29,531 bases of DNA from a virus. This document shows, piece after piece, positions 1 through 29,531 of the stretch (positions are counted from its first letter, which is position 1; the number at the start of each line of letters is the position of its first letter). Under the pieces are notes generated by a model, which was not told the origin of the DNA, did not search any database, and was given only the letters and a program-made list of their open reading frames with translations. The stretch is from IMG/VR virus record IMGVR_UViG_3300037459_000020, positions 1 to 29,531 of that record, one strand, 5' to 3'. Made by a program: the position numbers and the translations under genes.

Positions 1-39
1 AAGCGAATTCGACAAGCCCGTAAAAGGGCAGCAGTGTGA
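1..39 (+). CDS. C-terminal end of an upstream gene (partial)
   Basis: Frame 1 is open from the window edge to a TGA at 37-39 and encodes twelve residues, mostly basic, ending in KRAAV. The stop lies inside the first codons of the next gene, whose GTG start is at 36. That kind of tight overlap is typical of this cassette and is the main reason to believe the frame is coding. The product cannot be identified from so little sequence. Confidence 0.45.
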   Translation, partial: KRIRQARKRAAV

Positions 40-467
40 ACGAGGACAGTCTGTGGGAGTGGCTGAGAGACAAGAGCCTGCCCAACGGTCACTATTCGAG
101 GATTGAGTCATCGCACACGGCAGCAGGGTTCCCCGACGTAGACTACTGTCTTGGGTTCGGCGTCAGCGGGCAGATCGAGCTGAAGTACTCGAAGCTGTTA
201 GACGTCCCCTTCCCTGGCAAACCCGGACTGCGCACGACGCAGCTCAGGTGGATCAAGAAGCGGGTCGCAGTCTGGGGCTACGTGTTCGTCATCGCAGAGG
301 CACCTCCAGACATCTACGTGATCCCCGGCAACGCTGCTGAGGAAATTAACGGTGCAGATCGAGAAAAGCTGTCGAAAATTTCTGTAGGGATTTTGAATCG
401 AGAGGATCTCAAAGACGCTCACTACCAGCTGCACAACATTTTGACGACATGGAGATACGACAAATGA
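36..467 (+). CDS. PD-(D/E)XK nuclease, VRR-NUC/Holliday-resolvase-like
   Basis: This 143-residue protein has the spacing of a PD-(D/E)XK nuclease core. Glu24 lies in the first helix, Gly31-Phe-Pro33-Asp34 forms the 'PD' strand, and Glu48-Leu-Lys50 is the E-x-K strand. A following Gln69-x-x-Trp72 helix and a hydrophobic strand (GYVFVIAEA) resemble small phage VRR-NUC or Hjc-type endonucleases. Such enzymes cut branched or damaged DNA in a metal-dependent way during recombination, repair or packaging. The start is GTG at 36 because an in-frame TAA sits at 21-23 and an AAAAGGG stretch lies at 22-28. Its stop overlaps the next start as ATGA. The fold is fairly certain. The substrate (junction, single-strand or host DNA) is not visible. 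Confidence 0.75.
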   Translation: MNEDSLWEWLRDKSLPNGHYSRIESSHTAAGFPDVDYCLGFGVSGQIELKYSKLLDVPFPGKPGLRTTQLRWIKKRVAVWGYVFVIAEAPPDIYVIPGNAAEEINGADREKLSKISVGILNREDLKDAHYQLHNILTTWRYDK

Positions 468-880
468 GGACGTGTACTTTTTTGGATCCCCAGAACATCG
501 AGCGCTGCACCGAGTGCGGAACCCCGATGGACTTGTGCCTGTGCGCGAACGTCGATCTCTCAGCGCACCAACGACTGAACAGTGTGGACGGACAGATCAT
601 CTCGATGGTCAGGGGTGAGTTGGATGCAGCCCGCAGTCAGTTCCCTGAGAGCACACACATGCTGGCAGCGCTGATGGAAGAAGTTGGTGAGTTGGCGCAG
701 GCTATGATGGAACACGACAGGGACGGCAGTCAGACCACACAGGAGGTGCTGCGTGAAGCCGTGCAAGTGGCAGCTATGGCGATCAGGGTTGCCGCAGAAG
801 GAGACGAGAATTTTGTGTACGAGTTCCCCACCGTGGAGGCGGATCTACCTCGCGGGCCAGTTGGGGGACGCTACGACTGA
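464..880 (+). CDS. MazG-like nucleotide pyrophosphohydrolase with N-terminal Cys4 motif
   Basis: I place the start at ATG 464, which forms an ATGA overlap with the previous stop and has GGAGA at 451-455, 8 nt upstream. An earlier in-frame ATG at 449 has no ribosome site. The 138-residue product has an N-terminal Cys15-x2-Cys18 and Cys25-x-Cys27 knuckle, then an all-alpha MazG-type core. In the core, Glu72-Glu73-x-x-Glu76 is the first metal-binding helix and the helix REAVQVAAMAIR around 97-108 is the second. The usual second E-x-x-D reads Glu98-x-x-Gln101, so one acidic ligand appears replaced. MazG-family enzymes hydrolyse (d)NTPs, and phage versions have been proposed to affect nucleotide pools or stringent-response signals. 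The family call is good. Activity and substrate are inferred. Confidence 0.8.
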   Translation: MRTCTFLDPQNIERCTECGTPMDLCLCANVDLSAHQRLNSVDGQIISMVRGELDAARSQFPESTHMLAALMEEVGELAQAMMEHDRDGSQTTQEVLREAVQVAAMAIRVAAEGDENFVYEFPTVEADLPRGPVGGRYD

Positions 881-881
881 T

Positions 882-898
882 GGAGACACCGGATGTTA
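882..898 (+). promoter_or_regulatory. csrA ribosome binding site with two GGA motifs
   Basis: GGAG at 882-885 is a Shine-Dalgarno sequence 7 nt before the csrA ATG at 893. A second GGA at 891-893 overlaps the start codon, and with the bases after it reads GGATGT, matching the 3' half of the CsrA SELEX consensus (RUACARGGAUGU). Enteric csrA is known to repress its own translation by binding GGA motifs over its own ribosome site. Autoregulation here is an inference. Confidence 0.4.
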
Positions 899-1081
899 AT
901 TCTAACGAGGAAGACCGGAGAGACTATCGTCATAGGGGACAACGTCACGGTCACGGTGCTCGGTGTCAAAGGTAACCAAGTGAGGCTGGGCATCAACGCA
1001 CCAAGAGAGGTGTCGGTACATAGGGAGGAGATCTATGAGCGAATCAGAAAAGAACAGCTGGGATCGGGAGAGAGTGACTGA
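893..1081 (+). CDS. csrA: CsrA/RsmA family RNA-binding translational regulator
   Basis: The 62-residue protein is a complete CsrA. It has the N-terminal MLILTR strand with Leu4 and Arg6, the central [13 protein letters not shown] strands, and the VSVHREEIY segment with Arg44, the residues that contact GGA in RNA. By my recall about 43 of the first 54 positions match Escherichia coli CsrA, and the length is normal. CsrA works as a domain-swapped dimer that binds GGA in hairpin loops near ribosome sites, repressing or stabilising mRNAs for glycogen, motility, biofilm and stress functions. Here it follows a MazG-like gene at a 12-nt gap and overlaps the next gene by 47 nt. A phage copy could reset host post-transcriptional control or regulate phage messages. 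The family call is very secure. The targets are unknown. Confidence 0.97.
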
Positions 1082-1316
1082 ACTCATCATTCAGGCTGGG
1101 AAGGATGCGAACCTAACCCCCCTGGACATAGCAGGTCTAGTACCTTTGGCTGGAAAGATGGTAGAGTTACTCGGGAGCGTTCGAGTTGAAGCTATCGGGT
1201 GGGTGTGGTCTGAGGCATGTTCCCAGCATGCCAAGGGACTAGATCCTAGAAAGTTTGAAGTACCGTTGCTCATGGACAGGGCGAACGCTGATCTTAATCC
1301 GGAGAGAGACGAATGA
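1035..1316 (+). CDS. Hypothetical small phage protein
   Basis: The 93-residue protein has no family I recognise. It is mainly helical by eye, with a polar N terminus, a central hydrophobic stretch ([20 protein letters not shown], about 29-48) and a charged end. The start is well supported: GGGAGGAG at 1023-1030 lies just upstream of ATG 1035, even though this makes the gene overlap the csrA 3' end by 47 nt in another frame. The ribosome site therefore lies inside csrA coding sequence and contains two adjacent GGA triplets. The gene is likely translationally coupled to csrA. Its stop forms an ATGA with the next gene. Confidence 0.75.
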
Positions 1317-1519
1317 GCGAGCCGCAATACCCTGATGGGAAGCTCGGTGAGGATGATGAAGGTGAAGTTGGTGTCGCTATCGGCATCAAGGACGGCAACG
1401 TCATCATCATGTTCCCGCAACCCGTCGCATGGCTAGGACTCCCTCCAGAGCAGGCTATGGAGTTCGGCAGGACCGTAATCAAAAGGGCTCGTCAGATCAT
1501 AGATCAGTCGAAACACTGA
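1313..1519 (+). CDS. Hypothetical small phage protein
   Basis: The 68-residue acidic protein is of unrecognised function. A negatively charged N-terminal third (GEDDEGEVG) is followed by a short hydrophobic strand (GNVIIMFPQPVAWLGL) and an amphipathic helix (PEQAMEFGRTVIKRARQII). The pattern of a small beta strand pair plus one helix recurs in short proteins of many phages. The ATG at 1313 overlaps the previous stop as ATGA and has GGAG at 1301-1304 with 8-nt spacing. It is the last gene before the promoter at 1523-1550, so it probably ends one transcriptional segment, although no terminator is visible after it. Confidence 0.7.
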   Translation: MSEPQYPDGKLGEDDEGEVGVAIGIKDGNVIIMFPQPVAWLGLPPEQAMEFGRTVIKRARQIIDQSKH

Positions 1520-1522
1520 CGT

Positions 1523-1550
1523 TTTACACGGGACCGAATCCGTGTATAAT
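1523..1550 (+). promoter_or_regulatory. Sigma70-type promoter
   Basis: TTTACA at 1523-1528 (one mismatch to the -35 consensus) and a perfect TATAAT at 1545-1550 are separated by 16 bp, in the 57-nt gap between two genes. Transcription would start near 1557 and read into the zinc protein gene, whose AAGGAG ribosome site is at 1567-1572. This is the only clear host-type promoter I see in the window. The match quality, gap location and orientation all agree. Confidence 0.8.
1525..1546. promoter_or_regulatory. Candidate operator: 7-bp dyad inside the promoter
   Basis: TACACGG at 1525-1531 and its exact reverse complement CCGTGTA at 1540-1546 flank an 8-bp spacer. The dyad overlaps the 3' part of the -35 element and the first two bases of the -10 element, so a dimeric repressor bound here would block RNA polymerase. 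No T-run follows, which argues against a terminator. The regulator is unknown. The zinc protein encoded just downstream is one candidate. Confidence 0.6.
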
Positions 1551-1576
1551 GGGGGCTGGCTAAAGTAAGGAGACCT

Positions 1577-1789
1577 ATGATGCCTGCAGTACGCAAGAGC
1601 CCAAAAGTAAAGGCAACCAGCGATAGCGTCGGTGCCCAGCTTGCAATGATGCGCAAGCGTGGATCGAAGAACTGCGAGAACCCTGAGTGCGGTAAGAAAT
1701 TCAAGGGACTCGCGATCACCAACTACTGCTCGGACGAGTGCCGGTTCAGGGCTGCGTACCTGCGCCGACGTGAGGTCGAAGCGGGATAA
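1577..1789 (+). CDS. Small Cys4 zinc-ribbon/FCS-like protein
   Basis: The 70-residue basic protein carries Cys33-x4-Cys38 and Cys51-x3-Cys55 around a short Gly/Lys-rich turn, followed by an Arg-rich helix (about 56-66). This layout fits a single treble-clef or FCS-like zinc finger, often used for nucleic-acid or protein contacts. The N-terminal 30 residues are Lys/Arg-rich and probably disordered. Two tandem ATG codons occur at 1577 and 1580. AAGGAG at 1567-1572 is spaced 4 nt from the first and 7 nt from the second, so initiation at 1580 is equally plausible. It is the first gene behind the promoter at 1523-1550 and could regulate it, but that is speculation. Confidence 0.75.
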   Translation: MMPAVRKSPKVKATSDSVGAQLAMMRKRGSKNCENPECGKKFKGLAITNYCSDECRFRAAYLRRREVEAG

Positions 1790-1802
1790 TAGGAACTAAG
1801 AA

Positions 1803-2033
1803 ATGACAGTGTTGAAGCAGCATAGGAAGGCAAGCCTCGAACTCAAAGGGCGCAAGCTCAGTGGGAAATTCGAGATCAGTCTCACCAATCAGGGAGACCG
1901 AGAGACATTGGTCGAGGTGATCAATGAATGTCGCAAGCAGCTCAGGGTGTTCGACCCCTCGAAGGTTGCGAAGCGTAAGCCCACTGGCCCAGCCAAGAAG
2001 AAGGCAGCAGGAAAACGTCGCAAGCAGAGATGA
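1803..2033 (+). CDS. Small protein with Lys/Arg-rich C-terminal tail
   Basis: The 76-residue protein has a compact N-terminal two-thirds that could form strands and one helix (SLELKGRKLSGKFEISL, then RETLVEVINECRKQL). A strongly basic tail from about residue 54 is rich in Lys, Arg, Pro and Ala and resembles histone H1-like tails, which suggests nucleic-acid binding. I do not recognise the N-terminal domain. The ATG at 1803 follows AGGAACTAAGAA, an acceptable ribosome site, 13 nt after the previous stop. The stop overlaps the next ATG as ATGA. It is probably co-transcribed from the promoter at 1523-1550. Confidence 0.7.
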   Translation: MTVLKQHRKASLELKGRKLSGKFEISLTNQGDRETLVEVINECRKQLRVFDPSKVAKRKPTGPAKKKAAGKRRKQR

Positions 2034-2497
2034 AGACGATCATGGTTGACCTCGAAGGCACTATGAGTGATCACACTGATCGCTTACGTGTCCTTGAGGC
2101 AACCACTGCAGCTGACCCCAAGAACCGAGAAGCGTGGAAGACATACTACAGAGGACTCCCCGACGACGAGCCCCGCATGGGTGTCATCCGCGCTGTTCGG
2201 GAGTGGATTCGCAGGGAACACTTCGTGATGGTCTACAGCACACGGTTCGCTAACAAGTACAGACACGAGGAGGAGTGGCTGAAAGGTCACGAGCTGTGGG
2301 AGCACATCGAACTACTGCAGCGAGAGTCTACGGAGACTCAGATCAAAGGTCCGAACCTCGTTGCCATCTGGGCTGGCTCGATCAAGCCTGATATCCTAGT
2401 CGATGATCGAGAGGACGTACGAGCCCTCGTGAGAGAACACTCACCTGACACCACTGTGCTGGGACCGGAGGACTTTCATGGACGCGAAGTGCATTGA
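2030..2497 (+). CDS. HAD-superfamily phosphatase (nucleotidase/3'-phosphatase-like)
   Basis: The 155-residue protein shows HAD motifs in order: motif I Asp7-Leu-Glu9-Gly-Thr11, motif II Ser70-Thr71-Arg72 at a strand end, Lys119, and an acidic motif IV with Asp125-Asp126 and Asp129. Similar small phage proteins are annotated as 5'-nucleotidases or the phosphatase half of polynucleotide kinase/phosphatase. The general acid/base position of motif I, normally the second Asp of DxD, is Glu here. That may alter or slow the second half of the reaction. The ATG overlaps the previous stop (ATGA) and its ribosome site is weak, pointing to translational coupling. A later in-frame ATG at 2042 is possible but would leave only two residues before motif I. 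Confidence 0.75.
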   Translation: MKTIMVDLEGTMSDHTDRLRVLEATTAADPKNREAWKTYYRGLPDDEPRMGVIRAVREWIRREHFVMVYSTRFANKYRHEEEWLKGHELWEHIELLQRESTETQIKGPNLVAIWAGSIKPDILVDDREDVRALVREHSPDTTVLGPEDFHGREVH

Positions 2498-2795
2498 TGG
2501 CTACCTGTTCCACTACTGGGAACATAAAGGAACATGGTGTCAGGCGATAGGCGCTCTGTACCGGTGCACGCGGTGCAACACCGGAGTTATCTTGCGCGAC
2601 CGGGGAAACCCATCCGTCGTGAGATCGGCGGACGTCCCGTCTGCTTCTGCATTGCTCGGGAAAGCCCGCCTTGTTGATCAGCAGGTCCAACACGATTCCC
2701 ACCAAGATTCCCTCGACGCTGCATCGCCTGCTTCTGCTGGAAGCCACGAAGAGGCATTGCTCGACCTCCCGGCATTCTTGCGTCGCCAGGACTGA
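2478..2795 (+). CDS. Small CxxC protein, convergent with the late operon
   Basis: The ATG at 2478 is preceded by GGAGG at 2467-2471, an excellent ribosome site, and overlaps the end of the HAD gene by 20 nt. The first 40 or so residues look like a real small domain (aromatic-rich, Cys21, then Cys30-x2-Cys33). From codon 37 on, the frame runs opposite the 3' end of the minus-strand gene ending at 2587, giving a 209-bp antisense overlap. Composition there shifts to Ser/Ala/Leu/His-rich sequence, as expected of a passenger frame. Translation probably begins as described. Whether the full 105 residues are selected for, or a sequence error hides an earlier stop, cannot be told here. Function is unknown. 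Confidence 0.5.
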   Translation: MDAKCIDGYLFHYWEHKGTWCQAIGALYRCTRCNTGVILRDRGNPSVVRSADVPSASALLGKARLVDQQVQHDSHQDSLDAASPASAGSHEEALLDLPAFLRRQD

Positions 2796-4716
2796 TCATC
2801 TCGGGGCGACCTCCCGGCATGCCACCCGGTCCACCCGGCTGCACGCGACCACCCATACCCGGACGAGGCTGGGGACCACCAAGCTGCTTCATCGGACCAC
2901 GCTGAGGCATACCTCGTTGACCTCCCATCCTCTGACGCATCATCGCCTGCATCCGTGAGCCACGCCCCATGCCTGGGCGACTGCCACGACGCTGTGCCAT
3001 CTGCTGCATCATCTGACGCTGCGGACCTCGACCACGACCACGACCCCGTCCCATCTGCTGCGCCATGCCACGGAAGCCACGTTGCCCGCCGGGTTGCTGC
3101 ATGCCCATACCGCGTCGTGCCGCGCCGACACCTCGTCGCGCCATCTGTGCCAGCCCACCAAATTGCATTTCCACGGGCTCCTCCTCAAGTAGTTCTGGTG
3201 CTTCTGTGTAGAACCCCGGTGTGCCACCAGCAACGACGTTGTGACTGCTGCCACCACCACGGAGGATGTCGCTCACTCTCGCCTTGTGCTGTCTCAGCTG
3301 TTCACGTTGGGGGGATTGTTTCCCAGCCATCTCGGGGTAGGCAATCATCTCGCGCAGCCCCTCTTCCTTTGCACGCTGTCGGTTCCACCCTTCGTACTCA
3401 GCACGTGCAGGATCATCTGCAGCCAAGTGTGCGAGTGGATCTTCCTGCATCTTCGCCCGCGAGGTACGGTCGTACTCTGTCCATGTCGGATCGATGATGC
3501 CGTACTTGTTGTAGATCTCCTCAGCGATGGAGCCTGGATCAAAGTCAGTGCCGGTACGCGTGCTGGGATTAGGTAGCGAGTAACCACCCGTCGTTGCTGC
3601 ACCCAGTCCACCCACAGGTTCGAGTCCACCGGCTCGTTCGAGTGCCTGCTGACCTATCTTTCCGAACATCGAACCGAAGAAGCCTCCTGACTCCCCCATG
3701 CCCCCGTACTGCTCGTAGATCTTAAGATACGCTTGCCGCTGCCGCTCCCGCTCGTCTATCTCCTCCTGGGTCTGGGGCTGGGTAATCGTAGGTTCCGGTG
3801 GCTCTTCTGGTGGCGTACCGCGTCGTCCGTATCGCGGTGTGTACTCTTCTTCTTCACCACCGTACCGCGCAGCCCGACCACCGGGCCTCGCCGAACCACC
3901 GTACTGATACCCCTTAGCTTTCTTGTCAGCAGCAACGAACTCTCTCGCTACGCCACGTGACGGTCCGCCACCGGGCTTCTTCCACCCGTGTGCAACAGCT
4001 CGCATGAGTTTCGCCTGCGCTGGTGATTTTGATGGCACTCTCCCACCCTCCGCTTTTCCTGTTGGTGATTGAACAAACATGTGTTTCAGACCGGACAGTC
4101 CATACTGGTACGGATTATCCAGAGCATTGAAACGTCTCAGCAGACCCTCCGCCTGCCCCAGCTGCTCTCCCGGTCCACTTTGAAAGCCTCTCACAACTTC
4201 AGTCATGGAGTCACCGGGTTCGTCCACGCCTTGTGCGTACGCTACCCCCGCTGTCGTTCCAGCACGGATAGCTGCCTGTGTCAAAGCTCCTGTCGTCGCA
4301 CCACCTGCCGCACCTGCGCCCGCCGCACCCGCTGTACCAGTGACAGAACCAGCCGCTGCTCCTAATCCCGCCGAAGCTGCGCCTCCACCTATGGCACCAG
4401 CGATCATCCCTGCTGCCTGATGAAACTTCTGACCGGCTTGGACGGTTTCGATGTCGAGCCCTTCGTCCAGTGCAGTTTGGTAGTCGTGAGCAGTTGCACC
4501 ACCCAGTTGATTAACTAACGCACGGTCATCTCTGCCCAGGATCTTGTTCCACATCTTGGTGCTGAGTGGATCAACACCCAGGATCAAACGCTTCGGATCT
4601 TTCTTGAGCCCCCTCCAGAGATTTTTGAAGTGCGACTTCTCGAACTTCAGTACCTTCTTGAAGAAGCCTCCAAGCCCCATGTGTGGGTAAGCTTGTTCGG
4701 ATCCGTCGGGATACAT
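2587..4716 (-). CDS. Putative internal virion/ejection protein with RG-rich tail
   Basis: This 709-residue protein is the last gene of the late operon. Its N terminus (GGFFKKVLKFEKSHFKNLWRGLKK region) is amphipathic and basic. A Gly/Ala-rich hydrophobic segment at roughly residues 100-165 resembles the membrane-active stretches of podophage ejection proteins. The middle is rich in Tyr, Gly, Pro and Glu with GG motifs (KAEGGRV, GYQYGG, MQFGGLAQ). Residues about 525-709 are almost entirely Arg, Gly, Met, Gln and Pro, with runs of RG and RGG-like spacing, and are surely disordered and cationic. The start codon is 2 nt downstream of the terminase small-subunit stop. A role inside the virion or in DNA delivery is inferred from composition and neighbours, not from a recognised family. 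Confidence 0.7.
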   Translation of the reverse strand: MYPDGSEQAYPHMGLGGFFKKVLKFEKSHFKNLWRGLKKDPKRLILGVDPLSTKMWNKILGRDDRALVNQLGGATAHDYQTALDEGLDIETVQAGQKFHQAAGMIAGAIGGGAASAGLGAAAGSVTGTAGAAGAGAAGGATTGALTQAAIRAGTTAGVAYAQGVDEPGDSMTEVVRGFQSGPGEQLGQAEGLLRRFNALDNPYQYGLSGLKHMFVQSPTGKAEGGRVPSKSPAQAKLMRAVAHGWKKPGGGPSRGVAREFVAADKKAKGYQYGGSARPGGRAARYGGEEEEYTPRYGRRGTPPEEPPEPTITQPQTQEEIDERERQRQAYLKIYEQYGGMGESGGFFGSMFGKIGQQALERAGGLEPVGGLGAATTGGYSLPNPSTRTGTDFDPGSIAEEIYNKYGIIDPTWTEYDRTSRAKMQEDPLAHLAADDPARAEYEGWNRQRAKEEGLREMIAYPEMAGKQSPQREQLRQHKARVSDILRGGGSSHNVVAGGTPGFYTEAPELLEEEPVEMQFGGLAQMARRGVGAARRGMGMQQPGGQRGFRGMAQQMGRGRGRGRGPQRQMMQQMAQRRGSRPGMGRGSRMQAMMRQRMGGQRGMPQRGPMKQLGGPQPRPGMGGRVQPGGPGGMPGGRPEMISPGDARMPGGRAMPLRGFQQKQAMQRRGNLGGNRVGPADQQGGLSRAMQKQTGRPPISRRMGFPGRAR
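2590..3144 (-). repeat. Arg/Gly/Met/Gln low-complexity (RGG-like) coding tract
   Basis: About 185 codons at the 3' end of the 709-residue gene form an imperfect low-complexity tract. The core around codons 555-565 reads GRGRGRGRG, and short units such as RGM, GGR and QQM recur without a fixed period. It is a protein-level low-complexity domain rather than a tandem DNA repeat. Confidence 0.75.
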
Positions 4717-4718
4717 AA

Positions 4719-5288
4719 TTACTCTTCCACCTCGCCAGTCGTGCCGTCGATGGTGACGTTGTCGGGCTTCGGTTTGATCAGTGCGAGGATGCTCGACATC
4801 ACTTCCATTCTCGTCTCGTCACGCAGACCCAACGGAGCGTTGTCATCTGCACCACCATGCATACCCACCTGCTGACGATCCTTCCAGTGCTCACGCTGTC
4901 TGTTGGTCAGCCACAACTTGATCGCAGCGATGTCTGGTTTGTAATGCTTGGTCGTGTCAGCTCGGATGATGTCACCGTCCCACTGGAAGATCTTCTCCTC
5001 GTCATGGGTGTAGCCGACCGCACTCTGATACAGAGCAGACAGCACAGCTGCATCAGCATCGGTGTAGCCCTCAGCGAGGGCATCCTGAAACAAGGGGTAC
5101 TGTTTCTTCCAGAGCTTTATCATGCGCGGGTGGATGTCGAAGATGTCACACATCTCCTTCTCGCTCACACCACGCATGGCAATCGCTCGTACCTGATCGA
5201 GATGGTCAGGCAGGAACAGACGTTTGCCCTCTGCCAACAGTGAACCCGATTGGTTGCGTGTGCGTTTACCCAGAAAGGTTGAAGTCAT
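4719..5288 (-). CDS. terS: Terminase small subunit
   Basis: The 189-residue protein has a helix-turn-helix at about 32-62 (VRAIAMRGVSEKEMCDIF and following), the DNA-binding head of small terminases. A helical ALYQSAVGY segment follows, then the diagnostic KHYKPD (114-119) and WLTNRQREHW (126-135) motifs seen in many small terminases. It would form an oligomeric ring that recognises the packaging site and hands DNA to the large subunit. The ATG overlaps the stop of the upstream gene (ATGA). Its position, second from last in a 27-kb virion operon and not next to a large subunit, is unusual. The large subunit is not in this window. Confidence 0.88.
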   Translation of the reverse strand: MTSTFLGKRTRNQSGSLLAEGKRLFLPDHLDQVRAIAMRGVSEKEMCDIFDIHPRMIKLWKKQYPLFQDALAEGYTDADAAVLSALYQSAVGYTHDEEKIFQWDGDIIRADTTKHYKPDIAAIKLWLTNRQREHWKDRQQVGMHGGADDNAPLGLRDETRMEVMSSILALIKPKPDNVTIDGTTGEVEE

Positions 5289-7408
5289 TCGGTTAGCATC
5301 CTACTCAACTCACCAGTCACGTCCTCGAACTTCTCCATGCCTCTGTCGCCCAAGGTACGAAGGTACTCCATGCCGTAGTCGCCCAAGTCTTTCATCATTT
5401 CCTTGTTGAACTCAATGTCAGGTAACTCAGGGGGACCACCGCTCTCGAAGTACTGGTTCTCCGCAGCGACGACCAGACCGCGAAGCTCCTTCATGATGGC
5501 TTGAGCTTTTGTGGGGTCACCTTTGGCATACGTCAGCTTCAAAAGGGCGTTGCGTATCGCCGGACCTTGAATGACTTGCCCTGCAAGTGCCGTGGCTGCA
5601 GCTACCCCCCACAGACCATTCAGGACAGCGAGTCCGACAGCAGCGCCACCACCCATCGCAGCAACCATGCCCGAACCCTTACCTGTCTGAGCAGCTAACG
5701 CAGTGATCCGCATATACTCACGAGCCCCTTCGAGCAACTCTTGTTCACCTTCGTCGAAGAAGACCTTCAGCATCTTCCTGTTCTTAGGAGTGCTGAGGTA
5801 CTTCACGAAGCCATCCGGATCAGCAATCTGCGGAGCGTCAGGAGTCCAACCTGATTTCTCCATTCCCTTGATGAGGAAGCGCCGCTTCACTGCTTGCTTC
5901 CCTTCGGGCATCAGCTTGTTAAACAGATCAACGACACGCTTAGATGTGCCCTGATCTAGAACGCGCTCGACGGTCTCATCAGTAAGGTTACCGTCCCTCA
6001 GCTGTTTAGCTATCGCAACGTCAACAACCGACTCAGATTCCTTCACGAATGCACGTTCAAGCAACTCGTGTGCCTTCGCCTGAGCTTCTCGTCGTGCCTG
6101 CGGTTGCGTGACCCCTGAGGGCCAGTTCTCCGGATCCATGATCTCCTTGTTCTTACCCCAGAACCGCTGCTTGATCATGCGGGTGATGAAGTTGTCCGCG
6201 ATGTCTTGACCCAGCTCACTCTCGATGTCGATGCCGTACTTGTTAGCGATATCGATGAGTGCATCTGTTCTCGCTGCTTTCTGTCTGATTCTCTGACGAC
6301 CGATACCTGTGATCGGGACACGTTCAATCGTTTTGAAGAAGATATTTTGGATAGGAGATATGTACTGCGAGAGAGCATCGGAGGTGTAGATTTTCCGCCC
6401 CGTTGACTTTGCATAATCCAGTGCTTGCTGGACACCTTTAGGTACAATGTCAACCGTATACCCTATCAGCTCCTTGCCTTTGGCAGCGACGTTCGCCAGT
6501 GGCTTCGCGAGGTGCTCACCCACCTTACCCGCTACTGCAGTGAACGCGATGTCTTCTGGATCGAAGTCGCCACCCGGCACCGCTTCGTGACCCGCTTCAA
6601 TCCCTGTTTGAGTGGCACCGGCTGCACCTGCCATCCGATAACTTGCTCGACGAACAGCTGCTTTCTCCAGCTGCTTACGCATCGTTGCACTAGCTACTCT
6701 AGGCAGCACTGTCTTCACACCCATCGATGCAAATCTACCTGCCGGTGTGAACATTGCACCGAGTCCCAACATCTGCAGTGCGTCCATGCCGCTCGCGCCG
6801 GGACGGTTGATGAGTCCACGTGCACCAGTCTCGTTGTTGGTTGCGATGATCGCACCGTCGGGTGCATAGGTGATGCCTATGACGTCATTGGAAATTTCCT
6901 TCAGCATGTTCGCGATCTCTTGCGGATCGGTCATCGTCATCGCAGCTGTTGCTACCGCAGCTCGTTGCGCAAGAGTAAGCGTTGAACCAACACCACCACC
7001 CGTCTCTTCTGTGGTACGTCCCGGTCCTACACGCGGAGCGTCACCACCAAGCATTGGCGGCACGAACATCTCGCCCAGCTCCTGTGATGCACGCGACGTC
7101 CCCGGCTCCTCCGGAAATTCACTGTAATCCTCAAGAGGATTTACCAGTTCTTCTTCAGTGGCGGCGAAAGGGTCAGCGAAGCCAACCGAGGAAGCATCCG
7201 CAAACGGATCCGTAAACGGATCGGCGAACGGCATGTCTGGTTCGGGGAGCTGCTCAGCTTGTGCCAGCATTTGCATCTGAGCCTGCTCTTCTTCAGATGG
7301 AGTCTCCCCCGGTGCGTACCCTTGTGCTGCCAGCGCTTGGTCTTTCGCCTGCATCTCAGCCTGCATGCGGAGGAGGTCTTCTGCTGTCGTGTAATCAGGT
7401 TCAGCCAT
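5285..7408 (-). CDS. Putative large internal virion/ejection protein
   Basis: The 707-residue protein starts with an acidic, Gln/Glu-rich and probably disordered region carrying tandem ADPF/TDPF units at about residues 60-82. It continues with an Ala-rich segment, a long mixed helical body (about 250-570), and one strongly hydrophobic Gly/Ala-rich segment at about 580-612 (GGGAAVGLAVLNGLWGVAAA) before a charged C terminus. Size, one membrane-like segment late in the chain and position among similar proteins match podophage ejection proteins that form a channel after infection. I recognise no enzyme motif. It overlaps its upstream neighbour as TGATG and terS as ATGA. Confidence 0.65.
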   Translation of the reverse strand: MAEPDYTTAEDLLRMQAEMQAKDQALAAQGYAPGETPSEEEQAQMQMLAQAEQLPEPDMPFADPFTDPFADASSVGFADPFAATEEELVNPLEDYSEFPEEPGTSRASQELGEMFVPPMLGGDAPRVGPGRTTEETGGGVGSTLTLAQRAAVATAAMTMTDPQEIANMLKEISNDVIGITYAPDGAIIATNNETGARGLINRPGASGMDALQMLGLGAMFTPAGRFASMGVKTVLPRVASATMRKQLEKAAVRRASYRMAGAAGATQTGIEAGHEAVPGGDFDPEDIAFTAVAGKVGEHLAKPLANVAAKGKELIGYTVDIVPKGVQQALDYAKSTGRKIYTSDALSQYISPIQNIFFKTIERVPITGIGRQRIRQKAARTDALIDIANKYGIDIESELGQDIADNFITRMIKQRFWGKNKEIMDPENWPSGVTQPQARREAQAKAHELLERAFVKESESVVDVAIAKQLRDGNLTDETVERVLDQGTSKRVVDLFNKLMPEGKQAVKRRFLIKGMEKSGWTPDAPQIADPDGFVKYLSTPKNRKMLKVFFDEGEQELLEGAREYMRITALAAQTGKGSGMVAAMGGGAAVGLAVLNGLWGVAAATALAGQVIQGPAIRNALLKLTYAKGDPTKAQAIMKELRGLVVAAENQYFESGGPPELPDIEFNKEMMKDLGDYGMEYLRTLGDRGMEKFEDVTGELSRMLTE

Positions 7409-8718
7409 CAGTCTTTAAACCCCTTCTTACGCAGTTTAGAAAGCACATCAGGATCTACTGGAGGCCAACCGTAGTGACTCTCATAGAACTTGATCAGCGC
7501 ATCGTTGTTTGGGTTGTTGAGGTCAAAACCCTTAGTCAGAATGTCGTTGTGTGCAGGAGTTGGAATCTTAGCCGCTGCCTGCCCTGCCATCTGCTCCATT
7601 TCTTTTCTCGCAGACTCTGACGTACGGTACTCTCGGTACCTGAACACTGACAGATCATCATCAGGATTCTTAGCTTGGGAGAGAGCTGCCCGCTCCCCGA
7701 TATTGATGATGTTGTCGTAGCGTCCTAACATCTCGTCGATGATGCGCAGGTTAGCCTCCTGACTCGCATCTGGGCTCGCGTTGAGCGACTCAATTTTCCG
7801 GTACTCGAAGTCAGTCTTCGTACCCGTCAAGCGTGACAGCTGGTTGAGAACCTCATCACCGATGAGCCTTCGGACCACTCTGAGGTCTGCGTCGTCTGCG
7901 ATTCTAATGTTGAGGAACTCACCCATACGTGCGATCCCAGCTTTGAGTCCGCCGGTCTCTATCTCTGCAAAGATCGCCCGCGCATCACGCAGCTTGTCTT
8001 GTGCAATGGTTGCGATCAGCCCTTGATCGATATCGTGCTGGGCACGTCGAGCCGCAAGGGTTCCCGCAACCTTGGCAGCATCTCTCTCACGTACGGTGAT
8101 GGGGTTCGCGGAAGATACTACCTGCAGCAACTCACCGGTATCCGTTCCCGTGAAGATGTGCTCCGTCGTTCCGTCGCTGTGCACGATGGTTTGTTTCTCG
8201 ATATGTCGCCACTGCTCTGGATTGTCTGGGAACTCAGCGACATCATCCGGGTGATACACGGTTGACCTTGAGCCCAGACGGGCACGTGATTGCAGAGCAA
8301 TCTGTTGCTGCTTCGTCTCAGAGTCGAGGATATCTTTTTCAATATCAGTCAGCAGCTCCCGCTTCTCTGAGCGAGCCTCGCCTATCAGACCTGCAGCAGC
8401 ACCTACGGACTCACCGAAGCCACCTGTACGAGTAGGTGCCAGCATGCCCTGTGCAAGAGCAAGCCACTGACCACTCTTATCAGCTTCGATTTTATCGCGT
8501 CGGTCCATCAGATTTTGGCGTGCCTCTTCCAACCGCTTCATCGCAATCGAGTTGGTCATCTTTTTGCCTGCCCGACTGGACTGCGTAGGTAGATGAGCGG
8601 GTTCCCTTCCCGTCGCCTCTTCCAGTGCACCGGGAGCTTCGATCATGGAGGGGTCGTCCAGCTCGTCAGGATCTACACCCGTCACTGCTGCCAGCCCACC
8701 TGCTTGATAATTAGCCAT
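7408..8718 (-). CDS. Putative internal virion protein
   Basis: The 436-residue protein begins with NYQAGGLA, one of the recurring GG motifs of this operon. A Pro/Glu-rich linker follows, then a predominantly helical, charged body including a likely coiled-coil stretch around residues 60-145 (many Lys, Glu, Gln and Arg, with KKMTNSIAMKRLEEARQNL near the start). The C terminus is rich in Asp and Pro. There is no obvious transmembrane segment and no catalytic motif. Sitting between two other GG-motif proteins and overlapping both by one base (TGATG), it is probably a virion or ejection component, but this is inferred from context. Confidence 0.65.
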   Translation of the reverse strand: MANYQAGGLAAVTGVDPDELDDPSMIEAPGALEEATGREPAHLPTQSSRAGKKMTNSIAMKRLEEARQNLMDRRDKIEADKSGQWLALAQGMLAPTRTGGFGESVGAAAGLIGEARSEKRELLTDIEKDILDSETKQQQIALQSRARLGSRSTVYHPDDVAEFPDNPEQWRHIEKQTIVHSDGTTEHIFTGTDTGELLQVVSSANPITVRERDAAKVAGTLAARRAQHDIDQGLIATIAQDKLRDARAIFAEIETGGLKAGIARMGEFLNIRIADDADLRVVRRLIGDEVLNQLSRLTGTKTDFEYRKIESLNASPDASQEANLRIIDEMLGRYDNIINIGERAALSQAKNPDDDLSVFRYREYRTSESARKEMEQMAGQAAAKIPTPAHNDILTKGFDLNNPNNDALIKFYESHYGWPPVDPDVLSKLRKKGFKD

Positions 8719-8906
8719 CAGTCTTCATCCTCAATCCGTATGCCACCTCGTGCTCGGCTCCGTATGTCACATTCCTCGTACAGCTCGTTAGCAGCTCGGG
8801 CGAACCCCGGATTCTCTCGACCAGTGTTGGCTCCAGTGAGCCCTCTCCACCAACCTTTCACTTTTGTCCATCCTGACTTTGCTGCCTGCGCTAAACCACC
8901 CAACAT
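8718..8906 (-). CDS. Small GGLA-motif virion-type protein
   Basis: The 62-residue protein opens with MLGGLAQAAKSGW, carries an amphipathic Trp/Lys-rich segment (GWTKVKGWWRGLTG), and ends in an acidic tail. The first 20 residues resemble the termini of its larger neighbours (AQGGLAQ at the start of the 650-residue protein and QFGGLAQ in the 709-residue protein), as if it were a free-standing copy of that short module. It is joined by a TGATG overlap to the downstream gene, which supports it being translated. Function is unknown. Membrane association or a virion peptide is possible. Confidence 0.65.
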   Translation of the reverse strand: MLGGLAQAAKSGWTKVKGWWRGLTGANTGRENPGFARAANELYEECDIRSRARGGIRIEDED

Positions 8907-8920
8907 GTAGGGTTCAGCGC

Positions 8921-10063
8921 TTAGTGCTTTCCCGCGAGTGCCAAGCCCCCGTGTGCATATCTGTTAGGTTCGAAATACTCACCGCTCTCGTTGTCAATGT
9001 ACCCACCTTCAGCGTTTCCGAACTCATCCCGCATCCCTCGATACGCACCGTAAGCACCGACGATCTGCGACAGTCCCGAAGGCTGGTAGATATCAGCAGG
9101 ACCGTAGTCCTGTCGCTGCGTCGTTCGTCCAATCGCTGACGATGGCAGACCACGAATCATCTCGCTCATGAAACGAGTGCGATCCATCGGCAGGTCACGC
9201 TGCTCGCGGAAGTCTTGGTATCCCAGATCGAGGCTGGCTTGACCCATGCCACGTCGAGTTTTACCAACTGCTTCCATCGCAGCGGCGTCACCGTAGCCCA
9301 GCTTCGATGCTCGCTCACCCAATCCACCCGCTGTCTCACCGGCTTGCAGCATGCCCAGTCCTTGTTGAACACCGAGTCGTCCGCCAGCTTCTTCGAGACC
9401 ACCTCTGATTTCACCAGCTTGGATATCCCTTGCTCGGTCTGCACCGAACAATTCACCTGCCTGACCGTAGGCACCGGAGAGTGTCGCCAGTCGCTGTTCT
9501 TCCAGACCCTCTTGGATATCGCGCACGCCGCGCATACCAATCTGCTCCATGGATCCTTCGCCACCTCGCGAACCGAACTGACCTGCACCCGTGAATGACT
9601 TCTGCAGACCGGGTAGGAATTTCTCTTCGAACGTGCGTGTAGCGAGGCTCTCTTGACGGTCGAGCACGTTCTGAACGTACGGGTCCATGTAGCGATCCAC
9701 GCCTTCAGGAAACTCTTCAGTGCCCGATGTGAGGTAAGGATCTGCAGCACCTCTCGGATCGTATTGCTCTCCGAAGCGGTCGAGTCCACCACGTACACCT
9801 TCGGCACCTGCTTCGAGCCATGGCTGGTAGGCACCGACATTCTCTTCGGCCATACCAAAGGCAGCTTCCTCCTCCGGAGCGAACGGCGCGATGCGCGGAC
9901 CACCGTAGGGGATGTATGGTTCAGCTGCCGCAGCGTTCGCTCTCGCGATCAGACCCTGCGTGTAATCTGACATCCACTTCGGGACGTTCTCGATGGTCTG
10001 TCCGTAGGTGTTGACCGACTTGGGCGGCTTCCCTTCGAACAAGAAATCAGTGACGCTTCCCAT
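8921..10063 (-). CDS. Putative internal virion/ejection protein
   Basis: The 380-residue protein is rich in Gly, Glu, Tyr and Arg. It contains a segment typical of a common phage structural family: YIPYGGPRIAPF near residues 50-61, DPYVQNVLDRQ around 140, and a Gly-rich QFGSRGGEGSMEQ region near 175. A helical, Gln/Gly-rich middle follows. The C terminus carries two GG motifs (NAEGGYI and YAHGGLALAG) ending in KH. I do not see a transmembrane segment. Similar proteins in other phages are usually labelled virion structural or DNA ejection proteins. It overlaps its upstream gene as TGATG. Confidence 0.7.
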   Translation of the reverse strand: MGSVTDFLFEGKPPKSVNTYGQTIENVPKWMSDYTQGLIARANAAAAEPYIPYGGPRIAPFAPEEEAAFGMAEENVGAYQPWLEAGAEGVRGGLDRFGEQYDPRGAADPYLTSGTEEFPEGVDRYMDPYVQNVLDRQESLATRTFEEKFLPGLQKSFTGAGQFGSRGGEGSMEQIGMRGVRDIQEGLEEQRLATLSGAYGQAGELFGADRARDIQAGEIRGGLEEAGGRLGVQQGLGMLQAGETAGGLGERASKLGYGDAAAMEAVGKTRRGMGQASLDLGYQDFREQRDLPMDRTRFMSEMIRGLPSSAIGRTTQRQDYGPADIYQPSGLSQIVGAYGAYRGMRDEFGNAEGGYIDNESGEYFEPNRYAHGGLALAGKH

Positions 10064-12015
10064 CAGGCGTTTCCTCCTGCCGCTGGACGATTAGGTGGCA
10101 CGGGACTGGTCCCACCCACGTTGTGTAGACCTCCATGTTCGTACTTCATCGTACGTCTCAGCTTCTTGACGTTGTTCATGTAGGCACGGGGGTTCTTCGC
10201 CTTGTTAGTGAACTCACCCTTCTTCATCTTGCCTGCCTTGTGCTTGCGTAGCTCCTGTCGCATCTCGTCGAGTCGTCGTGCACCTTCAGATCCAGATCCA
10301 TCACCTAGCAGGGAGACGGACTCAGCATCGATGACATACTCCCCGTCGCTTAAGTACGCTGGGATATCGTCTGATCGACCTGAGCCCGGACCCCGCACAT
10401 GATGACCCCCTTCCCGACTGACTGCCGGTGCTTCGTTGAAGACGTCGTCATTCTGTTCCCAGTAGTCGAACTCGCCACCACGTTGGTAGCCACCGCGTGC
10501 CTGACCAGCCTGACCTGCTGCCTGCGCCGGAGGCATCATGCTGTTGGTCCCCGGATTGAACGTCCAGCCCTGACCCTCCATCTCGCGTCTCTTGATCTGC
10601 CCTGCTCGACCCGAAGGTAGCTGCACTGGTTGAGGTCCAGTCGCTCCTGCAGCCGCTGCCAGAGGACTCGTGTCACCGGGGAAGGGTTCCGGTGCCATGA
10701 ACAGGTGCTGCCCCGACATCGGTGAGCCTGCCTGACCGTAGGTGAAATAATCCGATGGGTCTTTGAGTCCCCGGAACTGTCGATTCATCTTGAAGACCGG
10801 CAGACGCTCGCCCCACTCAGCTGGTAGCTGCGGAGGTCCATCGTCTTCGTAGTCACCCGAACTCGCTGCGCCCAGAGTAGTCAGCCCAGCCAGTGCAGGG
10901 ATTGCGTACTTGTCTGCCAGAGCCATCAAGCTCTGAGTCCTCGTGGGTGCCGCAGCTGGAGGAGCCGCCAGTGGATCCGTCACGGGTGCGGGACTTGCCG
11001 TACGAGGGGTACGACCCGGATCGGCTCCAGCGAGCACCTCCTGCGTCGTCACTGGACGATCTAGGGTTGGGGTGTACGCTTCCCCCCCTGCATCGATACC
11101 GGGGGCAGGAGGCGGCGTGCGGCCCTCCATGCGAGCTATGTACTGTCCGATCTTCGTCTCACCGGCAGGCTTCATGCCCATTGCAGCGCGAGCGTCCGCT
11201 GAGAACCGCTCGCCTATCGGTTGGGTGCCTGCGGTCATTGCACCGGTAAGTGCACCTCCGACGATGTCACCTCCAGTCAGCCCAGCTCCAGCACCCTGGA
11301 TCACAGCGCTGCCAACGACGCTTGCGGTCTTACTGCCAGCCTCCAAGCCTAGAGCTGTACCCACCTTATTTCCGTACGCGCCAGCAGCAGCTCCCAGACC
11401 TCCAGAGAGGGCTCCTGCAATCGCTCCTTCCTTGCCACCGGTCACGGCACCCAGTCCACCCTGCACGATAGCGTTGCCCGCCACGGATGCCATGGCACCG
11501 CTCATACCCAGCTTCAGACCGATGGCAGTCCCAAGCCCAGGCATGAACATCGACAGTGCGATGGGAGCGATCATCCGGAACGCGTCCGACTTGACGATTT
11601 TTTTCACGCCTTTCTTGATCTTCTTCCACACCTTGGACAGGAAGCCATACTCACCGATGCCGGTCTTCGGGTTGATCTCTGGCTCACCCCACATCGCAGT
11701 GATCGCTTCGTACTCTTCCGGGCTCATGTGGAGCATCATCGAGTCGTCACCGCGACCTGCCTGTCGAGTCTTCTCAGCAGCGCTGGCAACACCACCACGT
11801 GCTTTCTTCACCGACCCACCGATGCAGTAGAGCCTGACCTTCTTGGCATCCTTCTTCGGAATGCCTTGGTCCGTCATCATCTGTTCGGCGGCAACGGTGT
11901 AGAGCAGCTCCGGACCTCCAGGCACCAACTCGATTGCGCGAGCGGTATCGCTGAGTTCCTTCGACCCACCCTGTTGAGCGAGCATTTGTGCGAGTCCACC
12001 TTGTGCTGCTGGCAT
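10063..12015 (-). CDS. Putative membrane-active ejection protein with GG motifs
   Basis: I place the start at ATG 12015, preceded by GAAGGG, because a longer frame to 12108 would overlap the neighbouring 80-residue gene by about 90 bp. The 650-residue protein begins MPAAQGGLAQ and has a basic amphipathic helix (FLSKVWKKIKKG, about 125-136). About 120 residues of Gly/Ala-rich hydrophobic repeat follow (about 145-265), likely membrane-inserting. Then come a Pro-rich region and a conserved-looking block at about 542-575 (SDDIPAYLSDGEYVID, then SLLGDGS). It ends with a KYEHGGL motif and a disordered tail. The SDGEYVID block recurs in virion proteins of many environmental phages, by my recollection. 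A role in DNA delivery is inferred. Confidence 0.7.
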   Translation of the reverse strand: MPAAQGGLAQMLAQQGGSKELSDTARAIELVPGGPELLYTVAAEQMMTDQGIPKKDAKKVRLYCIGGSVKKARGGVASAAEKTRQAGRGDDSMMLHMSPEEYEAITAMWGEPEINPKTGIGEYGFLSKVWKKIKKGVKKIVKSDAFRMIAPIALSMFMPGLGTAIGLKLGMSGAMASVAGNAIVQGGLGAVTGGKEGAIAGALSGGLGAAAGAYGNKVGTALGLEAGSKTASVVGSAVIQGAGAGLTGGDIVGGALTGAMTAGTQPIGERFSADARAAMGMKPAGETKIGQYIARMEGRTPPPAPGIDAGGEAYTPTLDRPVTTQEVLAGADPGRTPRTASPAPVTDPLAAPPAAAPTRTQSLMALADKYAIPALAGLTTLGAASSGDYEDDGPPQLPAEWGERLPVFKMNRQFRGLKDPSDYFTYGQAGSPMSGQHLFMAPEPFPGDTSPLAAAAGATGPQPVQLPSGRAGQIKRREMEGQGWTFNPGTNSMMPPAQAAGQAGQARGGYQRGGEFDYWEQNDDVFNEAPAVSREGGHHVRGPGSGRSDDIPAYLSDGEYVIDAESVSLLGDGSGSEGARRLDEMRQELRKHKAGKMKKGEFTNKAKNPRAYMNNVKKLRRTMKYEHGGLHNVGGTSPVPPNRPAAGGNA

Positions 12016-12019
12016 TTTT

Positions 12020-12262
12020 CTACCCTTCAAAATTCGTTGTGGCGAAGAGGCGTTGTGCCCATGCTCGCCAGTTGTCGTATGTGTACGGATCCGGTGCGTC
12101 CTGCCCAACCGGGTCCACGTCTCCGAACACTGTCGCCGCCCACTGCTGCCACTCGTCTTCGTTGTCGAGTCGGGGGAAGTTCTCCGACCGACGCTCGAAC
12201 AGTGGGACCATGAAGTCTGCCCACTCGATCACGTTGTCGAAGCCTCGCGGATCGATGATCAT
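12020..12262 (-). CDS. Hypothetical small protein following the nozzle gene
   Basis: The 80-residue acidic protein is rich in Trp, Asp and Phe (DEWQQWAATVFGDVDP, YDNWRAWAQRLF) and ends NFEG. It has no transmembrane segment or Cys motif. The ATG overlaps the nozzle-like gene stop as ATGA, and only 4 nt separate its stop from the next start, so it is clearly embedded in the operon. It may be a small tail or assembly factor. I do not recognise the family. Confidence 0.7.
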   Translation of the reverse strand: MIIDPRGFDNVIEWADFMVPLFERRSENFPRLDNEDEWQQWAATVFGDVDPVGQDAPDPYTYDNWRAWAQRLFATTNFEG

Positions 12263-13824
12263 GACTCGACCCTCCCGTCTGCCGGTCCGATGTGTGCGTA
12301 GGTGTCACCGTACTCGTAGTCGCCACCTTGCGTGTTCGACTCGAACCGGAAACTCATCAGCCGTTGGATCGTCTTCAGCTTGATCGTCTCGTCAGTGCCA
12401 GTCGTCGGTGTCGCCACGAAGGTTTTCGGAGTCTCCGTAATCTGTGGTGCCTTCGCGTTCGCTCGCCCCTTCACTGTCAGTGTCATGTCACCGACCTGCA
12501 CGAAGTCAGGCTCGATCCTCGCAACTCTGATCGACTTGTCGCTCTGCCCAGACTCGAGCAGTGACAGCTCATGGGTTTCGAAGAAGGACTGGATGGCACT
12601 GATCTGGCTGGTGCGAATTTTGTCCTTGGTCGTCTCGTGTTGCCAGAGCGTACGCCCGTTTGCCGTCACCTCGTTGTCTACCATGAATGGCTTCTGGTAA
12701 ACGTTGGCGAAGATACCCGCTGTGCGTCCTTGGTCAACATCATTTGAGTCAGGCAGTTCAGTGTCGTACCAGAATCCCTTCCGCACGTTGTAGATGATCG
12801 CGTGCGTGCACTCGGTAGCACTGCCTCTCGGGTAGCACCACCAGATCTCACCGTAGCGCGGGATCTTGAAGCCGAACACCTTCTGTCGTGCGGTGAAGTT
12901 CAGGTTGTTGAAGAAGAAGTTCTCATTCATCTCGTTGGGCATCTCGCGCACGACACCGTTGAACAACAGGAACCGGTCGTTACCGGGCCAGTAGTAGATG
13001 CCGTCGTACTCGACGATGCCTTGCGACGAGAGAATCGAGATGCCTCGTGCGATGGTGTCAAAGGTGAAAGTTGATGGACCACTGCTTAAGAATGTGCCGC
13101 GAACTAATGAATCAAGAGACCACAGGAGTATCGCAGGACCAGTGCCCGCACCTCGAAGAGGAAACCCTTTCACAAATTTCTGTGTGCCACTGTTGAACTC
13201 AACAGGTAAAGCTGAGAGGTCATTGGGCGTACCGTTATAACGAACGATCCCATCGCTACCAAAGATGAACAGAAACTGCTGTGTCACAACAACGCCACCA
13301 CTGACTGGTCCCGCTGTTCCCGTGTTCCATCCTACTGCGGCATCAATGTTGAGACCTACGACGTTCAACGCAGCTCCCGCATCAATGGTATCGATGTAGA
13401 CGAGTCCGCCAACCGAGTTGTCGATGTTCGCAGCGTTCGGTGCAGCGTGAGCAATGAGCAGGTGGTTGCCTGTGCCCCCGGTGTCCGCGAACACATCGAA
13501 CTGCCACATGTTATTCAGGTCAGTTGCAAAGCCTGCAGGAGTTCGATCAGTAAACAGGTTGAGCGACCCGTTAGAAACTTGATACTGACCGATGGTGTCG
13601 GGGTGCCCCAGGTGCAGGTATTGGATGTCGTCTTTCGAGAACGAGTGCATGCCACGCGTAACTTCAGGCACCGTGTCAGTGACCTGCTGGTAGCCCCCCA
13701 TCTTCTGAGGTTTGCCACGTTGGAACCGGCACCAGCGACCATCGACATAGTTGTCGCCTTCGAATTTGGTGCCGTCCCGTTTGATACCGGGCTTCGACCA
13801 GATGGGTGCTGGGGTTTCAGCCAT
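12259..13824 (-). CDS. Tail nozzle-like / tail stabilisation protein
   Basis: The 521-residue protein has the beta-rich, aromatic-rich pattern of podophage nozzle proteins (T7 gp12-, P22 gp10- or SU10 nozzle-like). The N terminus contains DGRWCRFQRGKPQKMGGYQ, and repeated beta-propeller-like strands follow. The segment around residues 335-365 (IPRYGEIWWCYPRG, then YNVRKGFWYDTELP) is typical of this group in environmental phages. The C-terminal third has beta strands and ends near EYGDTYAHIGPADGRVES. It would form the distal tube attached under the adaptor ring. The family assignment is from pattern recognition and is moderately sure. The next gene overlaps as ATGA. Confidence 0.7.
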   Translation of the reverse strand: MAETPAPIWSKPGIKRDGTKFEGDNYVDGRWCRFQRGKPQKMGGYQQVTDTVPEVTRGMHSFSKDDIQYLHLGHPDTIGQYQVSNGSLNLFTDRTPAGFATDLNNMWQFDVFADTGGTGNHLLIAHAAPNAANIDNSVGGLVYIDTIDAGAALNVVGLNIDAAVGWNTGTAGPVSGGVVVTQQFLFIFGSDGIVRYNGTPNDLSALPVEFNSGTQKFVKGFPLRGAGTGPAILLWSLDSLVRGTFLSSGPSTFTFDTIARGISILSSQGIVEYDGIYYWPGNDRFLLFNGVVREMPNEMNENFFFNNLNFTARQKVFGFKIPRYGEIWWCYPRGSATECTHAIIYNVRKGFWYDTELPDSNDVDQGRTAGIFANVYQKPFMVDNEVTANGRTLWQHETTKDKIRTSQISAIQSFFETHELSLLESGQSDKSIRVARIEPDFVQVGDMTLTVKGRANAKAPQITETPKTFVATPTTGTDETIKLKTIQRLMSFRFESNTQGGDYEYGDTYAHIGPADGRVES

Positions 13825-13826
13825 AA

Positions 13827-15890
13827 TTAATCAAGCCGTGTAGCTTTCATGTATCCGAACCCACCGACGAAGATACCGTCAGAGCCACCTACGCGAGCGG
13901 CTCGGAGTTGGATGTTGGTCGGTGTGCCACTATCGGCATCAATCGCAATCATCATTTGAAAAGCGTGCACGTTTCCACTCGGGATCTGCATCGTGCCACC
14001 ACTCAAAAGCCCTTGATCCAAGATGAGGGTCTGCACCGCATCGTTAGCTATGTCAAACCCTTGCATCATGCCGTTCACCGTAGGACTTGTTCCTGAGAAC
14101 GTGAAGTCAAAGATCATGCCGGTCGTACCCGCCCCGGTCCGACTGAAATCGAAGACGATAACTAACTCCCAGTTGCTGAGCGCATCCGGCAGTGTGATCA
14201 CCATGTTCGTAACATTGGTGAGCGAGGTAGTTGAGATCGTCTGACCAACTATCCCCTGATACGCAGCGACAACTTCACCTATCCCACCACCACCGATGTC
14301 AGCCGTGGTGAGCACACGCTCGAACCCAGCACCTGTCAGTGTGTTGTTGACTTGGAAGCCACCTGCAGCCGCTGTCAGTGTTCGAGCAACCTCGATAGTT
14401 GCCTGATGAAGCTTCACGTCCGCTGCGGGATCAATGAGTATGCCGGGAGTGTCTAACCAGTCGCCCGCACTCTTGAACAGCACTGCTCCTGTCGCAGGTG
14501 CTGTGAGTGTGACATCAGCCAAGCCGTCCAGCCCGACGGTGCCGATGATGGCTGCGATGGTGTTCTTCCGAGTCAGTCCAGCCGTAGCATCATCGAAGGC
14601 GAGCTGGTCAGCTGCTGGATCGATGGTTCCTTCTAGCGTAAGCAGATCGATGTCGAGCAGGATGTCATCCGCGTTGACCAGAAGCCCACCATTTGCTGCA
14701 GCGATGACGTTGAAGGTGCGGTCCCCTGCAGAGAGGTCACCACCTCCCGTCATGCCAGCCCCAGCAATCAAGTCTATTAGTTCATCAGCAGCACCTAAAT
14801 TGGATATTGCTGCTGCTGCCGTCACCGCACCCGTACCACCCTGACCGATGGTGATTGGGAAGGCGATGGTGGTGGACGACGCTGCGTTGATCACATCAGT
14901 GGCGTCACAGTACGTGATGATGCTTTCGCCCTGTATGACCGTCTGCCCTGTTCCCGCAGCTGTCGATATCTCCAGATCGAAGGCACCAGTCGTCTGGTTG
15001 TCCACCCAGTACTGTTGCGTGGTGTTCGGCACGACGATGCGTCGGTTGCCAGTCAGCACACCCGTGAATCGGTAGGAGATCCTGTTGAGGTTCGCACCGC
15101 TGAGCACGAAGTCACCAGAACCCGGTACCGCAAGCGAAATGAAGTCGAATGCGATGGTCGAGCCGCTGCTCAAGCCCACGGTGAACCAGTCGGTGCCATC
15201 GGTAAAGATGAACGCACTGTCGTTCGGGTCGAGGTTAAGACTCGAACCCCCGTCGATGTTTCCTATCGGAGGGACCACATTGAGCGTACCGCTACCAGAG
15301 TTCCTCAGCATGAAGAACCAGTCATTACCCACAGTGCCTGCTGACGGCAGGTTGCAGGTGCCTGCACCAGCGGTGTAGATCAAACACTTCGCTCGGTCAC
15401 CATCCACCACAGTGAATGGAGTTCCTGCCTCGACATCGGAGTCGATCTTCTGGTTCAGCGTGGTGGTGATCGCTTTGATCCCAGCACCTGCTAGTGCACC
15501 AGCGGATGCAACAGAAACTGTTGCGCCCAGCTGTGAAGTAATCCACGTACCCGCAGCGGTGGAGTTGTCCGTCAGGATCAGTACCCACTGCTCGCCCGGT
15601 GCAACCGACTGGATCGTTCCACCTGTGCTGTCACGCACGGTGTACGTGTTCGCACCAATGTTATTGAACGTGACCTTGTTGCCGGTGCTCACGCTGCTAG
15701 CTGAAGGCATGTCGATGTTCAGCGATGGCTGAGTGGCATCGATGTCCATCCAGTCAGCGACAACGTTGACCCCTTCGATCTGCTGTTCTCTTGCCCACTG
15801 CAGCACGACATCCACAGCGGTGGTGATCGAGTTGTAGCTCGTGAGCGATGGGAAGATCAGCTCTCCACCAAAGACATCGGTATAAGCCAT
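13827..15890 (-). CDS. Tail fibre/appendage protein
   Basis: The 687-residue protein starts with a short structured N terminus (VFGGELIFPSLTSYNSITTAV), likely the virion anchor. A long Gly/Thr/Ser/Ala-rich beta repeat region without Cys clusters follows, including QGGTGAVTAAAAISNLGAA, a signature common in trimeric fibres. One copy of a GG-x-x-VNNT-x-TGAGFERVLTTAD module occurs at about residues 512-535. The C-terminal domain (about 545-687) is a beta-rich, probably receptor-binding or trimer-capping domain. The same module occurs three times in the 880-residue fibre encoded at 18547-21189. The gene overlaps the adaptor gene as TGATG. Confidence 0.78.
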   Translation of the reverse strand: MAYTDVFGGELIFPSLTSYNSITTAVDVVLQWAREQQIEGVNVVADWMDIDATQPSLNIDMPSASSVSTGNKVTFNNIGANTYTVRDSTGGTIQSVAPGEQWVLILTDNSTAAGTWITSQLGATVSVASAGALAGAGIKAITTTLNQKIDSDVEAGTPFTVVDGDRAKCLIYTAGAGTCNLPSAGTVGNDWFFMLRNSGSGTLNVVPPIGNIDGGSSLNLDPNDSAFIFTDGTDWFTVGLSSGSTIAFDFISLAVPGSGDFVLSGANLNRISYRFTGVLTGNRRIVVPNTTQQYWVDNQTTGAFDLEISTAAGTGQTVIQGESIITYCDATDVINAASSTTIAFPITIGQGGTGAVTAAAAISNLGAADELIDLIAGAGMTGGGDLSAGDRTFNVIAAANGGLLVNADDILLDIDLLTLEGTIDPAADQLAFDDATAGLTRKNTIAAIIGTVGLDGLADVTLTAPATGAVLFKSAGDWLDTPGILIDPAADVKLHQATIEVARTLTAAAGGFQVNNTLTGAGFERVLTTADIGGGGIGEVVAAYQGIVGQTISTTSLTNVTNMVITLPDALSNWELVIVFDFSRTGAGTTGMIFDFTFSGTSPTVNGMMQGFDIANDAVQTLILDQGLLSGGTMQIPSGNVHAFQMMIAIDADSGTPTNIQLRAARVGGSDGIFVGGFGYMKATRLD
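14287..14361 (-). repeat. Fibre module copy (single copy in the 687-aa fibre)
   Basis: Encodes the VNNTLTGAGFERVLTTAD module. It is the one copy in this gene and closely matches the copies at 18971-19051, 19617-19692 and 20412-20487 in both protein and DNA. Confidence 0.8.
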
Positions 15891-16534
15891 CAGACGTTCT
15901 CCCTCGTGACCTGTCGGTCGATAATGCGTTTCACGTCCTGCGCTTCGAGGATCATGACGTCACGGTCGTAGATGCCTTGCCATATCTGGATGCGCTCATC
16001 GTTTTTCAAAAAGGGAGTCGCCTGCAGGAGCGAACCATGAAGCAGCGCGTTAGGGGCAAAATCCGACGACCAGTTCGTTTGGTTCGTTGCATCCAACAGC
16101 GCAGGCAGCTCCCAGTAATTGACCTCGAACGGATACGCGAAGTCCGCAGTCGGTGCGATCAGCCAGTTGAAGTAATCGTAGTCCCCGTAGAACTTTGGCT
16201 GATCTGTTAGATCTTCATCAGGCCAGTAGCGTCGCATGTACTCGTACGAGCGCAGGAACAGGGGTGTCCGTATCTGTGTTACCCCCACACCGAAGTTGAT
16301 CGAGATCGTATCTCTCCATCGATCAGGCTTCGGGATCACCGACTGGCCGATACCTAACGTATCTGTGACAACGCTCACGAACCCCAACAACTTGAGTGAA
16401 TTCGCCAGCTGACGTTCCGCGAGATTGATCAAGCTCGGGAGCTGATCAAACACTGTCTCGTCAACGGACGTACCCCGTTCAAGATACGAACGTAAGTCGT
16501 CCAGCAGTGAGTTGAATGTCATTGAGACAGCCAT
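15890..16534 (-). CDS. Head-tail adaptor (T7 gp11/SU10 adaptor-like)
   Basis: The 214-residue protein has an N-terminal helical part (FNSLLDDLRSYLERG, then LPSLINLAERQLANSLK), a PKPDRWRDTISINFGVG strand region, and SYEYMRRYWPDE. A block follows with PKFYGDYDYFNWLIAPTADFAYPFEVNYWELPALLDATNQ-type spacing, cut here into its recognisable parts. This order is typical of the short adaptor ring protein of podophages that joins portal to nozzle. GAGGAG lies upstream of ATG 16534. A second Met at position 5 is a possible start. Its placement two genes before the nozzle-like gene fits. Confidence 0.75.
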   Translation of the reverse strand: MAVSMTFNSLLDDLRSYLERGTSVDETVFDQLPSLINLAERQLANSLKLLGFVSVVTDTLGIGQSVIPKPDRWRDTISINFGVGVTQIRTPLFLRSYEYMRRYWPDEDLTDQPKFYGDYDYFNWLIAPTADFAYPFEVNYWELPALLDATNQTNWSSDFAPNALLHGSLLQATPFLKNDERIQIWQGIYDRDVMILEAQDVKRIIDRQVTRENV

Positions 16535-16544
16535 TGGTTACTCC

Positions 16545-16910
16545 TCAGACGGGGGTAGCTTCTGCGTCGTCACCCGGTCCCTCTTCCGTCGCGGGCTCCT
16601 CAGTCTCAGCAACCGGCTCTTCCGCTGTCGGCGTTTCCGCGACCGGCTCGGGCTCTGGCTCTGGCTCAGGTTGTGGTTCGGGCTCGGGGGTTGGTTCTGG
16701 CACACTCGGTGTTTCTCCCGCACGCATCGCGCTCCACTCATTAGGAGTGGGTGCTCGTGGCACGTCTGCCATCGCATTGATCAGTTCTTCTGAACAGGCA
16801 CCTGAGTCCAGATGTGTCATCAGTTCAGCAAGCTGAGGTAAAGATAGGACACTGCCGCCACCTATTCTGGTGCAGTAGGTCAGTTCACTCAGTGCAGCTA
16901 GTACGCTCAT
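16545..16910 (-). CDS. Pro-Glu-rich protein in lysis region
   Basis: I place the start at ATG 16910, which forms a TAATG with the holin stop and has CGGAGG 7 nt upstream. An earlier in-frame ATG at 16931 would lie inside the holin gene. The 121-residue product has a helical N-terminal half with two Cys residues. A strongly acidic C-terminal half follows with a PEPEPEPEP repeat, then Glu/Ala/Thr-rich sequence. It has no signal peptide or lipobox that I can see. Extended Pro-Glu repeats form stiff rods (as in TonB-like linkers), so a spacer role is possible, but the function is unknown. Confidence 0.65.
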   Translation of the reverse strand: MSVLAALSELTYCTRIGGGSVLSLPQLAELMTHLDSGACSEELINAMADVPRAPTPNEWSAMRAGETPSVPEPTPEPEPQPEPEPEPEPVAETPTAEEPVAETEEPATEEGPGDDAEATPV

Positions 16911-17389
16911 TAAGAGCCTCCGTTTTTCCATTTATCAAAAGAACGCACACCCATGTAGGTGAGCGCGGGTGATGCAATCGCGATGAACACTTCCCACAGG
17001 AAAGTGATCTCGCTGAATATACCTGCAATCGCTTCACCATCTGGACCTGTCTGCGCGGTGAAGTACGCAAGCAACGGAGCCCCGATGGTCGAGAAGATCG
17101 CGTATGCGATGGTGAGGTACCACGACTGCCGCGCAATGTCTGGACGTGTGCGCTTTGTCTTCAGGTCTGACTGGTGCAGCTCAGCGGTGATGCGGTTGGT
17201 CATCGTTTCTTCAAACGCGATCTCAGCCTGACGCTCAAGGTTTTTGTCCTCAAGTATCTTGATCTCCATCTTGTGGACGAACTCAGCTGCCTTGTCGGGG
17301 TCAGTGATGAACTCCGAGATCAGATCGCCGACCCCTTTGCCGCCCATGATGCCTTTGACGGCACCCGCTATGGCTGTGAGTACACTCAT
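16910..17389 (-). CDS. Holin, 3TM/GTA-holin-like
   Basis: The 159-residue protein fits the 3TM holin family. An N-terminal Gly-rich helix is followed by a charged amphipathic middle (about 35-85), then two clear hydrophobic segments at about 89-110 (SWYLTIAYAIFSTIGAPLLAYF cut at its ends) and about 121-147 (GIFSEITFLWEVFIAIASP). The C terminus is short and basic with YMGVRSFDKWK. The RPDIARQSWYL-type entry into the first segment and the GxRxFxK ending are typical of the group. Holins oligomerise in the inner membrane and trigger lysis. It overlaps the upstream small gene as ATGA and lies two genes after an M15 endolysin. Confidence 0.8.
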   Translation of the reverse strand: MSVLTAIAGAVKGIMGGKGVGDLISEFITDPDKAAEFVHKMEIKILEDKNLERQAEIAFEETMTNRITAELHQSDLKTKRTRPDIARQSWYLTIAYAIFSTIGAPLLAYFTAQTGPDGEAIAGIFSEITFLWEVFIAIASPALTYMGVRSFDKWKNGGS

Positions 17390-17556
17390 TCCTCAGCCTT
17401 CCTCACGGTCCACTCTTTGCACCATTCCCACACGATAAATTCCGCCGACATGCAGATCTGGTGACCCTTATCATTGCGTGCGTACTGCACCTCCACACCG
17501 GCACCCAACAGGGCTACCGACACAAGTGGAAGTGGATTATTCAATTTGATCTTCAT
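17386..17556 (-). CDS. Small protein between endolysin and holin
   Basis: A short gene of 56 residues starts at ATG 17556, which overlaps the endolysin stop as ATGA, and ends with a TGA overlapping the holin start as ATGA. Both junctions argue strongly for translation. The protein has a short hydrophobic N-terminal part (LPLVSVALLGAGVEV), two Cys residues and an aromatic, charged end (FIVWEWCKEWTVRK). It may be a lysis accessory protein. The hydrophobic stretch is too short for a confident membrane call. Confidence 0.7.
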   Translation of the reverse strand: MKIKLNNPLPLVSVALLGAGVEVQYARNDKGHQICMSAEFIVWEWCKEWTVRKAEE

Positions 17557-17981
17557 AGCCTGATCTCCACGTGACCCCAGTCCATAAGCTTTTGGTCTGT
17601 GGTTAAGCCATTCATGTTCCAGTCGCCGCCCCAGCGAAGAGTGACTCCACACTCCTTTGCTGCGACGAACCAAACCCCCGCTACCACCGCGAAGGCATGC
17701 GTATCCTTCCACGGAATCGCACCATTGATCCACGGTGCAAAATCTATTGCCAATGAACACGGTTCACCACCCTGCTCGTGGTTGTGGTTCGAGTCAGGCC
17801 ACCTTTTTTCCGATGCCCCCGACTCGAACAGTGCGTTTTGTATATCCTCGCCACTCCAGCCTCGAATGATGGTGTAGTCGATGGGCGTCATCTTGATCGC
17901 ACGCATCGCCACGTCCTGTAGTTGCACGAAGCATGTCGCAATGCGACTCGCTGACTTGTTGCCATAGATGAAGTCAGCCAT
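17553..17981 (-). CDS. Endolysin, M15-type D-Ala/L-Ala-D-Glu peptidase
   Basis: From ATG 17981 (the fourth codon before the upstream gene's stop overlaps it) the protein is 142 residues. It begins MADFIYG, has an early helix typical of VanY/M15 endolysins, and carries Ser64-x-His66 with Ala78-x-Asp80 and a final Trp135-Gly-His137-Val-Glu139. His66, Asp80 and His137 correspond to the zinc ligands of the SxHxxGxAxD...H fold. There is an insertion between the Ser-x-His and Ala-x-Asp parts. Such enzymes cleave peptide bonds in peptidoglycan stems. An upstream in-frame start at 18011 is possible but overlaps the neighbour more. No signal peptide is present, so export would need the holin. Confidence 0.85.
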   Translation of the reverse strand: MADFIYGNKSASRIATCFVQLQDVAMRAIKMTPIDYTIIRGWSGEDIQNALFESGASEKRWPDSNHNHEQGGEPCSLAIDFAPWINGAIPWKDTHAFAVVAGVWFVAAKECGVTLRWGGDWNMNGLTTDQKLMDWGHVEIRL

Positions 17982-18240
17982 CGTTTGCCATCTTCTTGAT
18001 GTCATCAGCAATTTGCCGCAGCAGTACCACGTTGATTGCCTGCACCGTCTTGATGTCGGAGAGTTCGTCTTTCACTTCGAGCTTCTGCTCTATGACTTCC
18101 TCCTCGACTTCCTCGATAGCCTCTGCGTTCTTCTCGATCTTCGCATCCTGGGCATTCACCCAGTACCCCAGCCCAAGCAGCACAATGCCTGCGACTACAG
18201 TGATCGGAAGACTCGCCTTGCTGATGTCCATGCCACTCAT
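17974..18240 (-). CDS. Membrane-anchored coiled-coil protein, i-spanin-like
   Basis: The 88-residue protein has one N-terminal transmembrane segment (about residues 11-28, LPITVVAGIVLLGLGYWV). A Glu/Lys-rich coiled coil follows (about 33-72) and a short C-terminal helix. That is the layout of inner-membrane spanins (Rz-like) and of some holin-associated proteins. It lies directly before the M15 endolysin, whose start codon sits inside its last codons. No partner outer-membrane lipoprotein spanin is evident nearby. Assignment as spanin is by topology and location only. Confidence 0.65.
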   Translation of the reverse strand: MSGMDISKASLPITVVAGIVLLGLGYWVNAQDAKIEKNAEAIEEVEEEVIEQKLEVKDELSDIKTVQAINVVLLRQIADDIKKMANDG

Positions 18241-18242
18241 AG

Positions 18243-18527
18243 TTAGCTCTTTTTACCTCCGTCGATTCGTTCGACACCCGGAGGGGTCACTTCCTCGCCA
18301 CCGTCGGGACCACCCCCATCAGGCACCGGTCCGGGTTTCTGCATCTCAGGGTTGGGAACGACGACCAGCTCGCCACGTGCGATGGCTTGCAACATTCCTT
18401 CGAGTATTGCTAGCGCACCACCCTTCGCGATACTCATCGGTACCGGCAGATCCTTAATCGATAGAAGCTCGACCCCTGCAGATGCCGCCATTTGGATCTG
18501 GACTGGGGTTACTTGCTGTGATTGCAT
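18243..18527 (-). CDS. Hypothetical small protein opening the lysis cassette
   Basis: The 94-residue protein is Gln/Ala-rich at its N terminus, has a hydrophobic helix in the middle (MSIAKGGALAILEGMLQAIARG, cut to its core), and ends in a Pro/Gly/Glu-rich disordered tail. AGGAG precedes the ATG by a normal distance. Two nucleotides separate it from the next gene. It contains a KGG as in the recurrent GG motifs, but without the aromatic residue. I do not recognise the family. Confidence 0.65.
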   Translation of the reverse strand: MQSQQVTPVQIQMAASAGVELLSIKDLPVPMSIAKGGALAILEGMLQAIARGELVVVPNPEMQKPGPVPDGGGPDGGEEVTPPGVERIDGGKKS

Positions 18528-18546
18528 TTTCTAGTTCTCCTTTGGT

Positions 18547-21189
18547 TTACGTGAGTAGTTGGGCTCGAATCCACGAGCCTTGAAACAAGATTCCATCTGC
18601 ACCGCTATCGACTTGCTTTGCAGCGTCGATTGAAAGGTCACCGGCAACACCGTCAGTACCTACGATCATGTGACCCACCACAACGTGGACCGAAGCGTCG
18701 CCAGAGTTCACGTTGACCTGCGAACCGATGGGCGAGTTCTCTACGATGGTGTCGTCCGCTCCGATAACGACGAGGCCGAGTCCATTCCAACTCGCGCCGC
18801 CTGGATCGTTCAGTCGGAACTTGATGTCGTCAGCTGCGGGTGCTGAAAACTCCAGAACGTACTCCACCGCGTAGCGTGAGTTCGCTGCGAGGGCTACGGT
18901 CATCAGATCGGTTTGGAACGTAGTGCCGGTCAGCAACACGTTGCTGGTGCGCACGTCGGTGAGGAAGCCACCACCACCACCCAAGTCGCTTGTCGTGAGT
19001 GCTCGCTCCAGCCCTGCGCCAGTCAGTGTGTTGTTGATGAATGCGCCACCAGTTGCAGGTGTGTGCGTCTCGATGACGATGGCTGCACTCGGTGGGTGGA
19101 AGATCTCGACGTCGGTATCGGGATCCATGTGGAGCATTTGGCGATTCACACTGCCCGCATCACGTGCGTTGAATGTGATCTCCATGCTGTCAACGAAGCC
19201 GTCAAACAAGAAGTTCGCACCATTCCACACCATCCGCATAGCGAGGTTGCCACTGACTTGGTGGAAGTCGAGGATCGTGTTCGAACCACTGCGACCTTCA
19301 AGGATGAACCCTGAGATCGTCAACTCGATGATGTTGCCACCCGATCCAGCACCGTTGGCAAACCGGAGATTGACCCCACCCGCAACGGCAGCAGATGCAG
19401 GAGGACCAAGGTTTACAGTTCCGCCTAAAGGCTGGATGTCCAAGGTGTCAATGGTGGTAGCGTCTGCCTTCGCCTGGATACCCGATCCAATACCGAAGAG
19501 TCCCAGCTCAAGGTGTGGATTCGACCCTGGAACCGCTGCGCCGATGTTGAGCGCAACGTCGGTATCGGTCAGATCAATGACATTGCTGTTGGTAAGGATG
19601 ATCTCAGTGAAGGGACTGCCAGAGATGTCTGCTGTCGTCAGTACGCGTTCAAAGCCCGCACCCGTTGCCAAGTTGTTGACGAGCAGTCCACCAGAAGCAG
19701 CGAGCTGCGTCTGTGCCATGTTGGTGCCGTTGTGAAAGAGCGCAACCGCACCATTGACGACCATGGTGATGAAGTCGTCTTGGAGTACGCCCGCTGCATC
19801 AGTCTGACGAATCCTTCCTGTTAGTACGCTCTCGTCCCAAAGCCATGCAATGCCTCCGCTGTCCGCTCGTGTTCCTATGGTGGAATCGAGGTTGAGACCA
19901 GTGCCCACTACGTCAAGGAGTACCGCTACAGTATTGACTACGTCAGCACCTTCAGCTGTAGTCTGGAATCTGTTCCCGTTGTTGTGGCGAAGGATCATTG
20001 CACCGTCAGCGATGCACTCGAAATATGTCTTTTGCAGTGCTCCAGTGTTGTCCGTTTGAACAGCGCTGTAGGTACCTGCATCAACGTCGAGTCTGACGCC
20101 ACCATCGGTGTCGATCAGGAACAAGCTCGCCCCGGTATTGGCTGGGTTGTCTATCCTCAGCTCAAGACTAGGTATGCTCGCACCAAGAGCAGTCGTGGCA
20201 AGCCTCACTGCACCGTTGAAGGACGCTTCCATCGCTCCATTGGCGATCAGGCTGAGCATAGTCTCAGCACCAGCCGTGCCGCCTAAGAAGCGGAAGTCCA
20301 CACCATCGACTGCGTTGAACTGCATGTCAGTTCCGTCGAAGAACTGGAGCATGTCGTTGCCGGTACCCCAACGGATCTGATCGTTGTCCAGAGCGTCGAT
20401 GGGGAAGGTGACGCCTGTAAGATCTGCCGTGGTCAGTACACGTTCGAACCCTGCACCAGTGGCTGTGTTGTTGACTTCAATACCACCATTAGCAGGGGTC
20501 TCTGTCCGCAACACGGCAGCGTCCGATGGCATATGAAAAAGCTGAGAGGTGGCATCGGGATCAAGATCAAGACCGATTCGGGTGGCAAGCGCACCCGTAA
20601 GCATCTGAGCTATGAAGTGACCTTGGGGCGTGAGGTTCTTGATTGACCAGTCATTAGAGCCATCGAATCCAAATCGTGCTATCTCAAACGTAAAACCAAC
20701 ACCCTCACGGAGAACCCATTTCAAGTCATTGGGCGACGACGTACCACGCTGGTCATGGACATTGATTTCGCCTGCGCTCAGCGCCAGGATCAGCTGATTG
20801 TTATCAATATTTAGATTTGTAGATCCGTTAGGATCCGCGAAAAAGAAAGTGGTCGCTACCCCCGCGTCCGTTAGACCCCGTAGTTGTACTGACGCGCCGA
20901 ATGCAAGAGAGTCGAAGAGGAAATTGCTCGCCACCCACCCCAAGGTAGCAGTAGAAATTGCATTCGCGTTTTGGAAAGTCAGCGTTGCATCGTAGTCATA
21001 CGGTGTACCGGCTGCAGGCGCAACTACTCCAGTGCCTTGAATGTTCCCCGCACTGAAAGTCAGGTTGTCACCCGCAACCTTGCGGCTGACCTCCACGCCG
21101 CTCTCAACGGTCTGCACCTCGAAGAAAGTTCCCGTCAAATCCAACGGAATAATGGCAAGAGGCAGCTCTGAAATTGTTACGTTTGGCAT
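18547..21189 (-). CDS. Large tail fibre with three repeated modules
   Basis: The 880-residue protein is beta-rich with few charged clusters and almost no Cys. Its N terminus (TISELPLAIIPLDLTGTFFEV) resembles fibre anchor domains. Three copies of a module of about 45-50 residues follow, each with a D-P/N-G-type turn, an HN or HM, then GG-x-x-V/I-NN-T/L-x-TGAGFERVLTTAD or a close variant. A C-terminal beta domain (about 750-880) probably carries trimerisation or receptor binding. The last copy varies (TGAGLERALTTSD). Comparable units occur in many environmental phage fibres, for example as 'LYYNGNKKFETTSTG'-type repeats, by recollection. It overlaps the zinc-ribbon gene as TGATG. Confidence 0.8.
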   Translation of the reverse strand: MPNVTISELPLAIIPLDLTGTFFEVQTVESGVEVSRKVAGDNLTFSAGNIQGTGVVAPAAGTPYDYDATLTFQNANAISTATLGWVASNFLFDSLAFGASVQLRGLTDAGVATTFFFADPNGSTNLNIDNNQLILALSAGEINVHDQRGTSSPNDLKWVLREGVGFTFEIARFGFDGSNDWSIKNLTPQGHFIAQMLTGALATRIGLDLDPDATSQLFHMPSDAAVLRTETPANGGIEVNNTATGAGFERVLTTADLTGVTFPIDALDNDQIRWGTGNDMLQFFDGTDMQFNAVDGVDFRFLGGTAGAETMLSLIANGAMEASFNGAVRLATTALGASIPSLELRIDNPANTGASLFLIDTDGGVRLDVDAGTYSAVQTDNTGALQKTYFECIADGAMILRHNNGNRFQTTAEGADVVNTVAVLLDVVGTGLNLDSTIGTRADSGGIAWLWDESVLTGRIRQTDAAGVLQDDFITMVVNGAVALFHNGTNMAQTQLAASGGLLVNNLATGAGFERVLTTADISGSPFTEIILTNSNVIDLTDTDVALNIGAAVPGSNPHLELGLFGIGSGIQAKADATTIDTLDIQPLGGTVNLGPPASAAVAGGVNLRFANGAGSGGNIIELTISGFILEGRSGSNTILDFHQVSGNLAMRMVWNGANFLFDGFVDSMEITFNARDAGSVNRQMLHMDPDTDVEIFHPPSAAIVIETHTPATGGAFINNTLTGAGLERALTTSDLGGGGGFLTDVRTSNVLLTGTTFQTDLMTVALAANSRYAVEYVLEFSAPAADDIKFRLNDPGGASWNGLGLVVIGADDTIVENSPIGSQVNVNSGDASVHVVVGHMIVGTDGVAGDLSIDAAKQVDSGADGILFQGSWIRAQLLT
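18971..19051 (-). repeat. Fibre module copy 3 (C-terminal, most diverged)
   Basis: Encodes INNTLTGAGLERALTTSD with a poly-Gly end. It shares long stretches of DNA identity with copies at 19617-19692, 20412-20487 and 14287-14361. Confidence 0.8.
19617..19692 (-). repeat. Fibre module copy 2
   Basis: Encodes VNNLATGAGFERVLTTAD in the middle of the 880-residue fibre, in the same context (GALFHN-type strand then GG) as the other copies. Confidence 0.8.
20412..20487 (-). repeat. Fibre module copy 1
   Basis: Encodes VNNTATGAGFERVLTTAD in the N-terminal third of the 880-residue fibre. It is preceded by the DPDA...LFHMPSDAAV type strand also seen near copy 3. Confidence 0.8.
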
Positions 21190-21539
21190 CAGAATTCCGT
21201 TCCAAGTGTGGAGCTTTCGATGACTCGACGGTCATCCCCTACAGTGATCCGTGGATTCCCATCTATTGTTCCACGAACTCCAAATAACGCTGTCGTGTTC
21301 GGCACCGCGCCACCCGTACTGAGGTCTTCATCAGGTCGGTAGAAGCGCAGCGTCACGTCCTCCGTCCGACGTGCAGGCAAGCGGTACGGATCGTAATCAT
21401 CGAGATCATCTTTGCAGACCTTCAGCCCTGGTGAGTTAGGGTCCGAGAACAGGTCTTCCAACGAGAACTTCTGCCAGCAGCGTGCGCACACACCGATACC
21501 GAAAGTTGATCTGCCTGATGGGTCTAGAAAAATAGGCAT
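21189..21539 (-). CDS. Small zinc-ribbon-like virion-operon protein
   Basis: The 116-residue protein has Cys18-x2-Cys21 with a following KFSLEDLFSDPNSPGLKVC strand pattern, giving a third Cys and then two Asp residues in place of a fourth Cys, plus DPYRLPARR. This short-protein pattern (GICARC..KF, PDPN.PGL.VC, DPYRLPAR) is one I associate with small proteins next to connector genes in environmental phages. The C-terminal half is beta-like with no motif. Its role is unknown. It might be a neck or assembly factor given its position right after the connector-like gene, whose stop lies 2 nt upstream. Confidence 0.7.
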   Translation of the reverse strand: MPIFLDPSGRSTFGIGVCARCWQKFSLEDLFSDPNSPGLKVCKDDLDDYDPYRLPARRTEDVTLRFYRPDEDLSTGGAVPNTTALFGVRGTIDGNPRITVGDDRRVIESSTLGTEF

Positions 21540-21541
21540 GA

Positions 21542-22624
21542 CTATCTCGTGTACGGTGATATGTTAGGACGCAAGAAGGTGTCAGAGCCGTCGCCCTCAC
21601 CCGTCCATGCATCGTCCAGTGCTTCTTTCGCATCGATGTCGATCTGCGGGATCAACTCGATCTTCACTTCTTTGATCTTCCGTGACAGCTGCTTCGACAG
21701 ATTGGATTCAATCGCCATGTACCAGCGATCAGGCACCTCCAGCTCGTCCGTCATCAGACCGACGTCTTGAATCTGACTCTGCACGTACCCGGTGATCTGG
21801 GCGAACGTGAACTGCTCTTCAGGGCTGGGCCAGATCTGCAGCTCAGGGATTGTGCGTTGCCGGTCGTACCACAACTGTGTCGGTCGCCCCGGTGATGTCT
21901 TGTCGGGCAGGTTCGAGTAATCGGTTCGGTTCAGCGTGTGGTAAAACGGGATCTCTTGCGGTGCGTTCTGGATCGCAAACTCGATCACATTGAGGATCGT
22001 GATCCCGTCGTTCGCACGCAGCCGGTAGAACTCGAAGGCGTTCGCGTTCTGGATGTCGTACCAGACCCACTCACCTGCGACAACCACCTGACCCGACGTG
22101 CGATCAATCAGCGTGGTGTAGCTGATGCCGTCATTCGATGCCTCAATCACGAAGCCCCACGGAGAGGCAGACAGCAGCGTATTGACGAGGATGCCGAACG
22201 TTGAGACTGCAGTAGCCGTGTCGAGCTGGAGCTGAATGTTGCCATCCACCAGGGTCTGGGTGCATGCAGTACTCAGATCTTTGTCAAAGGCGTTTTCAGC
22301 TACACCCTCTGACGCTGTCGCAGTACCCCCATCGTTGGTGAACTCATTCTGAGTACGCAGGTTGATGTCGAGGATGTCCTCCGTGCCAAGAGGCAGCGGC
22401 ACAGTGAACTCGCCCGCGTAGATCGGCAGGATGATGCGCTGCACGTTCCACAACTTGATGCCTTTGTTGACGAGGCTCATGCAGAACAGCCACAAACACT
22501 CCAGAGCGATCTGCAAGTGCTCGCCTGTGATCTCCTGCTCGACCATCTTGCAGCGCCTGAAGGCGTGATCGATGATCTGCTGGTTCAGGAAGATCGTCTG
22601 ACCAACTGTTCCACTGGTTGCCAT
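21542..22624 (-). CDS. Connector/tail-accessory protein with inserted discoidin-like domain
   Basis: The 360-residue protein has two halves of one domain. The first is residues 1-95 (helices, then a beta sheet entry: IILPIYAGEFTVPLPLGTEDIL) and the second is residues about 223-360 (RPTQLWYDRQRTIPELQIWP, then a helix LEVPDRWYMAIESNLSKQLSRKI). Together they resemble P22 gp4/adaptor-type head-tail connectors. Between them, residues about 96-222 look like an F5/8-type C (discoidin) domain, with AFDKDLSTAC, WGFVIEASNDGISYTTL and FEFYRLRAN. Discoidin domains bind glycans. GAGGAG sits upstream of ATG 22624, and the frame-shifted extension of the previous gene ends in a TAATG at this start. The connector call is moderately sure. 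Confidence 0.7.
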   Translation of the reverse strand: MATSGTVGQTIFLNQQIIDHAFRRCKMVEQEITGEHLQIALECLWLFCMSLVNKGIKLWNVQRIILPIYAGEFTVPLPLGTEDILDINLRTQNEFTNDGGTATASEGVAENAFDKDLSTACTQTLVDGNIQLQLDTATAVSTFGILVNTLLSASPWGFVIEASNDGISYTTLIDRTSGQVVVAGEWVWYDIQNANAFEFYRLRANDGITILNVIEFAIQNAPQEIPFYHTLNRTDYSNLPDKTSPGRPTQLWYDRQRTIPELQIWPSPEEQFTFAQITGYVQSQIQDVGLMTDELEVPDRWYMAIESNLSKQLSRKIKEVKIELIPQIDIDAKEALDDAWTGEGDGSDTFLRPNISPYTR

Positions 22625-22763
22625 TAGTATCCGGCTCCTCGAACTCTACTTCGTCCACCACGCGGACGCGTACCGTGACCCTTCGGTCTCGGTGATCGCA
22701 CGTGTCGATCCATCACGTCGTTAGCGACCCGGCGAGCTGTACGCTCTACCTTGCCGCCCCGCG
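22624..22763 (-). CDS. -1 frame extension of the 323-aa GG-motif protein
   Basis: This 121-bp stretch between two genes is otherwise the longest gap in the operon, but the -1 frame relative to the upstream gene is open across it. Reading from the slip site gives 46 residues after Lys318 (starting ARGGKVE, ending RGAGY), 14 of them Lys or Arg, and a TAA that overlaps the next ATG as TAATG. The extension repeats the RGGKV motif found in the zero-frame protein. No good start codon or ribosome site lies in this frame: an internal ATG at 22711-22713 has no Shine-Dalgarno. A frameshift fusion of 364 residues is therefore the simplest reading. Confidence 0.7.
22731..22755 (-). other. Possible frameshift-stimulating stem
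   Basis: By hand fold on the transcript, GGC (22755-22753) pairs with GCC (22733-22731), and after a 6-nt bulge GAGC (22746-22743) pairs with GCTC (22737-22734) around loop GTACA. The stem begins 8 nt after the slippery heptamer, within the usual distance. The stem is short, so it may be marginal. Confidence 0.35.
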
Positions 22764-23717
22764 CTTTCCCAAAAGCTTGCCTACCTTCGGCACGTCCGTG
22801 AAGGTGGGCACACCCCCTTTGTCCTCTCGGTAGATACGGTCCCGCTTCGGGGGAGGCTTGTCCTGCACTCGTGCCTTCGGACGTGGGCTGGCTTGTTGAG
22901 ACGCTCGCTGAGCTGACAATGCCTCGTTTACGACGCTGCGCGTACGCTCTTCTCTTGTACGGGCGGCTCGGGCAGCGTTGGCAGCAGCACCTCTACCCAG
23001 CATCCCTACCGACGGGGGGCTGACTGACCCTCCCTCTGCGTACTCCATGAGCCCGCCACGTGCCTTCACGTTCTTGGGCATGCCTTTCTTCGACGCTTTG
23101 CTACGAGCCTTAGCCCTAACCGCTCCGGATTCACCGTAGACCAGCTTCGTACTAATCACCTTCCCGGTGCTTGAGATTAGGGTTCTCGTTCCAACACGTT
23201 TTTTGGTCGCATGGTGCGTCTTGTGCACGCCACCACCACGTGCAAGTCTCGGCTTCAGTCGCTTCGTGCCACCGGCTTCAACATCGGCTTGGGTGCGCCC
23301 CTTACGTGCAGGCTGCACACCTTCGTCCATGGAGGCTTGCGGTCCTGCTGTCTGCACGAACTCACTGGAGGTGTCCTTCACGCGCCCACCGCGCATGTAG
23401 CCCATCTTGTCGCCTTCGGCGTAGAGCTTGTCGTGCATGCCGCCTTCCATGTAGCCGCCACCCGCAGCCTTGGTCATCGTTGACTTCTCTCGTCTCGACT
23501 TCGGTCCACGCTTAGTGGTCACACCGACAGTGCCGCCATGCGAAGCGCGGACGCTCGGTGCACGATGCTTGTTAGCATTCGCAGTCTCATGCGTCGCCTT
23601 CACCGCACCACCACGCATGTAGCCCTTCACGGGTGACTTTCCGGCAGAGCCAGTGAACCCCTGTTCCGCTGGGAACGAGAATTCCTTGACGTACTGCATT
23701 CCTACTTTCTTAGTCAT
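22746..23717 (-). CDS. Basic GG-motif virion protein (zero-frame product)
   Basis: The 323-residue, strongly basic protein is built around recurring motifs: KGYMRGGAV, GGYMEGG, GYMRGGRV, ARGGGV, and MEYAEGGSV, separated by Lys/Arg/Ser/Ala-rich disordered sequence. The C-terminal part (about 285-323) has PPPKRDRIYREDKGG and a VPKVGKLLGK end before RGAAR and stop. It has no catalytic motif. Its place between a small protein and the connector-like gene and its composition suggest a virion or DNA-binding structural protein. A frameshift at codon 317-318 can replace the last five residues with a 46-residue basic tail. Confidence 0.75.
   Translation of the reverse strand: MTKKVGMQYVKEFSFPAEQGFTGSAGKSPVKGYMRGGAVKATHETANANKHRAPSVRASHGGTVGVTTKRGPKSRREKSTMTKAAGGGYMEGGMHDKLYAEGDKMGYMRGGRVKDTSSEFVQTAGPQASMDEGVQPARKGRTQADVEAGGTKRLKPRLARGGGVHKTHHATKKRVGTRTLISSTGKVISTKLVYGESGAVRAKARSKASKKGMPKNVKARGGLMEYAEGGSVSPPSVGMLGRGAAANAARAARTREERTRSVVNEALSAQRASQQASPRPKARVQDKPPPKRDRIYREDKGGVPTFTDVPKVGKLLGKRGAAR
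22764..22770 (-). promoter_or_regulatory. Slippery heptamer GGGAAAG (-1 ribosomal frameshift site)
   Basis: In the zero frame the codons are TTG GGA AAG CGC, so the heptamer reads G GGA AAG, the X XXY YYZ form and the same heptamer as the lambda G/GT shift. An AAGGTAGG-type Shine-Dalgarno-like element lies about 9 nt upstream, and a possible stem starts 8 nt downstream. Shifting opens the 46-residue -1 frame to 22624. Confidence 0.75.
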
Positions 23718-23726
23718 GGTCGTCTC

Positions 23727-23981
23727 CTAACTTTGTAGCCTGATCTGATAGTTTTTCGCCGCGATCAAATCGCGAACAGGGTCGTCGCCTTCAATCTCTC
23801 GCGACACTGAGTATCCAAATTCCTGTATCAATTCCTGCAGCTGCTCAAGAATCACTCGCGGTATTTCGATGTTGAAAGTATCCGTCCCGTCAGTGAACCG
23901 AACACGGAACGACATGCCCCGATCACTCAGCTCATTGACCTCAACGGAGAGTCGTTCAACGGTGACGTTACGCAGTGCCAT
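23727..23981 (-). CDS. Hypothetical small protein
   Basis: The 84-residue acidic protein shows a beta-strand N terminus (NVTVERLSVEVNELSDRG) and strands FRVRFTDGTDTFNIEIP, then a helix (VILEQLQELIQEFGYSV) and an acidic-basic end (GDDPVRDLIAAKNYQIRL). This could be a small beta/alpha domain. The start overlaps the fibre-like gene as TAATG. No family recognised. Confidence 0.7.
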   Translation of the reverse strand: MALRNVTVERLSVEVNELSDRGMSFRVRFTDGTDTFNIEIPRVILEQLQELIQEFGYSVSREIEGDDPVRDLIAAKNYQIRLQS

Positions 23982-25162
23982 TAGCGGGTTATCTCCTGAT
24001 AGAGGTAGTACGCATCAACATACGATGCTCTGTTCGCGAGACCTATGAGCTTCATGATGTGCTCCGATATGAAGTGTCCGAAGCCTGTACCTGATGGAAT
24101 GTTAGTCACGATGGTTGCGACCGACACATCGTCAATGAAGAACTCCACCGACGTACCCGCAGCGTTCACCTCAAACTCCAATTTGAAGTACGTCGATGTC
24201 CCAACAGCTACACCAGTATCCACCGAAGTTTCACCGATGCCATCTTCACAGATCGCTTGCCAGCGGTTACCGTTTTGGTTGTCCTGAGCCTCAAACCCAA
24301 TCCCCTGAAGAATGGTATTCGGCAGAGCCATGCTGAAGAAGCCTGAGCGAATCACGTAGCGATTGGCTGCAATGGAAGCAACGGCAGGAGATTGATACCA
24401 GCAACCGTGCCGCGTAATGCCGCCGACACCGACATGGAAACCTTGCGCGAATTGCGAGAGTAGAAACACACGACCCGCTGACGTCGTACCTGTATTCAGC
24501 CCCCAGACACCAGGGTGATCAGTGAAGTCGTAGGTAGCTGTGGGCGTGGAAACACTGGCACCGGCACCAGCAGAAATTGCTTGTAGCCCGTCAACCTGCA
24601 AGCCTCCGGGTGGTTCGAAAAAGTCGGAGAACACGAACGCTCGTATGCCCATCGACTCGAAGAAGTTGCGTTGTGGACTACCTGCTGAGCCACCACCACT
24701 GATGACAACGGCAATTCTCAGGTTCTGAGTAAACGCAGATCCCTGCGCTTCGACCTCAGCAATGGTGATCTCTCGGTACGTTCCTTCATCCGTGATCGTA
24801 TCGATCTCAACGATGACGAAGTTGTCGGCGTCACTTTGGTCTTGCAGGAAGATGATCGAGCCAGCGCTGAGCAGATCAAGAAACACAGAGACGTCCGTGC
24901 CCCCGTCATTGGTCTCGTTGATCCACATGATCGTGGCTGATTCGATAGTCGCGTTGTTGAACCGGACCTGACCACTCGCAGGGGGTGCAACGATCTCGGT
25001 GCGATAGCGCCAAACACCTAAGCCAACGAAACCACCAGCAGTGTCTTGCCAGTCGAAGTCGTAGTTGTCACCTGAAAGCTTGGTGAGCACTTGACCGAGT
25101 GCACCACCCGCAGGGATGGGGATCGCTACGATCCCAGCAGTGCCTAGCCCTGATCCCGGCAT
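23981..25162 (-). CDS. Fibre-like virion protein with ConA-like C-terminal domain
   Basis: The 393-residue protein starts with a Gly/Pro/Ala-rich segment and AGGALGQVLTKLSGDNYDFDWQD, a signature I associate with the N-terminal repeats of phage tail fibres. A beta-rich linker and the PQRNFFESMGIRAFVFSDFF region follow. The C-terminal 220 residues (VDGLQAISA..., TYFKLEFEVNAAGTSVEFFIDDVSVATIV) follow a jelly-roll or ConA/LamG-like strand pattern. It would be a minor fibre or decoration protein. There is no enzyme motif. Confidence 0.65.
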   Translation of the reverse strand: MPGSGLGTAGIVAIPIPAGGALGQVLTKLSGDNYDFDWQDTAGGFVGLGVWRYRTEIVAPPASGQVRFNNATIESATIMWINETNDGGTDVSVFLDLLSAGSIIFLQDQSDADNFVIVEIDTITDEGTYREITIAEVEAQGSAFTQNLRIAVVISGGGSAGSPQRNFFESMGIRAFVFSDFFEPPGGLQVDGLQAISAGAGASVSTPTATYDFTDHPGVWGLNTGTTSAGRVFLLSQFAQGFHVGVGGITRHGCWYQSPAVASIAANRYVIRSGFFSMALPNTILQGIGFEAQDNQNGNRWQAICEDGIGETSVDTGVAVGTSTYFKLEFEVNAAGTSVEFFIDDVSVATIVTNIPSGTGFGHFISEHIMKLIGLANRASYVDAYYLYQEITR

Positions 25163-25166
25163 ACGG

Positions 25167-25718
25167 TCACCCCACTGCGGCTTTGAGGGTCTCGCTTACC
25201 GTCGCGAGTCTGGACTTCTCCTGCAGAAGTTGAGTTTGAAGTTCGTCAACATCAGCGAGTTGGCGTTCCAACTTCGCTTCCATCTTTCCAATGGTCTGTT
25301 CACGCTGTACGAGTGCTTGCTCAGTGCGTTGCGTCTCTGCGAATTTTTCCTGCGCTGCGTCTCGACGACCTTGAGCGTCTTTCAGCGTTGCTTGAGCAGA
25401 CTCATTCAAGTCCGCTGCTTCGCTTGTTGCGGTAGCTACAATCTCTTCTGCTTCCGCCTCTGCCTTCACACGTGTTGCTTCGGCTTCCTCGCGTGCCGTA
25501 GTGGTTGCTTCCCTCGCTTCTGTCAGTTCATGGTCGATCCGTGTTTCCTTCTCAACAATCTCACGGGCAGTCCCGGCCAATGCAATACGATCTTCCAGTG
25601 TTTTTTGCTCGGCCTTGATCTCGTCGAGAGCCTTCTTGAGCCTGTCGGGATCAGACAAAAGTTCGAGCGCCTGCATGAGGTGATCGTTACCTCTGTTGAC
25701 GATGTTCTGACCTCTCAC
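25167..25718 (-). CDS. Coiled-coil protein of the virion operon
   Basis: The 183-residue protein starts with GTG at 25718, preceded by GGGAGG and overlapping the previous stop as GTGA. It is almost entirely a long coiled coil: after a short helical N terminus, Ala/Glu/Lys/Arg/Thr-rich heptads run from about residue 25 to 178. There are no hydrophobic segments or Cys residues. Coiled-coil proteins of this size can be scaffold, tail-rod or fibre-linking proteins. Its place after capsid-side decoration genes and before a fibre-like gene fits none of them exactly, so I leave the role open. Confidence 0.75.
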   Translation of the reverse strand: MRGQNIVNRGNDHLMQALELLSDPDRLKKALDEIKAEQKTLEDRIALAGTAREIVEKETRIDHELTEAREATTTAREEAEATRVKAEAEAEEIVATATSEAADLNESAQATLKDAQGRRDAAQEKFAETQRTEQALVQREQTIGKMEAKLERQLADVDELQTQLLQEKSRLATVSETLKAAVG

Positions 25719-26044
25719 GACATGCCTCCCGATGCCTGGACCACGGTCAACGATGCCGTGCCTCCACCTGCCGTCGTGATGAGTCTGCAGGCTTGCGGAG
25801 GGAAGGCGTAGTTCGAATCCTGAGTCGCGCTCAACCCATCGAGAATAGGATGAGTAATCCAGTCAGCGGTCGCTGGACTGAAGTTTTCATCGAATGGATC
25901 GTCAAACGTATGTTCCACGGAGTAAGTGATTATCCCTGTCACCACCACGACGAGCCCGACATTAAGCGGATTAGCATACTTGTCAAGCACGATCACTGGA
26001 CCTTCGAGCGGACTGCCAGTTAGAGGGGTGTTGATCGGTCTCAT
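25715..26044 (-). CDS. Small beta-rich virion protein (paralogue of the 209-aa protein domain)
   Basis: The 109-residue protein begins MRPINTPLTGSPLEGPVIVL and has PLNVGLVVVVTGIITYSVEHTFDDPF, then aromatic and Asp/Pro-rich turns, ending ASLTVVQASGG. The order of its segments matches the C-terminal half of the 209-residue protein at 27722-28351 (PFNVSLAVIITVVVDVTVQFTFDDVF, then TVRFEVAQAG). It is probably a capsid- or tail-surface beta-sandwich protein. Its neighbours directly abut it. Confidence 0.7.
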   Translation of the reverse strand: MRPINTPLTGSPLEGPVIVLDKYANPLNVGLVVVVTGIITYSVEHTFDDPFDENFSPATADWITHPILDGLSATQDSNYAFPPQACRLITTAGGGTASLTVVQASGGMS

Positions 26045-27721
26045 CTAAAACACACCGTTTGCTGCATCCCATATGCTTGCAATCTCAGCAGGAGTCAGCG
26101 CTTTGATGTATCCGATCATGTCGTGCAGCTCGCCCGGTTCCCAGTTGTCCACCGTCGCAGATCCCTGTTGACCACCCCACCGAGAATCAGAGGCATCACC
26201 GTAAGTAGGTGTCCACACATCTGGGGTCGTGGTAACTGCGGGAAGTCCAGTGCGGTCAGTGTCCTGCCAGTAGATCAGTGGTCCGCCACCGAGACCGTCC
26301 TGCACCACTGAGATCATGCCGAAGTCAGGACCACCACCCAGTGCGATGATGTCGGAAACTACTTCGTAGACCACACCACCACCGGTAGTCTGAGCACGGA
26401 AGAATAATTCCCAACCAATAGCTGTACCAATGACGCCCAGCTCGAAACTGTTGATTGCGCTAGTGCCAAAAGTGAAGATGGTCTTACGATCTCCATCACC
26501 CACTCCGTTGACGGTAACAAGCGCACACACAGTACCTGCGCCACGTCCCGCAGTGGGCTCCCAGTTGGTAGCACCAGCGGTAGAAAAGAACGTTGGATTG
26601 CTCGAACCGTAGACTTGCTTCTGCCTGTTGTACCCCGACTCGATCTGCAGACCTGGGCCTGCATCGTCCGCTGCGTTCTCGACGCTCGATCCAGTGCTGA
26701 AGGCAGAGGCAGCTGTATGGTTCGGTCCCAAACCACCATCTGAAACGAAGTCGCTTGCACCTAAATGGCTACCGGTGCCCCAGATGACCAACGACTCATC
26801 CAGCCAGCCCAGATCTGAAACAAGCTCATGGTAGTCAGCCGCAGCCCCAGCAAGATCACCAGCAGCGGCGAAGAGAGCTGCTACGTTCGCTGGGCCGAAT
26901 ACAACGTTGCGGTTGATGTAGCCGCCACCGACGATGCCGATGTACGTGCCGTCGAAGCCTGCACTGGCTACGCCACCAAACTGCGTGTGCGTAGGATCTG
27001 CGAAGCCCGACATCGCATCCTCAGCAAACGTGTCAATCGTGGCACCTGTTCCGGAGAATACGGTGGAGAGACCTAGATCAACCCCATCAACGTACATGAT
27101 CAGTCCGTTACCGTCCGCAGCCTGATCAACGTGCACGTAGTAGAGAACACCGGGTGTGACGAAACTGCCTGCAGTCGTGATCGAAATGACTTCCGGTGAG
27201 CCATCACACTCGAAGCGTAACGCTCCGTTCGACTCCACCGAGATCTGCATCACGAGCCCAGTGTTGTTGAGCCATGTGCAGCTCATCAGGGACATCGCAG
27301 CAGGCTCGATCTCCATGAGCCGGAACCAACAGCCCATGCCGCCAGTTGTCCAACCAGCCGTGACAGGACCACCCAGATTTCTAGGACGTGGGAGTGCGTT
27401 GTTGTACTTCCACAATCCGAAGTTCAGGGGTGTGCCACGAGGTCCGAGAAGAGGTGCTTGCCGCCATGCGTTGACCGCAGCTTGGAGGCTTAGATCGAGC
27501 CCACCATCCGCACCACTATCGATGTAGTCACCGCTCGCCTCATCCATGAGCCAGTAGTGACTCACGTCCAACGAGAGCAAGAGTTCCTCGAAGGTGTTGC
27601 CACCACCAGCTGCATCAGGATCTGTGTCAACACCAGCGCGTGCGACCGACCCGGAGCCAACCCCAGTTACGAGACCACCCCCAGGATTCGGTCGGACAAC
27701 GGTAGTACGTGTAACCCCCAC
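26045..27721 (-). CDS. LamG/ConA-like virion protein, two domains
   Basis: The 558-residue protein starts with GTG at 27721 (GTG directly after the previous TAG, with a weak ribosome site). It holds two jelly-roll-like modules: residues about 46-300 (SHYWLMDEASGDYIDSGADGG, then LYYVHVDQAADGNGLIMYVDG) and about 390-558, which includes ELHDMIGYIKALTPAEIASIW. These are laminin G/concanavalin A-like signatures, typical of glycan-binding domains in phage surface proteins. An N-terminal Gly/Val-rich anchor precedes the first. A virion adhesin or decoration protein is likely. There are no catalytic residues to suggest a depolymerase. Confidence 0.75.
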   Translation of the reverse strand: MGVTRTTVVRPNPGGGLVTGVGSGSVARAGVDTDPDAAGGGNTFEELLLSLDVSHYWLMDEASGDYIDSGADGGLDLSLQAAVNAWRQAPLLGPRGTPLNFGLWKYNNALPRPRNLGGPVTAGWTTGGMGCWFRLMEIEPAAMSLMSCTWLNNTGLVMQISVESNGALRFECDGSPEVISITTAGSFVTPGVLYYVHVDQAADGNGLIMYVDGVDLGLSTVFSGTGATIDTFAEDAMSGFADPTHTQFGGVASAGFDGTYIGIVGGGYINRNVVFGPANVAALFAAAGDLAGAAADYHELVSDLGWLDESLVIWGTGSHLGASDFVSDGGLGPNHTAASAFSTGSSVENAADDAGPGLQIESGYNRQKQVYGSSNPTFFSTAGATNWEPTAGRGAGTVCALVTVNGVGDGDRKTIFTFGTSAINSFELGVIGTAIGWELFFRAQTTGGGVVYEVVSDIIALGGGPDFGMISVVQDGLGGGPLIYWQDTDRTGLPAVTTTPDVWTPTYGDASDSRWGGQQGSATVDNWEPGELHDMIGYIKALTPAEIASIWDAANGVF

Positions 27722-28351
27722 CTATTGGATGCCTGCTTGAGCCACCTCGAAGCGTACAGTGCCGGTACCTGAGTTGGTCAACACTCGAACAGCCTTCACA
27801 GGTGAGACAATTGTCGCTTCATCATCAGCTAGGATGTTCGTCAAGTCCGTGTGATCGAACCATGTGAACGGACCACTGTTGTCAGCAAACACGTCGTCAA
27901 ACGTGAACTGAACTGTTACGTCCACAACGACTGTGATGATCACAGCAAGGCTGACATTGAACGGCGAGACGTTCTGATCGAGGGGAATCTCCTGAGAGGC
28001 TCCTACCCCGTTCGTCCCGATCTCGACGTCCGTCCCGAAGGAGGCATCCGCAGCGATCTGCGTCACGGTCTTGAAGTTGACCGCTGTCGCAACTGTAGTC
28101 GCGTTGGGACCGGCAATCGTCTCACTGACAATGTTGCCGCTCTCGTCCGTGCCGGTAATGGTGAAGTTGGTCGCACTGATGTTGCCACCAGACTCCAGCT
28201 CCACCTGCCGCTGCACATCAAGCACAGCGACACCGGCAACAACGAAAGCCCCATCAAGAGCTAGGTCGCCTGCGGCACCCAACTGCTGATCTTCACAAAT
28301 GCCGTTGGGGTCAGCCGCACCCAGCTGTCGTGTCTGAGATACGGATCGCAT
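27722..28351 (-). CDS. Beta-rich virion structural protein
   Basis: The 209-residue protein is rich in Val, Thr, Gly and Asn with no Lys clusters. The N-terminal half has VAGVAVLDVQRQVELESGGNI and TDESGNIVSETIAG, and the C-terminal half holds the module shared with the 109-residue protein at 25715-26044. AAAGGAG sits in the 3' end of the previous gene at a normal distance from the ATG. It is probably exposed on the virion surface. No family recognised. Confidence 0.7.
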   Translation of the reverse strand: MRSVSQTRQLGAADPNGICEDQQLGAAGDLALDGAFVVAGVAVLDVQRQVELESGGNISATNFTITGTDESGNIVSETIAGPNATTVATAVNFKTVTQIAADASFGTDVEIGTNGVGASQEIPLDQNVSPFNVSLAVIITVVVDVTVQFTFDDVFADNSGPFTWFDHTDLTNILADDEATIVSPVKAVRVLTNSGTGTVRFEVAQAGIQ

Positions 28352-28354
28352 GGG

Positions 28355-29056
28355 CTAGCTCCTTTCTTTGGTGGCAAAGATCCAGTCGAAGTCTCCTACC
28401 AACGCAGCGACTGCACCTGCCTGCACACCGAAAGCGGGTTGCAGTTCACCGACAGGAAGCGCCAGACCATTCAGGTCGAGGAAGCCCAGAGGCGTTCCGT
28501 TCACACCGTAGTAGACACGGTCGATGCCATCCCAGAACCACTCAGTTGTGAAGAAGTTCGTCGTGATCGTCGCGATTGCCACGTCTGTCGCAATGTCAGC
28601 ACTGCCCGAACGCACAATGATGTCCAACGTCGCAGCGTCGTCATCTTTGCGGAAGAAGACACCGTTGTTCGGCGTCAGACCTCCACCGTCAGCCAGTCCA
28701 ATCACGAGGTCGGAATCAGTCTCGTCGTCTACCGATTGCCGCGAGCGGAAGTACTGCTTGCGATTCGCCGCAGCCTCCATCAGGAAGCTCTGACCGTTCT
28801 TGACGGCAAACTCAGAATCGTTGTCGGCACCAGCTGTGGTCAGCCGAAGCACACCACCGTCTACGTCTGCCAATGCCTGTGTCCCCGCACCCACACCAGA
28901 GAAGGTGAAGTCAGCTGCGGTGAAGTAGTCGAAGTCTTCCATGTAGTTATGGAACTTCGTCGGGTCGAGTTGACCCATCGAACCGAAGAGATCGGCAGCG
29001 TTCCGGTTGGTGATGCCGTTCTCAAAGTTGGTGTTCTGAATATTAATCAGACCCAT
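28355..29056 (-). CDS. Probable capsid decoration protein, ConA-like fold
   Basis: The 233-residue protein follows the capsid gene after an 88-bp gap and is beta-rich. Its pattern (FDYFTAADFTFSG, RLTTAGADNDSEFAVK, RKQYFRSRQSVDDETDSDL, WDGIDRVYYGVNGTP) resembles jelly-roll/LamG-like structural proteins found next to capsid genes in environmental podoviruses. Decoration of the head surface is likely, by position and fold. AGGAG precedes the ATG at about 10 nt. Twin hairpins occupy the upstream gap. Confidence 0.65.
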   Translation of the reverse strand: MGLINIQNTNFENGITNRNAADLFGSMGQLDPTKFHNYMEDFDYFTAADFTFSGVGAGTQALADVDGGVLRLTTAGADNDSEFAVKNGQSFLMEAAANRKQYFRSRQSVDDETDSDLVIGLADGGGLTPNNGVFFRKDDDAATLDIIVRSGSADIATDVAIATITTNFFTTEWFWDGIDRVYYGVNGTPLGFLDLNGLALPVGELQPAFGVQAGAVAALVGDFDWIFATKERS

Positions 29057-29073
29057 GTCGAATCTCCTATTGG

Positions 29074-29096
29074 GTTCTCCGTTTCACGTCCGGAGA
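29074..29096 (-). ncRNA. Hairpin A of a twin element
   Basis: On the transcript a 7-bp perfect stem (29096-29090 with 29080-29074; TTCTCCG with CGGAGAA) closes a 9-nt loop GACGTGAAA. It lies 18 nt upstream of the ATG at 29056 and 5 nt 3' of hairpin B. The loop is identical to that of hairpin B although the stem sequence is unrelated. No U-run follows, so a terminator is unlikely. Confidence 0.7.
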
Positions 29097-29101
29097 AATT
29101 C

Positions 29102-29126
29102 GGGGGGCGTTTCACGTCCGCCCCCC
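29102..29126 (-). ncRNA. Hairpin B of a twin element
   Basis: On the transcript an 8-bp perfect stem (29126-29119 with 29109-29102; GGGGGGCG with CGCCCCCC) closes the same 9-nt loop GACGTGAAA as hairpin A. It lies 18 nt after the capsid gene stop (29145-29147). With the flanking pair, 13 bases (CGTTTCACGTCCG on the plus strand) are repeated exactly at 29079-29091 and 29108-29120. It could also stabilise the 3' end of capsid mRNA. Confidence 0.7.
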
Positions 29127-29144
29127 ACCATTTCCGTCAGGGCT

Positions 29145-29531
29145 TTACAGTCCCGGCGTACCGTAGATGATGCGAGGATCCGTCCAATCCGGAATATAAC
29201 GTTCCGTGGACTTGTACCGCATCGAGTCGGTTTCGAAATCGCCTTCCATCGACTTCTCCAGTCCTCGACGCATCATCATCTGGAGCCCACGAGGAGCATC
29301 CGTCTGCACCCACCACGCTGTGGTAGATGTGATACGGGACAGGTTTGCTTGACCTTGATCGAGCAGACCCATCGAGAGGATCGGGTTGATGTCGTTGTTG
29401 GCAGTGCCAGCTCGCAGCACCGACTTCAGCAACACTTCAGCCTGGAAGACCTGACTCGGACCCGTGACGATCTTGAGAGGCGTCAGCCGGATACGCTTGC
29501 CGTTGTTGTCAACAGCGTTACGGATCTGGAT
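29145..29531 (-). CDS. Major capsid protein, C-terminal part
   Basis: The frame is open from the window edge to TAA at 29145, giving 128 residues of the C-terminal end. It carries a stretch that fits a phage major head protein: NNGKRIRLTPLKIVTGPSQVF, LRAGTANNDINPILSMG, TSTTAWWVQTDAPRGLQMMMRR, and a final KSTERYIPDWTDPRIIYGTPG. The ERY...DWTDPR.IYG ending is typical of Mu gpT-like and related podovirus capsid proteins, by recollection. The N terminus is outside the window. An internal GTG at 29435 is not a true start because the frame continues upstream. Confidence 0.82.
   Translation of the reverse strand: MQIRNAVDNNGKRIRLTPLKIVTGPSQVFQAEVLLKSVLRAGTANNDINPILSMGLLDQGQANLSRITSTTAWWVQTDAPRGLQMMMRRGLEKSMEGDFETDSMRYKSTERYIPDWTDPRIIYGTPGL

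Follow-up and report, generated by a model that had tools for sequence, protein, structure and literature searches.

We suggest that standard bacterial -1 programmed ribosomal frameshifting very probably operates at the 3' ends of two late genes in the viral DNA analysed here, a stretch of 29,531 nucleotides that we call the window. Comparison with related sequences brings out the signal and its conservation, selection on both reading frames, and homologues that carry the added domain in frame. At each site, tRNA-Gly and tRNA-Lys on GGA AAG would re-pair on GGG AAA in some ribosomes, the slip being aided by a hairpin 5-6 nt downstream and by the SD-like GGAGG or GAGGTGG that is present upstream in most relatives. 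Shifted ribosomes would then read past the 0-frame stop close by and extend the protein by a conserved C-terminal domain (46 aa in gene 1, 69 aa in gene 2), and unshifted ribosomes would stop and release the short protein. Since the stop of each extension overlaps the start codon of the following gene, shifted ribosomes would finish where that gene begins.

Gene 1 (22746..23717, minus strand) encodes in frame 0 a basic, Gly-rich protein of 323 aa (pI 10.9) with GG motifs and, in the family alignment, an N-terminal YVKEFSFPAEQGFTGSA motif. Its slippery heptamer, G_GGA_AAG (22764..22770, minus strand), has the phase TTG/GGA/AAG, and an earlier sequence-only reading of this DNA had placed it correctly at codons 316-318. 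The 0-frame TAG (22746..22748, minus strand) lies 5 codons 3' of the heptamer and overlaps a Val codon of the -1 frame. That frame, ARGGKVERTARRVANDVMDRHVRSPRPKGHGTRPRGGRSRVRGAGY (22627..22764, minus strand), is open for 46 codons past the slip, and the TAATG junction claimed for it can be read directly in the sequence: its TAA (22624-22626, minus strand) overlaps the ATG of the next gene (22624-22622). The extension of 46 aa has a pI of about 12 and would give a long product of 364 aa, and the earlier claim of two products, of 323 and 364 residues, is strongly supported by the comparative evidence. The 121-bp gap that would otherwise follow gene 1 had been called the longest of the operon, which is true only when one accepts the 80-aa ORF 12020-12262 as a gene; the homology of this ORF to RW_GP067c justifies doing so. 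Efficient heptamers, defined as CCC, GGG or AAA, then AAA, then A or G, are found in phase only twice in the 8575 codons of the window genes that were scanned. Both stand in the last codons of a gene and are followed by an open -1 frame that closes in TAATG or TGATG.

Relatives were collected from IMG/VR using the adaptor gene next to gene 1 and the gene 1 extension as queries. A perfect in-phase heptamer stands at the gene 1 junction in 36 of 36 extension-encoding contigs, the window counted, and its position is exactly where the -1 frame turns into conserved sequence, namely (K/G)K...RRVAxxVMDRHVRSPRPKGH...RGGRSRVRGGGY or a close variant. An alignment of relatives had been proposed as a check, and in it the heptamer, the open -1 frame and the junction are conserved in all of these contigs, the types of heptamer and junction varying. 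GGGAAAG is the heptamer of the window, L008 and the distant L068; L057 has GGGAAAA, L062 has AAAAAAG and all others have AAAAAAA. The extension closes on the start codon of the next gene, in the form TAATG, TGATG or TAGATG. The 0-frame stop follows 0-5 codons past the heptamer and is TAG in 21 of 21 tabulated loci, and the approximately 4500 codons of these loci hold no further in-phase R_RRA_AAR heptamer besides the junction sites. The seven A at the junction in many relatives raise the alternative that RNA polymerase slips on the A run and that the long product owes nothing to ribosome slippage. Polymerase slippage needs longer A runs than GGGAAAG, GGGAAAA or CCCAAAA offer, however, and the window, L008, L057, L068 and all gene 2 loci have one of these three. 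Throughout, moreover, the sites obey the in-phase X_XXY_YYZ grammar, and there are SD and hairpin elements. We therefore regard polymerase slippage as extremely improbable beside ribosomal frameshifting.

Selection on the overlap points the same way. Among 11 distinct gap-free sequences, pN/pS of the gene 1 extension is 0.25 in the -1 frame versus 1.46 and 1.81 in the other two, and the adjacent adaptor gene gives 0.28 for the same sequence pairs. Judged by these ratios, purifying selection acts on the extension in its -1 reading and in neither of the other frames. In the 48-codon group, all 11 sequences have GTA as the Val codon that overlaps the 0-frame TAG (gene 1 sequences are related, and their counts are not independent), and GTA makes up about 11% of Val codons in these genomes. 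L025 and L062, in which the 0-frame stop directly follows the heptamer, have GTT at the corresponding codon. Taken with the constraint on the -1 frame, the conserved GTA makes it appear that selection favours both termination in frame 0 and continuation in frame -1. Synonymous change is depleted in the stem and stop codons, with p of about 0.003 in a permutation test whose codons were picked from the predicted stem and stop.

The predicted stimulatory hairpin of gene 1 (22724..22757, minus strand; about -18 kcal/mol) follows the heptamer after a spacer of 5-6 nt, and not 8 nt as first described; in the main group the stem GGCGGCUC/GAGUCGCC begins 5 nt after the heptamer. No covariation was found in this stem among the relatives, the outer stem being kept without compensatory change, and hairpin stability is unremarkable or moderate in several members with seven A. 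When the published criteria (PMC4066793) are applied, all 21 loci show a hairpin that begins 4-8 nt past the heptamer; 18 of them also have an SD element, which chance alone would supply at about 28% of codon positions. The three loci that lack a listed SD pattern, the window among them, all carry GGGAAAG, and the most efficient motifs in E. coli are G_GGA_AAG, C_CCA_AAG and A_AAA_AAG (PMC4066793). The window does have a weak SD-like element, AAGGTAGG (22780..22787, minus strand), ending 9 nt before the heptamer. The sequence-only reading had given its position correctly but not its strength, which is about -7.5 kcal/mol with the anti-SD, a value equalled by 5% of codon positions, and AAGGTAGG has no match in the published list of stimulatory SD patterns (PMC4066793). 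The gene 1 site has no Rfam match.

Gene 2 (8921..10063, minus strand) encodes in frame 0 a homologue of Caulobacter phage RW gp065 of 380 aa that ends in YAHGGLALAGKH. Its heptamer, again G_GGA_AAG (8927..8933, minus strand), stands one codon before the 0-frame TAA, and the -1 frame (8721..8927, minus strand) continues for 69 codons past the slip to a TGA (8718-8720, minus strand) that overlaps the ATG of the gene at 7408-8718 as TGATG, so that the product would have 448 aa. This second site (8718-10063, minus strand) was absent from the sequence-only reading, and ORF lists show two adjacent genes there. A search with the gene 2 protein found the shifted arrangement in 14 distinct sequences from 16 contigs. 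All 14 have an in-phase heptamer at the junction (GGGAAAG in 7, GGGAAAA in 4, CCCAAAA in 3); gene 2 status was assigned partly by the heptamer, and every locus with an out-of-frame domain had one. In at least 15 other relatives the domain is in frame. Within the group of the window, L161 and L162, pN/pS of the extension is 0.22 in the -1 frame versus 1.5 and 2.0 in the others.

The gene 2 junction also differs by a single A between close relatives. One extra A at the heptamer makes the gene continuous in L188 and L206, which have five A, and the four A of L190, L191, L205 and L225 leave a -1 shift necessary. Going by run lengths read from the codons, this difference is a natural switch between a fixed and a frameshifted form. 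The in-frame state of L188 and L206 is also what could be expected if sequencing or assembly indels had split one continuous gene, the window being an uncultured IMG/VR contig with short homopolymers near the junction. Errors of this kind would hardly recur in 36 contigs (16 for gene 2) from many samples, in one direction and at different heptamers, and the 0-frame stop, too, depends on a synonymous site that is conserved. We give an indel origin almost no credence and retain programmed frameshifting as the explanation.

The extension could instead be a small gene in its own right, whose translation begins by reinitiation or at an internal start, with no fusion to the upstream protein. Two observations would fit: L025 and L062 carry TAGGAATG right after the heptamer, and the window's gene 2 extension holds an ATG-started ORF of 62 aa (8718-8906), which is listed as a gene of its own. 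The ATG of that ORF is not conserved, however, and L161, L163 and L164 have Ala codons instead. The statement that the gene 1 extension has no usable start of its own was too strong, as GTG and ATG occur at its codons 19 and 20, but starting there would omit the conserved first part, and L057 has no start before extension codon 43. Conservation and selection reach the heptamer, upstream of any start, and reinitiation would not need a heptamer in phase. The stretch of open -1 frame ahead of the gene 1 or gene 2 heptamer is just one or two codons long in L008, L146, L190, L191 and L225 (one codon, at gene 2, in L190, L191 and L225). A separate gene is thus very unlikely, and we hold to a fused product made by frameshifting. 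In L025 (4469-4490) and L062 (2846-2867), an extension-frame ATG (TAGGAATG) lies 2 nt past the 0-frame TAG, and on this branch reinitiation may add to frameshifting or replace it.

The extensions have a varied history. In the out-groups L064-L066 the C-terminus of the gene 1 protein, read in frame, is AKRVADQEIGKHVRSPAPKGHG or a similar sequence and is homologous to the gene 1 extension (hhalign probability 87% over 23 columns). Several relatives, L009, L011-L013, L015-L018, L051 and L067, are without the gene 1 extension, which is therefore dispensable in some lineages. Just upstream of position 2660 of L015, the extension has been lost and a remnant, VRGASY followed by a stop, stands before the adaptor start. 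Extension states are scattered on the adaptor-gene tree, so that gain, loss or exchange must have taken place several times. The states of genes 1 and 2 vary independently between contigs: the L025 contig has gene 1 shifted and gene 2 in frame, and the L013 contig has gene 1 without an extension and gene 2 shifted.

The window starts inside the major coat protein gene, whose C-terminal part (29145-29531) is 82% identical to Caulobacter phage RW gp086. It has further genes in common with RW, with ctpbd312 (MW202545) and, more distantly, with pelagiphage HTVC023P, and the large relatives are contigs of 44-57 kb. Gene 1 lies between a small gene, which follows a fibre-like gene, and the downstream gene (21542..22624, minus strand), a homologue of the gene annotated as tail adaptor in MW202545.1. 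Residues of about 91-221 of this tail-adaptor-like protein are predicted to form a CBM32/F5-8 type C (carbohydrate-binding) domain (VIA Z of about 17, 123 residues at 1.8 A), a seemingly uncommon feature in an adaptor; matches in fold searches were mostly to this inserted domain. The 0-frame gene 1 protein and its in-frame relatives match no family in PHROGs, Pfam or NCBIfam, apart from a short, weak match to phrog_2423, a family of unknown function. Phage records gave no match to the gene 1 region by blastn, nor phages to the extension by tblastn, nor the genome contigs to a profile of the extension alignment. The N-terminus of this GG protein was not found in RW, MW202545 or HTVC023P. Because, in addition, tblastn of the in-frame relatives against phage records returned no full-length homologue, no isolate with gene 1 is known here. 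A structure model of the in-frame relative L065 was set aside for its low confidence (mean pLDDT 60, pTM 0.26). Gene position is what suggests that the GG protein is a virion protein.

Lambda makes gpGT from gpG by a shift at GGGAAAG, and gene 1 resembles this system in its heptamer, in the -1 direction and in a long product made by a shift near the gene end. It differs in that the protein is basic, Gly-rich and without a family match, in that a tail adaptor gene and not a tape measure gene is next, and in that the phage is a podophage. The gene context (a tail-adaptor-like gene next, no tape measure, a podophage lineage), together with the lack of a family match, agrees with the earlier view that gene 1 encodes no chaperone. 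A tail assembly chaperone of the lambda type was considered and rejected, as gene 1 is not directly upstream of a tape measure gene. The tape-measure-like gene is at 10063-12108 (minus strand), where a 681-aa gene of this podophage-like genome has a short C-terminal match to tape measure protein families. The A-type relatives share with E. coli dnaX an A_AAA_AAG-type site, an upstream SD and a downstream hairpin, but the shifted dnaX product is the shorter one and here it is the longer.

The sequence-only reading took a frameshift in a virion gene outside the chaperones to be a new setting, which goes too far. C-terminal extensions that frameshifting adds to virion proteins other than chaperones are known from T7 and T3 (major coat protein), both short-tailed, and from A2, A118, A500 and PSA, the last with frameshifts in two structural genes (PMC5009743). 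Like gene 10 of T7 and T3 (10A/10B), the genes described here belong to a short-tailed phage and would have a -1 shift near the 3' end of a virion gene that extends some copies (PMC5009743), although the virion role is inferred in our case. Genes 1 and 2 do not encode the major coat protein (29145-29531), however, and the families are unrelated. A T7-type gene 10 frameshift was rejected, since the shifted gene would then be the coat gene, which lies elsewhere in the window. The T7 site has G_GU in its first half, whereas the heptamers here are canonical X_XXY_YYZ. In the coat (and tail) genes of Lactobacillus phage A2 and Listeria phages A118, A500 and PSA, as here, one C-terminal domain is in frame or behind a frameshift depending on the phage (PMC5009743). 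Those extensions are Ig-like and no Ig-like domain was found here; unlike those phages, moreover, in-frame and shifted forms occur here at homologous sites of one gene family, always -1. As such extensions are already known, the mechanism is not new, and what is new is two undescribed gene families.

Actual shifting, its efficiency and the presence of the products in virions are what we infer from the comparative signal. It may be most economical to suppose that a fixed share of the copies receives a C-terminal domain. Most copies would then be short, and the extension could, tentatively, serve as a tag on a minority, through which these copies bind a partner in the virion (DNA, portal or adaptor). 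Each tag is in frame, shifted or lost among relatives, and the heptamer has been exchanged repeatedly. On this basis, one possible and speculative view is that this podophage lineage employs two independent -1 frameshifts within one virion module as a general device for dosing C-terminal tags, which would place a fixed minority of each virion protein at a specific site of the particle. Ordinary ORF calling lists the short forms only, and conserved C-terminal domains are overlooked as a consequence. Homologous sites with GGGAAAG, GGGAAAA, AAAAAAA, AAAAAAG and CCCAAAA, in-frame versions and losses make the family a natural experiment on how frameshift sites are born, change and disappear. Phage recoding thereby gains two previously undescribed gene families, which indicates that frameshifting in the virion region of podophages extends beyond the T7-type coat gene.

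Follow-up and report, generated by a model that had tools for sequence, protein, structure and literature searches.

The window, by which we mean the whole 29,531-nt stretch that was analysed, is an IMG/VR phage fragment with its late genes on the minus strand. The product of the major capsid gene matched PHROG 4523 (head/protease; E 5e-4) and displayed 82% identity to a protein from Caulobacter phage GB2A (hypothetical there) and 69% identity to an annotated major capsid protein. The next gene codes for a 233-aa protein with a predicted concanavalin/legume-lectin-like beta sandwich. Pfam and PHROG searches with this protein returned no match; its AlphaFold model (pLDDT 70, pTM 0.75) had 2a5z (SO2946; E 9e-8) as the best solved match in Foldseek, with legume lectins also matched. 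A head-decoration or fibre role is plausible. A 393-aa protein encoded at 23981-25162 (minus strand) matched Pfam SO2946-like_C and, together with the predicted 2a5z fold of the 233-aa protein, makes two lectin-like proteins in one late region. The minus-strand gap of 88 nt between the end of the capsid gene (29145) and the start of the next gene (29056) contained two perfect hairpins, H1 and H2, arranged as follows:

29145..29531, minus strand: major capsid gene, C-terminal 128 codons (5' end beyond the window)
29127..29129, minus strand: GGU immediately 5' of H1, invariant
29102..29126, minus strand: H1 (hairpin 1), 8-bp stem GGGGGGCG/CGCCCCCC and 9-nt loop; arm, loop and arm GGGGGGCG / GACGTGAAA / CGCCCCCC, loop at 29110-29118
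29098..29101, minus strand: linker GAAU (GAAT in DNA) between H1 and H2
29075..29097, minus strand: H2 (hairpin 2), 7-bp stem UUCUCCG/CGGAGAA and 9-nt loop; arm, loop and arm in DNA TTCTCCG / GACGTGAAA / CGGAGAA, loop at 29082-29090
29073..29075, minus strand: ACC at the 3' end of H2, invariant
29064..29068, minus strand: AGGAG, a separate ribosome-binding site for the downstream gene, not within H2 (ATG at 29056-29054)
28355..29056, minus strand: downstream gene, 233 aa

The initial annotation had reported 7-bp and 8-bp perfect stems closing the same loop, and this was confirmed on the minus strand, with the RNA loop GACGUGAAA identical in H1 and H2 and GGAG carried by the 3' arm of H2. Its description of the stems as unrelated was somewhat strong, since both carry a CG/CG step next to the loop. 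The string CGGACGTGAAACG (loop plus closing base) occurred twice in the window, both copies at the capsid/next-gene gap, and no other two hairpins lying within 100 nt of each other in the window shared an identical loop of at least 6 nt, even with 5-bp stems allowed. An identical-loop pair was found in none of 60 Markov-simulated windows, even with 5-bp stems, and a chance origin was rejected on this count. The minimum-energy fold of the minus strand consisted of exactly H1 and H2 (-39.3 kcal/mol, z -2.84; two of 200 shuffles folded as well). Elsewhere in the late region, two stretches that were folded for comparison, 22620-22750 (z -1.0) and 12112-12258 (z +0.64), did no better than shuffles, which for these two is in line with the earlier view that this is the only structured gap of the late operon. 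The GGU 5' of H1 and the ACC 3' of H2 could pair to form a putative three-way junction; both were kept in 20 of 20 loci, an invariance that leaves nothing for covariation to score.

Relatives were collected from 80 loci found by a search with the capsid C-terminus and three found with the downstream gene, followed by a later set obtained with DNA patterns (paired loops; H1; flanks and linker without loops) and a profile of the downstream protein. A search with the flanks, partial stems and linker, leaving the loops free, brought back the same loop classes and one chance match. A covariance model built from 17 distinct members gave one strong match (53-87 bits) in each of 24 phage records, which include those 17 and some near-copies of each other. 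The match was always at the capsid/next-gene junction and the next best matches were below 14 bits, so that a further copy elsewhere in the same phages was ruled out.

Folding and covariation analysis over related phages, which the initial annotation had proposed, placed the hairpins in the minimum-energy fold and revealed covarying stems. Across both stems 98.8% of cells were paired (cells in three rows of the L006 clade, where the MAFFT alignment shifts H2 by one base, being scored against the structure), and nine of 15 pairs displayed double-sided changes. The covariation score was 0.403 compared to 0.144 in shuffled alignments, with 0 of 500 shuffles as good, and the signal was lost when the pairing partner was slid by one column. 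The eight pairs of H1 were 100% paired in the 17 sequences, six of them with double changes, and the pairs of H2 were less variable (three with double changes). Sizes were fixed across the aligned members, with 8 bp in H1, 7 bp in H2 and loops of 8-9 nt. The linker measured 4 nt in most relatives. It was longer, at about 7 nt, in the clade of L006, L007 and L128, whose H1 can also fold with 11 bp. The capsid stop codon lay 13-23 nt upstream of the element.

The loop core was ACGUGAA in most members, and the two bases framing it never formed a standard pair (G.A, A.C, U.U). This core was kept in both loops of most members while the downstream proteins of the same phages fell to as low as 28% identity. 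The loops of H1 and H2 at each locus were:

GACGUGAAA/GACGUGAAA: window, L083, L085, L086, L091
GACGUGAAA/GACGCGAAA: L094, L095, L097
AACGUGAAC/GACGUGAAA: L110, L111
AACGUGAAC/UACGUGAAU: L102
UAUCGAAU/UACGUGAAU: L103, L109, L112, L150
UAUCGAAU/UACGCGAAU: L106
GACGUAAA/GACGUGAAA: L114
GACGUUAAA/GAUGUAAA: L128
GACGUGAAA/GAUGUAAA: L007
GACAUGAAA/GAUGUGAA: L006

Outside the clade with the twin element, L013 also carried two hairpins, with loops GAAGUAAA and CAUGUAAC. Because the stems covary, the comparison of relatives shows an element that acts as an RNA structure: a two-hairpin unit of fixed size with matched loops, present only at this junction. The loops are conserved while the stems change, which indicates that the loops matter. 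The earlier proposal that the loop and the hairpin shape, rather than the stem bases, are selected is supported by the covariation, the kept loop core and the fixed helix lengths. Conservation of the exact loop was, however, lineage-specific, as L003-L005 differ and UAUCGAAU, AACGUGAAC or UACGUGAAU occurs in some of the phages with the twin hairpins.

In a tree built from capsid C-terminal DNA, most of one clade carried the twin element, with the label gained or lost at least three times. L003-L005 are close relatives with 95-97% identity in the capsid C-terminus, yet these phages carry another hairpin with other loops instead of the twin element, and the exact loop is therefore dispensable or exchangeable. 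In L003-L005, L008, L020 and L023 the replacement hairpins had the loops GGAAAAUU, GGAGAAUU and AGAAAAUC, and a second, weaker hairpin covered the ribosome-binding site. Across the post-capsid gaps of L003, L004, L005, L008, L020, L023, L156 and L172 the hairpin loop took the form RGARAAUY, again with a weak hairpin over the ribosome-binding site, whose loop had the form GYUUAAU in several; the two loops share G..AAU and are perhaps a second matched-loop class. Distant relatives (L025, L026, L028) displayed a UUCG hairpin and a small weak hairpin over the ribosome-binding site, and the model matched the same gap at 22-23 bits. Since these relatives keep the layout of a strong hairpin plus a ribosome-binding-site hairpin with UUCG loops, the layout seems to predate the ACGUGAA loop.

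L094 and L097 combined the window-type element and capsid with the type of downstream gene found in L006 (compared with L006, L007 and L128). This exchange indicates that the element and the downstream gene are not strictly tied and that the junction is a mosaic boundary. Cultured capsid relatives were Caulobacter phages and others; gaps were read in the cultured Caulobacter phage GB2A (L098) and in one uncultured record (L099), and both were non-members with ordinary terminator-like hairpins. The hairpin in GB2A is followed by a gene annotated as a homing endonuclease. A search with the exact double-loop pattern returned this junction and, beyond this group of phages, L089 alone, which was rejected as a repeat inside an apparent coding sequence. 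Six matches to the H1 pattern in bacterial genomes had no recognisable second loop-bearing hairpin and were read as chance.

In 12 of the 20 loci (L083, L085, L094, L095, L097, L102, L103, L106, L109, L112, L114, L150) the next gene had its sole ribosome-binding site within the arm of H2. A separate site was found in the remaining eight (window, L086, L091, L110, L111, L128, L007, L006). H2 as a plain lid on the ribosome-binding site was rejected because these eight have their site downstream of it, and H2 is at most a part-time lid. A translation switch and an mRNA end-stabiliser, both listed in the initial annotation, stay candidate roles, burial of the site in H2 not being a conserved feature. 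Among capsid relatives at large, the ribosome-binding site was buried (pairing >0.8) in 46% of 86 next-gene gaps compared to 13% of 413 other genes from the same loci, a comparison in which the rows are related and the p-value is unreliable.

No Rfam family (release 15) matched at gathering score, and none matched 28900-29531 at E values up to 5. Literature searches on paired-loop RNA motifs and capsid-gene hairpins turned up ANTAR work and phage operators, with nothing on this junction. The closest known counterparts are RNAs in which paired hairpins carry conserved loops, namely ANTAR targets and TwoAYGGAY. ANTAR targets (EutV, NasR, AmiR) are dual-hairpin antiterminators with matched loops bound by a protein dimer, the pairs of the lower stem mattering only as structure; their linker is 5-12 nt and a linker of 3 nt impairs function (PMC3369931). 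The twin element likewise has adjacent small hairpins, matched conserved loops and a constrained linker (here mostly 8 bp, 4 nt, 7 bp). In contrast, an ANTAR target has six-nucleotide loops with A1 and G4, whereas those of the twin element are 8-9 nt with an ACGUGAA core, and the second ANTAR hairpin overlaps an intrinsic terminator (antitermination), whereas the twin element has no terminator-like site at 28800-29400. A search for PF03861 (ANTAR) in eight phage records found no match, a weak result as control genomes gave none either. TwoAYGGAY RNA consists of two hairpins with conserved AYGGAY loops and has no known function; the likeness lies in two hairpins with a conserved loop motif and the difference in the loop sequence. 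It is a candidate RNA that came out of comparative genomics (PMC2864571).

Two further kinds of RNA were compared. CsrA/RsmA sites are paired hairpins with a purine-rich loop over the ribosome-binding site, bound by a dimer, and CGGACGUG of the window resembles their GGA-loop consensus. CsrA, a candidate in the initial annotation, was nevertheless rejected because the loop GGA is not conserved and is absent in many members, the position reading AGA in L085 and L091 H1 and UAC or AAC in L102 and L103. In the translational operators of phages (gp43 and gp32 of T4/RB69, the coat protein of MS2) an RNA structure at the ribosome-binding site is recognised by a phage protein. Here, in contrast, two hairpins with matched loops lie behind the capsid gene. 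The operators of T4 are reviewed in PMC3014915. The absence of a U-tract after the hairpins had been noted correctly; an intrinsic terminator was rejected as no U-tract or terminator-like site was found at 28800-29400, and inspection by eye of the other members found no terminator-tail-like U-run directly after H1 or H2.

We propose, at about even odds (probability roughly 0.5), that the element works in cis on the late mRNA, capping the capsid message and dampening initiation on the next gene, its matched loops serving as protein docking sites. H1, which is very stable and lies beyond the region that a ribosome covers while terminating at the capsid stop codon, would cap and protect the abundant capsid message. 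H2 would form an anti-Shine-Dalgarno:Shine-Dalgarno stem in most members and so reduce initiation on the lectin-fold gene. The matched loops may dock a dimeric or two-domain RNA-binding protein from phage or host, which would stabilise or open the hairpin pair and in this way set the ratio of capsid to downstream protein. By analogy with ANTAR targets, a protein with two RNA sites would be the most economical reader of the loops. More tentatively, and somewhat short of even odds, the element may represent a previously undescribed phage RNA regulator of fixed-size hairpins and ACGUGAA loops through which a dedicated phage or host protein sets capsid:accessory stoichiometry, with the sister loop classes (GAAGUAAA/CAUGUAAC; possibly GARAAU/GYUUAAU) reflecting coevolution of loop and binder.

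From a single message, tailed phages have to produce capsid protein in hundreds of copies and the product of the next gene in small or large number, and how this ratio is set is rarely known outside model phages. The element is a compact, strongly conserved and undescribed RNA signal at the capsid junction of uncultured phages. Its natural variants separate the contributions of stem, loop and ribosome-binding site, and its function is thus testable in a reporter without the phage.

A protein-free alternative is that the loops kiss through their self-complementary ACGU, holding the two hairpins next to each other in a compact, nuclease-resistant or ribosome-blocking fold, perhaps closed by a short GGU/ACC helix. 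ACGU is palindromic, and the fixed 8- and 7-bp stems would put the loops at a similar height. L007 (ACGU/AUGU, G-U) and L006 (ACAU/AUGU, A-U) resemble a stepwise compensated change between loops, with G-U and then A-U taking the place of G-C, and in both GGU..ACC is lengthened to CAUGGU..ACCAUG. This is, however, a single informative compensatory case and not statistics. The 4-bp pairing is impossible in the UAUCGAAU/UACGUGAAU lineage (L103, L106, L109, L112, L150) and in L013 (GAAGUAAA/CAUGUAAC), and L094/L097 (ACGU/ACGC) are down to three pairs. As a general mechanism ACGU kissing was rejected because it breaks in two lineages, and we consider loop pairing of this kind unlikely.

We likewise regard as improbable that the hairpins are generic, with stability alone counting (as a 3' exonuclease block or translation insulation) and the loop retained by descent under little selection. 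Most capsid relatives do have some strong hairpin at this gap, in many cases one with a UUCG or GAAA tetraloop or an ordinary terminator, and the ACGUGAA loop is missing from L003-L005. Without selection, however, a 9-nt loop would be expected to drift no more slowly than the stems, and 9 nt is not the most stable choice; instead, nine of 15 stem pairs change and the 7-nt core of the loop is retained, in most members in both hairpins. A duplex-DNA element, either two direct ACGTGAA boxes recognised by a regulator or a recombination joint at the mosaic boundary, would account for the constant loop-to-loop spacing (28 bp in most members) and the exchanged downstream gene types, but is rejected as very improbable by the stem covariation, since compensatory changes join arms that are adjacent only in a folded single strand and a recombination joint would keep the arms conserved too.

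A second, different structured RNA was observed in the capsid/next-gene gap of more distant relatives (for example L066:3384-3500). It consists of a 9-bp stem around GACGWCAUGCAGAC, in which WCAUGC pairs with GCAUGW beside the ribosome-binding site (a pseudoknot). The same gap carried it in L010, L016, L042-L045, L052, L058, L059, L061, L064, L074, L075 and L077, and in L163, L171, L174, L179, L186, L189, L190, L194, L198, L199, L217 and L231. No Rfam family matched this RNA at gathering score. Its 27 distinct copies included 18 used for covariation, in which 95.7% of cells were paired and 10 of 18 pairs were double-changed (0 of 500 shuffles as good), and it looks riboswitch- or operator-like.
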